Positions 1 to 64,000 of a stretch of DNA of 64,000 nucleotides are shown one piece after another (positions within the stretch are counted from its first letter, which is position 1; each line of letters starts with the position of its first letter). The notes beneath the pieces were generated by a model. It searched no databases, was not told where the DNA came from, and saw only the letters and a list, made by a program, of their open reading frames with translations. The DNA comes from Effusibacillus dendaii (GTDB lineage: Bacteria > Bacillota > Bacilli > Tumebacillales > Effusibacillaceae): positions 1,464,501 through 1,528,500 of the forward strand of contig NZ_AP023366.1 in the NCBI RefSeq assembly GCF_015097055.1. Direction: 5' to 3'. Made by a program: the position numbers and the translations under genes.

Positions 1-483
1 TTCGATTGCCGGGTACTTTTCCGGGGATTTCAGCTCAATAAAAAAACGGGCATTGCGACCGAACTTCGCAACCACTTCCTCAAAAGCAGGCACTGCCAGT
101 CCCACATAAGCAGCTTTCGATTTATCCGGGTAAGCGTTGTTAAACCAACTCCCCGCGTCCAATCGCTTGATTTCAGCTAATGTATGGTCCTTCACATAAC
201 CGGTTCCGTTTGTGGTACGATCTACCTTTTCATCATGCATGACAACGAGCACACCGTCTTTTGTCATCTGTACGTCCAACTCGATAAAATCTGGCTTCAT
301 CGTTTGCGCCATCTCGTAAGCTGCCATCGTATTTTCCGGCGCATAACCGGATGCGCCGCGATGCGCTACATTATATATGCTTTGTTGTTTGGCCACAACC
401 GTTTGCATGTGCAACAAACTGATCGACATTCCTAAACAGACTGTACCAATCAAAGTACAGGAACGCTTCCATAACCGCTCCAT
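1..483 (-). CDS. Glycerophosphodiester phosphodiesterase, C-terminus cut by window edge
   Basis: The first 161 residues of a secreted GlpQ/GDPD-family enzyme, which hydrolyses glycerophosphodiesters to glycerol-3-phosphate and an alcohol. The ATG at 483 follows a GAGGGG site. Residues 1-31 form a signal peptide (positive MERLWKR, hydrophobic core, VVA|K cleavage). The family hallmarks follow: [18 protein letters not shown] (catalytic His and Arg, metal Glu), then [17 protein letters not shown] (metal-binding Glu/Asp and the second catalytic His), then [15 protein letters not shown], the third metal-ligand strand, lies near the cut end. The gene continues beyond base 1. It is transcribed divergently from the small gene at 700. 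The family is clear; the natural substrate (lipid-derived or teichoic-acid diesters) is not shown by the sequence. Confidence 0.9.
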
Positions 484-699
484 GCATTCATCCCCCTCAC
501 GAAACCATTCTCTCTTCCTTGTTTTCTCCTGGCCATACAGAACTCCGCTTTATCATGTTGTCTAAAAACACAGTAGTTAATGCAAACATACCAGGAGAAA
601 CGCCGTGGCCTTGTTACCCCCTGTCACATAACGTAAAAGAGGGTTGGTTCTGTATCAACCATTCTCTTGAGCATATCAAAACAGGAAGGAGGAATCAGC
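484..699. promoter_or_regulatory. Divergent intergenic region with a 10-bp inverted repeat
   Basis: The 216 bases between the glycerophosphodiesterase and the gene at 700 must hold both promoters. The visible structure is a perfect inverted repeat, TTTCTCCTGG at 523-532 and CCAGGAGAAA at 591-600, 58 bases apart. It could form a hairpin or bind a dimeric regulator. I saw no convincing terminator or known riboswitch. Confidence 0.3.
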
Positions 700-1011
700 A
701 TGTCTGCTGTATTGCGCCAACATTGCATGAGATATGTCGGCCAACGGGTAATTGCACACCATGTCGACGGAAGACTGTATCATGGGATTCTCCATTCGGT
801 AACACACGACGGTATTTACATCCGCCCTCTGCCGGGAACCGGAGCCCGGAGAGCGACATTTGAAAACACCGATGCGGCTATAGAGTATGCCGATAACAGT
901 GAATCAACCTCGGTGGACGCCGCTCCTGTATGGGGGGCTTTGTTTTTCATCCCGTTTGCCTTTCTTACTGGACTAGTTGCAGGTGCCGCCGCCTGGAGTT
1001 GGTGGTGGTAA
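700..1011 (+). CDS. Small membrane-anchored protein of unknown function
   Basis: A 103-residue protein starting at ATG 700 behind a good AGGAGG site (687-692); an in-frame ATG at 667 lacks one. Residues about 10-45 (VGQRVIAHHVDGRLYHGILHSVTHDGIYIRP) have the alternating pattern of a small beta-barrel of LSm/SH3 type. The C-terminus is a single hydrophobic segment (WGALFFIPFAFLTGLVAGAA) ending in WSWWW. I do not recognise a named family. The stop overlaps the start region of the next gene, so the two are probably translated together. Confidence 0.7.
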   Translation: MSAVLRQHCMRYVGQRVIAHHVDGRLYHGILHSVTHDGIYIRPLPGTGARRATFENTDAAIEYADNSESTSVDAAPVWGALFFIPFAFLTGLVAGAAAWSWWW

Positions 1012-1490
1012 AACGGAAAGGTCGGCCGATCCAAACCGCTGTGTTGCTGTTCCGCCCCCGCCGACCTTCTGATGATCCTTTTATTATCAAAGAATCGTTA
1101 GAAGCGATGCGGCAAAAATTTACTGCATCAACCGGTTTTCATTTAACAGAACAAACGATTCAACAGCAAATTCAAGCAAATGACACAATAACTATCATCG
1201 AAAAAAACGGTCGGCCGATCGGTTTTTATATGTATACGGTCTACCCGAATCGGACGATGTACTGGAGTTCATTGATCCTCGTCAACAGTGAGCAAAGCAA
1301 AGGAATCGGACGGCAGGTGGTACAACACATTGACAGGGAAGCCGCAAAGCTTGGGGTTCGGCTGATTGAGGGGCATGTACAGATAACCAACCAAAAAGCG
1401 CTTGCATTCTGGCTTCAGAACGGATTTCAAATCGATTCTCCCCCAATCAATGGCAATATCGCGATCAGTAAAATTGTCCGTATCGAGTAG
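1005..1490 (+). CDS. GNAT-family N-acetyltransferase, possibly with its end replaced
   Basis: About 161 residues. It has the GNAT core: a beta4 strand (MYWSSLILVNSEQ), then the acetyl-CoA loop SKGIGRQVVQHI (the Q/RxxGxG/A signature reads QSKGIG), and the typical NQKALAFWLQNGF near the end. The start is probably GTG 1005 (GGAG at 995-998, 6-7 bases upstream); GTG 1002 is an alternative. Either overlaps the stop of the gene at 700, which points to translational coupling. The acceptor substrate is unknown. The last codons and the TAG stop (1488-1490) appear to lie inside the 3' end of the group II intron remnant (about 1482-2745), so the native C-terminus may have been lost. Confidence 0.8.
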   Translation: MVKRKGRPIQTAVLLFRPRRPSDDPFIIKESLEAMRQKFTASTGFHLTEQTIQQQIQANDTITIIEKNGRPIGFYMYTVYPNRTMYWSSLILVNSEQSKGIGRQVVQHIDREAAKLGVRLIEGHVQITNQKALAFWLQNGFQIDSPPINGNIAISKIVRIE

Positions 1491-1491
1491 G

Positions 1492-1552
1492 CCCATGAAT
1501 TAATTCATGGGTCTCTCACAGAACCGTACGTGCGGGTCATCGCATACGGCTC
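1492..1552 (-). ncRNA. Group II intron domains V and VI remnant
   Basis: On the minus strand 1552-1521 reads GAGCCGTATGCGATGACCCG and continues to CACGTACGGTTC. This is a domain V hairpin whose arms (GAGCCGTATGCG / CGCACGTACGGTTC) are largely complementary and carry the AGC-type catalytic triad position. It is followed by a perfect 20-base palindrome (CCCATGAATTAATTCATGGG, 1492-1511) at the place of domain VI. No bulged branch-point A is evident in this palindrome, which would block branching even if the rest of the ribozyme were present. Confidence 0.75.
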
Positions 1553-1560
1553 TTCCGCGA

Positions 1561-2728
1561 TTATCCCCGCTGGGGATGAAGTTCATTGTAAATGTCGATC
1601 AGACTGCATAGACCGATATCCTTGAACCAAGTGTTCGGCAAATCAAAATTTACATGTGCTTCCCGTGAACTTCTCCATGCTGTCATTCTCAGCCGGGGAA
1701 GTTCATTTCCTTTCCAACCTCTGCACCTCCTCTCCCGGTGCAGTTTCCGTGTTTTCTTCCAGCTGCGGAGCTGCACCATACGTAGTCTTCTCCGAATCCA
1801 TGCATCATATCGGGTGAATATCTTCTTCGCATCGCTACGCCCGAAGTAGTTCCCCCAACCTCTGATGTATGGATTCAGTTTCTTCTTGACCAGCTGCTCT
1901 ACGTTGACCGTTTGGTTCCGACGTGTGATCTCCCGAACCCGTTCCTCAAACTTCTTGATCGCTTTGGTCGATGGGGTTATCCAACCCCCTGGTTTAAATT
2001 CATGTCCCAGAAATTTAAACGATTCTGTCCTTGAATCTACAATTCAGGTTGTCTCCGGGTATATTTTCAACCCCAGTGTTCCTTAAAGAAATCGACCCCC
2101 CCTCGCAGGACACGCTCCGCTCCTTTTCGGGTGCGGCAACATATGACGAAGTCATATGCATACCGCGTCATTCGATATCCGCGTTCCTCCATCAAGGCAT
2201 CCAACAGGTGCAAGTAAATATTCGCCAAAAGCGGACTGATGACCCCGCCTTGCGGACACCCGGCCTCATTGAGATAAAAGCTTCCGCCATCCATGATTCC
2301 CGATGTCAGAAACGATTCCAATAGACGGATCACACTTCCATCCACCACTTCTTCCCGCACTTGCGGCATCAGTTTGTCATGCGGGATCGTGTCGAAGTAC
2401 GATTTCAGGTCAGCGTCAATCACGTAACGATAGCCATCCAGCAGGTCTCTGCGGATTTGCTCGATCGCCATGTGAGCGCTTCGGTTCGGTCGGAATCCAA
2501 AGCTGCGGTCCAGAAATTTGGCTTCAAAGATCGGTTCGAGAATTCGCTTTGCCGCCGCTTGCACGACTCGTCTCCCACGGTAGGTAAGCCTAAAGGCCGC
2601 TTCGTACCATCCTCTTTGTCGATGTACTCGCGGCGCACCGGTTTCGGGCGGTACGTTTTCGTTTGCAGGGCCTGCTGAAGCATTCTTAAGTTATGCTCCC
2701 ACTCGGACTCAAATACTTTAATGGTCAC
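1561..2728 (-). pseudogene. Group II intron reverse transcriptase/maturase, multiply broken
   Basis: Three frames together rebuild an intron-encoded protein. The first part (2728 to about 2571) has [20 protein letters not shown] and LGLPTV. The second (to about 2075) has [12 protein letters not shown], the DADLKSYFDTIPHD motif with catalytic Asp, and the CPQGGVISPLLANIYL motif. The third (to 1561) has FKFLGHEFKPGGW, IRGWGNYFG and the C-terminal maturase end. Lesions seen: the N-terminal 60-70 residues are missing; one base is lost near 2570 (GACGAGTC should read GACCGAGTC); the catalytic YADD is changed to YAYD; there is a frameshift near 2075; and an in-frame TGA lies near 2049. The gene is non-functional. 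Confidence 0.9.
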
Positions 2729-2744
2729 TGCGCTGCCAAGCGCA

Positions 2745-2776
2745 CAACAAATAACCCCGATATAGCTCGGGGTTAT
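2745..2776 (-). terminator. Intrinsic terminator of murC
   Basis: A perfect 10-bp stem, ATAACCCCGA (2751-2760) and TCGGGGTTAT (2767-2776), with a six-base loop. On the minus strand it is followed by TTGTT. It lies 22 bases past the murC stop and is the probable target site of the group II intron, which begins at the end of the T tract. Confidence 0.85.
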
Positions 2777-2797
2777 CGTCTTGCTTATAGCGCTCCT

Positions 2798-4141
2798 TTA
2801 CGAGGAAAGCAACATTTTTTGCAGTATCTTTTCGCCTTCTTTATAAATGTCACCCGCGCCCATCGTTAAAAAGATATGGTCTTCCATCTGCTCGCTCATC
2901 TGCTCCAGCCAGGGAATAATTTCCGATTTCGGAATATAGGTGACACGCGGATGATGTTTCTTCGTCTCCTCCACCAATTCCAAAATATCTACCAGTTTCT
3001 CTTTTTCACGCTCAGATGCAAAAATGTCTGTTAACACTACCCAGTCAGCCGCCTGAAAAGACTGCGCAAATTCATGCAACAAGCGTTTGGTTCGTGAATA
3101 GGTATGCGGTTGAAAAATGGAAACCACGTTTGCATTCGGATAATTTTCCTTTACTGCATGCAGCGTAACACGAATTTCTGTCGGATGGTGCGCATAATCA
3201 TCATAGACAAGGTGGTGCTTCAAATGGCCCTTCAATTCCAACCGCCGTTTGACCCCCGCATAACCGGACAATGTCTCCTGTAAAATATCAAACTGGATAT
3301 CATAGTACAATCCCAAACAGACCATCGCCAGTGCGTTTTGGATATTGTGTTCACCAATTAACGGTGTAACCATGTCTCCCATGTATTTGCCGAATGCATA
3401 AACGGCGAATTTGCCCATTCCTTTTTTGACCGCGTATACATCATTTTCCTGAGATAAACCGTACGTCACCATTTGACAGTTGGCACGCAGGTTGCGAGCC
3501 AAATTATCCCCACAGACCACCAGCAAACCGTCTTCTGGCAAACGATTTGCACACTCCTGAAATGCATCGAACGTGTCGCGAATATCCTTGAAGTAGTCAG
3601 GATGGTCGAAATCGATGTTGGTAACCACCATCACCTTGCCCGTATAGTTCAGGAAATGACGCTTGTATTCGCATGCCTCAACCACCAAATAGTTTCCTCG
3701 TCCGTATCGGGCATTGTTATTCAACGTCTCAATATACGAACCCACCACAATTGTCGGATCCATGTCCGCGTTCATTAAGAGTGAACCAATCAAACCCGTG
3801 GTGGTTGTTTTTCCATGCGTTCCCGTGATCAAAATCGACTCGTATTCTTTTGTCAGTTCGCCTAACATCATCGGATAGGTAAGTACCGGAATATTCCTTT
3901 CGTTAGCCGCTTTGATTTCCACATGATTGCTTCCGTATGCGGCTGACGCGCATACAATATCAACTTGCTGCACATTCTTTTCATGAAAGGGAAGGACTTC
4001 TATTCCCGCCTTATACAACAGCTTATCAGTAAAAAACGATTCTTCCACGTCGCTGCCGGTGATCGAATGCCCCTTCTGTTTGTAAATTTGAGCCAGCGAG
4101 CTCATTCCCGAACCTTTCACGCCAGTAAAATGGATCCTCAT
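2798..4141 (-). CDS. murC: UDP-N-acetylmuramate--L-alanine ligase
   Basis: This ATP-dependent cytoplasmic ligase adds L-alanine to UDP-MurNAc, the first amino acid of the peptidoglycan stem peptide. The protein has 447 residues, normal for Bacillota MurC. It shows the N-terminal dinucleotide-like loop FTGVKGSGMSSLA, the P-loop ILITGTHGKTTTTGL near residue 110, and the Bacillus-type VEACEYKRHFLNY with NIDFDHPDYF. The domain 3 motifs are VYDDYAHHPTEI and FQPHTYSRTKRL. The ATG at 4141 is preferred over TTG 4159 because GGAGG lies 8 bases before it. It is a single gene with its own terminator. Mpl-type ligases are an alternative family but lack the ACEYKRHF pattern. Confidence 0.95.
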   Translation of the reverse strand: MRIHFTGVKGSGMSSLAQIYKQKGHSITGSDVEESFFTDKLLYKAGIEVLPFHEKNVQQVDIVCASAAYGSNHVEIKAANERNIPVLTYPMMLGELTKEYESILITGTHGKTTTTGLIGSLLMNADMDPTIVVGSYIETLNNNARYGRGNYLVVEACEYKRHFLNYTGKVMVVTNIDFDHPDYFKDIRDTFDAFQECANRLPEDGLLVVCGDNLARNLRANCQMVTYGLSQENDVYAVKKGMGKFAVYAFGKYMGDMVTPLIGEHNIQNALAMVCLGLYYDIQFDILQETLSGYAGVKRRLELKGHLKHHLVYDDYAHHPTEIRVTLHAVKENYPNANVVSIFQPHTYSRTKRLLHEFAQSFQAADWVVLTDIFASEREKEKLVDILELVEETKKHHPRVTYIPKSEIIPWLEQMSEQMEDHIFLTMGAGDIYKEGEKILQKMLLSS

Positions 4142-4306
4142 TCCGACGTCCTCCACCAAATCTAGATATCATCGTATTTAGTTTGCCCTTCTCCCCTTTA
4201 ATTTACAAGGGTCTTTTTTCCCGATTCGGGGGAATTTGGCCTATTTTCAGCTGGTAATTTGTTACAAGGGTCGAATACCCAGTATTATACTATACGAATC
4301 TACTGC

Positions 4307-5602
4307 TTAATGCTCCTGGGCATTAGGCAGTACGAGCGAAACGGTCTGGGCGATTGGGTCAAAATGCTCCTTTAACCTTTCATTTACCTGATCATGCGTC
4401 AATTTTTCCAATACGGAAATGGACTCAAAAAAATCGGCTTCCTTGAACTTATATGATGTAAAGTTTCGCGCAATGTATCGGGGAGATTCGATGCCTTCCA
4501 AAAACTTGCCAATCATTTTTTTGCGGCTCAATTCAAACGCATCCCTTTTGACTCCCTGTTGGCGGATACGTTCCAATTCGCCGTTAATGATTGACATCAC
4601 ACGATCCGGATCTTTTGTGTTGCCGCCTATAATCGAAAAACCATAAGAAGGAGTCACTTCATACTCCCACGTAAATCCCTTGTCAATCAGGCCTTCGTTA
4701 AACAAACGGTTAAACAGGTTTGCACTGCGCGAGAACAGCGTGTCAAATCCAACTGCAGTTGCCAGTTCCCGAACTAACAGCTGCCGTCCCGATACGCCCG
4801 GATTCACCTCTTTAAACCCGAACAGACAGCGGGGAATCGATACCGGAAGCCGTGTTTCCACCTTCGCTTGAAATGCTTCCCGCGGTTCATCCGGGAATAT
4901 CCGGCGAATTTCCCCTTGCGGTTGAAACGTTTTAGCCGCTTGATTCCGCTTGATTAACTCAATCGTTTTTTCCGGGTTATAGGGGCCTACCACAAACAGA
5001 AGCATGTTGCTGGGATGGTAAAACGTTTTGTAACAGTCCATCAATGTTTCCTTTGTAATTTTGGAAATGCTTTCGATCGTACCGGCAATATCAATTCGGA
5101 TCGGATGATTTTTAAAAAGTCCCTGCAGCACACCAAAATAAGACCGCCAATCCGGATTGTCATCATACATTTGAATCTCTTGCCCAATAATTCCTTTTTC
5201 CTTTTCCACATTTTCGTCCGTCAGATAAGGCCGCTGCACAAAGTCAAGCAGGATCTCCAAATTCTCATCCAGATGATCGGTCGCCGAAAACAGATAGGTC
5301 GTGATGTCAAACGAGGTGAACGCATTAGCAGAGGCACCGAATTTTGCAAAATCGTTGAAAACGTCCCCTTCTTCTTCCTCAAACATTTTATGTTCCAGAA
5401 AATGGGCAATTCCATCCGGTACGGTGACCGCTTCGGTTTGGTCGGGAATGATAAATTGACGGTCGATCGACCCGTATTTTGTTGTAAACGTGGCGTACGC
5501 CTGATTGTATTCCGGTTTTGGCAAAATGTATACCTGCAACCCGTTATTCAACTGTTCCTGATAAAGGGTTTCCTGTAGTTGTTCGTATCGTATTTCACGC
5601 AT
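4307..5602 (-). CDS. ymfH: M16-family zinc protease-like protein YmfH/YfmH
   Basis: A 431-residue member of the insulinase family, annotated in Bacillus as associated with the 5-aminopentanol modification of elongation factor P. It keeps the inverted zinc motif: HFLEHKMF near residue 70 (HxxEH) and a downstream Glu in the ENVEKEKGIIGQEIQMY helix. It starts at ATG 5602 behind GGAGTGA. Its start overlaps the end of ymfF by 8 bases, so the two are translationally coupled. M16 enzymes of this type work as a pair of one active and one inactive chain; this is the catalytic one. The role in EF-P modification rests on the family literature, not on anything in the window. Confidence 0.88.
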   Translation of the reverse strand: MREIRYEQLQETLYQEQLNNGLQVYILPKPEYNQAYATFTTKYGSIDRQFIIPDQTEAVTVPDGIAHFLEHKMFEEEEGDVFNDFAKFGASANAFTSFDITTYLFSATDHLDENLEILLDFVQRPYLTDENVEKEKGIIGQEIQMYDDNPDWRSYFGVLQGLFKNHPIRIDIAGTIESISKITKETLMDCYKTFYHPSNMLLFVVGPYNPEKTIELIKRNQAAKTFQPQGEIRRIFPDEPREAFQAKVETRLPVSIPRCLFGFKEVNPGVSGRQLLVRELATAVGFDTLFSRSANLFNRLFNEGLIDKGFTWEYEVTPSYGFSIIGGNTKDPDRVMSIINGELERIRQQGVKRDAFELSRKKMIGKFLEGIESPRYIARNFTSYKFKEADFFESISVLEKLTHDQVNERLKEHFDPIAQTVSLVLPNAQEH

Positions 5603-6881
5603 TTGCTGTCACTCCTTCCCGGTCGCGCAAGAAGTAGATCGTATCCATACGAACCTGCTGCGCTACGTTTACGATATCGTCTTTTCCGGTCTGGCGGATC
5701 TGTTCGATCAATTCTTCAATCGTCCGCTGCCGCCCCGAGACAACGCCGCCCGTATGCATATCGATCAAGCCATCTGCCGAATCCTGCAAAGTTTGCAAGG
5801 CATTAACCAAACCGTTGCGCGTGAATTCTATTTCAATGTCCGTGATGTTCCCATCCTGCATATCTTGAATCTGTTTCTTGATGATATCGAGCGTTTTCTG
5901 ATATTGAGGAATCTGAATGCCCGATTGAATGTACAAAAGTCCTTTGTAGGATTCCAACCGGCTCGACGCATAATAAGCGAGAGACGCCTTTTCCCGTACA
6001 TTGACAAACAGCTTGGAATGAGGAAATCCGCCGAGAATCCCGTTATACATCATCAAAGCCGGATATAAATCATTCGATTGAGTTATGCTGGTACGCATTC
6101 CGATGTTCAGTTTGCCCTGCGTAACATTTAGCCGATCGATCACCTCTTTGACTTGCTGGGGCATTACATTCGTTTTGGTCGGTTGTAAAGCGCTGTTCGG
6201 CTGTCGTTCCACGGCCAAATATTTTTGCAAAAGCGGCTTGACCGCATCCATTTCCAAATTTCCTACCACATACACATGCGCAGGAGCCGTCCTGATTAAT
6301 TCCCGGTAGGCGCTATACAGGTTCGCTGCATCAATTCGATCCAAATCTGATTTTCTGCCCAATTTCGGGATCGAAAACCGTTCTCCGTCTGTCATTTCTT
6401 CCAGGCATCGTTCATTTGCGTAAACGATTTTATCATCGAACAGCGAATCGATGCGCTTCACATGCTGTTCCTTTTCTTTTTCTACAAACTCCTGTTTAAA
6501 TTTGCCTCCTTCCAGCGCCGGACGAAATAACATTTCCGCCAACAGACCAAGCCCTTTTTCAAAAAGCGGTTCCCCGCTCGTCAAATATTTTTCATTCACC
6601 ACCCGCAGTAAAAATTCGACGATCTGGCGCTCTCCTCTTTTGGATACGCCGCCGGTCAACGTGGCTCCATATAGTTCCGACAGGCTCAATTGAATCGATT
6701 CGGCTGTCGGGTGTTGTTCACTTCCCCGCATCAGAACATGAGGAATAAGTGCCTGTTGCGTTGCCTTAAATTCTTCCAAATCGGTATGAAAAGCAACCAC
6801 TATCGTGTTCAACTTATATTTGGAAGTGGAAAGCAAATGGATATGGAAACCGCCAATTGTATCAGACACAAATCGCTGCAA
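5595..6881 (-). CDS. ymfF: M16-family inactive partner YmfF/YfmF
   Basis: A 428-residue M16-type protein upstream of ymfH. At the position of the HxxEH zinc motif it reads HVLMRGS, so it lacks the zinc ligands and the catalytic Glu and should be the non-catalytic partner. It keeps the R/Y-type C-terminal M16 features (ILGGFPHSKLFVNVREKASLAYY). The start is TTG 6881 (leu-gln-arg-phe), with a G-rich stretch (GGGGGGCGG) just upstream; no ATG fits. The operon order ymfF-ymfH is the Bacillus order. Confidence 0.85.
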   Translation of the reverse strand: MQRFVSDTIGGFHIHLLSTSKYKLNTIVVAFHTDLEEFKATQQALIPHVLMRGSEQHPTAESIQLSLSELYGATLTGGVSKRGERQIVEFLLRVVNEKYLTSGEPLFEKGLGLLAEMLFRPALEGGKFKQEFVEKEKEQHVKRIDSLFDDKIVYANERCLEEMTDGERFSIPKLGRKSDLDRIDAANLYSAYRELIRTAPAHVYVVGNLEMDAVKPLLQKYLAVERQPNSALQPTKTNVMPQQVKEVIDRLNVTQGKLNIGMRTSITQSNDLYPALMMYNGILGGFPHSKLFVNVREKASLAYYASSRLESYKGLLYIQSGIQIPQYQKTLDIIKKQIQDMQDGNITDIEIEFTRNGLVNALQTLQDSADGLIDMHTGGVVSGRQRTIEELIEQIRQTGKDDIVNVAQQVRMDTIYFLRDREGVTANA

Positions 6882-6954
6882 AAAATCCGCCCCCCCTGTG
6901 TTTCTATACTTATAGTATGGTCATATGTATGCAGGAAAATAAAGTCATGACTAG

Positions 6955-7017
6955 AAAAAAATAAAAACCTTGCCATCGTCAGAAACAGATTGTACGTTTC
7001 TGACACAATGACAAGGT
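6955..7017 (-). terminator. Long-stem terminator behind the small zinc-finger gene
   Basis: An interrupted stem: CCTTG (6968-6972) pairs with CAAGG (7012-7016), and CAGAAAC (6980-6986) pairs with GTTTCTG (6996-7002). On the minus strand it is followed by TTTTTATTTTTTT. It ends the gene at 7031-7264 and separates it from ymfF. Confidence 0.8.
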
Positions 7018-7030
7018 GCTTTCATTTTTC

Positions 7031-7264
7031 TTATCCGCGCCGCAGTTGGCTTCTGGCAGCCGCTTGCGCAATATCAAAGTCGACTCGGGTAATAATTGTC
7101 GATTCTCGAATCCAGTTTTGCACTTCACGACTCATCGTAGGCGAGACATATTTGGGAGCTCCATACTTCTCAATCAGATCCTTTTTAGAAATGGCATGTT
7201 TGTTTTGACAATGATTATTCGTAAGGATCTCCATCAACTCTCCACAAATGGGGCACTGAAACAT
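7031..7264 (-). CDS. Small putative zinc-finger protein
   Basis: A 77-residue protein. It opens with FQCPICGELMEILTNNHCQNKH, a Cys-x2-Cys followed by Cys-x3-His that can bind one zinc. It continues with a helical basic-acidic part (SKKDLIEKYG, TMSREVQNWIRES, FDIAQAAARSQLRRG). The ATG at 7264 has AGGAGG seven bases upstream; the ATG at 7270 is too close to that site. The zinc site and short helical tail suggest a nucleic-acid or protein adaptor, but no family is recognised. It is monocistronic with its own terminator. Confidence 0.65.
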   Translation of the reverse strand: MFQCPICGELMEILTNNHCQNKHAISKKDLIEKYGAPKYVSPTMSREVQNWIRESTIITRVDFDIAQAAARSQLRRG

Positions 7265-7720
7265 GAACATTCCTCCTAACGGCCGCTCAAGCAGCGGACT
7301 GATCCAAGGTTGACTTTCGGTTCTTGCCTACTGTGGTGCTCTTCCGATGAGACATAACAATATTTAATTGTTCATACAAAGTGTACTTGAGACAATCCAT
7401 GGCAACAAGGGACTCAAGGCCGAATTTTCAGACTCCTCATTCGTCACCCCGTTTGAATTTAGGCCTTTGGACACGCGTCCCAAGTCCCTACCTTGTGTTA
7501 GTAACGGTATGTAACTGGCTCTTGTCTCATTCCTGTTCTCTTCCAAGTAATGCTTTCGATCGTGCAAAAAAAAATAAAGATGAATCCGGCAGCATAAGAA
7601 ATTATTGTTGAGGAAAATTCTGTTTGTGTTGGATTCGTTTTCAGTGTGCCGATCTTGTCTTTTTTTCATCCTCGGAAGCAGGTAAAATAAAAATAACAAC
7701 CATCGGATTGAGGTGTTCCC
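7265..7720. other. 456-base gene-free stretch with a structured element
   Basis: No credible gene lies between the zinc-finger gene and the LysR gene; the short open frames have no ribosome site or family resemblance. Its main content is the nested inverted repeat at 7408-7489, listed separately. There is also a short AT-rich inverted repeat, ACAAT (7357-7361) with ATTGT (7367-7371). The LysR promoter should be near the downstream end. Confidence 0.5.
7408..7489. other. Nested stem structure, candidate structured RNA
   Basis: AGGGACT (7408-7414) pairs perfectly with AGTCCCT (7483-7489). Inside it AAGGCC (7416-7421) pairs with GGCCTT (7462-7467), with a partly pairable A/T extension behind it, and GGAC (7469-7472) pairs with GTCC (7477-7480). 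The result is a three-way junction of about 82 nt on either strand. No known riboswitch consensus was recognised. Confidence 0.4.
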
Positions 7721-8626
7721 TTGCAGTTTCCTCTTCTGGTATTTGTCACCGTGGTCGAGAAAAAAAACTTTTCGCGGGCGGCCGAATCACTCAATATGAC
7801 ACAACCGGCCGTTTCGCAGCAAATTCATTCGTTGGAAGATTATTACGGAGTCAAGCTGTTTGAACGAAACAGCAAACGGGTGGAAACAACCCGGGCGGGA
7901 GAAGTGCTCTATCGGTACGCCGTACAGATCGTAAATCTACAACGGGAAGCACAGCAGGCAGTCAACGATTTAATGGGCCTCGTAACAGGAAAACTGATGA
8001 TTGGGGCATCTCTGACAATTGGGGAATATGTATTGCCCCGCCTGCTCTCCGTATATGCGCGGCATTACCCGGACGTGGAAATCTCCGTTACGATTGGAAA
8101 CACAGAAGTGATCGCCGATCATGCACTGAACAATCGGATTGATGTAGGTTTGGTGGAAGGACCTGTAAACCCGGCAAATCTTGTAATTACCCCTTTTTTG
8201 GAAGATGAGATGGTGTTGATCGTGCCTACTACACACCGTTTAGCAGCTATCGGTCGGGTGCATATCGAAGATCTGTTGGAGGAAACGTTTATTATCCGGG
8301 AATCAGGTTCCGGTACCCGTTTTATTGTGGAAGAAGTGTTCCGTACACTCGGCATTCAACCTAAACGGGAAATTCAGTTCGGCTCTACGCAGGCAATCAA
8401 AGAAGCAGTGGAGGCCGGTTTAGGGGTTTCTTTCATCTCGATCTGGAGCGTCCAGAAAGAAATAAAATTAGGAACCCTGCGGGTACTGCGGGTTCACAAT
8501 CATTCCTTCCCTCGTCCGTTCTCGATGATTTGGAAAAAAAAGCAATTGGAGACGCGCGCGATGAAGGAATTTACCGCCATGACAGAGTCTATCGATCTCC
8601 ATTCACGTCTGGTCCCGGAATTTTAA
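7721..8626 (+). CDS. LysR-family transcriptional regulator
   Basis: A 301-residue LysR-type activator. The winged helix-turn-helix occupies residues 1-60 (FVTVVEKKNFSRAAESLNMT, then QPAVSQQIHSLED), and the periplasmic-binding-like effector domain follows from about residue 90. The start is TTG 7721 with GAGGTG six bases upstream. The protein resembles the CysL/YeiE group, members of which control sulfur or sulfite metabolism, but the target here is unknown. No divergent partner gene is adjacent; the structured 450-base stretch lies upstream. Confidence 0.85.
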   Translation: MQFPLLVFVTVVEKKNFSRAAESLNMTQPAVSQQIHSLEDYYGVKLFERNSKRVETTRAGEVLYRYAVQIVNLQREAQQAVNDLMGLVTGKLMIGASLTIGEYVLPRLLSVYARHYPDVEISVTIGNTEVIADHALNNRIDVGLVEGPVNPANLVITPFLEDEMVLIVPTTHRLAAIGRVHIEDLLEETFIIRESGSGTRFIVEEVFRTLGIQPKREIQFGSTQAIKEAVEAGLGVSFISIWSVQKEIKLGTLRVLRVHNHSFPRPFSMIWKKKQLETRAMKEFTAMTESIDLHSRLVPEF

Positions 8627-8757
8627 TGAATCAGTGCTTATCCAAAGGGAAAACCGGATACACTAACGGATAAACAGGAGGGGGCGGAACAGATGGACAT
8701 GATCGAAATGGGCAGATTTCACCCCCCTACACACAAAGCACCGAATTTTAAGAATCT

Positions 8758-8807
8758 CAAAAGGGGCATACCCGCTGGTCGGAACTCGACTTTCAGGTTT
8801 GCCCCTT
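8758..8807 (-). terminator. Probable terminator of the 2-hydroxyacid dehydrogenase gene
   Basis: AAGGGGCA (8761-8768) pairs with TGCCCCTT (8800-8807) and is followed by TTTT on the minus strand. The 31-base loop is long but can pair internally. It lies 11 bases past the stop at 8818. Confidence 0.55.
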
Positions 8808-8817
8808 GCCATCGAAT

Positions 8818-9795
8818 TCAATATACTTCAGGATTCACCGTATGCAGAAGTTTTTCTCCCTGGATGCCCGCTATAAGGTTCTTTGCAGCCAACAACGCCA
8901 TATTCGTTCGGGTGGCTATGCTGGCACTGCCGATATGGGGAAGCGGCACCACATTTTCAAGTGACAGCAAGGGGTGATCGGCTCCGATTGGTTCCTGTTC
9001 GAACACATCTAACCCGGCCCCCCAGATCACACCGTCCTGCAACGCGCCGTAGAGAGCCTTTTCATCTACATTACTCCCTCTCGATGTATTAATTAAGACA
9101 GCGGTTGATTTCATCAAATGTAATTCCTTTTTGCCGATCAAATGGTGCGTTTCCGCTGTTGACGGTGTCAAAACCACCACAAAATCGGATTGTTTCAGCA
9201 ATTCTTCAAGCGAACAGTATGTCGCGCCGAGCGACTGTTCCACTTCTGGACGGCGAGTCCTGTTATGATAGAGGATTCGCATACTGAAACCGGTCGCACG
9301 CTTTGCTACCGCTTCACCAATACGCCCCATACCAATAATTCCGATGGTCGCTCCAAATATATCCTGTCCTGTCATCATCATCGGTGACCACGTCTTCCAG
9401 TTCCCTTGCCGTACAAGATCAGCCCCCTCAACTACTCTTCGAGCAGAAGCCAACAGAAGAGCAAACGTTAAGTCAGCTGTCGTCTCGGTTAATACACCCG
9501 GCGTATGGCCGACAGGAATCCCACGCCTTGTGGTAGCCGCCACATCAATATTATCGACGCCTACAGCCATATTGCTGATGACCTTAAGATTTGGAGCATT
9601 CGACAGAAATTCCTCGTCAATCCGTTCGGTCAACGTCGCAAAAATCCCCACCGCTTCCCGGCATTCCCGCAGCAATACATCCCGCGGGATGGGAACTTCT
9701 TCCGATTCCCATAGAAAAACATCCGCCTGCTGCTTGATCACAGACAGCGCCTGCGGCGGAATCTGTCTCGACACTACCACTTTCTCCCCGTTCAT
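8818..9795 (-). CDS. D-2-hydroxyacid dehydrogenase (glyoxylate/hydroxypyruvate reductase type)
   Basis: A 325-residue NAD(P)-dependent oxidoreductase that interconverts 2-oxoacids and D-2-hydroxyacids. The nucleotide fold has GIIGMGRIGEAVAKR near residue 150. The catalytic set is complete: Arg in INTSRGSNVDE, Glu in GLDVFEQEP, and His in LPHIGSAS. VGVDNID and PGVLTETTADLTFALLL are typical of the GyaR/GhrB branch, so glyoxylate and hydroxypyruvate are the likely substrates. Start ATG 9795 has a GGGGGG-rich site upstream. It lies 12 bases after the HD-GYP gene and is probably co-transcribed with it. Confidence 0.9.
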   Translation of the reverse strand: MNGEKVVVSRQIPPQALSVIKQQADVFLWESEEVPIPRDVLLRECREAVGIFATLTERIDEEFLSNAPNLKVISNMAVGVDNIDVAATTRRGIPVGHTPGVLTETTADLTFALLLASARRVVEGADLVRQGNWKTWSPMMMTGQDIFGATIGIIGMGRIGEAVAKRATGFSMRILYHNRTRRPEVEQSLGATYCSLEELLKQSDFVVVLTPSTAETHHLIGKKELHLMKSTAVLINTSRGSNVDEKALYGALQDGVIWGAGLDVFEQEPIGADHPLLSLENVVPLPHIGSASIATRTNMALLAAKNLIAGIQGEKLLHTVNPEVY

Positions 9796-9807
9796 TACCT
9801 CCCCCCC

Positions 9808-10893
9808 TTAGAGTGCATCCTCACATTCGCTGATCATGATCGATAGTTGAGATGACAAATCAATTTCGTACGGTTTGACATTTTCCCCGTTAGGATTTTT
9901 CAGGATGCGGATGATGGGGCGGTGCGGGTGTTTCGAGTTGACATCGACCACCACCCCTTTTTCACCGGTTGACAGCGACACTACCATCCCAACCGGATAG
10001 ATCACTAAATGATTTCGAAAGGTTGTCATCAAATCCAAATCAAATTTGTCAGAGGAAGCAAAAATGATATCTAACGCTTCGTGCGGCAAATACCCTTTCC
10101 GATAGACCCGGTTGGCAATCAGAGCATCATACATGTCGGTAACGCCGACGATCTTGCCAAAAAGATGAATCTCATCACCCGTTAAACCGCGCGGATATCC
10201 GGATCCGTCAATCCGTTCATGGTGCTGCAGCGCACAATGAGCGGATAAAAGCGGAATATCAGGCTGTTCGCGCAAAATGTCATACCCATAAACGGTGTGA
10301 TTCTTGATTTCTTCAAACTCAGCTGGCGTCAGTTTATCAGGCTTATCAAGAATTTCGGGTGCTATCTGTGTTTTTCCGATATCATGTAAAATGGCGCCAA
10401 TTCCAAGATCAATCAACTGGTTTCGGTTCAATCCTACCGCCATTCCAAGTGCCGCCGAATAAATCCCAACATTGACCGAATGGGTGTACAGATAATTGCT
10501 GGACGAATAGATTCCGGTCAGATGAATCATCAATTCCGGTCGACTCTGCAAGTCGTACAGTATGTCTTCGAACGCTTTACGGAACTCCGTTCCTAATTTG
10601 GATAAGGAAAAATTGCGATTCCATTTTTTTGCTTCAATCATGCCGGAGAACGTTTCATAAACGATTTTTGTCGCATGTTGACGCGTTTCGTCCGATACGG
10701 AACTTTCCGCCTCAATATCATCCGTTCGCGGATCACTCACATAGACCGATTCAATACCAATCGATTGCAGTCGCTTGATCATCCGGTGTGTCAGTTCCAC
10801 ATCAGTGCCTACCAAAATCCCGCCCGTTTCGGTATACACCGGTTTACCCAATTTGTCACCCGGTTTTAACTGTATCGTCTGTACCATATGCAT
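9808..10893 (-). CDS. HD-GYP domain phosphodiesterase, putative c-di-GMP hydrolase
   Basis: A 361-residue cytoplasmic protein. The central HD-GYP domain (about residues 130-280) shows H..HSVNVG, HDIGK, HHERIDGSGYPRGL and DMYDAL. These contain the metal-binding HD pair and the intact HHExxDGxGYP motif of active c-di-GMP phosphodiesterases. The N-terminal 100 residues (LKPGDKLGKPVYTETGGILV) are the short beta-rich module usual in Bacillota HD-GYP proteins; the C-terminus (about 300-361) is a small PilZ-like or SH3-like beta domain of unknown role. ATG 10893 has GGTGG nine bases upstream. Confidence 0.88.
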   Translation of the reverse strand: MHMVQTIQLKPGDKLGKPVYTETGGILVGTDVELTHRMIKRLQSIGIESVYVSDPRTDDIEAESSVSDETRQHATKIVYETFSGMIEAKKWNRNFSLSKLGTEFRKAFEDILYDLQSRPELMIHLTGIYSSSNYLYTHSVNVGIYSAALGMAVGLNRNQLIDLGIGAILHDIGKTQIAPEILDKPDKLTPAEFEEIKNHTVYGYDILREQPDIPLLSAHCALQHHERIDGSGYPRGLTGDEIHLFGKIVGVTDMYDALIANRVYRKGYLPHEALDIIFASSDKFDLDLMTTFRNHLVIYPVGMVVSLSTGEKGVVVDVNSKHPHRPIIRILKNPNGENVKPYEIDLSSQLSIMISECEDAL

Positions 10894-10965
10894 GAGGGCA
10901 TTCCACCTTGAAAATGGAAAATTTCCCCTTCCCCATCCAATCTATTCGACGGGAATTACAAAAAA

Positions 10966-11034
10966 CCCTTCTTTCATCCGCACACGACCGCTCCTTTTCA
11001 CATATGGATAAATGGAAATTGCATGAAAGAAGGG
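10966..11034 (+). promoter_or_regulatory. Inverted repeat covering the ribosome site of the gene at 11041
   Basis: CCCTTCTTTCAT (10966-10977) is perfectly complementary to ATGAAAGAAGGG (11023-11034), which includes the AAGAAGGG ribosome site of the gene starting at 11041. In a plus-strand transcript the 12-bp stem would hide that site. Read on the minus strand the same stem is followed by TTTTTTG and looks like a terminator in front of the HD-GYP gene. Confidence 0.5.
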
Positions 11035-11040
11035 ACAGAC

Positions 11041-11238
11041 ATGGCAGGAAAAAACAAAGTAAAGGCCGATCGCACAGCCACCAAACTGGATGTACATCAG
11101 CCACAAATGAAAATTGTCGGAGCGGATACATGCATCGCGTGCCCAACACCGTGCGCCCGCGGCATCGCGTATCGGGAAAAGATGGAAAAGCCAGGTGCGA
11201 TCGGATTTGGCGTTCCCTGTATCCTGACGTTAAAATAA
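11041..11238 (+). CDS. Small cysteine-containing protein of unknown function
   Basis: A 65-residue protein with a lysine-rich start (MAGKNKVKADRTATK) and a conserved-looking core DTCIACPTPCARG, followed by GFGVPCILTLK. The CxxCxxxC pattern plus a later Cys could bind a metal or form disulfides. ATG 11041 is preferred because AGAAGGG lies seven bases upstream; the in-frame ATG at 11023 is part of the hairpin arm. I do not recognise the family. It is followed by a terminator shared with the convergent gene. Confidence 0.65.
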   Translation: MAGKNKVKADRTATKLDVHQPQMKIVGADTCIACPTPCARGIAYREKMEKPGAIGFGVPCILTLK

Positions 11239-11281
11239 ATAAGGATTCCATCGAAGCATATTTAATGAAAACTAAAATAAA

Positions 11282-11308
11282 GAAAGTGCCTTCTGGAGAG
11301 GCACTTTC
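11282..11308. terminator. Bidirectional terminator
   Basis: GAAAGTGCC (11282-11290) pairs with GGCACTTTC (11300-11308), with a nine-base loop. The minus strand continues with TTTATTTT and the plus strand with AACTTTT, so it can serve both convergent genes. Confidence 0.75.
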
Positions 11309-11326
11309 AACTTTTCGAACTTTGTC

Positions 11327-11692
11327 TTATCCTGTTTTGCTGGCGTTTGTCAGGCGGGACGCTTCTCTGTAATCGGCCAACCGAACCAGCCGATTTCCAT
11401 CAATGAATCCCTCGATCCCCACACCTTGCAATTCTTCCAATCTTTCCACTTGATAGCGAGCCAACAGGTTTTCAATCATTTCCCGGTTGGTCGCATGGAT
11501 CAAACAATAATCGTAGCGCCATCCGGAAAGCGATCTTGTATATAGACGATAGGCAACAGGCTGCCCTGCGGCCGAATACTCCGGTATTACCGCTTCCACA
11601 TACAAGGTTCGTAACAACACGTGCATCTCCCCCGTAATCACCGGAACCTGAATTTGAATCTCTTCTATTTGACTATATCGCGATTCGGTCAT
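11327..11692 (-). CDS. Conserved-looking hypothetical protein
   Basis: A 121-residue soluble protein without membrane segments or recognised motifs. It is rich in strands at the N-terminus (IQIQVPVITGEMHVLLRTLYVEAV), then YRLYTRSLSGWRYDYCLIHA, and a helical middle. ATG 11692 has no strong ribosome site, so the start is uncertain. It lies 31 bases downstream of icmF on the same strand and could be the last gene of that operon. Confidence 0.55.
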   Translation of the reverse strand: MTESRYSQIEEIQIQVPVITGEMHVLLRTLYVEAVIPEYSAAGQPVAYRLYTRSLSGWRYDYCLIHATNREMIENLLARYQVERLEELQGVGIEGFIDGNRLVRLADYREASRLTNASKTG

Positions 11693-11722
11693 TCAAGAAA
11701 ATACGCCAAAGGTCCCAATCCT

Positions 11723-14700
11723 TTACATATTTCGTCTATATTGTCCGCCCACTTCATACAAGGCGTCGGTGATCTGCCCGAGAGAGCAGTATCTGACCGT
11801 CTCCATCAGTTCAGCAAAAACATTGCCGCCCCGTTGCGCCGTTTCCTGCAGTCGTTTTAACATATGAGGCGCTTTCTCTTTATGGCGCTCATGGAATTCC
11901 CGCAAATTGGCGATTTGCAGTTCTTTTTCCGCTTGTGTGGCACGTGCCAGTTCAATTTTGGGCGGTTCATATTCTTCCGCCTGCAGAGCCGGATTTTCAA
12001 ACGTGTTTACGCCAATAATCGGCAGTTCGCCACTATGCTTGAGATGTTCGTAGTACATAGATTCTTCCTGAATCTTGCCTCGCTGATACTGGGTTTCCAT
12101 TGCCCCAAGCACGCCGCCGCGGTCGTTAATACGCATGAATTCGGCCAACACCGCCTCTTCCACCAGATCGGTAAGCTCCTCGATGATAAAGGCTCCCTGC
12201 AGCGGATTTTCATTTTTCGCCAAACCAAACTCTTTCGTAATAATCAATTGAATTGCCATGGCGCGGCGAACCGAGTCCTCTGTCGGTGTTGTGATCGCTT
12301 CGTCATACGCATTGGTGTGCAGGCTGTTGCAATTGTCATAGAGTGCCAAGAGTGCCTGCAAAGTGGTGCGTATGTCATTAAAATCGATCTCTTGCGCGTG
12401 AAGCGAGCGCCCCGACGTCTGGATATGATATTTCAGTTTTTGGGAACGTTCATTGCCCCCATATTTGTTTTTAATGACGGTTGCCCAGATGCGGCGGGCC
12501 ACACGACCCATTACCGCATATTCGGGATCCATGCCGTTCGAAAAGAAAAAGGAGAAGTTAGGTGCAAAATCGTCGATTTTCATGCCCCGGCTCAAGTAGT
12601 ATTCCACATAAGTGAAGGCATTGGACAGCGTAAACGCTAACTGTGAAATCGGATTGGCGCCCGCTTCCGCAATATGATAGCCGGAAATCGACACAGAATA
12701 ATAGTTGCGCACGTTGTGGTCGATAAAATACTGCTGAATGTCTCCCATCATCCGCAACGCAAATTCAGTCGAGAAAATGCAAGTATTCTGCCCCTGATCC
12801 TCTTTCAGAATATCTGCCTGCACCGTTCCCCGCACGTTGGACAGCGTAAACGATTTAATTTGTTCATACTCTTCCGCATTTGGCTGACGACCGTTTTCTC
12901 GTTCAAACTTCTCCACCTGAAAATCAATCGCCGTGTTCATATACATCGCCAAGATAATGGGCGCCGGGCCGTTAATCGTCATCGACACCGACGTAGAAGG
13001 GTGGCACAGGTCGAATCCTGCATACAGTTTCTTCATATCGTCCAACGTGCAAATGGAAACACCCGATTCACCAATTTTGCCGTAAATATCTGGCCGGTAA
13101 CCCGGATCATGGCCGTACAGAGTAACAGAATCAAAGGCTGTGGACAGTCGTTTGGCCGAATCGTTTTTCGACAGGTAATGGAACCGTTTATTCGTCCGCT
13201 CCGGCGTTCCTTCACCTGCAAACTGCCGCTTCGGATCTTCGCCTTCCCGTTTGAACGGAAATACGCCCGCCGTATAAGGGAATTCCCCAGGGACATTTTC
13301 TTTCAGACTCCATTTGACAATTTCACCCCAATCTTCAAAATCGGGCAATGAAATTTTCGGAATCCGCAAACCGGATAGGGAAGTCGTATACAGTTGAGTG
13401 CGAATCTCCTTATCGCGGATGCGGGTTACCAATTCGTCCTGACGGTACTCCTGTTTGCGGCTCTCCCAACGATCTAAAATCCGCTTGCAATCGGGATGCA
13501 GTCGCGCTTCAAAATGGGCAATCTGCTGATCCATCACCTGCAGCAATTTGGCAGTTTCCGCCTCTGTTCCGTTTCCGTCGGACGCAGGCTCGGACAGAGC
13601 GGCGGCCGCTATCGTATGCTTGGCTCCCTGCAGTTGGAACAGCTTGCGGGCGATTTGCGTCTGTTCTTCAACAAATTTTTTGTAGCTCCGCACGGTCTGT
13701 ACGATCTCCGCCAGATACATGGTGCGCTCCGGCGGGACAATGTAATTTTTACCTGGTTTCGTTTGATCAACAGACAGTTGGGATTGCCAATCGGTCCCAC
13801 ATTTTCGGTTAATCGTATCAATCAGCGCCCGGTAAAAACGATTGGTGCCAGGGTCATGAAACTGACTCGCCATTGTACCGTACACTGGAATTTCGTCCTC
13901 TTTCAGGTGGAACAGGTTATGGTTGCGCTGATACTGTTTCTTTACGTCACGCCGCGCATCCTCCGACCCTTTCCGCTCAAACTTATTGATGGCGATCAGG
14001 TCGGCAAAATCGATCATATCGATTTTTTCCAATTGAGAGGGAGCGCCAAACTCGGATGTCATCACATAGATGGACACATCCGAGATCTCCGAGATCCCCG
14101 CATCTCCTTGTCCGATGCCAGATGTCTCGACAATCACCAAATCAAAACCGGCCGCTTTCACAATATCGATCGCATCTGTAATCGCTTCCGACAGTTCCGA
14201 CTTTGATTTGCGGGTTGCCAGCGACCGCATGTAGACGCGCGGGTTGTGAATCGAATTCATGCGGATTCGGTCGCCGAGCAGCGCCCCGCCCGTTTTCTGT
14301 TTGGAAGGGTCGACCGATAAAATAGCGACCGTTTTTTCAGAAAAGTCATTCAAAAATCGGCGCACCAATTCGTCCGTCAGAGAAGATTTGCCCGCTCCGC
14401 CGGTGCCTGTAATGCCAACCACCGGAACTTGCCGTGCATGCGCCCGCACCGACGCCAATATCGATTCAGCAGCCGAGGCCGTTTCAACCGATGTGCTGGC
14501 TGTCGCGTCCTCTTTCCGGCGGACGACTTCCTCCGCCAATGTAATCAAGCGGGCGATTGCCTGTGGATTTTTTTGCGACAGAAGTTCTGTTTCATTGCCG
14601 AGTTCCTTCGCTGTAGGAAAATCGCACTGCTGCAGCATGTAGTTAATCATCCCCTGCAGTCCCATGCGCCTCCCATCATCGGATGAAAAGATTTTGGTGA

Positions 14701-15049
14701 TGCCGTAGGATTCCAGCTCACGGATTTCATCGGGCACAATTACACCGCCGCCGCCGCCAAAAATCCGAATATGACCGGCCCCTTTTTGCTGCAGCAAATC
14801 ATACATATACTTAAAATATTCAATATGACCGCCCTGATAGGAACTGACCGCAATTCCTTGCGCGTCTTCCTGAATGGCGGCCTGAACCACTTCTTCCACC
14901 GAACGGTTATGCCCCAGGTGAACGACTTCCGCTCCAGACGATTGCAAAATCCGGCGCATAATGTTAATCGATGCATCATGTCCGTCAAACAGACTGGATG
15001 CGGTGACAAAGCGAATTTTGTGTGTTGGACGATAGATTTCTGTTTCCAT
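11723..15049 (-). CDS. icmF: Fused isobutyryl-CoA mutase with G-protein chaperone (IcmF)
   Basis: A 1108-residue adenosylcobalamin enzyme that interconverts isobutyryl-CoA and n-butyryl-CoA by a radical rearrangement. Domain order: the B12-binding domain (about 1-140, with DGHDAS at 22-27 carrying the cobalt-ligand His24); the MeaI-type GTPase (P-loop [10 protein letters not shown] near 215, NKFERKG as the guanine motif); then the mutase barrel. Substrate-defining residues are visible: AGVFPFKR has Phe where methylmalonyl-CoA mutase has Tyr, and GQNTCIF has Gln where it has Arg. This pair marks isobutyryl- rather than methylmalonyl-CoA mutases. ATG 15049 is favoured; GTG 15058 directly follows the tetR stop and is an alternative. 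It links valine/branched fatty acid breakdown to beta-oxidation. Confidence 0.94.
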
Positions 15050-15058
15050 GTTGAACAC

Positions 15059-15697
15059 CTACCTCCCCGATTTCATTTCATGCAGCACCAGCGCGGTCTG
15101 GTGCGAAATATACTCTTCCAGCGAGTAATGGCGGCTGAGCGCCCAACGGCGGAACGCCCACATTTCACCCAGTACTACAATGTTATGTGCTGTGAGCTTG
15201 ACGTAACCCGGCTGCAAAGAAAGCGACCCATCCTCAATGCCGCGTTCCAAAATCCGTTCAAACCGGCTCGTGATCAATTCTTCTTTCGCAAGTACATAGT
15301 GCAGCATTTCATTGGGAAGCGATTTCATCTCCTGGTAGATAAGCAGGACCGAATCCTGCATCTGATCCATGATCCGAAAAAAATCACCAATCGAATTGAC
15401 GAGCGTCTCCCGTCCTGTCCGACCATGTGTCATTTCCTCATCCAGTTTTTGTTCGACCTCGGAATGGATGTGATCACATACCAGGTAGAGCACATCCTCT
15501 TTCGACTGGATATATTCATAAAGCGTCCCGATTCCGATGCCGCTTTCCCGGGCAATCTCACGAGTTGTCGTTTTATGAAATCCCTTTTGCACAAACAAAT
15601 CCATGGCGGCCTGAATAATCTGGTTTCGTCTGACTTTGACCAGCTCTGGATCTTTCACCAAAGACGGAATCGATTTGGTTTTCTCCGACACAGTCAT
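15059..15697 (-). CDS. TetR-family repressor upstream of icmF
   Basis: A 212-residue TetR regulator. The DNA-binding domain is at about residues 20-70 (RRNQIIQAAMDLFVQKGFHK, then TTTREIARESGIGIGTLYEYIQSKEDVL); the rest is the helical ligand domain. It is co-transcribed with icmF (its TAG is followed at once by GTG/ATG of icmF), and a palindrome, CGAGCGCTCG, lies just after its promoter. It therefore probably represses its own operon and responds to an acyl-CoA. ATG 15697 lies very near the GGAG site; GTG 15691 has better spacing and may be the true start. Confidence 0.88.
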   Translation of the reverse strand: MTVSEKTKSIPSLVKDPELVKVRRNQIIQAAMDLFVQKGFHKTTTREIARESGIGIGTLYEYIQSKEDVLYLVCDHIHSEVEQKLDEEMTHGRTGRETLVNSIGDFFRIMDQMQDSVLLIYQEMKSLPNEMLHYVLAKEELITSRFERILERGIEDGSLSLQPGYVKLTAHNIVVLGEMWAFRRWALSRHYSLEEYISHQTALVLHEMKSGR

Positions 15698-15710
15698 TCT
15701 CCTTTTCGAC

Positions 15711-15765
15711 CGAGCGCTCGTTCAGTTCACTATCTATACTACTCGCTGTCACCGGATCGCGTCAA
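15711..15765 (-). promoter_or_regulatory. Promoter and palindromic operator of tetR-icmF
   Basis: Minus-strand -35 TTGACG (15765-15760), an 18-base spacer and -10 TAGTAT (15741-15736). The perfect palindrome CGAGCGCTCG (15711-15720) lies about 15 bases downstream of the -10, between the start site and the tetR ribosome site. Its position fits an autoregulatory TetR operator. Confidence 0.65.
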
Positions 15766-15953
15766 TGCCTGTTTTTTACACGTGCCAACAGCAGTTTTGC
15801 CTGCATATATTCGTCAAGCTCGATGAGCCCCATCTCACGCAGATCTTCCAATTCCGCCTCCATCAACACCGCATCATCCTGGTCATTCCCCGTATATACG
15901 AAGACATGAAAACGTTTCAACAGCTCCCTCACCTTAAACAGGTCTTCTGCCAT
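15762..15953 (-). CDS. yqgQ: YqgQ-family small protein
   Basis: A 63-residue protein of the YqgQ (DUF910) family, recognised by VRELLKRFHVFVYTGNDQDD, then AVLMEAELEDLREMGLIE and DEYMQAKLLLARVK. These proteins form a small three-helix bundle; their role is unknown, and a nucleic-acid-binding role has been proposed from structure. ATG 15953 is the only start with adequate spacing. Its end overlaps the -35 box of the tetR promoter. Confidence 0.85.
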   Translation of the reverse strand: MAEDLFKVRELLKRFHVFVYTGNDQDDAVLMEAELEDLREMGLIELDEYMQAKLLLARVKNRH

Positions 15954-16098
15954 CGGAACAAACCCCTCAACAAGTATTTGTAGTCACTTTTTCTCAATCT
16001 TCTCCCAGAATCCCTGCGATCTGCCTATCATCCTGTATTCCGTTTCCAAGCCCACTACCATCCTGATTGTTCAGTTTTGCTACGTTTATGGGGCGCCT

Positions 16099-16142
16099 AA
16101 AAAAGACAGCTTGCTCCGCCATTCATTTCGCGGAACAAGCTG
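16099..16142 (-). terminator. Intrinsic terminator of livK
   Basis: CAGCTTGCTCCGC (16107-16119) pairs with GCGGAACAAGCTG (16130-16142) with one mismatch, followed by TCTTTTTTAGG on the minus strand. It lies 30 bases after the livK stop. Confidence 0.85.
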
Positions 16143-16173
16143 CCGTTGCAGATTGCCAAATTCAATAAACAAG

Positions 16174-17358
16174 TTACGGATTAATTTTTGAATTAAAAAC
16201 TTGTTTTCCGTCTTCGAATTTAATAACAACGGCCGACTTCACAGGGTCATGGTTTTCATTCAAAGACATGGTACCAGTTGCGCCTTTGAAATCTTTCGTT
16301 TGCGCCAAAGCGGTTTTCAGTTTTTCCGGATCAGTGCTGTTGGCGCGCTTGATTGCATCAGCCAGCAGCTTCATTGCATCATAACCAAGTGCGGCAAATC
16401 CGTCAGGTACTTGGTTGTATTTTGCCTTATACGATTGAACAAACGTCTGTACTTCAGGCGATTTGTCATCCGCTGCATAGTGATTCGAGAAATAGGTGTT
16501 GCCAAGGTTTTCTTTGCCTGCAATATCGACCAACTGCGGCGCATCCCAACCATCACCGCCCAAGAACGTCGCCTTGATTCCCATTTCACGCGCTTGCTTT
16601 AGAATTTTGCCCACTTCGTTATAGTAACCCGGCACATAGATTACATCCGGATTTTTATCCTTAATACGTGTTAAAACTGCTTTAAAATCGGTGTCATTTG
16701 CCTGATAGGAATCCTTTTCCAAAATCTGGCCGCCACCCTTTGTGAACGTTTCTTCAAAAAACTGTGACAACCCTTTCGCATAGTCGCTCGCCTGGTCCGT
16801 ATAAATGACAGCCGTTTTCGCCTTTAGTTCTTTCGACGCAAAGTCAGCCATTACCTTGCCCTGGAACGGGTCAATAAAGCAAGCGCGGAAAATCCAGTCG
16901 TTTACTTTTTTCGTTCTTTCGTCAACCGTTACTTTCGGGTTGGTAGCGGTAGAAGTAACCATCGGGATTTTCTTTTCCATTGCGACTGGAACGGCAGCCA
17001 GAGCGTTAGTTGAGGTGGTAGGGCCGATCAGTGCAACCACTTTGTCGTTCGAGATCAATTTCTGTGCTGTGCGAGCTGATTCCTCCGGCTTGGAGGCATT
17101 GTCCGCTTGTACGATTTCAATTTTCTTGCCAAGAACACCGCCAGCATCATTAATTTCTTGGACTGCCAGTTGAGAACCTTTCAATGCGGAGTTACCGAAT
17201 GAAGCCACATTCCCTGACAATTCAAAGTTGGCTCCCACCTTGATCGTATCCCCGTTGTTGCCGCCATTGGAAGCAGCTTGTTTGCCACTACCGCAAGCGG
17301 TCAGTGTACCGAGCGCCATGGTCATAACCGCAGCTACGGCTAACAGTTTTTTCTTCAT
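16174..17358 (-). CDS. livK: Branched-chain amino-acid-type ABC transporter, substrate-binding lipoprotein
   Basis: A 394-residue extracellular binding protein anchored as a lipoprotein: signal peptide with lipobox LTAC|G at residues 18-22, then a short Ser/Gly/Asn linker. The mature part is a type I periplasmic-binding fold of the Leu/Ile/Val family (IKVGANFELSGNVASFG, ALIGPTTSTNALAAVPVA, GGDGWDAP, GYDAMKLLADAI). It captures the ligand for LivHMGF encoded just upstream. It lies 229 bases after livF and has its own AT-rich upstream region, so it is probably also expressed separately at a higher level. The ligand (amino acid, amide or other) cannot be fixed from sequence. Confidence 0.9.
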   Translation of the reverse strand: MKKKLLAVAAVMTMALGTLTACGSGKQAASNGGNNGDTIKVGANFELSGNVASFGNSALKGSQLAVQEINDAGGVLGKKIEIVQADNASKPEESARTAQKLISNDKVVALIGPTTSTNALAAVPVAMEKKIPMVTSTATNPKVTVDERTKKVNDWIFRACFIDPFQGKVMADFASKELKAKTAVIYTDQASDYAKGLSQFFEETFTKGGGQILEKDSYQANDTDFKAVLTRIKDKNPDVIYVPGYYNEVGKILKQAREMGIKATFLGGDGWDAPQLVDIAGKENLGNTYFSNHYAADDKSPEVQTFVQSYKAKYNQVPDGFAALGYDAMKLLADAIKRANSTDPEKLKTALAQTKDFKGATGTMSLNENHDPVKSAVVIKFEDGKQVFNSKINP

Positions 17359-17587
17359 GATTGAACCCCTTTCTCCATTCGTCTCTCTTTTACTTATTTT
17401 AGTTTAAAAAGATTGATTTATGTGTTTATAGTACAGGAATCTTCGTAAACTATCATCTTTATATAGCATCTTTGTTAACTATCTTTTTTCACATTAACTT
17501 TTGCTACCTTACTCAATCTCTTGTTTTCGTACCCAATCATTTTCTAAACTGTTAAAGACTGGCAAATTCAAATGTTTTAATGACTAT
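17359..17587 (-). promoter_or_regulatory. Presumed livK promoter region with repeated AT-rich motifs
   Basis: Read on the minus strand, 17490-17435 holds imperfect direct repeats that start AAAGAT (AAAGATAGTTAAC, AAAGATGCTATAT, AAAGATGATAGTTTAC), and then TACTATAAA as a likely -10 area. The core GATAGTT occurs at 17483-17477 and 17454-17448. It also occurs in the livH promoter (20992-20986), so a common regulator is possible. Confidence 0.35.
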
Positions 17588-18292
17588 TTAATGCCCCAGA
17601 TACGCGCTTTTGATTTCTTCGGAGTCAGCGAGCTCTGCCGCACTTCCGGAAAGTACGATTTTGCCTGTTTCCAGAACATAGGCGCGATGGGCGATTTTCA
17701 AAGCCTGATTGGCGTTTTGTTCTACCAGCAGCACAGTCGTGCCGTTTTTGTTAATCTCCTGTACAATTTGGAAGATTTCCTGGACCAGGAGCGGCGCCAG
17801 ACCCATTGACGGTTCGTCGAGCAGCAGCAGTTTTGGACGAGCCATCAGGGCACGCCCAATCGCCAACATTTGCTGTTCTCCCCCCGACAAAGTGCCGGCC
17901 ATCTGTTTTCTCCGTTCCAACAAACGGGGAAACCGTTCATATACATTTTCCATATCTTTCCTGACTTCACTGTCTTTGCGAAGAAACGCGCCCAATTCAA
18001 GATTTTCTTCTACCGACATATTCGCGAATACACGGCGCCCTTCCGGGCAGTGAATCAGTCCGTCCTTCACGATCGATTGCGCCGCATGACCGACAATTGA
18101 TTGCCCCAGAAACTCAATCGAACCGGATTTCACTTTCAACAATCCCGATAACGTCTTCAAGAGGGTGGATTTACCGGCCCCATTGGCGCCAATCAATGTC
18201 ACGATCTCCCCTTCATTGACCGTCACACTGACGCCTTTCAAAGCGTGAATCGCCCCGTAAAACACGTTAATGTTATCGACTTTCAGCACCAC
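17588..18292 (-). CDS. livF: Branched-chain amino-acid ABC transporter ATPase LivF
   Basis: A 234-residue nucleotide-binding subunit: Walker A GANGAGKSTLLKTL near residue 37, ABC signature LSGGEQQMLAIGRAL, Walker B LLLLDEPSMGL, H-loop region LLVEQN. The short length and the EPSMGL/LLVEQNA motifs mark LivF rather than LivG. The start is GTG 18292 with GGAGG seven bases upstream, one base after the livG stop. It acts at the inner face of the membrane with LivG to drive uptake by LivHM. Confidence 0.93.
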   Translation of the reverse strand: MVLKVDNINVFYGAIHALKGVSVTVNEGEIVTLIGANGAGKSTLLKTLSGLLKVKSGSIEFLGQSIVGHAAQSIVKDGLIHCPEGRRVFANMSVEENLELGAFLRKDSEVRKDMENVYERFPRLLERRKQMAGTLSGGEQQMLAIGRALMARPKLLLLDEPSMGLAPLLVQEIFQIVQEINKNGTTVLLVEQNANQALKIAHRAYVLETGKIVLSGSAAELADSEEIKSAYLGH

Positions 18293-18293
18293 T

Positions 18294-19070
18294 CTACACC
18301 TCCTGTCCCAGATAGGCTTCGATTACTTTCGGATTAGACCGGATCTCTGAAGGTGTGCCATCCGCGATTAAAATTCCTCTATCCAGTACATAGATTCGCT
18401 CACAAACTCCCATGACCAGCGACATGTCATGTTCGATCAACAAAATCGTCAGGTCGAATTCCTTTCGAATCCATTGAATCAGTTCCATCAAATCATGCGT
18501 TTCCTGTGGGTTCATACCGGCAGCCGGTTCATCCAGAAGGAGCAGCTTGGGTCTAGCCGCCAGCGCACGGGCAATTTCCAGTCTCCGCTGCTCCCCATAT
18601 GGCAGATTTTTTGCCAGTTCATTCTGTTTGCCGTCCAGCTTGAATATTTTCAAAAATTCGATCGCCTTTTCCGTAATTTCCTGTTCCCCTTTAAAATGGG
18701 AGGGGAGCCGTAAGATCGACGACCAGACGGAATGTTTCGTATGTTGGTGATAAGCGACTTTTACATTGTCCAATACGGACAGATCGCCAAATAGACGAAT
18801 GTTTTGGAATGTGCGGGCAGCCCCTTTTTGCGTAATCTGATACGGTTTCAAGCCGCCCACCGATTCACCGTTAAACAGAATCTTGCCTTCTGACGGTTCG
18901 TACACGCCCGTCAGCAAATTAAACAGCGTCGTTTTTCCAGCACCGTTCGGTCCGATTAAACCGACCAGTTCCCCCTGCCGTATAAACATCGCGACATCTG
19001 AAACAGCTTTTAATCCGCCAAACGTGCGGCTTACATGTTGAACATCAAGCACAACGGTTGAATCCGTCAT
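18294..19070 (-). CDS. livG: Branched-chain amino-acid ABC transporter ATPase LivG
   Basis: A 258-residue ATPase with Walker A GPNGAGKTTLFNLL, ABC signature region LPYGEQRRLEIARAL, Walker B LLLLDEPAAGMNPQET (the AAGMN form is typical of LivG), and H-loop LLIEHDM. ATG 19070 overlaps the livM stop by four bases (ATGA), so translation is coupled. It pairs with LivF. Confidence 0.94.
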   Translation of the reverse strand: MTDSTVVLDVQHVSRTFGGLKAVSDVAMFIRQGELVGLIGPNGAGKTTLFNLLTGVYEPSEGKILFNGESVGGLKPYQITQKGAARTFQNIRLFGDLSVLDNVKVAYHQHTKHSVWSSILRLPSHFKGEQEITEKAIEFLKIFKLDGKQNELAKNLPYGEQRRLEIARALAARPKLLLLDEPAAGMNPQETHDLMELIQWIRKEFDLTILLIEHDMSLVMGVCERIYVLDRGILIADGTPSEIRSNPKVIEAYLGQEV

Positions 19071-20005
19071 TTTGCTTCCCCCTTCTTGCCCAGGAAGTTA
19101 AACGAAAATTCGCGGGTCCCCAAAAGTCCTTTCGGACGGAAGATCATCATCAGAATCAGAAGCAGGGAATAAATAATCATGCGAATTTCAGGGAAGTCCT
19201 GCAGGAACGTAAACAACAGCGTCAGGACGATGGCGCCTACAATCGAGCCGGAAGTGCTGCCCAAACCGCCCAAAACGACAATCACCAGAATTTCAAACGA
19301 CTTGATAAAGTTAAAGCTGTTTGGGTTGATGATGTAGAACATATGGGCAGAAAGTCCACCTGCTATGCCGGCGAAAAACGCGCCGATGACAAATGCCATC
19401 ACTTTATATTTGGTTGTATTGATACCCATCGCTTCCGCCGCAATTTCGTTTTCACGGACAGAAATACAGGCACGGCCATGCGTGGAATTGACAAAGTTAT
19501 TAATCACGACGACTGTAATCAACGTCCAAATAAAAATCCAAGTCCAGTTGGTCTGCGTCGGAATCCCGCTCAGTCCTGACGCGCCCCCCACATACTCGGT
19601 GTTCAGCCAGACAATCCGGATGATTTCCCCGAATCCAAGCGTCGCAATCGCAAGATAATCTCCTTTTAGCCGGAGCGAAGGAATTCCGATGATCAATCCG
19701 GCGACCGCAGCTGTCAATCCGCCAACGATCAGTGCCACAACAAATGGCATATTGAAATCCAAGGTCATTATCGCCGACAGATACGCCCCAATTGACATGA
19801 ATCCGGCATGCCCGATAGAGAACTGGCCTGTAAAACCGTTAATCAGATTTAAAGAAACTCCCAAAATAATGTTGATGCAAATCAGAATCAAGGTTGATTC
19901 AGCGAAATCGTTCAGTGCGCCTGTATCGATCAGCAGCTGGATTACGGCGTAAATCACTATGCTAAGTACAAGTCCGGTCCAAAAACTTTTATTCTGCAGC
20001 CGCAT
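19067..20005 (-). CDS. livM: Branched-chain amino-acid ABC transporter permease LivM
   Basis: A 312-residue inner-membrane permease with about eight to nine hydrophobic segments. LivM hallmarks: INGFTGQFSIGHAGFMSIGAY, GDYLAIATLGFGEIIR, RENEIAAEAMGIN, and the late GGLGSTSGSIVGA. It forms the channel with LivH. ATG 20005 has GGTGATT upstream; ten bases separate it from livH. Confidence 0.93.
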   Translation of the reverse strand: MRLQNKSFWTGLVLSIVIYAVIQLLIDTGALNDFAESTLILICINIILGVSLNLINGFTGQFSIGHAGFMSIGAYLSAIMTLDFNMPFVVALIVGGLTAAVAGLIIGIPSLRLKGDYLAIATLGFGEIIRIVWLNTEYVGGASGLSGIPTQTNWTWIFIWTLITVVVINNFVNSTHGRACISVRENEIAAEAMGINTTKYKVMAFVIGAFFAGIAGGLSAHMFYIINPNSFNFIKSFEILVIVVLGGLGSTSGSIVGAIVLTLLFTFLQDFPEIRMIIYSLLLILMMIFRPKGLLGTREFSFNFLGKKGEAK

Positions 20006-20015
20006 CTGGAATCAC

Positions 20016-20918
20016 CTACACTTTCTCGCGAACATTTTTGCCAAACAAGCCCGACGGCTTGAAGACCAAGATCAAAATCAGGATCAGGAAAGCAACGCCA
20101 TCCCGCCACAGTGAAAACCCGGTAGACGATACCGCTGTTTCGATGACGCCAAGCAGCAACCCTCCGACCAACGCTCCCGGAATGATGCCAATCCCGCCCA
20201 GTACGGCGGCAACAAACGCCTTCAAGCCTGGAATAATTCCCATCAGAGGATCGATCGAGTTATACGTCATACCGAAGATTACGCCTGCCGCTCCTGCCAG
20301 CGCCGATCCAATCGCAAACGTCGCAGAGATCGTCGTGTTCACGTTGATTCCCATCAGCAGTGCTGCGTCCTGGTCAAATGACACCGCACGCATTGCTTTT
20401 CCGATTTTGGTACGGTGTACGATGTACTGCAGGACGACCATTAAGATTACGGTTACGACCAAGATCAGGATCTGGTTGGAATCAATCTGAACCGTTCCGA
20501 ACAAGTTAAATTGATGTTTCGGGAGAATTTCCGAAAACCCTTTCGGCTGTGCACCCCAAACAAAAATCCCACCGTTTTCCAGCAGGAATGATACACCGAT
20601 CGCCGTAATCAGCGCCGCGATACGGGTGGAGTTTCGCAATGGTTTGTAGGCTGTTCGCTCAATGACCACTCCCAAAACTGCGCAAACAATCATTGCAAAG
20701 AGAAGTGCAAGTATAAACACCCAAACCGGCGACAGCCCCTTTGCCGAAAGGAACCGGGAAGCGAATAAACCCATGAACGCCCCAACCATGAACACATCAC
20801 CATGGGCAAAATTGATCAGCTTGATAATTCCGTATACCATCGTGTAACCCAAAGCAATCAAGGCATAAATACTGCCTACTGATATGCCGTTAATCAATTG
20901 TTGTAGGTAATATTCCAT
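20016..20918 (-). CDS. livH: Branched-chain amino-acid ABC transporter permease LivH
   Basis: A 300-residue permease with about eight membrane segments and LivH motifs QLINGISVGSIYALIALGYT, VYGIIKLINFAHGDVFMVGA, and GGIGIIPGALVGGLLLGV. The true start is ATG 20918 (MEYYLQQLING), ten bases after a GGGGTG site; a GTG at 20936 would add six unlikely residues. It is the first gene of livHMGF. Confidence 0.92.
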   Translation of the reverse strand: MEYYLQQLINGISVGSIYALIALGYTMVYGIIKLINFAHGDVFMVGAFMGLFASRFLSAKGLSPVWVFILALLFAMIVCAVLGVVIERTAYKPLRNSTRIAALITAIGVSFLLENGGIFVWGAQPKGFSEILPKHQFNLFGTVQIDSNQILILVVTVILMVVLQYIVHRTKIGKAMRAVSFDQDAALLMGINVNTTISATFAIGSALAGAAGVIFGMTYNSIDPLMGIIPGLKAFVAAVLGGIGIIPGALVGGLLLGVIETAVSSTGFSLWRDGVAFLILILILVFKPSGLFGKNVREKV

Positions 20919-20971
20919 ACAACATGTACACCCCACTTTTCCTCTACTGTAAATATACTGATCATATCGTA

Positions 20972-21001
20972 CTATAACAGAAAAAAACTATCACCTGTAA
21001 A
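20972..21001 (-). promoter_or_regulatory. Predicted livHMGF promoter
   Basis: Minus strand -35 TTTACA (21001-20996), an 18-base spacer and -10 TTATAG (20977-20972), about 55 bases before the livH start. The spacer contains GATAGTT, which also occurs twice upstream of livK. Confidence 0.5.
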
Positions 21002-21034
21002 TAAAAAACTATTTTGCTAAATTCACTCTCCTGT

Positions 21035-21460
21035 TTATCTTAACAGAAAGATGCCGAGCACGATGAAGACCGTACCGACCACCTTCATGCCGTTGATCGT
21101 TTCCCCCCATACAAACGACGCGGATACAGTGGCAATTACGATTTGCAGCGAACTGATTAACGGAATAATTCGGCTAATCTCCCCGGTCTGCAGTGCTTTA
21201 TAATAAAAAAACTGTGCCAAAAGCCCGCTCAACAGACCTGCGATCCCCAACAAGAACCAGGATTTCTGGCTCATTGCCGCAATCTGCTGGATTTCGCCTG
21301 TTTGAATACCTAGCGATAAAAGTATAAAAGAAACGACGAAAGACTGAATCAGCAACGTGAAGTAAGGCGATGTATGCAGCACGCCCCATTTTTCAAACAG
21401 AGGTGCGATTCCCCATGATAATGCAGCCAATACAGCAAACAAATAACTTGTTTCTGTCAT
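21035..21460 (-). CDS. Half-size EamA/DMT-family membrane transporter
   Basis: A 141-residue membrane protein with about five hydrophobic helices and a single EamA domain (LAALSWGIAPLFEKWGV near the start; FFYYKALQTGEISRIIPLIS and FVWGETINGMKVVGTVFIVLGIFLL at the end). Full EamA transporters have two such halves, so this one should work as a dimer, like small multidrug exporters. ATG 21460 has GGGGAGGGGACA just before it; upstream in-frame starts do not. The substrate is unknown. Confidence 0.8.
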   Translation of the reverse strand: MTETSYLFAVLAALSWGIAPLFEKWGVLHTSPYFTLLIQSFVVSFILLSLGIQTGEIQQIAAMSQKSWFLLGIAGLLSGLLAQFFYYKALQTGEISRIIPLISSLQIVIATVSASFVWGETINGMKVVGTVFIVLGIFLLR

Positions 21461-21548
21461 TGTCCCCTCCCCTTTCTGCTTCCATATATTCAAAATGGGA
21501 CAACAGTATGAGGGGAGAACAGAAAAAAAAACCGCTGACTGCTACCCG

Positions 21549-22007
21549 TCAACGGAGGTTTTCCAATCTTTTACGATCTTCCGGCGGAAGTTGATTCAAA
21601 TAGTGTTCAGGAATCGGCTGACCTTTTTTCAACGCTTCCAAAATTTCGACCAGATATTCAACCGATTGTCCGCTCGAAGAAGGAGTAGTCGCGTAGGAAG
21701 ACGCCGCTTCTGTCGGCCGTATGTTTGATTCAGGCGTTGATTTCGGGGCTGTTTCTACTTCTGGTTCCGATTGCTGTACAGTCGCGTCTTGATTCGATTG
21801 CTGTTTGGTCAGCTCGTGGTCCGATTGCTTCACTTCGCTAATCATTACATAGCTCGTCCCAATCAGCAGACAAACCGATAAACAGGACAAACCAATCCAG
21901 ATTTTTCCAATCAGCTGTGTTTTCTCCGCCCGGATGGAAACAATCGACATCGCCATCGAGACAATCATGATCAAAGTAATTAAAACAAGCGCAATGAATA
22001 GCAACAT
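21549..22007 (-). CDS. Membrane protein of unknown function
   Basis: About 152 residues with two N-terminal hydrophobic helices (MLLFIALVLITLIMIVSMAM; IGKIWIGLSCLSVCLLIGTSYVM). A Ser/Thr/Pro/Gln-rich linker and a short charged C-terminal motif (VEYLVEILEALKKGQPIPEH, then YLNQLPPEDRKRLENL) follow. ATG 22007 has GGTGG seven bases upstream; ATG 22028 and TTG 22058 are possible longer starts. It lies downstream of fadE on the same strand. No family recognised. Confidence 0.6.
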   Translation of the reverse strand: MLLFIALVLITLIMIVSMAMSIVSIRAEKTQLIGKIWIGLSCLSVCLLIGTSYVMISEVKQSDHELTKQQSNQDATVQQSEPEVETAPKSTPESNIRPTEAASSYATTPSSSGQSVEYLVEILEALKKGQPIPEHYLNQLPPEDRKRLENLR

Positions 22008-22082
22008 AAAACCACCACCAACAAACATTTCGTCGGTGGCGGCCTTCCTTCCTGCCAATGTTCAGCAAGAAGGTATTACAGA

Positions 22083-23849
22083 TTAATGAACGTACTTCTG
22101 TTCTTCAATCACTTTCGCGGCAACTTCACGCTTCAGAGCGATCGTGTTGATCGGCTCGACACGGGTCAATTTCTTGAAAATCGACAACTGCATGCGAAGC
22201 GCGTCGCCTTCCGCCATAGCAGCAAGCGTTTCCCGACCCAAATCTTCGATCCTTTCAAACGCTTGATTTGCATACAATTTTGCCAGTGTCACTTTCAAAC
22301 CGGCATTTCCTTTTGCCAATGCTTTTTCGGCGCGCAGAACAGCCGACTGCATGGCATAGAACTCGATCAGCATGTCTGCCAGATTCGCAAGGATCTCCTG
22401 TTCATTATCCAGCTTTTGCTGGTATTTCTGAACAGCCAATCCGCCTACCATCAAGAATGCTTTGCGTGCTTGCTCGATCAGCAGCTTCTCGTTGCCAAGC
22501 GGAGTTCCGTCTGGAGATTGCGGTGTCAGATTCATCAGTTCCGCCTGCAGTTTCTGGGTTGCTTCCATCAAAGGCAGCTCCCCTTTCAACGCTTTGCGGA
22601 GCAGCGTACCTGGAATCAACAAACGGTTGATTTCGTTTGTACCTTCGAAAATCCGGTTAATTCTTGAGGAACGGTAAATCCCCTCAATTTCATACTCCTG
22701 AATAAAGCCGTAACCGCCGTGTATTTGAACTCCTTCATCCGCTACAAAGCCGAGCACTTCAGAGCCAAACACTTTCGAAATGGAGCATTCGATCGCATAT
22801 TCAGCAATCAGATTGGCTGCCGTGCGTCCTTTATCGTTCGGATCCTCGAAATCGGCAAAGATGTCGTTATACAGACCGACAATACGGTAGATCAACGATT
22901 CAAGCGCGTAAATCTTCGTGTTCATGTCTGCCAATTTTTCACCGATTAAAGTGAAGGATGAAATCGGGCGTCCAAACTGTTTGCGTTCATTCGCGTATTG
23001 AGCCGACACCTGCAGCGCACGCTTGGACGTACCTGTACAACCGATCCCCAACTTGTAGCGTCCAATGTTCAAAATGTTGAACGCGATGAGGTGACCTTTC
23101 CCCTCTTCACCCAACAGGTTTTCAACCGGCACTTTGGCGTCTTCCAGAATCAGCGGACGGGTGGACGACCCTTTGATCCCCATTTTCTTCTCTTCCGGAC
23201 CGGTAGATACGCCAGGGAAATCGCGTTCCACGATAAAGGCGGAGAATTTCTCACCGTCAATTTTCGCATAAACCACAAAGACGTTGGCAAAACCAGCGTT
23301 TGTGATAAATTGCTTGGTACCGTTCAAGATGTAATATTTTCCGTCTTCCGACAGCTTAGCCGTTGTTTTGGCGCCGAGCGCGTCAGAACCGGATCCTGGC
23401 TCCGTCAGAGCATAAGCGGCCAACCATTCACCAGTAGCAAGTTTTGGCAAGTACTTTGCTTTTTGTTCTTTCGTTCCGAAATAGACGATCGGCAGACTTC
23501 CGATTCCGATGTGCGCGCCGTGCGACAAAGCGAAGGAACCGCCGCGCGTAAAGTATTCGGAAATCAGAGCGGAAGACACTTTATCCAGACCGAGACCGTC
23601 GTACTCTTCTGGCACATCAGCCCCAAGCAGTCCCAGTTCGCCAGCTTTTTTCAGCAGTTTTACCGTCAGGTCAATATTCAATGATTCCAATTCTTCAAAA
23701 TGAGGAACCACTTCCCCTTCGATGAAATCAGCCGTCGTCTTGGCAATCATCTTCTGCTCATCGTTGAAGTCTTCCGGTGTAAATACATCATTCGCATTGA
23801 CTTGCTCAAGGATAAAAGAACCGCCTTTTACTTTTTCTTTCGTCGACAT
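22083..23849 (-). CDS. fadE: Acyl-CoA dehydrogenase FadE
   Basis: A 588-residue FAD enzyme that makes the trans-2-enoyl-CoA in the first step of beta-oxidation. It has the acyl-CoA dehydrogenase signatures ALTEPGSGSDALG (flavin/substrate) and IHGGYGFIQEYEIEGIYRSSR, then the INRIFEGTNEINR loop with the expected catalytic Glu. A C-terminal helical extension of about 150 residues beyond the usual 380-residue core is typical of Bacillus-type FadE. It is the third gene of fadB-fadA-fadE, 30 bases after fadA. Electrons should pass to an electron-transfer flavoprotein; FixAB at 35-37 kb is a candidate acceptor. Confidence 0.92.
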   Translation of the reverse strand: MSTKEKVKGGSFILEQVNANDVFTPEDFNDEQKMIAKTTADFIEGEVVPHFEELESLNIDLTVKLLKKAGELGLLGADVPEEYDGLGLDKVSSALISEYFTRGGSFALSHGAHIGIGSLPIVYFGTKEQKAKYLPKLATGEWLAAYALTEPGSGSDALGAKTTAKLSEDGKYYILNGTKQFITNAGFANVFVVYAKIDGEKFSAFIVERDFPGVSTGPEEKKMGIKGSSTRPLILEDAKVPVENLLGEEGKGHLIAFNILNIGRYKLGIGCTGTSKRALQVSAQYANERKQFGRPISSFTLIGEKLADMNTKIYALESLIYRIVGLYNDIFADFEDPNDKGRTAANLIAEYAIECSISKVFGSEVLGFVADEGVQIHGGYGFIQEYEIEGIYRSSRINRIFEGTNEINRLLIPGTLLRKALKGELPLMEATQKLQAELMNLTPQSPDGTPLGNEKLLIEQARKAFLMVGGLAVQKYQQKLDNEQEILANLADMLIEFYAMQSAVLRAEKALAKGNAGLKVTLAKLYANQAFERIEDLGRETLAAMAEGDALRMQLSIFKKLTRVEPINTIALKREVAAKVIEEQKYVH

Positions 23850-23879
23850 GGCAATGCCTCCTTAAAAATTTGGTTACCT

Positions 23880-25055
23880 TTACACGAGTTCAAAAACGCC
23901 GGCAGCACCCATTCCGCCACCGATACACATCGTCACAACCCCGTATTTGCCGTTGCGGCGACGCAGTTCATTAATCAGGGACACAGTCAGCTTCGCGCCC
24001 GAACAGCCAAGCGGATGTCCAAGTGCAATCGCGCCACCGTTTACGTTAACCTTCTCCTGATCAAGCTCCAGATGGCGACATACCGCGAGAGACTGGGAAG
24101 CAAACGCTTCATTCAACTCAAACAGATCCACTTGTTCTTTTGTAATACCGGCAAGCTTCAGGGCCTTTGGCACGGCTACAATCGGGCCAATTCCCATAAC
24201 ATCAGGATCGACACCACCTACCGCAAACGAGCGGAATACAGCTAACGGCTTAAGCCCTAACGCGGTTGCCTTCTCGGGCGACATCACCATAACAGCTGCC
24301 GCACCGTCTGATGTTTGCGAAGAGTTTCCTGCTGTCACAGATCCTTTTACATGGAAGACGGGACGCAGTTTCGCCAGTGTTTCCGCCGTTGTATCGGGGC
24401 GCACCCCTTCATCCGTATCAAACACGAATTCCTTCACCTTTACCTGACCATTTTCAAACGACTTCAACTGTGCATGAATCGGCACAATTTCGTCCTTAAA
24501 CTTGCCTGCTTGAATAGCAGCCGCCGCCCGTTGATGGGATCTCGCCGCAAAAGCGTCCTGATCTTCCCGTGTAACGTTAAACCGTTGCGCCACCTGTTCA
24601 GCAGTATGCCCCATCGCCATATAAATCTCCGGTTTATGTCTCGCCAGCCACGGGTTTGGCGCAATCTTGTAACCGGTCATCGGCACATGACTCATGCTTT
24701 CCACACCGCCTGCAATAATCACATCCGCCTGCCCGATCATGATTTGTTGGGCAGCCAATGCGATGGTCTGCAGACCGGATGAGCAAAAACGGTTTACCGT
24801 CATGGCCGACACTTCATTTGGCAGCCCAGCCCGTTGTGCAACGATGCGGGCCATATTCATGCCCTGCTCCCCTTCCGGCATGGCACACCCGATAATCACA
24901 TCTTCTATTTCTTTCGGATCGAGACCAGGAGTGCGACGAATGAGCTCTTCCAGCACAACCGCGCCAAAATCTTCAGGTCTTGTCTGGCGTAGAGATCCTT
25001 TCGGCGCTTTGCCGACAGCAGTGCGCACTCCAGCTACGATGACAGCTTCTCTCAT
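23880..25055 (-). CDS. fadA: Acetyl-CoA C-acyltransferase (3-ketoacyl-CoA thiolase) FadA
   Basis: A 391-residue thiolase catalysing CoA-dependent cleavage of 3-ketoacyl-CoA to acetyl-CoA. The nucleophilic Cys is in [12 protein letters not shown] (near residue 90), the second active-site region is [17 protein letters not shown], and the C-terminal Cys is in [14 protein letters not shown]. It lies 16 bases after fadB and upstream of fadE, the usual Bacillus order. Confidence 0.95.
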
Positions 25056-25071
25056 TTGATTTCCCCCCCTT

Positions 25072-27462
25072 TTAGTTACGCAACGGTTTCCCGTTTGTCA
25101 GCATGTATCTCATCCGTTCCTGCGACTTCGGTTCGCCGCACAGACTTAAAAATGCTTCCCGTTCAAGATCCAACAGATACTCTTCCGTTACCCAGGTGTT
25201 GGCCGGTACGTCACCGCCAGTCAGTACGTAGGCAACTTTTTCAGCGATCTTCATATCATGGTCGGAAATAAAACCGGAGTGCTTCATGCCGAACAAAGCA
25301 ACTTTCAATACGGCAAAACCGGCTTCCCCGACAACGCGCACTTTCTTTCTCTGCGGCGGTCTGTAGCCTGCATCAGCCAAACTGATGGCCGCTTGCTTGG
25401 CATCGTAAATCAGGTAGTCTGTATTGACTGTCACGCCGTCCGTTTGACGAAGATGGCCCAATGTCTTTGCGTCCGGTCCGGACGTGGACACTTTCGCCAT
25501 TGCGATCGTTTCAAATGTTTTATTGACGAACGGCTGCAGATCCACATCTTTATTGTCCTGTACCGCTTCAATATTCCGGATCAAAAGCTCCTTGTTGCCG
25601 CCGCCGCCCGGCAGCAAACCGACGCCCACTTCGACAAGACCGATATAGCTTTCCGCCGCCGCCTGGATGCGGTCTGCCGGATAACATACTTCGATACCGC
25701 CGCCGAGCGTCATCGAGAACGGAGCCGCAACGACCGGTTTATCGAGATATTTCAGTTTCAACAACGTATCCTGAAATCTCTTCACCGAATAGGCAATATC
25801 ATCCCACTCTTCATCCTGCGCGCCCATCAAAATCATCATCAGGTTTGCGCCGACACAGAAGTTCTTTGCCTGGTTGCCGATTACAAGTCCGCGCCAGTTG
25901 TTCGAAACCTCCGTGATCGTTTCGTTAATCATGTTCGTAATATCGTCGCCGATTACTTGGTTTTGCGAATGGAATTCCAGGCAGACAATGCCGTCCCCAA
26001 TATCAATCAGGGAAGCGCCTGCATTCGATTTCACCTTTTTACCCTGTTCTTTAAGAGCTTTCAGGTCGATAAACTCTTTAGGCTGTTCGATTCCTTTGTA
26101 ATCTCCTTTCAGCGTTGCAAACAACTTAACGCCGTTCTCCCTGCTGTAGAAGGCTGTTTTGCCGGAAGCCAGCATTTGTTCGACCCAAGCCGGTATGGTT
26201 TCCCCTTCCTGCTTCATGCGGGCAACCGATTTTTCCAAACCGATAGCATCCCATGTTTCAAATGGGCCCAATTCCCAGTTAAAGCCCCATTTCATTGCTT
26301 TGTCGACGCTGACGATATCATCCGCAATTTCTTCCACGCGTTCAGCCGTGTAGAGCAGTACACGCTTCAATACGCCCCATGCGAACAATGCGGCCTTATC
26401 TTCACCGTTCACCAACGTTTTCACTTTGGCGGCCGATCCTTTTTGCGCTTTGGCTGCTTCCAAAGAGGCAAAATTCGGTTTTCCGGCAGGCCGATAATCA
26501 AGCGTATTGTAATCGAGCACCGAAATCTCTTTGCCTTCTTTTTTATAAAAACCCTGTTTGGTTTTCTGCCCCAACCAGCGTCGTTCTACCATCTGTTGAA
26601 TAAAGTCCGGTACCACAAAAGTCGCCTTCTCGTCCGGATCGGTAACATTTGCATGCACATTGTTGGCTACATTTACAAACGTATCGAGACCCACAATATC
26701 CAATGTACGGAAGGTGGCCGACTTTGGACGTCCCATGGCCGGGCCGGTAATGGCGTCAATTTCATCGATCGTAAGACCGTTTTTCGTCATTTCCTGAACG
26801 GTTACCATCAGGCCGTAAGTACCGATTCGGTTGGCAATGAAGTTGACCGTATCTTTGCAGACTACAACCCCTTTGCCAAGCACCCGTTCGCCGAAATTAA
26901 CCATGAAATCAAGCAGTTCGGGTTTGGTATCGCTGCAAGGAATTACTTCCAGCAGTTTCATATAGCGGACTGGATTGAAAAAGTGGGTCCCTAGGAAATG
27001 CTGGCGGAATTCCTGGCTTCGTCCTTCCGACATTTGATTGATGGAAACACCTGATGTGTTGGAGGAAACGATAATCCCCGGCTTCCACACGCTTTCTATC
27101 TTCTCAAACAATTGTTGTTTGACTTGGAGCTTTTCCACAACCACTTCAATAATCCAATCTACTTCCGACAGTACAGAAAAATCGTCCTCGATATTACCCG
27201 TTTTGATCAGATCGGCATTTCCCGGTACGTAAAGCAGCGCCGGTTTCGACTTCAGCAGAGCTTCCTTGCCTCGGTTAGCAAAGCGGTTGCGTACAAGTGG
27301 ATGTTGCAATGATAAACCTTTTGCCTTTTCTTCCTCTGTCAGCTCGTTCGGTACGATATCAAGCAGATAGGAAGGAATTCCCACATTGGCCAGATGCGCC
27401 GCAATTCCGGTCCCCATGACTCCGGCACCAATCACTGCCACTTTTCCGATTTTAAAATCCAT
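25072..27462 (-). CDS. fadN: 3-hydroxyacyl-CoA dehydrogenase / enoyl-CoA hydratase (FadN/FadB type)
   Basis: A 796-residue bifunctional beta-oxidation enzyme. The N-terminal half is the NAD-dependent dehydrogenase ([28 protein letters not shown]; the catalytic-His region [17 protein letters not shown]). The C-terminal part from about residue 470 is a crotonase-type hydratase ([49 protein letters not shown]). This order is that of Bacillus FadN and the reverse of E. coli FadB. ATG 27462 has GGAGG nine bases upstream. It is the first gene of the fad operon; its upstream DNA is interrupted by an IS110-family remnant. Confidence 0.93.
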
Positions 27463-27483
27463 CCCCAAACCTCCTTGTATATT

Positions 27484-27531
27484 AAGAGCAGCTACCGATT
27501 TGGTTTACATAACCATGACGTAGTTGCTCTT
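27484..27531 (-). promoter_or_regulatory. Leader hairpin in front of fadN
   Basis: AAGAGCAGCTAC (27484-27495) pairs with GTAGTTGCTCTT (27520-27531), with one wobble or mismatch. Inside it TGGTT (27501-27505) pairs with AACCA (27511-27515). The stem-loop ends about 10 bases before the fadN ribosome site. It could protect the mRNA or regulate translation; on the plus strand it is followed by TTTAAATTTTT and could act as a weak terminator. Confidence 0.45.
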
Positions 27532-27541
27532 TTAAATTTTT

Positions 27542-27551
27542 GTTCTTTGAA
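27542..27551 (+). repeat. Left copy of the 10-base direct repeat GTTCTTTGAA
   Basis: Identical to 28511-28520. It marks the probable left boundary of the IS110-type remnant, either a duplicated core/target site or a deletion junction. Confidence 0.5.
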
Positions 27552-27653
27552 AATTAAATCGAACCGTTTGATCATGCTGGATGTAGCCCAAGCGAAGCGC
27601 GGGAGCATTTTCCTAGCGATCGCTTTAGCAATTGAATGCCAGTTAGAGATGTT

Positions 27654-27816
27654 TACGACCTTGGGCTGTCTTTGGGAAAATAGCCGCAGGTGTCTACCAA
27701 GGGAATGTTCCGTTACCTCCCGCAGAGGGAGGCATGTGCACCGATGGCCCCCGGTGTATTCCAATAGCTCGCAAGGCCGTCGTTCATGGGTTTCCCAGGG
27801 ACATCCCAAGGTCGTA
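27654..27816 (+). ncRNA. Candidate IS110 bridge RNA locus
   Basis: TACGACCTTGGG (27654-27665) is perfectly complementary to CCCAAGGTCGTA (27805-27816), a 12-bp stem that closes 139 nt. Inside are CCTCCC (27716-27721) with GGGAGG (27727-27732), a 6-bp hairpin, and CACCG/CGGTG around 27739-27755. The element lies directly upstream of the transposase start, the position where IS110-group elements encode the bridge RNA that pairs with target and donor DNA. Expression and loop specificity are not shown. Confidence 0.55.
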
Positions 27817-27850
27817 GGCATCTTCATTCCAACCGCAGGAGGTGATTGCC

Positions 27851-28519
27851 ATGCCCTCTCCCCTGTTTGTCGGAATTGATGTAGGCAGCGAAGCCAATTC
27901 GGTTTGCTGTTTGACCCGGGACGATGAGAAACGACCTGTTAGCCGATTTACTGTCACCAACAATCGTCCCGGAATCCTGGAGTTTCAGGACCGCATCACC
28001 AAGCTGGTGCAGAAACACCACGCGCAAGAAGTTCTCTTCGGCCTTGAGCACACGGGCGGTTTTTCGACCCATGCCGCCATGTACATCCAACGTCACTTTG
28101 ATTTCGGCGTCCGCCGTAAGAACGTGTACCTCTTCAATCCCAGTCTTATCGTCGACTTCCTTGTGAAGCACGGCAAGAACCGGTTCGACGATCCTGAGGC
28201 GGTCGCCCGTACCTTGCAAAAGGCTGCGCGCTCTTCGTATCGATTGGCGCAAGCGATGGCGGACTCTGTCAATCTCGCTATGGCTTCCAGCATCCGCGTG
28301 ATTCGCACAGTACAGGAGCAGTTGAAGGCGCTTCGCAAAGGGATTGAAGATTACTTGGCGACGATTCCGCAAACGCTGGATTCCATTTCAGGCATCGGTC
28401 CTATCTGTGCTTCCGGAATAGTGGCCGAACTGGATGTACGCTCGACTTTACGCGCCCGAGGGAGAGATCCGACAACACGCGTAGACATACCAAAAATCTG
28501 CAAGGCACCAGTTCTTTGA
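27851..28519 (+). pseudogene. Truncated IS110-family transposase
   Basis: 222 residues from ATG 27851 (AGGAGGTG upstream). The RuvC-like DEDD domain is present: FVGIDVGSEANS (first Asp), FGLEHTGGFS (Glu), and NRFDDPEAVARTL (last two Asp). A helical linker leads to LDSISGIGPICASGIVAEL, the start of the Transposase_20 domain. After this the sequence departs from the family (DVRSTLRARGRDP...) and stops, so the catalytic Ser domain is absent. The protein cannot recombine by itself. It is antisense to any transcript from the fad promoter. Confidence 0.85.
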
Positions 28520-28520
28520 A
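28511..28520 (+). repeat. Right copy of the 10-base direct repeat GTTCTTTGAA
   Basis: Identical to 27542-27551; the transposase stop codon falls inside it. It marks the probable right end of the remnant. Confidence 0.5.
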
Positions 28521-28736
28521 TAAAATAGCAATAACTGAAATCCAAGGCAGGGTGGGCTTAGTTTGGTGTTGCCTTCTTAGCTGCACCTCCCCAAAAAGCA
28601 ATGGGTACGACAAATATTAGGTTAAGTTGGGAGCTTGACATCGTACCGCTGCTCTCATGCTGATGTTTCCAACGATTAAATTATAACCAAAACAGCCATC
28701 ATCCACGACTTCAGATACAGCACAGAAGAATTTAAC
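28521..28736. other. Gene-free stretch between the IS110 remnant and the FadR site
   Basis: About 216 bases (part of a 447-base gene-free stretch up to 28966) with stops in all frames and no family resemblance. On the minus strand it would be the distal part of a long leader from the fad promoter to fadN. No terminator is evident in it on that strand, so read-through into fadN is possible. Confidence 0.4.
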
Positions 28737-28754
28737 TGAATGGTTATTCATTCA
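28737..28754. promoter_or_regulatory. FadR-type operator
   Basis: TGAATGGTTATTCATTCA agrees with the Bacillus FadR consensus TGAATGAMTANTCATTCA except at one base (G for A at position 7). FadR represses beta-oxidation genes until long-chain acyl-CoA is present. It lies directly downstream of a good minus-strand -35/-10 pair, where a repressor would block transcription start. No fadR gene lies in this window. Confidence 0.75.
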
Positions 28755-28764
28755 TTTTGAGATT

Positions 28765-28793
28765 ATCATAACACAGTTCGCTCAGGCAGTAAA
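28765..28793 (-). promoter_or_regulatory. Predicted promoter of the fad operon
   Basis: Minus strand -35 TTTACT (28793-28788), a 17-base spacer and -10 TATGAT (28770-28765). The start site should be near 28758, just before the FadR operator. The first gene downstream on this strand is fadN, 1.3 kb away across the IS110 remnant. Confidence 0.65.
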
Positions 28794-28833
28794 TAAACAA
28801 AAACCGAAACAGGGCAAAAAATCCCATTTCAAT

Positions 28834-28865
28834 GCAAAAAACCAACCGACAGAAACCGGTTGGTT
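28834..28865 (-). terminator. Second terminator behind speD
   Basis: AACCAACCG (28840-28848) pairs with CGGTTGGTT (28857-28865), followed by TTTTTTG on the minus strand. It backs up the nearer terminator at 28915-28936 and isolates the fad promoter from speD transcription. Confidence 0.8.
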
Positions 28866-28914
28866 ATACCATACGCTCCACTTGAAGAGCCAAAAAACGA
28901 TTTGTTCAGAGAGG

Positions 28915-28936
28915 AAAAAAGCCTGCATTCGCAGGC
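28915..28936 (-). terminator. First terminator behind speD
   Basis: GCCTGC (28921-28926) pairs with GCAGGC (28931-28936) around a four-base loop, followed by TTTTTT on the minus strand, 30 bases after the speD stop. Confidence 0.8.
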
Positions 28937-28966
28937 AACTATATTTCTTCTGATTGAACGGTTGGG

Positions 28967-29368
28967 TTACTTGCCAATCGCAACTGGACCATCCACCACT
29001 TCAATCGGACCCTCTCCGCGCTTTAACATTTTCGGATATGTTTTCTCCGGCTTCAAAACGGCGATCATATGGTCTATCGCAACCTGGGGATCCACCGTTT
29101 CCCCACAAGTGTAACAATCCATTGCCGCAAAGGCTTTTTCGGGATAGGTATGAATGGAAATGTGACTTTCCGAAAGCAACACCAAAACGGTTGCACCTTG
29201 CGGTTCAAACTGTTGACTCTGAACGGACAATACGGTTGCTCCACATTTGTTAGCCGCTTCCACCATCATTTTTTCGAGAAATTTTGCGTCGTTGAGCATG
29301 TTAAAGTCAGCACCCCACGTGTCGACAGCAACATGTCTCCCAAAAGTTGAATACTCTTCTTGGGTCAT
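28967..29368 (-). CDS. speD: S-adenosylmethionine decarboxylase proenzyme
   Basis: A 133-residue class 1B (SpeH-type) enzyme that decarboxylates SAM to supply aminopropyl groups for spermidine. The proenzyme cuts itself at LSE|SHISIHTYPE, where the Ser becomes the pyruvoyl cofactor; the essential His and Cys (AAMDCYTCG) follow. ATG 29368 has AGGAAGGGGG ten bases upstream. It is monocistronic with two terminators. The 5' region holds interleaved inverted repeats, listed separately. Confidence 0.93.
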   Translation of the reverse strand: MTQEEYSTFGRHVAVDTWGADFNMLNDAKFLEKMMVEAANKCGATVLSVQSQQFEPQGATVLVLLSESHISIHTYPEKAFAAMDCYTCGETVDPQVAIDHMIAVLKPEKTYPKMLKRGEGPIEVVDGPVAIGK

Positions 29369-29420
29369 GAGCTTTCGGCCCCCTTCCTAAACGAAAAATT
29401 GTGTTGCTTTGATTTTTCGC

Positions 29421-29485
29421 TAGGACCTACGTCATTCACCACGGGGGAAAGTTAGTCCGGAGAGGTCCTAACCCTTTAAGTGAAT
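29421..29485 (-). promoter_or_regulatory. Interleaved inverted repeats in the speD leader
   Basis: Arm pair one is TAGGACCT (29421-29428) with AGGTCCTA (29463-29470); arm pair two is ATTCAC (29434-29439) with GTGAAT (29480-29485). The pairs interlock, so they form either a pseudoknot or two alternative hairpins. A C-rich stretch between them (minus strand CCCCC, 29447-29443) could pair with the GGGGG of the speD ribosome site. This is the logic of a translational riboswitch, but no known class was recognised. Confidence 0.45.
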
Positions 29486-29613
29486 CCTGGTTCCTAATGC
29501 AAATTGCCTCATCAAATTCACGATGAATCTTTTTTCAACAAGACATAAAGTATCACAGATCGAACGAGGTTTCAATACCTTTTATCATTTTTTTGAATCT
29601 AGTTTACTCGTAT

Positions 29614-30996
29614 CTAGTAGAATCTCTCGACAGTAAAACGGCTTATTTTTACTTCACGGTCAGGCTCAATTCCCGCTTTCTCCCGTGCAACTGCAAACTG
29701 CTCCTGAACGCTGTCAATTCCTGGTATTCCCGGCAATAACACGCCTTTTTCACAACCATCAGACACAATAATTCCGTAACGGGCGGGATCCAGTTGTTGG
29801 AAGGAAGTTACCGGTTCCGGTTGCCCCAGCACGTCAACTGTATACAACAAGCTGGATAATTCTTCCTGCTCAACCGGAAAAAACCTTGGGTCTTCCGTTC
29901 CTGCTTCTATTGCATAACGAATGATTGCTTCCGGCAAACTGTTTTCCGTCGGTTCCAAACTGCCGATGCACCCCCGCAATTCCCCATCCTTTTTAATGGA
30001 TACGAAAATGGCCTTTCGGTTTTCCCGATTTACCAGATCATCAGGCGGATCCATAACTCGTCCTTCACGCACAAATATCTCAAGCGCCTCTCTGGCCAAT
30101 TTTACATAACGGTGTTCTTTCATGCGCCGTTTCTGAACCAGTTGATCCCGAAACGCCACAATATCAGGATATCGCGTACTGCCAGATACCCCGATAAAGG
30201 ACGCTGTCAGGTAACCGACTCCGAAAGGTCCTTCATACGATATGATCCGCAGTGAAATTTGGCACCTGTCAAAACACCCAAATAATACGGACAGGGGGCG
30301 CAGGACATCTTCGGCAGCGTTGGCCACCAGTTCCTCATCAGCAAACAGGATTTCTGCCACATTACTGGTTTCCACCCAGTGACGCAGTAGTTTATCAAAG
30401 CGGGCTCCATCCGTGTGATAACCGGCGGGTGCGTCGTCCGTCAGACGATGCGAGCAATCACCGGACGCAATGACAACGGCGCGCCGCCCCAAATCGGTCA
30501 ATACGTCGCCAATGGCCATCCCTAACCTATAATGCTCGAAGCGGGACAGACCGCTCACCGCAATATGCAAAACGGGGGCTTCCAAACCGGATTTTTGCAA
30601 AAAGTAGAACGGAACCACCACACCGTAATCCAATTCCCGCGCCAGTCCATATTCACGAGCGGTTGACTCTTCCAGCTCAAAAGCGTTGATCCTCCGATCC
30701 GTACAGCGCATCAACAGCAGCTCACGCACTTCCTGATCGAGCCGACAATCCACATGAATTTGGGAGGCTCCAAATTCTGACAAATTGCCTGCAATCCGTT
30801 GTCCTCCCCATACGGCAAATGCATCAGCAAAAACTGGACCGTGCGGCGATACCACCACTACAATGTCCGGCTGCAGTTCGGATGCCTCACGTGCTATACG
30901 CAACATCGCGTCATAGGAAACGCGAACCTGTGCAGCATCCTCACCGCCCACTTCCGGAAGAACAACCGCAGCATGCGGCATCAGGAGTCCCATCAT
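29614..30996 (-). CDS. AmmeMemoRadiSam-type protein: MEMO/LigB and AMMECR1 fusion
   Basis: A 460-residue cytoplasmic protein in two parts. Residues about 5-265 are a class III extradiol dioxygenase/MEMO-like fold (LLMPHAAVVLPEVG, VVVVSPHGPVF, IASGDCSHRL with metal-type His). Residues about 280-460 are an AMMECR1 domain (IFVSIKKDGELRGCIGSLEP, with the conserved RGCIG). In many genomes these two are encoded with a radical SAM enzyme; none is present here. ATG 30996 is chosen because GGGAGGG lies eight bases upstream; a long upstream extension has no ribosome site. The biochemical activity of the system is unknown. Confidence 0.85.
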   Translation of the reverse strand: MMGLLMPHAAVVLPEVGGEDAAQVRVSYDAMLRIAREASELQPDIVVVVSPHGPVFADAFAVWGGQRIAGNLSEFGASQIHVDCRLDQEVRELLLMRCTDRRINAFELEESTAREYGLARELDYGVVVPFYFLQKSGLEAPVLHIAVSGLSRFEHYRLGMAIGDVLTDLGRRAVVIASGDCSHRLTDDAPAGYHTDGARFDKLLRHWVETSNVAEILFADEELVANAAEDVLRPLSVLFGCFDRCQISLRIISYEGPFGVGYLTASFIGVSGSTRYPDIVAFRDQLVQKRRMKEHRYVKLAREALEIFVREGRVMDPPDDLVNRENRKAIFVSIKKDGELRGCIGSLEPTENSLPEAIIRYAIEAGTEDPRFFPVEQEELSSLLYTVDVLGQPEPVTSFQQLDPARYGIIVSDGCEKGVLLPGIPGIDSVQEQFAVAREKAGIEPDREVKISRFTVERFY

Positions 30997-31109
30997 CAGG
31001 AAACCCTCCCATCGGTGAAATTTGCACATCTTTAATCTTAACCATTTTGCGGATAACGCAATCGGTCCGTGCACAAACTGGATAAAGAACTTCGAAAAGG
31101 AGGAGAAGA

Positions 31110-31367
31110 ATGATGAACGTGGAAGAGGCAGTGGATCAATTTTGTCAAAAAATCTGGGATCAATATGAGGAAAATTCCAATACACTCCCGGCAGAAGTAA
31201 CTATTAACAACGTTGGCACCGGTATCATCGCCAAAGTAGATGAAGATGGATTGTATTTCGAAGCGAACGGAGATGAGTTTGATATAGAGGAGTGGTTTAA
31301 AGACAACAATTTCGCTTCCGATACGCTGGATATCCATCCGATTCACACACACGACCGACTGCACTGA
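31110..31367 (+). CDS. Small acidic hypothetical protein
   Basis: An 85-residue, strongly acidic soluble protein (MNVEEAVDQFCQKIWDQYEE; AKVDEDGLYFEANGDEFDIE). It starts at ATG 31110 with GGAGGAGAAGA upstream; ATG 31113 is equivalent. No family recognised. It is divergent from the MEMO/AMMECR1 gene. Confidence 0.6.
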   Translation: MMNVEEAVDQFCQKIWDQYEENSNTLPAEVTINNVGTGIIAKVDEDGLYFEANGDEFDIEEWFKDNNFASDTLDIHPIHTHDRLH

Positions 31368-31414
31368 GAATCGTCAGACGGGCTCTCGGCAGTCAGCCGA
31401 TCAGTATCCTCCAG

Positions 31415-32338
31415 TCACTGCTGCTTGCTTGAAATGCCTGTTGATGAATCGTCGCTAAAATCGGCGAGCGGAACGCTAAACATTCTGATTTGCGTTTTTC
31501 CGTTGACCGGCACTCCGAAAGCAAACAAATACAATCGACCGTTAGTCCCGATTGCTTGCTCAATGTTTTTCACATCATAGCCGTTCGGCAGATCAAGCTG
31601 GATGCCGTATCGGCTGCCTTGTTTCGTATCAGGACCTTTGCTCCAAAACACCTTCAAGTTAATCGCTTGATCCAAGCGAGGTTCAATTTGAAACAAATAG
31701 CCATTATATCCAAAGTCAGCTCTATCGTAAAATCGCTTTTTCATTTTTGAACTGTCTAATAAATACTCGTGGTTTTTAATATCGAAAATAAACCCATCTT
31801 TGGTGTAAATATACCCTTCTTTCGTATAAACAGGGGTCTCTTTGCCAGGCAGTTGGACTTCATCCGTGACGACTCGCGCTCTGTCCATCTCCGACTTGTC
31901 CACCTCAGAATAGTTGAAACTGTCGACATTCAGTTTAATAATCGAGTTCCCTTTGCTGCCCACATAAAGAATCTTTTGATTCAAAATCGCCTTTGTCAAT
32001 TTATAACCGGGAAAAGATCGTTGTTTCAAACTTCCATCAGGCGACACTTCCACCACATTGGCCCATCCGTCAGTTCCCTGAAACACAGCGATTGGTTTTT
32101 CATCCATCGTTACAAAAACAAAACGAATGGCCGTTTGGTCAAAAACACCGTTTAATTCAGCGACCGTTTTGCCCTGCAGCGGATTGTTCTGTGAATGTTT
32201 TAAGACCTGGCTGAACGTTTGATTGTCAGATTGGTCGCTATTCGGTGATGATATGTCGGAATTGAAATCAAACAGCGGCTGACAGCCTGCTGTCAATCCT
32301 GCAAGAACAGTACACATCATCAAATTTCTCAGCTTCAC
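31415..32338 (-). CDS. Lipoprotein of unknown function
   Basis: A 307-residue lipoprotein: signal MKLRNLMMCTVLAGLTAGC with the lipobox ending at Cys19, then a Ser/Asn/Asp/Gln-rich linker. The rest is strand-rich with repeated short units (AVFQGTDGWANVVEVSPDGS, KILYVGSKGNSIIKLNVD, GYIYTKDGFIFDIKNHEY), which suggests a beta-propeller-like fold. Start GTG 32338 has AGAGGTGATC just upstream. No enzyme motif recognised. Confidence 0.65.
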   Translation of the reverse strand: MKLRNLMMCTVLAGLTAGCQPLFDFNSDISSPNSDQSDNQTFSQVLKHSQNNPLQGKTVAELNGVFDQTAIRFVFVTMDEKPIAVFQGTDGWANVVEVSPDGSLKQRSFPGYKLTKAILNQKILYVGSKGNSIIKLNVDSFNYSEVDKSEMDRARVVTDEVQLPGKETPVYTKEGYIYTKDGFIFDIKNHEYLLDSSKMKKRFYDRADFGYNGYLFQIEPRLDQAINLKVFWSKGPDTKQGSRYGIQLDLPNGYDVKNIEQAIGTNGRLYLFAFGVPVNGKTQIRMFSVPLADFSDDSSTGISSKQQ

Positions 32339-32443
32339 ACGATCACCTCTGACAAGATTACACTCTACTGCCTATTAGTCTATCAAATTACACAACAAAA
32401 AACTACATAATACTTATAATTCCGACAAAAAATGTCATTTTGT

Positions 32444-32490
32444 ATAGGAACTGCTTCCTATCCGGCGAATAATAGGGGTAATAATACCCG
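32444..32490. promoter_or_regulatory. Two short hairpins upstream of the gene at 32539
   Basis: ATAGGAA (32444-32450) pairs with TTCCTAT (32455-32461), and GGGT (32476-32479) pairs with ACCC (32486-32489). Both lie between the two divergent genes and could be operator or leader elements. TATAGG at 32443 is also a possible -10 box. Confidence 0.3.
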
Positions 32491-32538
32491 CAGACATCTC
32501 TGGCGACGACAATAAGCGAGCGATGAGGGGGGAAGGAT

Positions 32539-33423
32539 ATGAGTTTCGAGTTGCATTTTTACCAACCGGCCGACCAGGCGCCCTGTTCTCTGCAGCAGAT
32601 CAAAGAGGTTCTGCTAGCCTCCGAGCATGTCCATTTCGTTGCCGAAACGACATCCTATCTATTTGAGTATGAAAACCAGATTACGGGAGTCTGTTTTTGG
32701 TTTTGTCTGGCGGCAACGCCTTATGTAGATGAAGAAGTTCGGGCATTTTCAGGATTCCGTTATACAGGCTTGTCTTTTGGCGTCAATTACTGCCGCCCTT
32801 CTTATTTCATGTATGAGGCGAATCCGATTCTGCTGCGTTTAGTAAACCAGTTACAACTATATGTATTTGACCCCCAAGCAGACGCAGCGAGCACCGTTCC
32901 TTTTCAGCCATATTCGGATGAATTGGTCCGAAGCTGGCAGGCAGGCAATCGCCGATCTAGTCTAAAATCCCCTAACCGCGTCACATTGTCCCAAGAAAAA
33001 GCGTATTCTGCCTGGCGTTATTTGTACCTGTATCCGCACTTCAAGTCCTCCCTGTCGGATCAACATTTTATCCCGAAACTGTTTTTTGTCCGCACGAAAG
33101 AAGGGGTTAAAACATCTGTGGTGTTTCCGTACCCGGATGTAGAACATCAACTGATCCCGGATGTAGATTATCTGTATGTGAAGATCCCCTCTAAAAAATG
33201 GATTTTTCATCGTACTGTGGAAGGACTTGTGCCGTTCGAACAGCTTCGCTGTCTGGCGCCGGATGCGTTTTCCGCCGTCAACGAACCGATTCCTCATTAT
33301 CTGCTGGTCAACCCGCAACCGGTGGAAACCGTGTTGCTGCGGTGCAGACGACTTGGCCGAAGCGAGTACACCATTTTGGAAAATGGGAGTTTCATCGATA
33401 TTGATCCGCCTTTTACAGCCTGA
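32539..33423 (+). CDS. Hypothetical cytoplasmic protein
   Basis: A 294-residue soluble protein with many aromatic residues (FELHFYQPADQAPCS; FWFCLAATPYVDEEVRAFSG; AWRYLYLYPHFKSS). It has no signal peptide, membrane segment or known catalytic motif. ATG 32539 follows GGGGGGAAGGAT. The gene stands alone and ends at a terminator. I do not recognise a family; it may be a protein of the immunity or phage-related hypothetical kind, but nothing shows this. Confidence 0.65.
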   Translation: MSFELHFYQPADQAPCSLQQIKEVLLASEHVHFVAETTSYLFEYENQITGVCFWFCLAATPYVDEEVRAFSGFRYTGLSFGVNYCRPSYFMYEANPILLRLVNQLQLYVFDPQADAASTVPFQPYSDELVRSWQAGNRRSSLKSPNRVTLSQEKAYSAWRYLYLYPHFKSSLSDQHFIPKLFFVRTKEGVKTSVVFPYPDVEHQLIPDVDYLYVKIPSKKWIFHRTVEGLVPFEQLRCLAPDAFSAVNEPIPHYLLVNPQPVETVLLRCRRLGRSEYTILENGSFIDIDPPFTA

Positions 33424-33439
33424 TAGCCTTAAGAACAAG

Positions 33440-33473
33440 CAGAAACCCTTGCCTGCACCAGCAAGGGTTTCTG
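33440..33473. terminator. Bidirectional 13-bp terminator
   Basis: CAGAAACCCTTGC (33440-33452) pairs perfectly with GCAAGGGTTTCTG (33461-33473). It separates the convergent genes at 32539 and fixX; T tracts are short on both sides. Confidence 0.75.
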
Positions 33474-33489
33474 TATCTGCCACCTGTTA

Positions 33490-33768
33490 TCAACCAAATT
33501 TGTATGTGATTCCGTATCCGCCTTTCGGATACACCCACTCGATATTGTAAGCGGGACAACCGATCCGGCAGGTGCCACATTCGATGCAGTTTTCAAACGC
33601 GACAGACGTATGATCACCTTCCCACGCGTATACATCAGCCGGACAAAAATGGGTGCATTCTTTCGTCGTGCATTTCATGCACACTTCCTGATCGCTAATG
33701 ATCAAGTGGGATTTGTCATCGACTTTATACCGAATCGTAAACAGCTTTTCTGCAATGGCTTCGCTCAT
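33490..33768 (-). CDS. fixX: Ferredoxin-like protein FixX
   Basis: A 92-residue ferredoxin with CMKCTTKECTHFCPADV and CIECGTCRIGCPAYNIEWVYP, sufficient for one [4Fe-4S] cluster of the FixX/ETF-QO type. ATG 33768 overlaps the fixC stop by four bases (ATGA). It completes the fixABCX operon and should sit on FixC to pass electrons to quinone. Confidence 0.92.
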   Translation of the reverse strand: MSEAIAEKLFTIRYKVDDKSHLIISDQEVCMKCTTKECTHFCPADVYAWEGDHTSVAFENCIECGTCRIGCPAYNIEWVYPKGGYGITYKFG

Positions 33769-35069
33769 CCGTTCAACGCCCTCCATCCTTTGTATCCCAG
33801 TTTCAGCATTTCAAACGAACCGCCTGCCGCCTCTTTCACCTTGCGAATTGCATTTCGCTGTTTTTCCGCTTTGGATACGCCATCCACCAACAGCATTTCG
33901 TAAGCGGCCGAATTAAGAGCGCGCGGCATGCGCTCAAACAGGATTTTCGGATCGATTTCATTCAGCAGGCCATGCAGCCCCTGATATTTTTTGAGATCTT
34001 TATGGATGAACGATGCTTTCACTTTTGCGTCGTACAGGCTGAGCGTGTTCCTGCTGAAATCGCCACGATTTTTCGCTTCGATAATTGCCTCTCCCGCATA
34101 TCTGCCGGATGTCATCGCCAGGTTAGTGCCTTCCCGGTGCACAAAATTGACAAGCTGCGCGGCGTCACCGCAAATCACCCATCCATCGCCCGACAACGGC
34201 GGCACCGCCTTGAGTCCGCCTTCCGGGATCAAATGACCCGCATATTCTTTCGTCTCTCCGCCTTGAATCAGCTTGCGGATCATCGGGTGCTGCTTCACGC
34301 CTTCCAGCAGCTCATAAGGCTTAATTTTGTTTTTCTTCAAATCGGACACCATCACGCCGATTCCCAGCGAAATTGACTCTTTATTTGTATACAGAAACCC
34401 AAGGCCGGTCATGCCGCGTGAGCTTTCACCGACAAACTCGATGGTGACTCCTTCGTCTCCTTCCAGATTGAAACGATCAAGGATTTTTTCTTTGGGCAGA
34501 AAAATTTGCTCTTTTACCGCCAACGACACTTGATCCGGCTGCCATTCGCGGTGTACGCCAAGCGCCTTGCCCAACAGGGAATTGACACCGTCCGCGACAA
34601 CTACTACATCTGCGTACAAGTCGCCGTCTTCCCGGTCTGTCCGGACGCCTATCACTTTGTTTCCTTCCCGGATCAGTTCAAGCGCGACCGTTTCATAAAC
34701 CGGAATCGCTCCCGCTTCTTCCGCTTTGGAAGCAAACCACTGGTCAAATTTTACGCGCATGCCGGTCCAGCAATTGGCCGGTTCTTTAAACGCCTCATTG
34801 CGATGGCCGAATGTCACAACCGATTCAGGCCCAAGCACCCACAACCGCTGTTCAATGATCTTCCGCTCAAGCGGAGCCTCTTTCCAAAATTCAGGAATAA
34901 TATCTTCCAACTGTTTGCGGTACAGCACGCCGCCGAAAATGTTTTTCGCACCGGGAAATTCGCCCCGTTCCAGAAGTACAACCGAGAGACCGGCACGTGC
35001 GATCGTCAGGGCAGCCGCCGCCCCGGCCGGACCCGCTCCGACTACGATTGCATCAAATTTTTCCTTCAT
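33765..35069 (-). CDS. fixC: FAD-dependent oxidoreductase FixC (ETF:quinone oxidoreductase-like)
   Basis: A 434-residue flavoprotein with the N-terminal FAD fold AIVVGAGPAGAAAALTIARAG, VVVVADGVNSLLGKALG in the middle, and GDAAQLVNFVHREGTNLAMTSG near residue 300. Together with FixX it resembles membrane-associated ETF-ubiquinone oxidoreductase. Start ATG 35069 overlaps the fixB stop by four bases. Confidence 0.92.
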   Translation of the reverse strand: MKEKFDAIVVGAGPAGAAAALTIARAGLSVVLLERGEFPGAKNIFGGVLYRKQLEDIIPEFWKEAPLERKIIEQRLWVLGPESVVTFGHRNEAFKEPANCWTGMRVKFDQWFASKAEEAGAIPVYETVALELIREGNKVIGVRTDREDGDLYADVVVVADGVNSLLGKALGVHREWQPDQVSLAVKEQIFLPKEKILDRFNLEGDEGVTIEFVGESSRGMTGLGFLYTNKESISLGIGVMVSDLKKNKIKPYELLEGVKQHPMIRKLIQGGETKEYAGHLIPEGGLKAVPPLSGDGWVICGDAAQLVNFVHREGTNLAMTSGRYAGEAIIEAKNRGDFSRNTLSLYDAKVKASFIHKDLKKYQGLHGLLNEIDPKILFERMPRALNSAAYEMLLVDGVSKAEKQRNAIRKVKEAAGGSFEMLKLGYKGWRALNG

Positions 35070-36202
35070 ACCCGGATCCCTCCTTCTTCATTCGTGGTCG
35101 ATTTGGCAGCTGCCGTTTCTTCTTGAAGGAAAGACAATCCGCGCCGCTTGCGAACCTCTTCCGTAATGGCAGGCACAATCTGGAACAAATCACCGACAAT
35201 CCCATAATGGGCCGCTTTAAAAATTGGCGCGTCCGGATCGCGATTAATCGCTACAATAATGCCGGAGTTTTGCATGCCGACCAAGTGCTGAACAGCACCC
35301 GAAATGCCGATTGCAAAATACAGTTTCGGTCTCACCGTGTAACCTGTCTGTCCCACTTGATGCTCATGTTTGATCCAACCGGCGTCAACTGCCGCACGAG
35401 AAGCACCTACTACGCCACCCAGTTCGTCAGCCAATTCTTTCAGCATTTTGAACGGTTCCGGCCCGCCAAGGCCACGTCCGCCGGCCACAATAATTTCTGC
35501 TTCTTCGATGTTGATTTTTGATTGATCTTGAATGAAATCAAGCACTTTCGCCGCAATTTCCGATTCATTCATCGCAAATTCAAACTGTACGATTTCTCCC
35601 TGCCGGTTTGGGTCGCGCGGCAACGCTTCAAAAACTCCTGCCCTTGCGGTGGCCATCTGTGGCCGGTACTGTTTGCACAAAATGGTGGCCATCATTTTTT
35701 CTGAAAAAGCGGGGCGGGAAGCCAGCAACAATCGACTGGGATGCGGTTCCACATCCAGTTCCGTTGTGTCTGCCGTAAGTCCGGTCGGCAAATGCGTCGC
35801 AATCGCACCCGCCAAATCCCGTCCGGTCGCTGTGGCGCCAAACAGCACGATTTCCGGCTTTATTTCATGTATGACTTTCATCGACGCCCGCGAATAGGGA
35901 CGCGTCCGGTACGATTTCAACTCTTTCGCATCAAACAGAAACACACGGTTGGCTCCGTAGGCAATTGCTTCCTCCGCCAGGTGTTTCACGTTATCACCAA
36001 TCACCAGCGCCATCAGATCGACTTCCAGTTTGTCGGCTAATTTTTTGCCTTGTCCGAGCAGCTGCCAACTGACACTTTTGGCAACTCCATCACGGTGTTC
36101 GATATAGACAAGAACCCCCCGGTAGGCCGACCAGTCGGGCATGTCATCCGCTGGTTGGGCAGCCGGTTTCTGTTCCGGTTGTTTGTTTGCCTCTTCCGCC
36201 AT
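35066..36202 (-). CDS. fixB: Electron-transfer flavoprotein alpha subunit FixB
   Basis: A 378-residue ETF alpha subunit with an N-terminal 25-residue Ala/Pro/Gln-rich extension. The C-terminal FAD domain is clear: IIVAGGRGLGGPEPFKMLKE, GASRAAVDAGW, QVGQTGYTVRPKLYFAIGIS, GAVQHLVGM and AINRDPDAPIFKAAHYG. It forms the heterodimer with FixA. It lies 12 bases after fixA. Confidence 0.93.
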   Translation of the reverse strand: MAEEANKQPEQKPAAQPADDMPDWSAYRGVLVYIEHRDGVAKSVSWQLLGQGKKLADKLEVDLMALVIGDNVKHLAEEAIAYGANRVFLFDAKELKSYRTRPYSRASMKVIHEIKPEIVLFGATATGRDLAGAIATHLPTGLTADTTELDVEPHPSRLLLASRPAFSEKMMATILCKQYRPQMATARAGVFEALPRDPNRQGEIVQFEFAMNESEIAAKVLDFIQDQSKINIEEAEIIVAGGRGLGGPEPFKMLKELADELGGVVGASRAAVDAGWIKHEHQVGQTGYTVRPKLYFAIGISGAVQHLVGMQNSGIIVAINRDPDAPIFKAAHYGIVGDLFQIVPAITEEVRKRRGLSFLQEETAAAKSTTNEEGGIRV

Positions 36203-36214
36203 GTCAATTCCTCC

Positions 36215-37063
36215 CTATGCCTGTGCGGGTCGATCCCAACCGAACTTCGTCGGCAGATCGGTTTGCCAGAGTTTATCCACCAATGAAACGGCCTTTGTCT
36301 GAGCATCTTCTCCTTCGATCATTTCTGTGTTAACCGTTTTCTGCTCAGGTACCCATGATTTTGCAACAATCGTCGGGGATCCTTTTAAGCCGATTTTGCT
36401 GCGGTCCAGGTTGGGAAAATCCTGCGTTGTCCAAACGATCGGCTTGTAACGGGCCGCTTTCAGCATACCCGGCATGGGAGCGCGGCGGACTTTATTCAAT
36501 TCTTTTAATGCGGTAAGCAGTACGGGAAGCGCGGTTTCCACCACTTCCACGCCGTCTTCCAGATGGCGGTGGACCGTAATCCGCCTTTTTTCCATGTCAA
36601 TACCGACTACCTTTTCCACGTATGTTAATTGTTCCAAATCCAGGCGGCAGGCAATGCCCGGGCCAACCTGTCCAGTATCGCCGTCAAGCGTTTGCTTGCC
36701 GGTAAACACCACATCCACCGGACCGAATTCCTCCCCCACTTTTTTGATTGTTTCCGCCAGAACATAAGAGGTGGCCAGCGTATCAGCACCAGCAAATCCC
36801 CGGTCGGTTACGAGAATGGCCTGGTCAGCACCCAGCGAAATGCATTGTTTCAACGCTTTCTCGGCGGGAGGCGGTCCCATACAAACGACCGTGATCTTGC
36901 CTCCGTACTTTTCACGCAATACTAATGCCTCTTCCAACCCGTGCAGATCGTAAAAATTGACGATAGCAGGCACGCCAGTCCGAATTAAGGTGTTCGTCTT
37001 GGGGTCAATACGGATCTCCCGGCTGTCAGGAACCTGCTTGATGCAAACGACAATGTGAAGCAT
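36215..37063 (-). CDS. fixA: Electron-transfer flavoprotein beta subunit FixA
   Basis: A 282-residue ETF beta subunit (HIVVCIKQVPDSREIRIDP; the family signature region ARLDLEQLTYV is read here as ACRLDLEQLTYVEKV; VETALPVLLTALKELNKVRR). ATG 37063 has GGAGGGGAGG six bases upstream; a GTG/ATG at 37081 would add six residues and lacks a site. It is the first gene of fixABCX. In diazotrophs such modules bifurcate electrons from NADH to ferredoxin and quinone; no nitrogenase gene is seen here, so another electron sink is likely. Confidence 0.92.
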   Translation of the reverse strand: MLHIVVCIKQVPDSREIRIDPKTNTLIRTGVPAIVNFYDLHGLEEALVLREKYGGKITVVCMGPPPAEKALKQCISLGADQAILVTDRGFAGADTLATSYVLAETIKKVGEEFGPVDVVFTGKQTLDGDTGQVGPGIACRLDLEQLTYVEKVVGIDMEKRRITVHRHLEDGVEVVETALPVLLTALKELNKVRRAPMPGMLKAARYKPIVWTTQDFPNLDRSKIGLKGSPTIVAKSWVPEQKTVNTEMIEGEDAQTKAVSLVDKLWQTDLPTKFGWDRPAQA

Positions 37064-37152
37064 CTTTTTCCTCCCCTCCATAACCGAAACAGTGTCTTTG
37101 CGTTGATGACTTTCTTGGGCCTGAATTTTTTCTAGTACGACCTTCTAGTTCT

Positions 37153-37181
37153 ATTCTTGTGAAAATAGGAACTTTTGTCAA
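37153..37181 (-). promoter_or_regulatory. Predicted fixABCX promoter
   Basis: Minus strand -35 TTGACA (37181-37176), a 17-base spacer and -10 AAGAAT (37158-37153). An imperfect dyad, CTATT (37151-37155) with AATAG (37164-37168), overlaps the -10 and could be an operator. Confidence 0.45.
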
Positions 37182-37276
37182 CAAAAAATTCTATTTATTT
37201 ATAATATTTAAAAAATAATTAATATCAACTGCAAATGATACCAATTTTATTTTATGCGCAGACCTTTAAAAAAATG

Positions 37277-37309
37277 AAAAAAAACCTCCTCTTTATTGCA
37301 AAGGAGGTT
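37277..37309 (-). terminator. Terminator of queF-MOSC operon
   Basis: AACCTCCT (37283-37290) pairs with AGGAGGTT (37302-37309), followed by TTTTTTTT on the minus strand, 34 bases beyond the stop at 37343. Confidence 0.85.
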
Positions 37310-37342
37310 GTTAATTGAGATGAAAATCCGCAATTTGGATAC

Positions 37343-37999
37343 TTATTCCGTTTCACTGTTGTTTAATTCTTGCCGTTTCTTTTCAAACGCTTGCCGCCAA
37401 TTGGCGGCAAGTTCCTGTAAACCTGCCAGTTTCTCAATTGCAGCGCGATCCATCTGATCACCATGCATGGCTTGATTGACAAACGAGACGGTAAGACCCA
37501 GCGGATGCTTTTCTACAAGAGAGATGGTTGAGTCGGGAGCGACTATCCCCTCCCGTATCACCCGGAAATAAAAGCCTGTAAAACCGGTTGTCAAGACCAA
37601 CCGGGGTAAATCCATTCGATCATACCGTTTGGCCAGTTTATGGCAGGGCTTGCGAGGTTGACTGACCTGCACCAGCGCATCGCCGATTTGGAAAATATCG
37701 CCGATACAAATATCTGGTTCCAGCATTCCGTTAACCGTCAGATTTTCTCCAAAAGCAGCGGGGGCCAGCGGACGGGAAAGCTCTTTTTCCCAATGCGCAT
37801 AATGTTCATACGGATAAACGCACATTGCCTTATCCGGCCCACCGTGGTTGACAAGGTCGGCCTGCTCATCCCCATCCAAATTGACGAATGAGAGATGCAG
37901 GGCTTCTTTCACCGGTTGTTTAAAAATTCCCGTTTTCAAGGATTCCTGATTCCACTCGAAAGTTACAGGTCGGCTAACGTTGAGGGAGACAATTTTCAT
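37343..37999 (-). CDS. MOSC-domain protein (YiiM-like)
   Basis: A 218-residue protein with the MOSC fold of molybdenum-cofactor sulfurase C-termini: [52 protein letters not shown] with the conserved Cys, and the 3-alpha YiiM-type C-terminus. The family binds the molybdenum cofactor; YiiM reduces N-hydroxylated bases. Its start overlaps the queF stop by four bases (ATGA). Confidence 0.85.
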
Positions 38000-38352
38000 T
38001 GCTCACCGTATTCGGCTGTAACAGTTGTATAGATGCCGCCACGCACGTTGAACTTGCCGATCACCTGCATGTAACGCGGTTTCAACGCGCTCACCAAATC
38101 GTTTAGAATGATGTTCGTAACATCTTCATGGAAGTGGCCCTCATCGCGAAAACTCCAAAGATACAATTTAAGCGATTTCAGTTCCACAATTGAAGGTCCC
38201 GGTATGTACTTGATCGTAATCGTCGCAAAATCAGGTTGACCGGTCTTGGGGCAAAGCGCGGTAAATTCAGGGCTTTCAATCTCCACCATATACTTTCGAT
38301 CCGGATGCGGATTCGGCACAATTTCTAACTGTTTGGTCGGACGTGTCGACAT
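37996..38352 (-). CDS. queF: 7-cyano-7-deazaguanine (preQ0) reductase QueF
   Basis: A 118-residue short-form (YkvM-type) NADPH-dependent nitrile oxidoreductase that makes preQ1 for queuosine in tRNA. The nucleophilic Cys lies in [16 protein letters not shown], and the substrate-binding motif reads [23 protein letters not shown] 38352 has GGAGGG upstream. First gene of a two-gene operon with the MOSC protein. Confidence 0.94.
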
Positions 38353-38383
38353 GAGAAATCCCTCCTCTATCTGTTACGTTCAC

Positions 38384-38412
38384 AGCATAGCGAAGGTTCC
38401 ATGCAAGGTCAA
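38384..38412 (-). promoter_or_regulatory. Predicted queF promoter
   Basis: Minus strand -35 TTGACC (38412-38407), a 17-base spacer and -10 TATGCT (38389-38384). The start should be near 38377, leaving a leader of about 25 bases, too short for a preQ1 riboswitch. Confidence 0.6.
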
Positions 38413-38471
38413 GGGGGGGACATGCATAATCCCCCAGCAGGAGAAAATACTATTTGCGAAGGAGGCGGACT

Positions 38472-38630
38472 ATGACGGAGCGCGAATCAAATATTGAAGC
38501 GATGCAGGACACAACGAGCCAATCTCTCGCAAACATGGGTGATATCAAACAAGAAAATGCGGAACAGTTGCTGCAGCAAATGGAAGCACTTTGCGATGAA
38601 ATAAACCGGCAAAGCTATCCGCTGTACTGA
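38472..38630 (+). CDS. 52-residue hypothetical protein
   Basis: A short gene with a strong ribosome site (AAGGAGG at 38459-38465) and ATG 38472. The product is soluble and acidic (MTERESNIEAMQDTTSQSLA; ENAEQLLQQMEALCDEINRQ), mostly helical, ending SYPLY. A terminator follows 26 bases after the stop, so it is very likely a real transcription unit. No family recognised. Confidence 0.6.
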   Translation: MTERESNIEAMQDTTSQSLANMGDIKQENAEQLLQQMEALCDEINRQSYPLY

Positions 38631-38655
38631 TTGGCACACCTCAATACAATTTAAA

Positions 38656-38686
38656 CAGCCGCCCCCGAAGGGACGGCTTCTTTATA
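38656..38686 (+). terminator. Terminator of the 52-residue gene
   Basis: AGCCGCCCC (38657-38665) pairs with GGGACGGCT (38670-38678) with one mismatch around a tetraloop, followed by TCTTTAT. Confidence 0.75.
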
Positions 38687-38848
38687 TCAACACACCGGCA
38701 AACCTGCCAGTATGTACCTATAACCTATTCAGAAGCTTCCCTCAACGTTCATGAATATAATAATTGCCAACTTACAGGCTGACAGAAGGATGGATACAAT
38801 GCTACAATGGACAACGGAATTTGCACGGAAAAGGGGGTTGTTGCAGCA

Positions 38849-39019
38849 ATGAAATTCAATACGGACGAGATGGGCATCAAAGAAATTCAGAATCTGGCCA
38901 AAGAACTTCGAATTCCCCCTTCCTACAAAGAGGGTGGCGTACGATTTCGTAAAAACAAAGCCCAGTTGATCCGGGATATTAAGCGCGCCATTCGCAAACA
39001 AGGCGAACTGGTCCAATAG
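38849..39019 (+). CDS. 56-residue basic protein of unknown function
   Basis: Short basic helical protein (MGIKEIQNLAKELRIPPSYK; FRKNKAQLIRDIKRAIRKQG). Its pattern, a short helix, a turn with PPSYKEGGV and a second basic helix, recalls SAP-like or Rho-N-like DNA/RNA-binding hairpins, but this is only a resemblance. ATG 38849 has AAAGGGGG about 13 bases upstream, somewhat far; ATG 38807 is an alternative. A perfect terminator follows. Confidence 0.55.
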   Translation: MKFNTDEMGIKEIQNLAKELRIPPSYKEGGVRFRKNKAQLIRDIKRAIRKQGELVQ

Positions 39020-39030
39020 TTTCTTACATC

Positions 39031-39060
39031 CTGCGCGGAATTTTTCCGCGCAGTTTTTTA
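39031..39060 (+). terminator. Intrinsic terminator
   Basis: CTGCGCGGA (39031-39039) pairs perfectly with TCCGCGCAG (39045-39053), followed by TTTTTTATT. Confidence 0.9.
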
Positions 39061-39092
39061 TTAGCCTAGTATGATGGTGGATAAAAAGGGTG

Positions 39093-39755
39093 ATGAATCT
39101 GGGCAAAAAATATCTGTTCTGCTTGCTGACCTGTTTATGGCTGATTGTTATTTTCGGGTTAAGTTCACAGCCGTATCAGTGGCAAACCATACAACCTGTG
39201 CTGCATCATTTTTTCTCGCAGGAAAGCATGCGCCATGTGTTACCCGCTGTTTCCTTTCAATACCATCATTCGACTGTTGATTCACAGAAAAATCCATTCA
39301 AGTTTGTTAAATTTCTAATACGAAAAACAGCCCACATACTGCTGTATGCCACCCTTGCATTTCTGACACGGCAGGCTTTGAAACAAGCTATCGGATCGCG
39401 GCTTCACATTCGTCTCCCTCATGCTCCGGTTGTCGAGGTGGTAACCCTTCTATTTGTGGGATTGATTGCTGCACTTGATGAATGGAACCAAACTCATGTC
39501 GCTTTGCGAACGGGGGCTGTGCAAGATGTCTGTCTGGATCTGTTTGCAGGCTCGATCGGAATGATGATCGCTTCCATTCGAACTGAATATTTCCGCTTTT
39601 TGCTGAACAAAGCGAATACCCTTTTGAGTAGACAGCCAGTTTCTACAGAAGAGGTGTTCGTTTTGTTAAATTTGCCCCAAAGGTCGGCTGAAACTGCAGC
39701 CGAACCTGAGGTTACCCGATTGCTATCTGCCGGTGATCTGGAAATTTTGGATTAG
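39093..39755 (+). CDS. VanZ-like membrane protein
   Basis: About 220 residues with four hydrophobic segments. VanZ-family pattern: LWLIVIFGLSSQPY in helix one, FLIRKTAHILLYATLAFL, LDEWNQTHVALRTGAVQDV, then CLDLFAGSIG. VanZ in enterococci confers low-level teicoplanin resistance; in Bacillota relatives the role is unknown. ATG 39093 follows AAAGGGTG closely; GTG 39090 is an alternative. The last 23 bases overlap the start of the broken glycosyltransferase gene. Confidence 0.8.
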   Translation: MNLGKKYLFCLLTCLWLIVIFGLSSQPYQWQTIQPVLHHFFSQESMRHVLPAVSFQYHHSTVDSQKNPFKFVKFLIRKTAHILLYATLAFLTRQALKQAIGSRLHIRLPHAPVVEVVTLLFVGLIAALDEWNQTHVALRTGAVQDVCLDLFAGSIGMMIASIRTEYFRFLLNKANTLLSRQPVSTEEVFVLLNLPQRSAETAAEPEVTRLLSAGDLEILD

Positions 39756-40886
39756 CCAAGTGGCGGCCATTGTGTGGATGGCGGTTGCCGTTCGTCTGTC
39801 GATTCCCTGTATCTTAGATTTAAGGCTTATTACAGGGCAAACGATTGCGATTATGATTATCGCCGGGCTTGCTTACATTCCCGGATATATGACTGCATTT
39901 TTGCTGGTGAGTTTACTGTTGGATCGGCAACCAAGTTAGGAAAACCACTATCCCCAGATACCCGTCACCATTTTAATCGCAGCCCGCAATGAAGCAAGTC
40001 AAATTCAAGAGACGCTTCAGTACATCGCCCAGCAGGATTATAAAAACGGAATCAATATTGTACTGGTGGACAATGGATCATCCGACAACACGATTGAAAT
40101 AGCCGAACAAGCTGCAAAAAGGTGGGGGCTTTCACTTCGCTGCCTGGAAGAACAACAAGCGGGGAAGCATTTGCCCTCAACAAAGGACTGCAATTTGTCG
40201 AAACGGAATTGCTAATTACACTTGATGCAGACACCCTGTTGCAAAAATCGGCCGTCCGCTATCTGATCGCCCGTTACCTTACCGCTCCTGTCGATGTATG
40301 TGCCGTGGCTGGCACCGTGTTGGTCCGAAAACAGCCGGGACACGTTCCTCACCCGCATGCAGGAATGGGACTATTTTTTGCAATCGTTTCTATTAAAAGA
40401 TTGCAGGGGTTATACCAGTCGACACTGGTGGCGCAGGGGGCCTTCAGTTTATACAAAAAAGAGGCTGTTCGTGCGATAGGCGGCTGGCCAGACGCAATAG
40501 GTGAGGATATTGTTTTGACATGGCGCTTTTTCAAGTCCAGTTGGCGGGTATATTTCGAACCGCTTGCCGTTGCGTTTACAGTTGTGCTAAGCAGTTTCCG
40601 GCATTTTGCCCGTCAGCGCAGCCGGTGGGCCCGTGGCATGATCGAAGCATTAAAGGAAATCAAACCCTGGTACCACCCCAATATGTTTGCCAAGTTTCTG
40701 ACAGATCTAGATCTTTTGGTTCCGTTCTTAGACGCCGTTTATACTTTCGCCTGGATTCCCGGCCTGCTGTTGGCTCTTACCGGATTTTTTTGGATTGTGG
40801 GTCCCTATGCCTTATTTGTTCTGCCGTTAACATTGCTTAGCTATTCGATTCTCTATCGGTTTCAAAAAATGTATTCCGTTCCCTGA
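39733..40886 (+). pseudogene. Family 2 membrane glycosyltransferase, broken by a stop and three frameshifts
   Basis: Joined frames give a processive-type GT2 of about 380 residues. The N-terminus has two membrane segments (from ATG 39733), then IPVTILIAARNEASQIQETL, VLVDNGSSDNT, LLITLDADT (DxD), GEDIVLTWRFF (ED) and QRSRWARG (Q/RxxRW), and C-terminal helices. Lesions: in-frame TAG at 39937-39939; one base lost near 40166; a shift near 40330 (AAAA run) that is undone near 40376 (TTTTTT run), with SRDTFLTRMQEWDYFL between. Two lesions are in homopolymers, so sequencing error cannot be excluded, but the TAG is not of that type. The C-terminus is also short and overlaps the convergent gene by 50 bases. 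Confidence 0.8.
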
Positions 40887-41970
40887 AAAGTACCCATTTG
40901 AAATTGGACCGCGTGACACCCTGCAGACTTTTTCCGACACGTCCTGCAAGCGCGGTAACACTGCGGACGAATTTGTTTGTATGTGACTTGTAAGTGAGTA
41001 GGCGCCACCCATCCCGAAGTTGAATTCGATAATCAATAACAAGCGAGATTATGCTCAACAATATCGCAATTCCTGCCATGAACAATGCAAGAGGAGGAAA
41101 TACAAAAGCGGCGATTGCCGTCACGTTGCTTAAAATAGAAAGAATCAAACTGACAATTTTCCAGCCATTCTTTTTATCATTCGTAAATAGTTCGCGTACA
41201 TCAGATGCAATGCTGATGACTGCAAATGCGGATGAAAACTTGACGAGCCACTTTTTTAATCCCGTATATACGGGTTTTTCCGCCAATCCCGCATACTTTA
41301 GCGGAGCGGTCAAGTAATCCAGCACTTCCGTGATTTTTTGCCCAGTGCCTTTCTGATAAAGATTGGCGGTATGTTCTACGTAGTTGTACGCGTCGCGCGC
41401 AAGACCTGTTACATTTTGTGTAAATATGGCCCATTCTCCCAACGCCGGTCGATCGTCCCGGGTGGTTACCGAATTGGGTATCTTGAGAAAATCACTCACA
41501 AGCCCCAGTCCACCATACGCTTTACCTGATGTTGTTGAAGTGTTTGGCAGGCCGGCAAACATCTTTTGGAGATATTCCGTTTTCTTCAATTCAAATTGCA
41601 CAGTGTTTCGGATAAACTTCAAAACGTCCACTTTTAATCCGCTAGAGGATGAGGCGGTAGCTGAGTCGGGAGACGGTAGACTATCCGATTGGGATTTTGG
41701 GAAAACGGGACCTTTTGAGGTGGAATCAGAGTCTGGGGAAAAACTGCCAGACACGGGGGAAATTTGATTTCTTCCCGATACTACTCTATCCCTCTCATCT
41801 GCCGATATCATATCGGGTATTGGTCTTTCTTCGGCAAATGCTGATTGCAAGAAAAGTACACCCTGACTTTCGATTAGAAACATTGTCAGAAAAAATAGGA
41901 TCCACACACGATCGATCAATTTGGTTTTCCTATGCCACATACCTTCATCCCCATTCGGTACGTTTTTCAT
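40837..41970 (-). CDS. Exported membrane protein at the end of the Tad operon, unknown function
   Basis: A 377-residue protein with a signal peptide (hydrophobic WILFFLTMFLIES, cleavage near SAFA|EE). A Ser/Pro/Asp-rich low-complexity stretch (residues about 50-105) follows, and near residues 265-315 a pair of hydrophobic helices (IVSLILSILSNVTAIAAFVF; LFMAGIAILLSIISLVID). Not a known Tad component. ATG 41970 overlaps the preceding stop by four bases (ATGA); ATG 41940 with GGGGATGAAGGT is an alternative. Coupling to the Tad genes suggests a role in the pilus or its secretion. Confidence 0.65.
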   Translation of the reverse strand: MKNVPNGDEGMWHRKTKLIDRVWILFFLTMFLIESQGVLFLQSAFAEERPIPDMISADERDRVVSGRNQISPVSGSFSPDSDSTSKGPVFPKSQSDSLPSPDSATASSSSGLKVDVLKFIRNTVQFELKKTEYLQKMFAGLPNTSTTSGKAYGGLGLVSDFLKIPNSVTTRDDRPALGEWAIFTQNVTGLARDAYNYVEHTANLYQKGTGQKITEVLDYLTAPLKYAGLAEKPVYTGLKKWLVKFSSAFAVISIASDVRELFTNDKKNGWKIVSLILSILSNVTAIAAFVFPPLALFMAGIAILLSIISLVIDYRIQLRDGWRLLTYKSHTNKFVRSVTALAGRVGKSLQGVTRSNFKWVLFRERNTFFETDRESNS

Positions 41971-42440
41971 TGAGATTCAGTAAGTTTCGCCGCTGCTCCC
42001 GCCTGTAAACGGACTGATCGGACACCAAATGATTTCATAAAAAGAGTGGGGGATTCGTACTTGCCTGTTACACTAACTTGGCGATTATCCACCACTTGAA
42101 TATTCGTCAGGGCGGCACCCGGCATATTTTTTTGCAAATACTGGCGGGCTAACCAAGCTGCTTCCTCCGGATTTAATTGGACCTTCCTTTTGGCCTTCCA
42201 AATTTCACGGTCGTATGAGTCAAGCGCTGCCCAGGCAGCTGCGTCAACCGCCCCGCAAAGCATGGAATATCGATAAGCAAGCACCCCTGTATCGATGATC
42301 AACCCTGTCAATGCCAGCATCATTGAGAGAAATCCAACAGCCAAAAACAGGGTACTGCCCGATTGGTTCCGGTATAACTTCTTGCCATTCAAAAGAAACC
42401 GTGAACAGGTAAAACTCGAACCAGCCTCATTTCTTTTCAT
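41967..42440 (-). CDS. TadG/TadE-like minor pilin protein
   Basis: A 157-residue protein with an N-terminal membrane segment (GSTLFLAVGFLSMMLALTGL) followed by IDTGVLAYRYSMLCGAVDAA, then AWAAL. This is the TadG-type start (membrane helix plus the D.....R..L..A.DAAALA pattern). It lacks the Glu five residues after the cleavage-type Gly that Flp and TadE have. It overlaps the tadE stop by four bases. Confidence 0.75.
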   Translation of the reverse strand: MKRNEAGSSFTCSRFLLNGKKLYRNQSGSTLFLAVGFLSMMLALTGLIIDTGVLAYRYSMLCGAVDAAAWAALDSYDREIWKAKRKVQLNPEEAAWLARQYLQKNMPGAALTNIQVVDNRQVSVTGKYESPTLFMKSFGVRSVRLQAGAAAKLTESQ

Positions 42441-42883
42441 AGTTTGCGGGCAACAGCCGTATATTCGACAAGAAACGTTGACTGGTTGCCAAACAAAGAA
42501 CGAATGACCGGGACCAAAACGTTCTGTCTGTACGAAACGGTCACTTCAACCTGATCTCCATTGCTTCGAATTGAGACTTTTCGATCGACTCCACTCAAAC
42601 CGTGGGTTAAAATACTCAATGCGGTATTTGTGATTTTCTGTTGTTTCTGCCACACACTTAACGTCTGATCGTTGTATATCGCTCCGCCGACTCTGGCTCC
42701 CTGACTGGCTGCCAATACAACCACCAGTTTGGCGTATACGATCAACCCCATGATCAAGGCACCCATCATTAAAAGAAGCAGGATCGGCAAAATCATTACA
42801 AATTCACTAAGTGCCTGTCCCTGCTGATCGCGCGCATACTTTTTCAGCGGGATTGACACACAAGTTTTCAAAAACTTGCCCAT
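42437..42883 (-). CDS. tadE: TadE-family pseudopilin
   Basis: A 148-residue protein with the TadE signature DQQGQALSEFVMILPILLLL near residue 20: the prepilin-peptidase-type G|QALSEF site followed by a hydrophobic helix. The C-terminal part is a beta-rich extracytoplasmic domain. The same GQALSE stretch occurs in Flp next to it, so both are likely substrates of one prepilin peptidase, which is not in the window. Confidence 0.85.
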   Translation of the reverse strand: MGKFLKTCVSIPLKKYARDQQGQALSEFVMILPILLLLMMGALIMGLIVYAKLVVVLAASQGARVGGAIYNDQTLSVWQKQQKITNTALSILTHGLSGVDRKVSIRSNGDQVEVTVSYRQNVLVPVIRSLFGNQSTFLVEYTAVARKL

Positions 42884-42963
42884 GAACAGCCTCCTTTTGG
42901 TTTGGTTACAAAGAGTACGGTCGCCCCCCCTTTTTTTGAAACCGGGACAGTTTGAACAGAAAT

Positions 42964-43146
42964 TTATTGTTTTGCCTTGCCGATTTCATTTGCGATATGG
43001 GTAAATACGTCAACCAATTCCTGGCGAAACGCGATTAAGGTAGAAATCACCGCAACCGCAATCAATCCCAGTATCAGGCCGTATTCGCTTAAAGCTTGTC
43101 CCTCTTCTATCCTCCAAAATTTTTTTGCGGTTCGTTTCAGCCACAT
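42964..43146 (-). CDS. flp: Flp-type major pilin
   Basis: A 60-residue prepilin: basic leader MWLKRTAKKFWRIEEG, cleavage after Gly, then QALSEYGLILGLIAVAVIST with the conserved Glu-Tyr pair of Flp pilins and a single hydrophobic helix. ATG 43146 has GGGAGGAG five bases upstream; GTG 43161 would only extend the leader. Forms the fibre of the Tad pilus. Confidence 0.92.
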   Translation of the reverse strand: MWLKRTAKKFWRIEEGQALSEYGLILGLIAVAVISTLIAFRQELVDVFTHIANEIGKAKQ

Positions 43147-43164
43147 ATAGACTCCTCCCACACT

Positions 43165-43818
43165 CTAGTTTCGTTCCACCTTAACCGTAAACCCGTTTGT
43201 AACCAGATCATAATTTTTCATGAACACCGCTTCATTTGGAAAATCAAATCGTATGGGCCTTGCGTCGCCGGGTTTCAACTGACCTATGTCCTTATCCGAC
43301 AGATCAAATGGCCCACTGGCAATAGGAGACCCTGCCTGATCCTGAAGTGTAACGGTAATTCTTTTCAAAACACCAGCCGTCAGAGTTTGATTGGGGATGC
43401 CATTTCGGATCATCCCAAACACTCGAATCGCACCGTCTGCCTGTTTGTCTGCATAAACAACTGTTACATCCACATCTCCCTCTATAATAGGTGGATAAAT
43501 TTGCAACGCTTCTTCATACTCTTTGACCAGTTCAGGCGGCCATAGGTTTTTTTGTTGTTCAGGAATAACCAATCGCGGCTCTACCCATTTGCCGCCTTGG
43601 GCAAGTAACGCCTGTCGCCGGTTCAGCAATTCTTCCCGTTCTGCTGCCATTGCATGGTCCTCGATAGTCAAGTTTGCCAGACCGTTCGAACCGTCTGTTT
43701 GGGGAGAGATTTTAACTATCGATGAATTTGGGGCAGGGGCCGAATCATTCGGACTGCTGCATCCCATCAAAACCAGAATGCCGAACATAAGAGAGACTCC
43801 ATATCGAATCAGAAACAA
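43165..43818 (-). CDS. SLAP-domain lipoprotein in the Tad operon
   Basis: A 217-residue lipoprotein (lipobox LVLMGC|S at residue 20, Pro/Ser/Asn linker). The C-terminal 110 residues match the Bacillota SLAP domain in pattern: DVDVTVVYADKQADGAIRVF, then GMIRNGIPNQTL, ITVTLQDQAGSPIASGPFDL, and IRFDFPNEAVF. SLAP domains occur in S-layer-associated exported proteins. Its place between tadC and flp suggests a surface anchor or guide for the pilus; this is an inference. Confidence 0.75.
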   Translation of the reverse strand: MFLIRYGVSLMFGILVLMGCSSPNDSAPAPNSSIVKISPQTDGSNGLANLTIEDHAMAAEREELLNRRQALLAQGGKWVEPRLVIPEQQKNLWPPELVKEYEEALQIYPPIIEGDVDVTVVYADKQADGAIRVFGMIRNGIPNQTLTAGVLKRITVTLQDQAGSPIASGPFDLSDKDIGQLKPGDARPIRFDFPNEAVFMKNYDLVTNGFTVKVERN

Positions 43819-43852
43819 CTTGTTAACCTCCTGTACAAAATGATCGGGATGT

Positions 43853-44782
43853 TTACGGCTGCATTAGAAATTTAGCCGCTTGAATCAAAACTGGTCCGAG
43901 AATAAAGATGATAATCGCTGGAAATACAAGCAACAGAAGTGGAAAAAACATTTTTAGAGAGGCCTGTTGGCCCAATTGTTGCGCTTTCTTCTTGCGAGTG
44001 TTCCATAATTCAACCGATTGTTTTCGGAGTACTTGCGCGATGCCGGTACCCCGTTCCAAATTTTGTGTTACCGCCGACACAAACCGATTAACTTCTTCCA
44101 CTTGGCATCTGTGCGCCATTCGCTGTAGCGATTCTGCCAACGCCATACCAAACGAAGCATCTTTGACTACTCTTCGCAATTCTTGGACGACCTCTCCTTT
44201 ACCAGTTCCGACCGTTCCCTGAAGAGCCGGAAACAGCTGCAATCCTGCTTCACTCATAACCGCCAGTGTGCTCAATATATAAGGGAATTCCCTTCGTATT
44301 TGCCTCTTGCGCCGATTGATTTTCTGCCGCAGCCATAGATTGGGAAGCCAATAACCGAAAGAAGCGGCAAGAATACCCATCCCGATAAAAAGAGAACCTG
44401 CCTTTATCCCCAAAAGCACAAAGTAAGCAAGACACCCCGCAGCAGTCAGGCTTTTCAGACCATACATCCCTTCCACTGTATACACATCTTCCAACCCGGC
44501 GTTGATCAGCTGCCGTTGAATTTTCTGCCGAGTGGTTGGCGAAATGGATGGATGGAGCAGAACGGCCATTCTTTGCAGAAAAAAATTTATACGTGTTAAA
44601 AGTTGTTTGACTAAAGGTGCATCGGGCCTGCTTGCAGAATTTGTTGCAGAATGCAGCGATGAAACGCTTATCGTCTGCAGACGAATCAATCTTTGTTTGA
44701 TCGCTAGTTCCCGCAGTAATCGTCTAGGGAACAACAGCAAAACGACGCAAATAAACGTCATGCAGCAAATCCAAAACGGCAT
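43853..44782 (-). CDS. tadC: Tad pilus inner-membrane platform protein TadC
   Basis: A 309-residue type II secretion F-domain protein (LAVMSEAGLQLFPALQGTVG; ESLQRMAHRCQVEEVNRFVS; LERGTGIAQVLRKQS), with membrane helices around residues 1-15, 120-150 and the C-terminus (MFFPLLLLVFPAIIIFILGP). Works with TadB as the platform on which TadA drives pilin assembly. Confidence 0.88.
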   Translation of the reverse strand: MPFWICCMTFICVVLLLFPRRLLRELAIKQRLIRLQTISVSSLHSATNSASRPDAPLVKQLLTRINFFLQRMAVLLHPSISPTTRQKIQRQLINAGLEDVYTVEGMYGLKSLTAAGCLAYFVLLGIKAGSLFIGMGILAASFGYWLPNLWLRQKINRRKRQIRREFPYILSTLAVMSEAGLQLFPALQGTVGTGKGEVVQELRRVVKDASFGMALAESLQRMAHRCQVEEVNRFVSAVTQNLERGTGIAQVLRKQSVELWNTRKKKAQQLGQQASLKMFFPLLLLVFPAIIIFILGPVLIQAAKFLMQP

Positions 44783-44810
44783 TTTGTATTCACCTCACAC
44801 ATCAATCGAA

Positions 44811-45722
44811 TCACACATCAATCGAAAGAATGTAACGGGCCAGAAAGAAATTTGCGAATAACAACAACGTACCGATAAACAACAGTCCTGTACCCAGCGG
44901 GGATTCGTACATCGGCTGCAGATAGCCAGGATTCAACAGAAGAATTGTCACTATAATGACAATGGGTGTGAAGGTTAATACGTTCGATTCGAGACGTTTT
45001 TGCGAGGTGGCCACTTTAATCTCTTCCTGGATTTCTATTTTATCTGCGATCATTTCTGCCGTATTGTTCATGACTTCCGCCAGATTGCCTCCTTTTGCCC
45101 GGACGATCAAAATCGCATCTGCAAACTGTGCAAGCTCTTCAATACCTACCGCAGATTTAAACTTAAGCAGGGAATCCTCCATCGAGTAACCAAACTGTAA
45201 ATTACGATTTAACTTTTCTATCTCTTCCCACATCGGCTTGTCTCTGCTGGTGGAAAATTCGGTTTGCAGGTCGAATTGACATTTTAAAAATGCTGTTTCC
45301 AAAGAACTGCCCGCTTTTACAGAGTTGGTTATGGATGAAAGAACATTGCGAAACTGAATCAACATCAGTTGTTTTCGTTTAATCGCTCGCTGATATTCAC
45401 GTATCCGCGGGTATATCAGGCCAACAAAACCAAATAGAAACGCATAAAAACCATTCCGAAAAAACAGCCAACCGATTGAAAAACAGAACATAAACAGAAC
45501 GGTTGGCACCAGAAAAGCAAAAACCGTTTTGTGTTTTACCTGAACCGATGAATGCCTGCGATTGGAGGGCCGATCCGCAGCACCGGATTTCAGTTGACGG
45601 ATACGTTTCACCAGTGTCCGGTTGTCTGGCAAATTTCCGTATCTTGCGAGCTGCACAATTTCTTTTAGTAAACGAAGCAGACAGAACATGGAAATCAATA
45701 TGGAAAAATAGGTAATCCACAT
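44811..45722 (-). CDS. tadB: Tad pilus inner-membrane platform protein TadB
   Basis: A 303-residue T2SF-domain protein (SITNSVKAGSSLETAFLKCQ; QFADAILIVRAKGGNLAEVM, then NNTAEMIADK) with N-terminal and C-terminal membrane helices. ATG 45722 has GAGGGG six bases upstream; ATG 45734, overlapping the tadA stop as ATGA, is an alternative start. Confidence 0.88.
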   Translation of the reverse strand: MWITYFSILISMFCLLRLLKEIVQLARYGNLPDNRTLVKRIRQLKSGAADRPSNRRHSSVQVKHKTVFAFLVPTVLFMFCFSIGWLFFRNGFYAFLFGFVGLIYPRIREYQRAIKRKQLMLIQFRNVLSSITNSVKAGSSLETAFLKCQFDLQTEFSTSRDKPMWEEIEKLNRNLQFGYSMEDSLLKFKSAVGIEELAQFADAILIVRAKGGNLAEVMNNTAEMIADKIEIQEEIKVATSQKRLESNVLTFTPIVIIVTILLLNPGYLQPMYESPLGTGLLFIGTLLLFANFFLARYILSIDV

Positions 45723-45730
45723 AAATCCCC

Positions 45731-47095
45731 TCATTTTCCATTGGCCGCAAGCATCGGATGAGAAGGTAACCCTGCTGCCAGCCACTTGTCAGTTCGTCGT
45801 ATGACCTCTCCTGTTGCCGCCAAATGCCCCATTAACATTCCTTCATCCGTGACTCCGGTTGTTTTCCATCGAGCAATTTCTGCAAATGTAATTTCTCCCT
45901 CACGCATACCCCGCACCTCACCGATTTGCATGACTCGCCGTGATCCGTCACGCAGACGCCCGAGATGGACCACCAATTCCACACCGGCCGCAATTTGCTT
46001 GCGGATGGCAGAGACGGGCAGTTCCAGGCCTGACATCAAAACCATAGTCTCCAGTCGTGACAGCATATCTTCTGCTGAATTCGCATGACCCGTCGTTAAT
46101 GAACCTTCATGACCCGTATTCATCGCCTGCAGCATATCTAACGCTTCCCCTCCCCGTACCTCGCCCACAATAATTCGGTCAGGTCGCATGCGAAGCGCCG
46201 AACGGACAAGATCGCGCATCGTAATTTCCCCTTTCCCTTCCGTATTCGGTGGGCGTGTTTCCAATTGCACCAAGTTCGGTATATGTGACAACTTCAATTC
46301 CGCCGCATCTTCGACGGTAATGATTCGTTCGTCAGCAGGTATGAACATACTGAGCGCGTTTAAAAAAGTGGTCTTTCCGGAACCTGTGCCGCCACAAACG
46401 ACAATGTTAAAACGGGCCTGTACCAACCGCGCCAACAATTCGGCAATCGGTTCCTGCAGTGCGCCAAAATTGACCAATTGTTCCATCGTATAGGGGACGT
46501 CCGGAAATTTCCTGATCGTCAACACAGGGCCGCCCAGCGATACGGGACGAATCACTGCATTCACCCTGGAGCCGTCTGACAACCTCGCATCCACAATAGG
46601 ATCGCTTTCATCGACCTTACGGTTTATGGGGGCGACAATTTTCTCAATTACATGAAGCAGATCCGTTTCCGAAGGGAACGAAAGCGGCAATCCCTGTTCC
46701 GTGACAACCGGCAGCAGGCGGCCTGATTTTTCAATAAAAATTTGACTGATTCCATTTACCATGATCTCCGTAATTTCCGGATCTTTTATAAGTGAATCGA
46801 TGACGCCATATCCGGTCAACTGACGCAAAATTTCTTCGGTAAGCTGCTGCCTGTCCACCAAGGTCATAACAAATGAGGGAAACAAAGATTCTTTCTTCTC
46901 GTCGAGTATGTTCCATATCCGTTTCCGCAGTTGATCTGGCAGGCGAAATAACGATTCGTCTCTTTCCGATTGGTCAACGATCTGTTCCCGTACTGCATTT
47001 TTTAAAGCAAGAATCGTAGGCGCCTGCTCTGCTGAACTGGTTTCTTCTGATCCGGCCAGTTCCCTCATTCGTTTGATTGATTCTTCAACTCCCAC
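45731..47095 (-). CDS. tadA: Tad pilus assembly ATPase TadA/CpaF
   Basis: A 454-residue secretion ATPase: N-terminal domain with TEEILRQLTGYGVIDSLIKD and EIMVNGISQIFIEKSGRL, Walker A VCGGTGSGKTTFLNALSMF, Asp-box EDAAELKL, Walker B RPDRIIVGEVRGGEALDMLQ, and the His box GHEGSLTTGHANS. Powers Flp polymerisation. Start GTG 47095 with AAGGGG nine bases upstream; overlaps the tadZ end by 11 bases. Confidence 0.93.
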   Translation of the reverse strand: MGVEESIKRMRELAGSEETSSAEQAPTILALKNAVREQIVDQSERDESLFRLPDQLRKRIWNILDEKKESLFPSFVMTLVDRQQLTEEILRQLTGYGVIDSLIKDPEITEIMVNGISQIFIEKSGRLLPVVTEQGLPLSFPSETDLLHVIEKIVAPINRKVDESDPIVDARLSDGSRVNAVIRPVSLGGPVLTIRKFPDVPYTMEQLVNFGALQEPIAELLARLVQARFNIVVCGGTGSGKTTFLNALSMFIPADERIITVEDAAELKLSHIPNLVQLETRPPNTEGKGEITMRDLVRSALRMRPDRIIVGEVRGGEALDMLQAMNTGHEGSLTTGHANSAEDMLSRLETMVLMSGLELPVSAIRKQIAAGVELVVHLGRLRDGSRRVMQIGEVRGMREGEITFAEIARWKTTGVTDEGMLMGHLAATGEVIRRTDKWLAAGLPSHPMLAANGK

Positions 47096-48356
47096 GCTGC
47101 AAAACCCCTTTCCAGCCGGACCGCTTCAAGCTGAGTTCTTTTTGAGAAAAAACGGGCGCCAACAGGTGGGCAATCCGGCGAAAATACGATTGGATTGGCA
47201 GATGGGCTTTCTCGGCCAATAGAATTCCCTGGTTCGCACAATATTGAATCGGATCTGGTGTTTCCGGGATCGTTTCTGCCACTGGCATCCCCAGCACCGA
47301 TTCCAATTCGCCAACAGGAAAATGAGAGGCCGGTGTATGCCGATTCATCAACAGATACCGATTTTGCAAATCGTTCGGGAACGATTGGACGATATCCAGC
47401 ACCGACAAAATAGAAAGGTTGGCGGAAACATCAGGAGTTGTTATGTAAAAAAGATCGGTTGCCCAGTTCAGAAGAGAAATATTTTTATCCGACAATTCGA
47501 TCGATGTATCCACAATGACCACTTCATATTGCATATTCAAAATCTGGCGAACCAGGAGATCTGTCTGATCGATAGTCAGTCCGCTCATTTTAAACGGGGC
47601 GGCTGCTGTCAGGACATCCAGCTTTTTTCCCTGCAGTTCAATGGTTTGAATGGATTTGCACAATATATCGTGCAGCTCACCGTTCCATCCGGAATCGACG
47701 CCTGCATCACTGACCGCCAGTTCCAGCATGCGAATCGCCTCCGACAATCCCTTTGTGCGGTATGGAAGACCCAAGGCCGCTTCTGTGTGACCGAAAACGG
47801 AGAAGTCAACCAGCAATGTTCGTTTGTCTTTTCGCGCGAGTTGGCAGGCCGTGTTGACCGCAAGCGTGGTTTTGCCCACACCTCCTTTTGGAGAATAGAA
47901 TAGACCGATGCGCCGATCCGGTTCAGTGAATGTCTGAGCGACTTGATTAAATTTGCCGGTTTGATTGGGGTGCAGGGATGTAATTCTTTGTGTGTAAATG
48001 GACATCGGAGAATATTTGTAGATCCATTCAAAAGAGGGCTGCGCCTGATGAAATTGCAAATTGTGCAGATCATGCAGCGTTTCCGTGACAATCATTATTT
48101 TTAAAACGCCTTGCTGGATCATTTCCGACAGTTCGGCATCCGGATTGTTCAATAAGACGCGATTTACAATTACTACATGAACTTCGTTCAGTTCAAGAAA
48201 AATCTTTAGTTCTTCAAGCGAGGACGCTGTTTTTACGACCTCAATCAGTCGCTTCTGCCGTTCATAATAACGACAGATTTCCTGCCGGTACGATTCGTCC
48301 GGATCCACTAAGGCGACCCATAAGGACGGTTTCTGACCGCTGGGTATGCGATTCAT
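47085..48356 (-). CDS. tadZ: Tad pilus localisation ATPase TadZ/CpaE
   Basis: A 423-residue protein: receiver-like N-terminal domain (VALVDPDESYRQEICRYYER) and a MinD/ParA-type ATPase from about residue 150 (FYSPKGGVGKTTLAVNTACQ, TLLVDFSVFGHTEAALG, YEVVIVDTSIE). It places the pilus machine in the cell. Confidence 0.88.
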   Translation of the reverse strand: MNRIPSGQKPSLWVALVDPDESYRQEICRYYERQKRLIEVVKTASSLEELKIFLELNEVHVVIVNRVLLNNPDAELSEMIQQGVLKIMIVTETLHDLHNLQFHQAQPSFEWIYKYSPMSIYTQRITSLHPNQTGKFNQVAQTFTEPDRRIGLFYSPKGGVGKTTLAVNTACQLARKDKRTLLVDFSVFGHTEAALGLPYRTKGLSEAIRMLELAVSDAGVDSGWNGELHDILCKSIQTIELQGKKLDVLTAAAPFKMSGLTIDQTDLLVRQILNMQYEVVIVDTSIELSDKNISLLNWATDLFYITTPDVSANLSILSVLDIVQSFPNDLQNRYLLMNRHTPASHFPVGELESVLGMPVAETIPETPDPIQYCANQGILLAEKAHLPIQSYFRRIAHLLAPVFSQKELSLKRSGWKGVLQRGS

Positions 48357-48389
48357 TTGTAAACACCCGCCTGTTCAACAAATTCAGAG

Positions 48390-49121
48390 TTAACGTGAAA
48401 GCCTTGAAAAGTTTACAGAAGAAGGTTTGGCAGTTTCTCCGTTCCAGGGGTTTAAAGCCAAATCAATTTTGCCGTCCCGTTTTGCCAGCGCCAATGTGAC
48501 TGCATCCTGAGGCGCAAGCAACAGGGTGACATGCTGGACCAATCCTTGTTTGCCAAGCGAATCGGGTTGTTTGGAAAAAGACAGTTGTTCCACGTCAAAA
48601 ACTTCTATCTGCTGCAAAATCATATTCGAAAATTCATTGCCGCTTTTGTTTGCGTCAGATGTAAAAATGACATCCACCAAGTCTCCCTTCTGGAGCATGT
48701 TGTTGACTGCCGACTCGGGATCTAAAGCGACAGACATGAGCCGCCTGTCTTTTGGTATAAAGTTTTTCACATCAACGGATCCGTCTCCTTTTACATAGGT
48801 CTGCCGATGTTCAGGAAAGATCAGCACTTTCGGATCCATCTGAATGGGGCTGCCGGCCGTGATTTTCTGCAAAGTGATGCCGCCCACGATATCCTCCACC
48901 CGGCTGGCCGCATGGCGTAACAGCGTATCAGCCGTTTTTTTCTCGGCCTGCACAATTTGTAACATATCTGTTTTCACTTCCACGTTGACCGGGATTTCCG
49001 ATTTGGCCACAACAACAGGTACAGTTTGCCGCAAAGAGTCTAAATAAGTGTAAATTGCATACGAAATGGCTCCCGCACAAAGAAGAATCAAAACAAACCG
49101 CCAACTGATTCGGCTAATCAA
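48390..49121 (-). CDS. cpaB: Flp pilus assembly protein CpaB/RcpC
   Basis: A 243-residue protein with an N-terminal membrane anchor (WRFVLILLCAGAISYAIYTYL) and an SAF domain (VPVVVAKSEIPVNVEVKTDM; GGITLQKITAGSPI), then a RcpC-type beta domain (LMSVALDPESAVNNMLQKGDLVDVIF). The start is TTG 49121 with GGAGG seven bases upstream; an ATG at 49163 lies in the preceding terminator hairpin and has no ribosome site. First gene of the Tad operon. No secretin gene is present, as expected in a monoderm. Confidence 0.85.
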   Translation of the reverse strand: MISRISWRFVLILLCAGAISYAIYTYLDSLRQTVPVVVAKSEIPVNVEVKTDMLQIVQAEKKTADTLLRHAASRVEDIVGGITLQKITAGSPIQMDPKVLIFPEHRQTYVKGDGSVDVKNFIPKDRRLMSVALDPESAVNNMLQKGDLVDVIFTSDANKSGNEFSNMILQQIEVFDVEQLSFSKQPDSLGKQGLVQHVTLLLAPQDAVTLALAKRDGKIDLALNPWNGETAKPSSVNFSRLSR

Positions 49122-49142
49122 ACGAAAGCCTCCTTTAAAACA

Positions 49143-49174
49143 ATAAAAAAAACCGTTCCCCAAATGAGAACGGT
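49143..49174 (-). terminator. Terminator/attenuator between the Tad promoter and cpaB
   Basis: On the minus strand ACCGTTCTC pairs with GGGAACGGT (49174-49152) and is followed by eight T. It lies about 10 bases after the expected start site and 22 bases before cpaB. No other minus-strand gene lies upstream that it could end, so it should act on the Tad transcript itself. Confidence 0.75.
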
Positions 49175-49190
49175 GCTTCCGTTACGATTT

Positions 49191-49218
49191 ATTATATCAT
49201 GTTCGATAGCCAAGTCAA
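49191..49218 (-). promoter_or_regulatory. Strong predicted promoter of the Tad operon
   Basis: Minus strand -35 TTGACT (49218-49213), a 16-base spacer and a perfect -10 TATAAT (49196-49191). Transcription should start near 49184 and run into the hairpin at 49174-49152. Confidence 0.7.
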
Positions 49219-49326
49219 CCCATTTTCCGAAAAATCTGGAACCAGCCAGAAGTCCCTTTCTCACCAAATACAAAACGTGATATGATGGTGAAAAGCTCCA
49301 TCCATATTTCCTAAAGGGGGCTAAAC

Positions 49327-49677
49327 ATGAATCGATTTATCCCTGTCAAATCCCTTGCCGGTGAACTGAAACGGACTGAAATACGGCGTGGCATCGGTTA
49401 CCGGCTGACAACCAGGGAGTTTATTTTACAGCGGGATGACCAAACCTATCATATATTGTTCGAAGACATTCTGGGCCTTATTGAACGGAAAGCAGAAGAT
49501 GGGCGTCCCGATGAGAAAGGAACACACAAGATTATTACGAACCGGATCCGTGTTTATAATCGGAGCGGTGTTTTTGAAAAAGGCGCAACTACGTTTTACG
49601 CATCACTGTCCGACAATTTCTGCAAACTGTTTGTCTACTATCTGGAACGTTCTCATCGCCCGGCTTCGGGAATTTAA
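49327..49677 (+). CDS. Hypothetical cytoplasmic protein
   Basis: A 116-residue soluble protein, strand-rich (IRRGIGYRLTTREFILQRDD; YHILFEDILGLIE; FEKGATTFYASLSDNFCKLF), perhaps a PH-like small beta domain. ATG 49327 has GGGGG eight bases upstream. It ends at its own terminator. No family recognised. Confidence 0.6.
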   Translation: MNRFIPVKSLAGELKRTEIRRGIGYRLTTREFILQRDDQTYHILFEDILGLIERKAEDGRPDEKGTHKIITNRIRVYNRSGVFEKGATTFYASLSDNFCKLFVYYLERSHRPASGI

Positions 49678-49695
49678 CCGCTTACTCGACCAAAT

Positions 49696-49736
49696 AAAGC
49701 ATCGGCGGATCAGCCTGAATCCAACCGATGCTTTTT
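49696..49736 (+). terminator. Intrinsic terminator
   Basis: AAAGCATCGG (49696-49705) pairs with CCGATGCTTT (49725-49734), followed by TTCTC. The loop of 19 bases is longer than usual. Confidence 0.75.
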
Positions 49737-49764
49737 CTCAATTTGAACGGGAGGCGTTACCTTG

Positions 49765-49998
49765 ATGCAACCCTCTGACGACAAAAACAAAAATAATCCA
49801 AACAATCCGTATCGCGCGATCGGGGTAGTTTCCGCAATTGGTACCGATCTGGCAGCCTGCCTGATTGGCGGCGTTTATCTAGGCAGATGGGTGGATGGTT
49901 ACTTTGGAACCGCACCCGCATTTTTGCTGATCGGACTGTTTGTTGGTTTGGCGACTGGTATATACAGCATGATCCAACTTGTCAAACGTTTTCTTTAG
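49765..49998 (+). CDS. AtpZ/AtpI-type small membrane protein
   Basis: A 77-residue protein with two hydrophobic helices (AIGVVSAIGTDLAACLIGGV, then YLGRWVDGYF; APAFLLIGLFVGLATGIYSM), the pattern of the AtpZ/AtpI family that accompanies F-type ATPases and may form a Mg/Ca channel. No ATP synthase gene is adjacent in this window. ATG 49765 or TTG 49762 may start it (GGGAGG at 49749-49754). Confidence 0.75.
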   Translation: MQPSDDKNKNNPNNPYRAIGVVSAIGTDLAACLIGGVYLGRWVDGYFGTAPAFLLIGLFVGLATGIYSMIQLVKRFL

Positions 49999-50573
49999 AA
50001 GGAAGATCGCTTTTCTGTACGCAAGACCTGATCCACTTTAGCCAATTGTTCCACCAATTCCTGCAAGGTTTTGTGAATTTCTGCTTCTTTTTCTGATTCT
50101 CCAGCCGATCTCGCTTCCAAATATTTGTCCATATTCAGATAAATATGACCCAACAGCGCTTCTCTCGTAATGCGCAGTTCAAAATCCGGCGGTTCTTTCG
50201 ACTCGACAAACGGCCCTTCATCCATAATCAATCCGTTGCTGTAAACGGTTCGCCACATATGATTGCGTCCACTTCCGTATTTTTCTCCCCGTAGTCCTGC
50301 GATTTGAATCAGTAAATCGATCGACTCCATCAACCGGCCGTCGCCCTTTTTGATCCGTAAATAATCGATATGCAGTTGATAATGCAATTCCTGCTCATAC
50401 AGATAAAAGGTGATTGTCTCATCTTGCTGCATCAATGAGAGGGCTGTCATTTTGCCGCGAACCCGTTCCTCCGGGACGAGTCCCAATTTCCGAATTGACC
50501 GTTTCCATTTGAGCAAATCACCATGCGTAATCTCGCCTGCCACGTTTCGGAAAATCACAACTTCTTCCACCAC
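49995..50573 (-). CDS. Hypothetical cytoplasmic protein
   Basis: About 192 residues, soluble, with no recognised domain (VVIFRNVAGEITHGDLLKWK; MDEGPFVESKEPPDFELRIT) and a coiled-coil-like C-terminus (SAGESEKEAEIHKTLQELVE, then QLAKVDQVL). GTG 50573 is preferred because GGAGG repeats lie just upstream; the ATG at 50591 is upstream of those sites. Convergent and overlapping by four bases with the AtpZ-like gene. Confidence 0.6.
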   Translation of the reverse strand: MVEEVVIFRNVAGEITHGDLLKWKRSIRKLGLVPEERVRGKMTALSLMQQDETITFYLYEQELHYQLHIDYLRIKKGDGRLMESIDLLIQIAGLRGEKYGSGRNHMWRTVYSNGLIMDEGPFVESKEPPDFELRITREALLGHIYLNMDKYLEARSAGESEKEAEIHKTLQELVEQLAKVDQVLRTEKRSSF

Positions 50574-50713
50574 AGCCTCCCCCTCCTTCATTAATAGAGG
50601 CTGAATTTGTATATCTTATGAGACTGGGACAGAAAAGTGTTGAGGCAAATGCCATATTCCGCATTTTTTTATGGTACTATAGAAAACGTAAATGATTTAA
50701 TGGGGGAATTATA

Positions 50714-51391
50714 ATGCGATCTTTTCAACCAGACAGACGGAAAAACCGCTGGAAAACGGCGCCCCTCTTGCTGATCGCCCTTAATATGACCGGATGCGGC
50801 GGGATGAGCACCCCATCATCTGCACCAGACAGCACACCAAGTCATCATTCTCACTCGTCCCAACAGGAAGCATCTTCTCCTTCGCTTTCCGTATTGGGGC
50901 AGATCCAACCGTTTACTTTACAAAGCACAACCGGACAGCAGGTTTCGCTCGACAAAGATCTGCAGGCGAAAACGAAGCTGGTTTATTTTTTCTATACGAA
51001 CTGCCCTGATGTATGCCCGATTACGACAAAACGAATGGAAAACATGCTGCAGCTGATGAAACAGCAGAACCTGTCCTCGTCAGACGTCAAGCTCATTTCG
51101 ATCACGTTGGATCCAAAAAGGGATACGCAGGAAGCGATTCAGCAGTTTTCCAAAAAGTATAAAGTGGATCCGGCTTACTGGTTTTTCCTGCGGGGCGATG
51201 CGGAGCAGACGAAATCGATCATGAACCAGTTTCATGCGGACGCTGACGAGTTGCCAAGCGGGATGTTCATGCACAGTGACCGTATGTACCTGCTTGACGA
51301 TAAAAACCAGTTGCGTGCCACTTATGTAATGGGAACCGATGTAAAAGATGAAGATGTCGTCAACGACGTCAAGAAACTGCTCGGAAAATAA
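50714..51391 (+). CDS. Sco1/SenC-family copper chaperone lipoprotein
   Basis: A 225-residue lipoprotein (hydrophobic PLLLIALNMTGC lipobox at Cys28; His/Ser-rich linker). The thioredoxin-like Sco domain has FFYTNCPDVCPITTKRM, with the CxxxC copper/thiol site, and the distal His in SGMFMHSDRMYLLDD. It should deliver copper to cytochrome c oxidase CuA or keep its thiols reduced, outside the membrane. No oxidase gene is nearby. Confidence 0.9.
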   Translation: MRSFQPDRRKNRWKTAPLLLIALNMTGCGGMSTPSSAPDSTPSHHSHSSQQEASSPSLSVLGQIQPFTLQSTTGQQVSLDKDLQAKTKLVYFFYTNCPDVCPITTKRMENMLQLMKQQNLSSSDVKLISITLDPKRDTQEAIQQFSKKYKVDPAYWFFLRGDAEQTKSIMNQFHADADELPSGMFMHSDRMYLLDDKNQLRATYVMGTDVKDEDVVNDVKKLLGK

Positions 51392-51451
51392 AAACTTGGC
51401 GATTCCTCTTTCAATACCGGATCTTATTTTCACAGGGAAAGTGAGCTGCAC

Positions 51452-52117
51452 GTGAAAAAACGTTTGGTGCGGATTGGATTAAGCCTATTGGTGACTGTGC
51501 TCATCATCGCAGCGGTCAGTTGGGTCATTCGTCCCGTTCAACAACTGGATATGGCGTATAATCCGATCAATTGGCAGACAAAAATCGGCTCGGCTTTCCT
51601 TCAGCGCGGAGTCGTTACCTTGTCGGAGACGGATCTGACCCATCTTCTGAAACAAACAATCCGTACATCGGCCCGATTCAGGGATGTACCGATTACTGGC
51701 GCTGCCGTTACTCTCGAACCAAATCGGTTTCTGGCAGATTTTAACTTGCAGAAGGGGATCTGGGCGGTCGGACTGGAAATGGAAGGCACTGTCCATCTGC
51801 AGGACCGCACTTTACAGATCGTTCCGATCGGTTATAAGATCGGTCGGATTCCTGTCTCACCTGAAACGTTTCAACGCGTTCTCTCCTTTTTAGGGATGGA
51901 AAACCGGATTCCCTTGACGTTTCGGCTCGATTCTTATGTACCGTCGCAAGTTTGGCTTGAACAGTTGAAAATCGAAAAAAAAACAACTGGAAGTGACCTT
52001 GCGGCCCCAGTTGCTCCCCTAGCCCAGTACGTCAGACAGCGCCTGCAGCAAACGGTTGTTTTCCTGTCTGCTGCGGATCGCAATCCGAAAGTACGTTTCA
52101 TTCAACCCCGCAAATGA
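51452..52117 (+). CDS. Membrane-anchored protein of unknown function
   Basis: A 221-residue protein with one N-terminal membrane anchor (IGLSLLVTVLIIAAVSWVI) and an extracytoplasmic strand-rich domain (VTLSETDLTHLLKQTIRTSA; GAAVTLEPNRFLADFNLQKG; VPIGYKIGRIPVSPETFQRV). The layout recalls YpmS-like (DUF2140) proteins, which I consider possible. Start GTG 51452. Its last 99 bases overlap the end of the cobD-like gene on the other strand. Confidence 0.65.
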   Translation: MKKRLVRIGLSLLVTVLIIAAVSWVIRPVQQLDMAYNPINWQTKIGSAFLQRGVVTLSETDLTHLLKQTIRTSARFRDVPITGAAVTLEPNRFLADFNLQKGIWAVGLEMEGTVHLQDRTLQIVPIGYKIGRIPVSPETFQRVLSFLGMENRIPLTFRLDSYVPSQVWLEQLKIEKKTTGSDLAAPVAPLAQYVRQRLQQTVVFLSAADRNPKVRFIQPRK

Positions 52118-53095
52118 ACGGCAGTCCCTGACAAAAATCCCTTTCGCCGCCAATTGCGGCCACAATTCCGTGATTTGCAGACCAGGCTTTGACAGCAGCA
52201 GGAAATTCGTCTCGGACGGCACCACATGAAAACCTAAACGTTTCATACCCTCAGTTAAAAAAGGCCGTTCCGTCAAAAGCCACTGAAAGGTGCTGTCGGC
52301 AAACGTCTGGTCCGCCAGGGCAGCAACGGCTGCCGCTTGCGCAGGCGTGTTGACCGACCAGGGAATTTGCAGTTCCCGAAGCTTCGCAATTATCGCTTCA
52401 TTGGCCGCCAAATACCCGATGCGGATACCGGGAATGGCATAAAATTTGGTCATCGAACGGATCACAATCAGCTTTTCGTAAAGATCCACATCGGCTATTA
52501 CACTTCTTGCATGGTCGTCCGGCAGAAAATCAAGAAACGCTTCATCCACCATCAACCATATTGAATTCCTCGCCGCATGTTCCAACAGTTGGCGCAGAAC
52601 GGTTTGTTCGACGCATCTTCCTGTCGGGTTATTCGGGTTGGCCAACACCAACAGATCCGCATCTGACAATGCCTCCCGGAGCGTTTCTGACTGTACGGAA
52701 AAATCGCTCTCTGCCAAAAGAGGTACCCTGATGATTTCTGCTCCTTCCAATTTGGCCGCCTGCTCATACTCCCGGAACGCAGGTGAAACCGTTACGATCC
52801 GCTTTGGCCGCAGCAGCCGCATCACCAAAAAAATCAGTTCCGCCGCCCCGTTTCCGAGCAGAAAGCGGTTGGTTGGGAGTCTCCATTTGTCCGATAATGC
52901 ATATAACACTTCCCATCCATACGGATCGGGATAATCCTGAATGCGGGAAAGCGACTGTTTGATCGCTTGCAGCACCGATTCGGGCGGGCCGAGCGGATTC
53001 AGATTCGCGCTGAAATCAATCAGGTCTTCCCTGCGCCATCCCCATTCTTTTTGATAGCGGCCAATATTTCCGCCGTGTGGCATGACCTCCTGCAT
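52019..53095 (-). CDS. cobD: L-threonine-O-3-phosphate decarboxylase-like aminotransferase CobD
   Basis: A 358-residue PLP enzyme of fold type I. MPHGGNIGRYQKEWGW at the start and IDFSANLNPLGPPESV are the CobD/CobC pattern; NPNNPTGR, VDEAFLDFL and SMTKFYAIPGIRIGYL (Schiff-base Lys) complete the site. CobD makes the (R)-1-aminopropan-2-ol phosphate linker of cobalamin; HisC is the close alternative, but the cob context favours CobD. Last gene of the cobTU-cbiB-cobS-cobD operon. Confidence 0.9.
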   Translation of the reverse strand: MQEVMPHGGNIGRYQKEWGWRREDLIDFSANLNPLGPPESVLQAIKQSLSRIQDYPDPYGWEVLYALSDKWRLPTNRFLLGNGAAELIFLVMRLLRPKRIVTVSPAFREYEQAAKLEGAEIIRVPLLAESDFSVQSETLREALSDADLLVLANPNNPTGRCVEQTVLRQLLEHAARNSIWLMVDEAFLDFLPDDHARSVIADVDLYEKLIVIRSMTKFYAIPGIRIGYLAANEAIIAKLRELQIPWSVNTPAQAAAVAALADQTFADSTFQWLLTERPFLTEGMKRLGFHVVPSETNFLLLSKPGLQITELWPQLAAKGIFVRDCRSFAGLNETYFRIAIRSRQENNRLLQALSDVLG

Positions 53096-53149
53096 ACCTG
53101 ATACCTCCCACCCGTTCGGGTACTTTTTTCAGTCCCCTCCGACCTGTTG

Positions 53150-53908
53150 TCAAATCGCCATGATTCCGACAGAAGCCAATAGAAAAACCACTTCTGCCGT
53201 TTCGCACAGAAATCCGTATGAATCACCAGTCAAGCCGCCAATCGAACGATAGATCCAGGATGCGAACGCCCACATCACAGCCGCACAGACCAACACAATC
53301 AACACGCCATGCAACTGCCAGACAGCAAGGGGCAATATCAGTGCAAGGTTGGCTGCAAGAAGCTGTGTAGAAGACAGCCTGCCTGCGATTGAAACACCCA
53401 TTCCTTCCCGTCTGGCGGGCGGGTATTTGGCAATCGCCCAAACCATCGTCAACCGTCCGATCGAGGGCATAATCAAAAGCAGCAGCGGGAATTTTACAGA
53501 AACCTCCGACAGCAAAGACCATTTCAGCGCGAACAGGGAGACAAACGCAATCACTCCCATCGCCCCGACCCGGCTGTCTTTCATGATTTCCAGCTTGCGC
53601 TCCCGGTCCCGTCCACTCATCATTCCGTCTGCCGTATCCATCAGTCCGTCCAGGTGCAGTCCGCCCGTAATTGCAATTTCAGCCAACAAAACAAGAATGC
53701 TTGCAACGGGCGCTGGAAACCATCGGTATAATCCGCATGCGAAAACATACAGGATGCCGCCGATTAATATCCCTACATACGGATACCACTTTACGCTTCG
53801 CACAAATCGATCCGCATCAAACTTTTGCAAAGAAAGGTGAGGGGTCGGCCAAGGTATCCGGGTCAAAAACTGGACTGCCGTTTCCCATTCCAGCCATATT
53901 TTTTGCAC
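53150..53908 (-). CDS. cobS: Adenosylcobinamide-GDP ribazoletransferase CobS
   Basis: A 252-residue membrane enzyme with six to seven hydrophobic helices and the signature ITGGLHLDGLMDTADGMMSG, then KDSRVGAMG, binding Mg and adenosylcobinamide-GDP. It joins the nucleotide loop in the last step of cobalamin assembly. Start GTG 53908 with GGGAGGG upstream. Confidence 0.93.
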   Translation of the reverse strand: MQKIWLEWETAVQFLTRIPWPTPHLSLQKFDADRFVRSVKWYPYVGILIGGILYVFACGLYRWFPAPVASILVLLAEIAITGGLHLDGLMDTADGMMSGRDRERKLEIMKDSRVGAMGVIAFVSLFALKWSLLSEVSVKFPLLLLIMPSIGRLTMVWAIAKYPPARREGMGVSIAGRLSSTQLLAANLALILPLAVWQLHGVLIVLVCAAVMWAFASWIYRSIGGLTGDSYGFLCETAEVVFLLASVGIMAI

Positions 53909-53926
53909 AGCCAGCCCTCCCGACGG

Positions 53927-54967
53927 TCAATGATGTACGATCGATTGCAGCAGCGCCCAAACAAGACTGCCGCCAATCAGCATCAAAAACGAACTGATGT
54001 GTAAAATTCGAATCACCTGTCGAATGTGTATGCGTGAAAGGGATTGCAGCGGTTCTCCCATATAAGCCCGAAACGTTTCGACGCCCTGATAGGTGTTGAA
54101 CCCGCCCAACCTGACGCCAAGCGCTCCCGCCACCGCCGCTTCCGGAATTCCACTGTTTGGGCTCGGATGCTTGGCCGCATCACGCCTGATTGCCCGCCAG
54201 GCTCCTTGTCCGGAATAACCAAACAAAAAGGCCGTCAGTATAATCAGCATCCCTGCGATTCGAGCCGGAATCCAATTCAGCAGATCGTCAAACCGGGCAG
54301 ATGCCCAACCAAAATACCGATAGCGGTCATTCTTGTACCCGACCATCGAATCAAGCGTATTAGCCGCCCGATACATCATCGCCAGCGGCGCGCCGCCAAT
54401 CATCGCATAAAATAGCGGTGAAATTACCGCATCCACTATGTTTTCCGCGACACTTTCAACAGCCGCCCGGGTGATCTCCGCTTCCGTCAGATGTTGGGTG
54501 TCACGGCCAACGATTTGACCTGTTTGTTCTCTTGCCTGTTCGATATGGTTTTGCTCCAGGGAATCATAAATCCTGCGTCCAGCCTGCGCCAAACCTTTTA
54601 TTGCAATCGTCGCAGCGATTAGCCAGATGTTCAGGGCAAAAGCAAGCCAGAAACTGGCTTGTGCCGCCAGCCAAAGCAGCCCCCCGACCATTCCTCCGCT
54701 GGTACCGACAGTCAATAGGACGAGCAAAATGCCAGCCAATCGCTCTCTACGGTTTTGCCCGACTGTTTGCTGGCTGGGATTCGCTGTGCCCGCCTCTTCT
54801 CTGCGGTTCGGTTCTGTCTGCAATAGCGGCGCTCGGAACAGGAATCGCAGCCCTCTTTCTAACCGGCTGATCAGGTGCCCGATCATTACCACAGGATGTG
54901 GAATCCAGCGCGGATCTCCCAACAGGAGGTCGACTGCATATGCTAACCAAACGGAAATCATAGGCAT
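53927..54967 (-). CDS. cbiB: Adenosylcobinamide-phosphate synthase CbiB
   Basis: A 346-residue membrane protein with the family start AYAVDLLLGDPRWIPHPVVM, then GHLI; middle TEAEITRAAVESVAENIVDA, AVISPLFYAMIGGAPLAMMY; late HPSPNSGIPEAAVAGALGVR. It attaches aminopropanol phosphate to adenosylcobyric acid. There is a Gln/Arg/Glu-rich insertion near residues 50-75. Its start overlaps the cobU stop. Confidence 0.93.
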   Translation of the reverse strand: MPMISVWLAYAVDLLLGDPRWIPHPVVMIGHLISRLERGLRFLFRAPLLQTEPNRREEAGTANPSQQTVGQNRRERLAGILLVLLTVGTSGGMVGGLLWLAAQASFWLAFALNIWLIAATIAIKGLAQAGRRIYDSLEQNHIEQAREQTGQIVGRDTQHLTEAEITRAAVESVAENIVDAVISPLFYAMIGGAPLAMMYRAANTLDSMVGYKNDRYRYFGWASARFDDLLNWIPARIAGMLIILTAFLFGYSGQGAWRAIRRDAAKHPSPNSGIPEAAVAGALGVRLGGFNTYQGVETFRAYMGEPLQSLSRIHIRQVIRILHISSFLMLIGGSLVWALLQSIVHH

Positions 54968-55545
54968 ACCCGGAATTGTGACAATTCAATCGGAATTCCA
55001 GAAAAAACAGCGTACACGGCAGCCGCCTCTCTTGCTGCGATTTGATTCATGACACCAAGCGCATCCCGGTACTGCCGGGAAAGTTCATTATCAGGGACAA
55101 TGCCGGAACCCACTTCGTTTGTCACCATCACGACCGGATGCGGATAACTGCGGCATGCGTCCAATAAATCGGCCATCAAACTGGACGCCCATTTTTCCGG
55201 GGGCTGATCGGTCTTCCCCAATTGTTCCCGTTCCCACATCCAGTTGTTCAGCAAAAGAGATAAGCAGTCCAACAGAATGACGCCGCAAGCCGGATCCAAA
55301 CTGCGGATACGGTCAGCCACCGCCGATGTTTCTTCGATACAGCCCCAGTCGGCTGGACGACGGGCAATGTGTGCGGCAATTCGCTCATCCATTTCCGCAT
55401 CCAGACGCGGACAGGTGGCCAGATAGGTCACAGAAAGATTCCCTTCCCGCTGCAGCTTTCGACAATATTCTTCGGCAAATCGGCTTTTTCCGCTGCGCGC
55501 GCCGCCCGTAACAAGGACAAGTTTGGGCGTATTTTTATTTTCCAT
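54958..55545 (-). CDS. cobU: Adenosylcobinamide kinase / guanylyltransferase CobU
   Basis: A 195-residue bifunctional enzyme: P-loop VTGGARSGKSRFAEE, TYLATCPRLDAEMDERIAAH (the guanylylated-His region is IAAHIARRP), LLDCLSLLLNNWM and VTNEVGSGIVPDNELSRQYR. Makes AdoCbi-GDP. ATG 55545 overlaps the cobT stop by 11 bases; an upstream ATG at 55581 lies inside cobT. Confidence 0.93.
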   Translation of the reverse strand: MENKNTPKLVLVTGGARSGKSRFAEEYCRKLQREGNLSVTYLATCPRLDAEMDERIAAHIARRPADWGCIEETSAVADRIRSLDPACGVILLDCLSLLLNNWMWEREQLGKTDQPPEKWASSLMADLLDACRSYPHPVVMVTNEVGSGIVPDNELSRQYRDALGVMNQIAAREAAAVYAVFSGIPIELSQFRVCL

Positions 55546-56605
55546 CCGCGACGCCCGCTTCCGCAAAAGTTGCCATTTCACGCAAAACTCTGGCCGCCGC
55601 TTTTAAAACAGGAAGTGCTAATGCGGCACCTGATCCCTCTCCCAACCGCATGGAAAAATCAAACAACGGCCGCAGTCCGAGCGCTTCCAGTACCACCTGA
55701 TGACCCGGTTCCACCGATTGGTGAGAAGCGAATAGGTAAGAGCGAACACGCTCGTCCATACGAACCGCTGCAAGGGCGGCTGCACCTGTAATAAAACCGT
55801 CAACGACGACCGGAATTCGATAGGCGGCACAGGCAAGCGTCAATCCAGCCAATCCTGCAATCTCCAGCCCTCCCACCTTCGCCAATACATCGATAGGATC
55901 GGCAGAATTTGGATTATGTAACTCAATCGCACGTTGAATGGTTGCCACTTTCTGTCGAACTCCCGCTGCCGAAAGACCCGTTCCGGTTCCTGTAATCTGA
56001 TCGACTGGAACGTTGGCGAGAAGGGAGGTGATGGCAGCACTCGCTGTCGTGTTTCCAATTCCCATTTCTCCCAATGCGACCATTTTATATCCCTGATTGT
56101 ACAATGTTTCTCCCATGCGCCAACCGACCTGGAGCGCCTCTTCCGCTTCCGCTCTTGTCATGGCCGGTTCTTTTGCCATATTGGCAGTGCCGTAACGAAC
56201 CTTATCGATCCAAAGCCGACTGCCCGGTCGTTCGGTAAATTGCGCTGCATTCGGAATGTCAGACTTGACGCCGATATCCACCACATGCACATCCGCTCCC
56301 GCGTTACGGGCCAATGCGTTGACCGCCGCACCGCCGTTCATAAAATTGAGCACCATCTGGACCGTAACTTCGGATGGAAAAGCCGAAACCCCCTCTTCCG
56401 TTACTCCATGATCTGCCGCCATAACCACTACAGCAGCCGAATCGACATCCGGCAAAATGTTTTCCTGAATGCCTGCCAAACGAATCCCGATTTCCTCCAG
56501 AAATCCAAGACTGCCGGGCGGCTTTGTCAATTGATCATGCCTTGCTCTCGCTTCCTGTACATATTGGCTGTTGATATCATCGATTGGCTGCGGCAACTTC
56601 CACAT
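55535..56605 (-). CDS. cobT: Nicotinate-nucleotide--dimethylbenzimidazole phosphoribosyltransferase CobT
   Basis: A 356-residue enzyme that makes alpha-ribazole phosphate. Family motifs: TKPPGSLGFLEEIGIRLAGI, VMAADHGVTEEGVSAFP, VALGEMGIGNTTASAAITS, and the late LFASHQSVEPGHQVVLEAL. ATG 56605 has GGGGAGG seven bases upstream. First gene of the cobalamin nucleotide-loop operon. No cobalamin riboswitch is recognisable in the 100 bases upstream. Confidence 0.94.
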   Translation of the reverse strand: MWKLPQPIDDINSQYVQEARARHDQLTKPPGSLGFLEEIGIRLAGIQENILPDVDSAAVVVMAADHGVTEEGVSAFPSEVTVQMVLNFMNGGAAVNALARNAGADVHVVDIGVKSDIPNAAQFTERPGSRLWIDKVRYGTANMAKEPAMTRAEAEEALQVGWRMGETLYNQGYKMVALGEMGIGNTTASAAITSLLANVPVDQITGTGTGLSAAGVRQKVATIQRAIELHNPNSADPIDVLAKVGGLEIAGLAGLTLACAAYRIPVVVDGFITGAAALAAVRMDERVRSYLFASHQSVEPGHQVVLEALGLRPLFDFSMRLGEGSGAALALPVLKAAARVLREMATFAEAGVADGK

Positions 56606-56706
56606 TGTATCGCCTCCCCTACACCCGTTCATTTTTTGCCTGTCTGGGTATTCATAGTATAATAGAGTAATTGATGTTACTAAAACTATGCACTAAGGGG
56701 ACACGT

Positions 56707-57384
56707 ATGACAAGATTGATTTTAGTCCGGCATGGTTTGACCGACGACAATCTGCTGTACCGGTTGTCTGGTTGGACCGATGCGCCGCTCAACGAAATTG
56801 GCAGGAAGCAGGCGGACTGCGCCGCCTGGCAATTGGAACAGATGGTTCAGACTGGCATAAACATTCACGCCATATACGCAAGTCCTTTGCAGCGAACCGC
56901 CTCGACAGCCGAAATAATCGCAAATCGTTTGCGGCTTCCGACCATTCTTTGCGAAGGGTTGAAGGAAATGAATTTTGGCAAGTATGACGGCCATTCGATC
57001 CTGCAGCTTTATGAGACAAACAAATCACTGGTTGACCGTGCCCTGGAACCGGGCGACGATCAGTTTGGATGGGAAGGCGGTGAGACGCGACCGCAATTTT
57101 TTCACCGTTTTGAAAAGGCAGTCCGTTCGATTGCCGGAAATCATCCGGATGAAACGGTCGTCGTCGTTACACATGCCGGCGCGATTGCTTATTTTATAGC
57201 CGGAATTCTTGGTCATCCGTTGTCGCACTGGAACTCCTATCATGTGGCGAATTGCAGTCTCACCACCGTTTTGTTTGAAAATGAGCGGTTTCAATTGCTC
57301 AGGTTCAATGAAACCGACCATGTTCCAAAAGAGAGGTTTGCTGCCCAGATCGAAGAAGCCAGAAAGTATCTGGAGATGATTTGA
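56707..57384 (+). CDS. Histidine phosphatase-family protein, candidate alpha-ribazole phosphatase
   Basis: A 225-residue phosphoglycerate-mutase-like phosphatase: catalytic His in LILVRHGLTDDN, then IYASPLQRTASTAEII (second Arg), a Glu in LKEMNFGKYDG, and VVVVTHAGAIAYFI (second His). CobC, which dephosphorylates alpha-ribazole phosphate, belongs to this family, and the gene is divergent from cobT, so that role is plausible but not proven. ATG 56707 has AAGGGG upstream. Confidence 0.8.
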   Translation: MTRLILVRHGLTDDNLLYRLSGWTDAPLNEIGRKQADCAAWQLEQMVQTGINIHAIYASPLQRTASTAEIIANRLRLPTILCEGLKEMNFGKYDGHSILQLYETNKSLVDRALEPGDDQFGWEGGETRPQFFHRFEKAVRSIAGNHPDETVVVVTHAGAIAYFIAGILGHPLSHWNSYHVANCSLTTVLFENERFQLLRFNETDHVPKERFAAQIEEARKYLEMI

Positions 57385-57450
57385 AATTCACTTGAATTTA
57401 ATTTCATTAAATTTTATGATGATAGATAAAACTCTATCAGGAGGAACTTC

Positions 57451-58392
57451 ATGAAAACGCTCGAACGAACCAGTCAATTTGTGGGCGGCACTTTTGCTGT
57501 CTGGGTACTTGTTTTCGCTGCTCTTGGTTTTTTCTTCCCCAGCACTTTTTTGAATTTTAAATCCTATATCTCTCCGCTCTTGGGGATTGTAATGTTTGGA
57601 ATGGGACTTACACTGTCCGCGAGTGATTTTAAAGAGGTATTCAAGCGCCCCAAAGACGTGGCGATTGGAGTGGTCGGCCATTATATTATAATGCCGCTGC
57701 TTGCTTACCTTCTGTGCATCGCCCTGCAACTTCCGCCCGATATAGCCGTTGGAGTGATTCTGGTAGGAAGCTGCCCAAGCGGTACCTCCTCCAATGTGAT
57801 GACGTTCCTGGCAAAAGGGGACGTTGCACTTGCTGTATCCATTGCGACGGTTTCCACTGTGTTGGCGCCTTTTGTGACTCCATTTTTAATTTCCGTTCTG
57901 GCGGGACACTGGACACCGGTCGATCCGATGGCCTTATTCAAAGACATTATTCAAATCGTCATTGTGCCGATTGTGTTAGGACTGATTGTGAAAGCTTTAT
58001 TCAGGAAACAGGCGGAAGCCAGCGTCAAGGCTCTCCCTCTCGTCTCCACCATCGCTATCGTTTTGATTGTGTCCGCTGTAGTGGCTGGCAGTCATGATCG
58101 GATTCTGAAAACCGGACTTTTGATATTTGCCGTCGTTATCTTACACAACGTCTTGGGCTTCCTGCTTGGATATTTCTTTCCAAAGCTGTTCGGAATGGAA
58201 CTTCCCAAACGGAAAGCAGTGGCATTTGAAGTGGGGATGCAAAATTCTGGGCTTGGCGTCGCGCTGGCTTCGGCTCATTTTAACCCGTTGGCCGCTGTTC
58301 CAAGTGCCATTTTCAGCGTATGGCACAATCTGTCCGGATCGATTCTTGCGTCGATCTTTGCCAAAATGGATGAAAGACGCAACCATCAATAA
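57451..58392 (+). CDS. Bile acid:sodium symporter-family transporter
   Basis: A 313-residue membrane protein with nine to ten helices and BASS-family motifs: LGIVMFGMGLTLSASDFKEV, GVILVGSCPSGTSSNVMTFL, and FEVGMQNSGLGVALASAHF (sodium-site crossover helices). Bacterial members carry bile-acid-like or organic acids, pantoate or thiamine precursors; the substrate here is unknown. ATG 57451 has AGGAGG seven bases upstream. Ends at a strong terminator. Confidence 0.87.
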   Translation: MKTLERTSQFVGGTFAVWVLVFAALGFFFPSTFLNFKSYISPLLGIVMFGMGLTLSASDFKEVFKRPKDVAIGVVGHYIIMPLLAYLLCIALQLPPDIAVGVILVGSCPSGTSSNVMTFLAKGDVALAVSIATVSTVLAPFVTPFLISVLAGHWTPVDPMALFKDIIQIVIVPIVLGLIVKALFRKQAEASVKALPLVSTIAIVLIVSAVVAGSHDRILKTGLLIFAVVILHNVLGFLLGYFFPKLFGMELPKRKAVAFEVGMQNSGLGVALASAHFNPLAAVPSAIFSVWHNLSGSILASIFAKMDERRNHQ

Positions 58393-58422
58393 ACGCTGTA
58401 CGAAACGGATCGCAACTAAAGA

Positions 58423-58472
58423 AAGGGATAGAGAAGCAGCATCGTCGCTGCACCTCTATCCCTTATTTTTTT
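58423..58472 (+). terminator. Terminator of the symporter gene
   Basis: AAGGGATAGAG (58423-58433) pairs with CTCTATCCCTT (58454-58464), with an inner GCAGC/GCTGC helix, followed by ATTTTTTT. Confidence 0.9.
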
Positions 58473-58565
58473 GCTCCCAATCTGCAACATTCAATCACAA
58501 CTGCTTTTGTTTTGACCCAGAAGCCACCGCTATGCAATAAAATCTGCGATAAGGGGTTTCGTTAA

Positions 58566-59921
58566 TTACGAACTGACCTGAACGTATTGTCCATAAATGT
58601 AACCTTCCGTGTTGTCTTTCAATCTAACTTTGTACCAGCCGTTCTCTTCTTTCAATATCGTAACAATGTCGCCGGGTGCGGCAGATGTTACAATGGCATA
58701 GTTGGTGCCCGCACCTTGCCGGACATTCACACCGTCAGTCACACGCCCGGTGCGTGATACAGCAGAGCCGTTTGCAGGAGTCGAACTGCCGCCTGATGGG
58801 CCAGGAGTGGTCGGCAGAGTTCCGTACGAACCGTTGTTGCCTCCTGTTGAACTGCTGCCGGGTGTTGAACTGCTGCCGGGTGTTGAACCGTTTGCCTGAA
58901 CAGCAGTTTCCGGGTTAGGTTGCTGAGCGGTCTGACTCGGGTTAGCCAGAAGTTGCTGCACATATTTGCGGACCCCCGGTATATCGGGTGCAAGAATGGC
59001 TTCTCCCAGAAAGTCGTACGTCTCCGTTAAAAGGTTATTTGGCGGGATCTGCACGGTCTGAATCGAAGCTGTATTCGCGCTCAGTATATTGTTGCCCATC
59101 CGCAGGATATCGCTCGCTGTCATGTTTGTCTGGACGTAAGGTTCCGCCTGCTGCAGCATGCTGGGAAAACGCACAAACGTCATCGGCGTTTTCAACTGCT
59201 CAAATACTGCCTTGGCAAATTTTCGTTGACGGCTCGTTCTGCCGAAATCCGCTTCCATAGGCTCCCGATACCGCACATATTGCAGCGCGTGTTTGCCGTC
59301 CAAATGCTGCATTCCTTTTTTCAGGTTAATATCATAAACCCCGTCGTCGGGATGGTACATGTTCATTTCGACATCAATATCGACGCCGCCAATTGAATCC
59401 ACGATGCCTTCAAATCCTTGAAAATCGGTAAGCACATAATAGTGAATCGGGATTTGCAGATAATCCTGCAGCGTTTTGATGGTTAAATTCGGTCCGCCAA
59501 TCGCGAACGCCGCATTGATTTTGTTATTCCCGTGACCGGGAACATTTACGTATGTATCACGCATGATCGACATTAAATTCATCTGTTTTGTTTGCGGATC
59601 AACCGACAGCAGCAGCATCGTATCGGAACGTGGCGCCGTATCGTGTCCGCGGTTATCGACCCCCATTATCAGTATGTTGACACGTTCATCTCCATTCCAC
59701 GTTTGCACCTGCACGTTGTTACCGACAGCCGCAATCTGGTTCGTATTGGCTTTATTGAGAAATTTCACGAATGCAATGGCGTTATACACCAACAAACCAA
59801 TCACAAATAAAGTTACCAACAGCAACAACCGCCGCAAACGCTTTCGTTTCTTACGAGGCCGGAAACGGGTTGTTTGCTCTGCTGTCTGTTTTTCCGACTC
59901 CGGTGGATTTTGAAAATTCAT
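58566..59921 (-). CDS. LytR-CpsA-Psr family protein with C-terminal SH3b domain
   Basis: A 451-residue membrane-anchored wall enzyme: basic cytoplasmic start, one helix (LLLLVTLFVIGLLVYNAIAF), LCP domain (VNILIMGVDNRG; RSDTMLLLSVDP; MRDTYVNVPGHGNNKINAAF; LDGKHALQYVRYR; ADFGRTSRQRKF), then a Pro/Ser/Gly linker with TPGSS repeats, and an SH3b domain (GVNVRQGAGTNYAIVTSAAP; GWYKVRLKDNTEGYIYGQYV). LCP proteins transfer teichoic-acid-type polymers to peptidoglycan; the SH3b tail should bind the wall. Few LCP proteins carry this tail. Confidence 0.9.
   Translation of the reverse strand: MNFQNPPESEKQTAEQTTRFRPRKKRKRLRRLLLLVTLFVIGLLVYNAIAFVKFLNKANTNQIAAVGNNVQVQTWNGDERVNILIMGVDNRGHDTAPRSDTMLLLSVDPQTKQMNLMSIMRDTYVNVPGHGNNKINAAFAIGGPNLTIKTLQDYLQIPIHYYVLTDFQGFEGIVDSIGGVDIDVEMNMYHPDDGVYDINLKKGMQHLDGKHALQYVRYREPMEADFGRTSRQRKFAKAVFEQLKTPMTFVRFPSMLQQAEPYVQTNMTASDILRMGNNILSANTASIQTVQIPPNNLLTETYDFLGEAILAPDIPGVRKYVQQLLANPSQTAQQPNPETAVQANGSTPGSSSTPGSSSTGGNNGSYGTLPTTPGPSGGSSTPANGSAVSRTGRVTDGVNVRQGAGTNYAIVTSAAPGDIVTILKEENGWYKVRLKDNTEGYIYGQYVQVSS
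58846..58881. repeat. Tandem 18-base repeat in the LCP linker
   Basis: Two exact copies of GTTGAACTGCTGCCGGGT (58846-58863 and 58864-58881) and a partial third. They encode the repeated Gly-Ser-Ser-Ser-Thr-Pro unit of the linker and could vary in copy number. Confidence 0.85.
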
Positions 59922-60091
59922 GCTACCGCCCCTTTATTTGCTGCAACAAAAAAACCGTTTTACACTTAGCTTATTGTACCACGCCCGCCAAAACACGGAA
60001 ATATTTCCAAAGTCCCGAAAAAACAAATGAATTTACCGGACTGTACGAATTGGATCGGGATGGCTACAATAGCATTATAGGAGGGAATCAT

Positions 60092-60838
60092 TTGCGAACG
60101 ATCTGGAACAGCATATGCAGGCCGTCCGCCTATCAACGGTTGACGCAGCAAAAATTGTGGCGGTCGCTCTTGTCGTTGACAGTTTTTTTCACCCTGCTCG
60201 CAGCCATTCATGTGTCCCTGATGGCGAACGCAGCACGTCCTATTCTGTCATTTGTGGAAACGGATTTTCCCGCCAAAATGCCCAATTTCTCATACAACGG
60301 AAACGAACTGCAAATGCAGGAAACCTCTCCCGTCCTGCTTACAGACAAAAATGGATACCGTGTCATAGTGGACACATCGGCAACACCGCCGGAACAGTCG
60401 ATCCGCCATACGGCAAACGGCCTGATTTTTGGCAAAACGACTTTGTACACGGTAAGCCAGGGAGTACAGCAATCGTATACATACAAGCAGCTCATGCTGC
60501 CGCCTTTCAACAAGCAGGATGTGATTCAGATCACCCCTTTGCTGAAGCCGTTTTTTATAATGGGAATGCTGGTTTGGGTATTGTTCCAACTGATTGGGAA
60601 TTTTTTGGCGATCACGTTGTTTTCGTTAATTTCCTATCTGTTTGGCGGGCTGCAAAAAATCCGTCTTTCGTTCCGTGAAGCCTGGTTAATTGCCGCATTC
60701 GCCATGATCCCCGCCTCGCTGATCGAGTTTCTCAACTCGTTTCTGCAATCCGGTTATTTGACGCTTGCCTACTGGGTGGCCATATTCACCTACATTCATC
60801 ATGGGTTAAACAGTTTTAAACAACGCACTGCGGGGTGA
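60092..60838 (+). CDS. DUF1189-family membrane protein
   Basis: A 248-residue protein with an N-terminal helix (SLLSLTVFFTLLAAIHVSLM), an extracytoplasmic domain, and a cluster of three to four C-terminal helices (PFFIMGMLVWVLFQLIGNFL; LFSLISYLFGG). The layout and the IDxx...FGKTTLY centre fit DUF1189. TTG 60092 is chosen because AGGAGGG lies six bases upstream; no ATG fits. The stop overlaps the cbpB start (GTGA). Confidence 0.8.
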   Translation: MRTIWNSICRPSAYQRLTQQKLWRSLLSLTVFFTLLAAIHVSLMANAARPILSFVETDFPAKMPNFSYNGNELQMQETSPVLLTDKNGYRVIVDTSATPPEQSIRHTANGLIFGKTTLYTVSQGVQQSYTYKQLMLPPFNKQDVIQITPLLKPFFIMGMLVWVLFQLIGNFLAITLFSLISYLFGGLQKIRLSFREAWLIAAFAMIPASLIEFLNSFLQSGYLTLAYWVAIFTYIHHGLNSFKQRTAG

Positions 60839-61278
60839 TCACGATCGACGTACTGAATAAACTTTTACTGGAACAGGAAATCAAGCAACTGATCATTCCG
60901 GCCCGCGACGTTGCCAACGTTCTATTGGGGAATTCGCTGGAACATGCCCTTTTGGTACTGACCCATTCCGGCTATTCCGCGATTCCGGTGCTTGATTTGC
61001 AGGATCGCATTCATGGCCTGATTACAAGTAACATGATTTTCAACTCGATGCTGGGGGTCAAAGGGCCTGAATATGAAAAATTGGAAGGACGCAAAGTGGA
61101 GGACGTGATGAATCGCAAAGTCCCGCGCCTGAAGGAAACAGAAAGTTTTTTCCGGGCGTTGGAGCTGTCGATTAACAATCCGTTTATCTGCATGGAGAAC
61201 GAACAGGGCCGATTTTCCGGAATTCTTACCCGCCGGTCGATTCTGGCATTGCTCTATCGTCATTTTCGCAATGGATGA
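60835..61278 (+). CDS. cbpB: Cyclic-di-AMP-binding CBS-domain protein CbpB/DarB
   Basis: A 147-residue protein made of two CBS motifs (IPARDVANVLLGNSLEHALL; HSGYSAIPVLDLQDRIHGLI; RKVEDVMNRKVPRL; NNPFICMENEQGRFSGILTR). It matches Bacillus YkuL/DarB and Listeria CbpB, which bind c-di-AMP and, when free of it, activate the (p)ppGpp synthetase Rel. Start GTG 60835 overlaps the preceding stop. Confidence 0.88.
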   Translation: MITIDVLNKLLLEQEIKQLIIPARDVANVLLGNSLEHALLVLTHSGYSAIPVLDLQDRIHGLITSNMIFNSMLGVKGPEYEKLEGRKVEDVMNRKVPRLKETESFFRALELSINNPFICMENEQGRFSGILTRRSILALLYRHFRNG

Positions 61279-61322
61279 AGACGCAAATCCCCGCTACGTG
61301 CGGGGATTTGCGTCTTCGCATT
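61277..61322. terminator. 18-bp terminator shared by convergent genes, overlapping both ends
   Basis: 61277-61294 and 61300-61317 are perfectly complementary over 18 bp, around the loop TACGT. The left arm begins in the cbpB stop codon (61276-61278); the plus strand continues with GCATTTTT. The minus-strand gene has its last codons in the right arm and stops at TAG 61296-61294. Confidence 0.9.
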
Positions 61323-61527
61323 TTTCGTGCAAACAAACGGTGGAAAAATAGCGGGTGCCGCGACCCGGTATGCCAAACGCATACCCATCTTTACAATGGT
61401 GAACCTGATGGACACAGCGAGAGCAGACCGTTACGCTGCACTTCGAACACCAGGACATCCATTCCCGTTCGTTGGGTCCACTGCCGCAATGAGGACATTT
61501 TTTCACTGTGTGTAAGGATTTTTGCAT
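61294..61527 (-). CDS. Small zinc-ribbon protein
   Basis: A 77-residue protein with many Cys/His pairs: KKCPHCGSGPN, SWCSKCSVTVCSRCVHQVHHC, and VCLHEKCED. It could bind two zinc ions in a B-box or treble-clef-like way. ATG 61527 has AGGAGAGG six bases upstream, which rules out the longer frame running into phzF. The final eight codons lie inside the terminator stem. No family recognised. Confidence 0.7.
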   Translation of the reverse strand: MQKSLHTVKKCPHCGSGPNEREWMSWCSKCSVTVCSRCVHQVHHCKDGYAFGIPGRGTRYFSTVCLHEKCEDANPRT

Positions 61528-61540
61528 GCTAACCTCTCCT

Positions 61541-62425
61541 TTATGCCCACTCGCCTCTAGCCACCATAACGACATTCCCGCCAACCGAAATCTCAATTTC
61601 CGATTGGCTTTCCGCCGCCTGTAAGTGGAGGAGAGAGGGACGACCGATCTCATACCCTTGTTCCACACGGATATCGATACGATCTTCAGCAAAATAACGA
61701 TATTTGACCAGGTAACCGGCCAAATTCCCGTTTGCACTGCCGGTCGCCGGATCTTCCGGAATGCCGAGACAATCGACATACACGCGGGCATTCAGATGCG
61801 TGTCAGGCTCGTATGTTTCCGGGCTGAATACGAGGATCGCTTTTGCTTCGGTCGTATTGACCAGTTCAAAATATTTGGTTCGATCCACCCGGCTGCGTTT
61901 CACCGCATGCAGATTTTTAAGAGGGACGAGAATCGCGGGTAACCCGGTTGACACTTCCTGTACGGGAAATCGGTCATCAATCTCATCAGATGCAAGTTGC
62001 AACAGATCGGCTATCTGTTCCCTGTCAAACGTTTTTCCAAAGACTGGCGGGTTCTGTTTCATCCACATCATATCCGGAAAATCGTTCTGATACTGAAACG
62101 TTACGGGAATCGGTCCGACTTTCAGATTCAGAACAATCGTTTCAACCGGCTGCCTGATCAGTTCCTGCTGGATGACAAACGCCGTCCCCAACGTCGGATG
62201 ACCGGCAAACGGGATTTCTTCCTCCGGCGTAAAAATCCGTACGTCATACCCGCCGCCCTGCGGTTCGTCCGACAATAGAAACGTAGTCTCCGAATAATTC
62301 ATCTCTTTTGCAATTTTTTGCATTTCTTTATCGGAGAGGGAACCGGCACCCCGAAAAACGGCCAACTGGTTCCCCGCATATTTCTCTTTTGCAAAAACGT
62401 CCACGATCGAAAATGTCGGTTGCAT
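61541..62425 (-). CDS. PhzF-family isomerase
   Basis: A 294-residue protein of the diaminopimelate-epimerase-like PhzF family: FSIVDVFAKEKYAGNQLAVF, EMNYSETTFLL with the conserved acid Glu near residue 45, FAGHPTLGTAFVI, and ARVYVDCLGIPEDPATGSAN, then GNLAGYL. The substrate in most Bacillota is unknown. ATG 62425 has AAGGGG nine bases upstream. Confidence 0.9.
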   Translation of the reverse strand: MQPTFSIVDVFAKEKYAGNQLAVFRGAGSLSDKEMQKIAKEMNYSETTFLLSDEPQGGGYDVRIFTPEEEIPFAGHPTLGTAFVIQQELIRQPVETIVLNLKVGPIPVTFQYQNDFPDMMWMKQNPPVFGKTFDREQIADLLQLASDEIDDRFPVQEVSTGLPAILVPLKNLHAVKRSRVDRTKYFELVNTTEAKAILVFSPETYEPDTHLNARVYVDCLGIPEDPATGSANGNLAGYLVKYRYFAEDRIDIRVEQGYEIGRPSLLHLQAAESQSEIEISVGGNVVMVARGEWA

Positions 62426-62506
62426 CGGATAGGCCCCTTTTTTTACCGGATTTCCAAAAGATTCGATTGTAAACGGCAAAAATCCTGCCTGTAAGAACGC
62501 TAAATT

Positions 62507-63673
62507 TCAGGCGTGGGAACTATGGGACGAACGCGCAATTCCTATCGAGCAAAGTATAACGCCAATCAATACTAACACGAGCGAGATGGCGTACGGGGCC
62601 GTTCCAAAAAGACGCTCGACAAATCCCGCCAATACTGGCGCGATCGCGGCTCCCAACCAGCGTACGAAATTGTAAGCACCCGATGCAATGCTACGCTGTG
62701 CGTTCGACACTTCAATCGCCAGCGTAGAAAACGTGGTATTGTTGATGCCGGATGCCAATCCGGACGCAATAATCACAGCAATTCGAAAGACATTGGATGG
62801 AATCACCAGGATGAGCAAAAGCGCAACCGCCATCAGCACCAATCCGATACGGGAAACCGATGCGGCGCCGTAACGGTTAATCATTCCATGCGCCAATTTG
62901 GTGGAACCGAAACCTAAACAAATCCCCCAAGCGAAGAAGATCAATCCTAACTGGATTGCGCCAAGTTTCAAGAAAATGGGTGAATAGGCCAGTACGGTAA
63001 AAAACGAATAATAGTAGAACATCGCCGTCAGGGCCACATTCAAGAACGGACGGTAGCTCAGTGCGGCGATAAAATCTTTCATACCGTAATCCCGCTTGGC
63101 TGTTTCTTTCGGTTCTTTGACATATGCGATCGTCATCAGAAAGGCGATCAACATGAATACGCTTGTTGCAAAAAACGGCATACGCCATCCGAAGTACCCC
63201 AACAATCCGCCGAGCAGCGGTCCAACCGACATGCCAACACCCAAAGCCGCCTCATAATAGCCCATCGATTTTTCCAGATTGGTGGACATGCCGATCAAAA
63301 TCGACATCGATGTCGCAAAAAACATTGCATTCCCCATTCCCCAGCCTGCCCGCAAGACCGCCAGTTGGGTAATGCTGGACGAAAGGGCGCAGGCCAAGGC
63401 GAATAGGGTTACCAAGCCAAGCCCTAACACCATGAAACGTTTGCTGCCAAACTTCGCAGATAAAATTCCGCTAGGAATCATAATAATAGCCATCATGAAA
63501 ATATAACTGGTAAACAGCATTTCCACCTGCCAGGGCGTCGCACCAATCTGCTCAGCGATTACCGGCAGGATCGGATCGACCACGCCGATTCCCATAAAAC
63601 CGAACAATGCCGCCAAACAGGTGGTCAGTATGGCACGTGATGCCTGTTTTTCATCGATTGATGATTGTCCCAT
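62507..63673 (-). CDS. Major facilitator superfamily transporter
   Basis: A 388-residue permease with 12 predicted helices, MFS motif A-like FGSKRFMVLGLGL between helices 2 and 3, and the motif C-type region (ALGVGMSVGPLLGGLLGYFGW) of drug:proton antiporters of the 12-helix group. Probably an exporter. ATG 63673 has GGAGG seven bases upstream, inside the last codons of the merR gene, so the two are translationally coupled. Confidence 0.88.
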   Translation of the reverse strand: MGQSSIDEKQASRAILTTCLAALFGFMGIGVVDPILPVIAEQIGATPWQVEMLFTSYIFMMAIIMIPSGILSAKFGSKRFMVLGLGLVTLFALACALSSSITQLAVLRAGWGMGNAMFFATSMSILIGMSTNLEKSMGYYEAALGVGMSVGPLLGGLLGYFGWRMPFFATSVFMLIAFLMTIAYVKEPKETAKRDYGMKDFIAALSYRPFLNVALTAMFYYYSFFTVLAYSPIFLKLGAIQLGLIFFAWGICLGFGSTKLAHGMINRYGAASVSRIGLVLMAVALLLILVIPSNVFRIAVIIASGLASGINNTTFSTLAIEVSNAQRSIASGAYNFVRWLGAAIAPVLAGFVERLFGTAPYAISLVLVLIGVILCSIGIARSSHSSHA

Positions 63674-63675
63674 AA

Positions 63676-64000
63676 TTATTCCTCCGTCTCCCATGTCCTT
63701 TTGATCTCTGCCTGCAACGTTTGCAGCCGATCCAAAAGATCTGCCGCTTCTTCCCGAAACAAAGCCATTTTCGAGATCTTTTGGTCGATCATTGTAATTT
63801 GCTGCTGCAGCGTTTTCTCAATGTTCTCCAACTCCGCCATTTGACTCCGGTCGTACCGCTTTTGTCTATTGTCCCGGTAATCCCGAATCGATTCGTTCAA
63901 CTGCAGAAATTGAAGCAGCTCTTGCAGCGAGAACCCGAGTACCTGTCGGGCATCGTTAATTTTTTGCAAACGTTCTATATCTCTGCGCGTATACAGCCTG
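63676..64000 (-). CDS. MerR-family regulator, N-terminus cut by window edge
   Basis: The visible 108 codons begin in the MerR DNA-binding domain (RLYTRRDIERLQKINDARQV, then LGFSLQELLQFLQL) and continue into a long coiled coil (MAELENIEKTLQQQITMIDQ) and a short tail. It probably controls the MFS transporter gene located two bases downstream, as in many drug-responsive MerR pairs. The start lies beyond base 64000. Confidence 0.88.
   Translation of the reverse strand, partial: RLYTRRDIERLQKINDARQVLGFSLQELLQFLQLNESIRDYRDNRQKRYDRSQMAELENIEKTLQQQITMIDQKISKMALFREEAADLLDRLQTLQAEIKRTWETEE

What the first reader, a model, noticed from the sequence alone, without database searches (positions are those of the whole stretch)
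27654..27816. Probable IS110 bridge-RNA locus preserved beside a dead transposase
A perfect 12-bp stem (27654-27665 with 27805-27816) encloses 139 nt with two further hairpins, directly upstream of an IS110-type transposase gene. Position, size and fold agree with the bridge RNAs of the IS110 group. Because the transposase has lost its Ser domain, the RNA could only act with a recombinase supplied in trans, or it may be a relic.
Basis: partly seen in the sequence, partly recalled or inferred. Interest (0 to 1): 0.6.

Follow-up and report, generated by a model that had tools for sequence, protein, structure and literature searches.

The report
Broken guide RNA of IS110 element
The long hairpin is what is left of the guide RNA of a jumping gene whose intact relatives use it to insert just in front of genes at the ribosome-binding site; here both the RNA and its enzyme are broken, yet three copies sit at three places, so an intact helper probably once moved them.

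Summary
The hairpin is real and is the remnant of a genuine IS110-group bridge RNA, but a deleted one. Intact relatives in other Bacilli carry a ~285-nt RNA at the same place. It has the same outer stem (14 of 86 consensus pairs show compensatory changes) and two internal loops whose guides match the element's own targets better than swapped guides do (0 of 20,000 permutations). The window copy and two sister copies in its genome share a ~104-nt deletion that removed the right target guide and left donor guide, and a 336-nt transposase deletion that removed the DxxD motif; the window copy also lost the Ser domain. So a recombinase supplied in trans should not revive this RNA. Three such copies at three sites suggest that the defective element was mobilised in trans by a helper since lost. 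In the wider clade 35 of 49 insertions have an ATG 7-9 nt outside the left core (controls 2-5 of 49), in the Shine-Dalgarno region. The left end supplies a new Shine-Dalgarno, predicted stronger than the reconstructed old one at 44 of 46 sites. RBS-type targets are known from IS900; I found no report of the rebuilding.

The parts
27473..28653 (+). Defective IS110-group element (left end to right end, cores excluded)
   Evidence: Ends shared with two further copies in the genome and with intact relatives; flanks differ
27471..27472 (+). Left core dinucleotide CT (target side)
   Evidence: Junction alignment; left core varies between insertions (CT, CC, TC, TT and others), as expected if it comes from the target
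28654..28655 (+). Right core dinucleotide CT (donor side)
   Evidence: Invariant in right-end junctions; register set by the target-guide and handshake positions of relatives
27647..27823 (+). Bridge-RNA relic: outer stem plus remains of both loops
   Evidence: Fold z -7.2; aligned to 9 intact homologues, outer stem with compensatory changes
27647..27679 (+). 5' arm of outer stem
27791..27823 (+). 3' arm of outer stem
27710..27718 (+). Retained left target guide (LTG) with its core guide CT
   Evidence: Homologous position to the LTG of intact relatives; does not itself match this copy's target better than relatives' guides do
27721..27722 (+). Junction of ~104-nt deletion: right target guide, handshake guide, 3' strand of target loop stem, 5' strand of donor loop stem, left donor guide and part of the donor-loop hairpin are missing
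   Evidence: Same columns missing in all three genomic copies
27764..27776 (+). Retained right donor guide (AUA...CAAGG), fits left end CCTTGTAT
   Evidence: By position and complementarity; the RD scan could not test it
27842..28519 (+). Remnant transposase frame, 225 aa: PF01548 partial; DxxD region and Ser domain lost
28148..28149 (+). Junction of 336-nt in-frame deletion shared by all three copies
28441..28442 (+). Junction of 284-nt deletion private to the window copy (Transposase_20/Ser region)
28634..28653 (+). Right end with TTGACA; with TATATT of the left end it would form a promoter across the circle junction (20-nt spacer)
   Evidence: analogous to IS621 as described in PMC11208158 passages
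27460..27480 (-). Shine-Dalgarno AAGGAGG plus ATG of the neighbouring fadN-like gene (start 27462, minus strand), the SD being completed by the element's left end

Best explanation
The hairpin is the surviving outer stem and loop remnants of the bridge RNA of an IS110-group element. In intact relatives, the RNA made from the left end binds the DEDD/Ser recombinase; its first loop pairs with the target and its second with the element's joined ends, so that the element inserts at a CT-like core inside the Shine-Dalgarno region of a gene. After insertion the left end (antisense CAAGGAG) takes over as that gene's Shine-Dalgarno. In this genome an ancestor lost ~104 nt of the RNA and 112 codons of the recombinase, and was afterwards moved to at least two more sites by recombinase and bridge RNA from an intact copy since lost (ends in cis, machinery in trans). 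The window copy then decayed further. Shown by sequence: homology, stem covariation, guide-target and left-donor-guide fit in relatives, shared deletions, RBS context. Inferred: transcription, binding, trans-mobilisation, any effect on translation.
For: Nine intact homologues: 14 of 86 consensus pairs with compensatory change, 98.2% of cells paired; shuffles mean 5.5 pairs, slid registers 0-3. Guides of 17 lineages against 34 sites: LT5 3.20 own vs 2.21 swapped, RT4 2.80 vs 1.87, 0 of 20,000 permutations. Scan of ~250 columns: best LT window is the LTG (z 4.1, next 2.4), best RT window is at the RTG (z 4.0, next 2.3), best LD window is the LDG (z 5.4, next 4.5). Three copies share both deletion junctions but sit at different sites, each with ATG 8 nt outside the core. 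No full-length family copy in the genome at E<=1e-60. IS621 bridge RNA works in trans on a 22-bp donor (PMC11208160, passages), and ISEc11 moves with transposase and non-coding region in trans (PMC11187229, passages). RBS context: ATG at 7-9 nt in 35 of 49 vs 4 of 49 (right flank) and 2-5 of 49 (shifted). SD energy -5.52 before, -10.56 after; 44 of 46 improved, 1 worse, 1 same.
Against: Guide registers were set by eye on some of the same sites; in the automatic scan the best RT column is off by one nt for the near relatives (alignment gap), and several LD windows also reach z>4 because LD varies little. The right donor guide could not be tested (scan tied). The window copy's own LTG fits its target no better than relatives' guides. 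Divergence between the window copy and each sister copy is somewhat biased to synonymous change (12 of 26 and 8 of 15; binomial p 0.019 and 0.014; c2-c3 3 of 12, p 1), which simple decay of dead copies does not predict; recombination with a functional copy, or gene conversion spreading the deletions, would explain it. Rfam has no matching family. In two same-genus genomes without the element fadN already has a strong SD, so the gain at the window site may partly reflect decay of the old half.
Confidence: 0.8

Rival explanations
1. Three intact copies inserted first, and gene conversion later spread the two deletions among them, so no trans-mobilisation of a defective element happened.
For: Synonymous bias between the window copy and its sisters; a run of linked differences at 27945-27991 in which the window copy differs from both sisters.
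Against: Needs two separate deletions to be copied into all three sites without carrying flanks; each copy keeps its own lesions and ends.
Confidence: 0.2
2. The retained hairpin has been kept for a new role (for example an RNA that binds or titrates IS110 recombinases, or a structure in the antisense fadN leader).
For: Among the three defective copies the retained RNA has 2 of 181 variable columns versus 45 of 732 elsewhere (Fisher p 0.004).
Against: Post hoc test with 2 events; the RNA also changes more slowly than the rest in intact relatives (for example 14 of 285 vs 121 of 1444); one of the two changes (27656) breaks a stem pair in two copies.
Confidence: 0.08
3. The hairpin is only a structured 5' leader or attenuator of the transposase mRNA, not a bridge RNA.
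For: It lies in the leader and ends just before the tnpA Shine-Dalgarno.
Against: Loop segments covary with targets and with the left donor across lineages; two-loop architecture as in IS621.
Confidence: 0.04
4. Chance inverted repeat.
For: None found.
Against: z -7.2 and covariation.
Confidence: 0.005

Closest known systems
IS621 (IS110 group) and its 177-nt bridge RNA (PMC11208160, PMC11208158; passages read)
   Same: RNA in the left end; two internal loops, first variable and second conserved; guides for target and donor sides; CT core; -35 in right end and -10 in left end; DEDD plus Ser recombinase in intact relatives
   Different: Intact RNA here ~285 nt inside one long outer stem; transposase ~415 aa rather than 315-330 aa (length range of the IS621 branch from PMC11187229 passage); target is the Shine-Dalgarno region; junction promoter spacer 20 nt; window copy deleted
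IS900 of Mycobacterium avium subsp. paratuberculosis (IS110 family; PMC8141618, passages read)
   Same: Target CATGNNNNNNTCTCCTT has the same layout: antisense start codon, short spacer, antisense Shine-Dalgarno
   Different: Different lineage; bridge guides and rebuilding of the Shine-Dalgarno were not compared here
Engineered mini-IS of ISEc11 moved in trans (PMC11187229, passages read)
   Same: Ends in cis with transposase and non-coding region in trans are enough
   Different: Laboratory construct of the IS1111 group; here a natural deletion derivative is inferred
Element of Alicyclobacillus pomorum DSM 14955 (locus L027) and 11 copies in genome G288
   Same: Same family: ends, RNA, transposase ~59% identical to the window frame in the best segment
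   Different: Intact RNA and transposase

Membership tests
IS110 group with bridge RNA (element family, intact relatives) | DEDD_Tnp_IS110 and Transposase_20 domains in one recombinase | tested here: met
   L027 protein: PF01548 1.2e-21 and PF02371 1.1e-20
IS110 group with bridge RNA (element family, intact relatives) | Structured RNA in the left non-coding end with two internal loops | tested here: met
IS110 group with bridge RNA (element family, intact relatives) | First loop fits the target (LTG, RTG) | tested here: met
   34 sites in 17 lineages
IS110 group with bridge RNA (element family, intact relatives) | Second loop fits the donor: left donor guide | tested here: met
   best LD window is the LDG; by eye also L047 and L055, but L059 has a mismatch
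IS110 group with bridge RNA (element family, intact relatives) | Second loop fits the donor: right donor guide | tested here: inconclusive
   Complementary by eye; scan tied because only two left-end types exist
IS110 group with bridge RNA (element family, intact relatives) | CT core, no long terminal inverted repeats, no target duplication | tested here: met
   Read from junctions; left core is CT in 22 of the 34 sites, otherwise CC, TC, TT, CA or TG
IS110 group with bridge RNA (element family, intact relatives) | RNA transcribed from the circle junction and bound by the recombinase | not testable with these tools
   TTGACA and TATATT/TATAGT are present but 20 nt apart
Functional bridge RNA (window copy) | All four guides present | tested here: not met
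   RTG and LDG deleted
Functional IS110 recombinase (window copy) | Four acidic residues and Ser domain | tested here: not met
   336-nt and 284-nt deletions; no PF02371 match; residues assigned by motif, not by structure

The most novel reading that the evidence does not exclude
A clade of IS110-group elements in Bacilli uses its bridge RNA to home to ribosome-binding sites, and its left end is a portable Shine-Dalgarno that rebuilds and usually strengthens the one it interrupts. Natural non-autonomous derivatives with a broken bridge RNA spread in trans, so that guides and ends can evolve apart, as in MITE and IS pairs.
Probability: 0.5. Interest if true: 0.65.

Novelty: new variant of a known kind. 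Interest (0 to 1): 0.5.

Why it matters
It gives natural evidence, if the trans-mobilisation reading holds, that an IS110 element needs only its ends in cis, and it shows what loss of individual guides looks like. It also offers a simple reason why these elements can settle in front of genes: they insert in the Shine-Dalgarno region and bring a replacement. That is directly testable with reporters, and it matters for choosing natural IS110 recombinases as tools.

Tried and rejected
Own-genome and plasmid DNA searches: no plasmid DNA match. Plasmid protein search gave 641 records, all under 60% identity, not pursued. Viral contigs: 6 pattern stretches, none confirmed. Rfam: nothing in the element at gathering threshold; at E<=1 one chance-level hit, RF04343 at 27480-27539. 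Promoter scan found no minus-strand promoter in the element, and its counts equal shuffles.

Core position: I first took the first CT of the right end GCTGCTCT as the core because it gives an 18-nt promoter spacer. I rejected it because the RTG and handshake positions of relatives and the sister family's GGACT end fit the second CT; the spacer is then 20 nt.

Solo ends: a pattern scan of the genome for the left end gave 18 places at up to 2 mismatches, against 31 for the reversed control pattern; the three known copies are the two exact matches and one of two one-mismatch hits. The other one-mismatch hit (L124) is not followed by an element by eye.

Dropped rows: 61 junction rows, 49 with both ends kept; some of the 12 dropped are truncated real elements, some are chance. 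Of the 49, 34 were used for guide tests; left out were W, c2, c3 and 12 sites of a more divergent RNA subgroup (L007, L012, L016, L019, L020, L047, L048, L053, L059, L069, L119, L121). Some kept sites lie in similar surroundings (for example L045 and L091), so the 49 are not fully independent. Of the 46 with a start codon within 4-15 nt, the chance level is high (24-32 of 49 in controls), so the ATG 7-9 count is the one to use. The ORF count, 35 of 49 against 5 of 49 (right flank) and 8-16 (shifted), counts frames open to the locus end, some short. The shuffled-left-end control is approximate.

Full report
Observation. The 191-nt stretch folds far better than 200 shuffles (z -7.2). It precedes an open frame with a partial DEDD_Tnp_IS110 domain.

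The element. A protein search of the whole genome (one contig, 3.45 Mb) with the window frame gave five stretches, and a DNA search seven. They amount to three copies of one element: window (W), c2 (near 2,359,100) and c3 (near 2,941,500), about 97% identical over shared DNA. Their flanks differ, so the ends are plain: left end CCTTGTATATTAAG from 27473, right end TACCGCTGCT to 28653, with core CT on each side. A fourth stretch (1,534,154) is a different IS110 remnant.

Relatives. A scan of genome contigs gave four relatives, among them Alicyclobacillus pomorum (L027), Lentibacillus populi (L028) and A. shizuokensis (L030). In 398 genomes of the class, 26 had a match to the L027 protein at E<=1e-60. 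Among them G288 has 11 copies, and G368 has 3 or more copies of this family plus copies of a sister family at ~46% identity. L027 encodes an intact recombinase with both IS110 domains.

The RNA. Nine intact left-end RNAs align well. Fourteen of 86 pairs have compensatory changes against 5.5 on average in shuffles, and 0 to 3 when the partner is slid by 1 to 3 columns. Variation is concentrated at the two guide places of the first loop, while the second loop is nearly constant. That is the pattern reported for IS621 (PMC11208160, passages).

Guides. I read LTG and RTG in 17 lineages and compared them with 34 insertion sites. Own guides fit better than swapped guides: 3.20 against 2.21 of 5 on the left, 2.80 against 1.87 of 4 on the right, 0 of 20,000 permutations as good. 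As the registers were set by eye, I also scanned about 250 alignment windows without choosing one. The best left-target window is the LTG and the best left-donor window is the LDG. The best right-target window is at the RTG, one nucleotide off my register for the near relatives because of a gap. The left-donor test has several other windows above z 4, and the right-donor test is uninformative. By eye, the two nucleotides after the RTG fit the last two donor nucleotides in both families (AG with CT, UC with GA), like the handshake guides of IS621 (PMC11208158, passages). This settles the core as the second CT of the right end.

What is broken. Relative to L027, all three copies of this genome lack the same 104 nt of RNA (after window 27721) and the same 336 nt of tnpA (after 28148). 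W alone lacks another 284 nt after 28441; c2 and c3 have their own lesions. The RNA loss takes the RTG, the handshake guide, one strand of each loop's stem and the LDG; LTG and RDG remain. The 336-nt loss takes the NDRVDAW motif, which I assign by pattern to the last two acidic residues; in IS621 changing any of the four, or the serine, abolished recombination (PMC11208158, passage). So neither RNA nor protein of any of the three copies should work. The deletion junction was not seen in the other 8 of 398 genomes that matched the RNA (two candidates scored per genome).

How three dead copies came to be. They share both junctions but occupy different sites, each with proper ends and an ATG 8 nt outside the core. 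The simplest reading is that a copy with both deletions was moved afterwards by machinery in trans. This is mechanistically plausible: a 22-bp donor is enough when the IS621 bridge RNA is supplied separately (PMC11208160, passage), and a mini-IS moved in trans in the IS1111 group (PMC11187229, passage). No intact family copy was found in the genome. Two 426-aa IS110 transposases of another kind are present and I did not test their guides. Against a simple history: differences between W and the other two lean to synonymous change (12 of 26 and 8 of 15, p 0.019 and 0.014), which suggests past exchange with a functional copy; gene conversion remains a rival.

Target. Of 49 sites with both ends, 35 have ATG 7-9 nt outside the left core, against 4 on the right and 2-5 in shifted windows. 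The layout is that of IS900's target CATGNNNNNNTCTCCTT (PMC8141618, passage). Two same-genus genomes have the fadN-like gene without the element; the gene aligns up to GAGG before the start, and by eye the promoter region of one resembles W's right flank.

Rebuilt Shine-Dalgarno. The left end reads CAAGGAG outward. Predicted pairing with a 16S tail (recalled letters) goes from -5.52 to -10.56 kcal/mol on average; 44 of 46 sites improve, 1 is worse, 1 unchanged, and in G288, with 11 copies, 11 of 11 improve. For old insertions the former half may have decayed; in the two same-genus genomes fadN already has GAGGAGG. The effect on expression is inferred only. The paper searches made (listings of a licence-limited library) showed no report of this.

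Verdict. A bridge-RNA relic in a non-autonomous IS110 derivative: bridge-RNA identity about 0.95, dead about 0.9, mobilised in trans about 0.7.

Noticed in passing
window 1482-1554 (-): Group II intron domain match, RF00029, 45.9 bits.
   Followed up: no
window 28738-28755: TGAATGGTTATTCATTCA resembles the FadR operator of Bacillus (consensus recalled); the element sits between this presumed fadN promoter region and the fadN ribosome-binding site.
   Followed up: partly
window 27542-27551 and left ends of relatives: A box like GTTCTTTGAAAA recurs in many left ends of this family and its sisters; role unknown.
   Followed up: no
L158 (genome G007), about 1324-1571: A left end with a degraded bridge-RNA relic and no transposase match in the locus.
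   Followed up: partly
window 27644-27825 versus the rest of the element: Retained RNA varies less among the three dead copies than the rest (2 of 181 vs 45 of 732 columns, Fisher p 0.004, post hoc).
   Followed up: partly
own genome near 1,029,087 and 2,902,450: Two 426-aa IS110 transposase frames of a different kind, possible but untested helpers.
   Followed up: no
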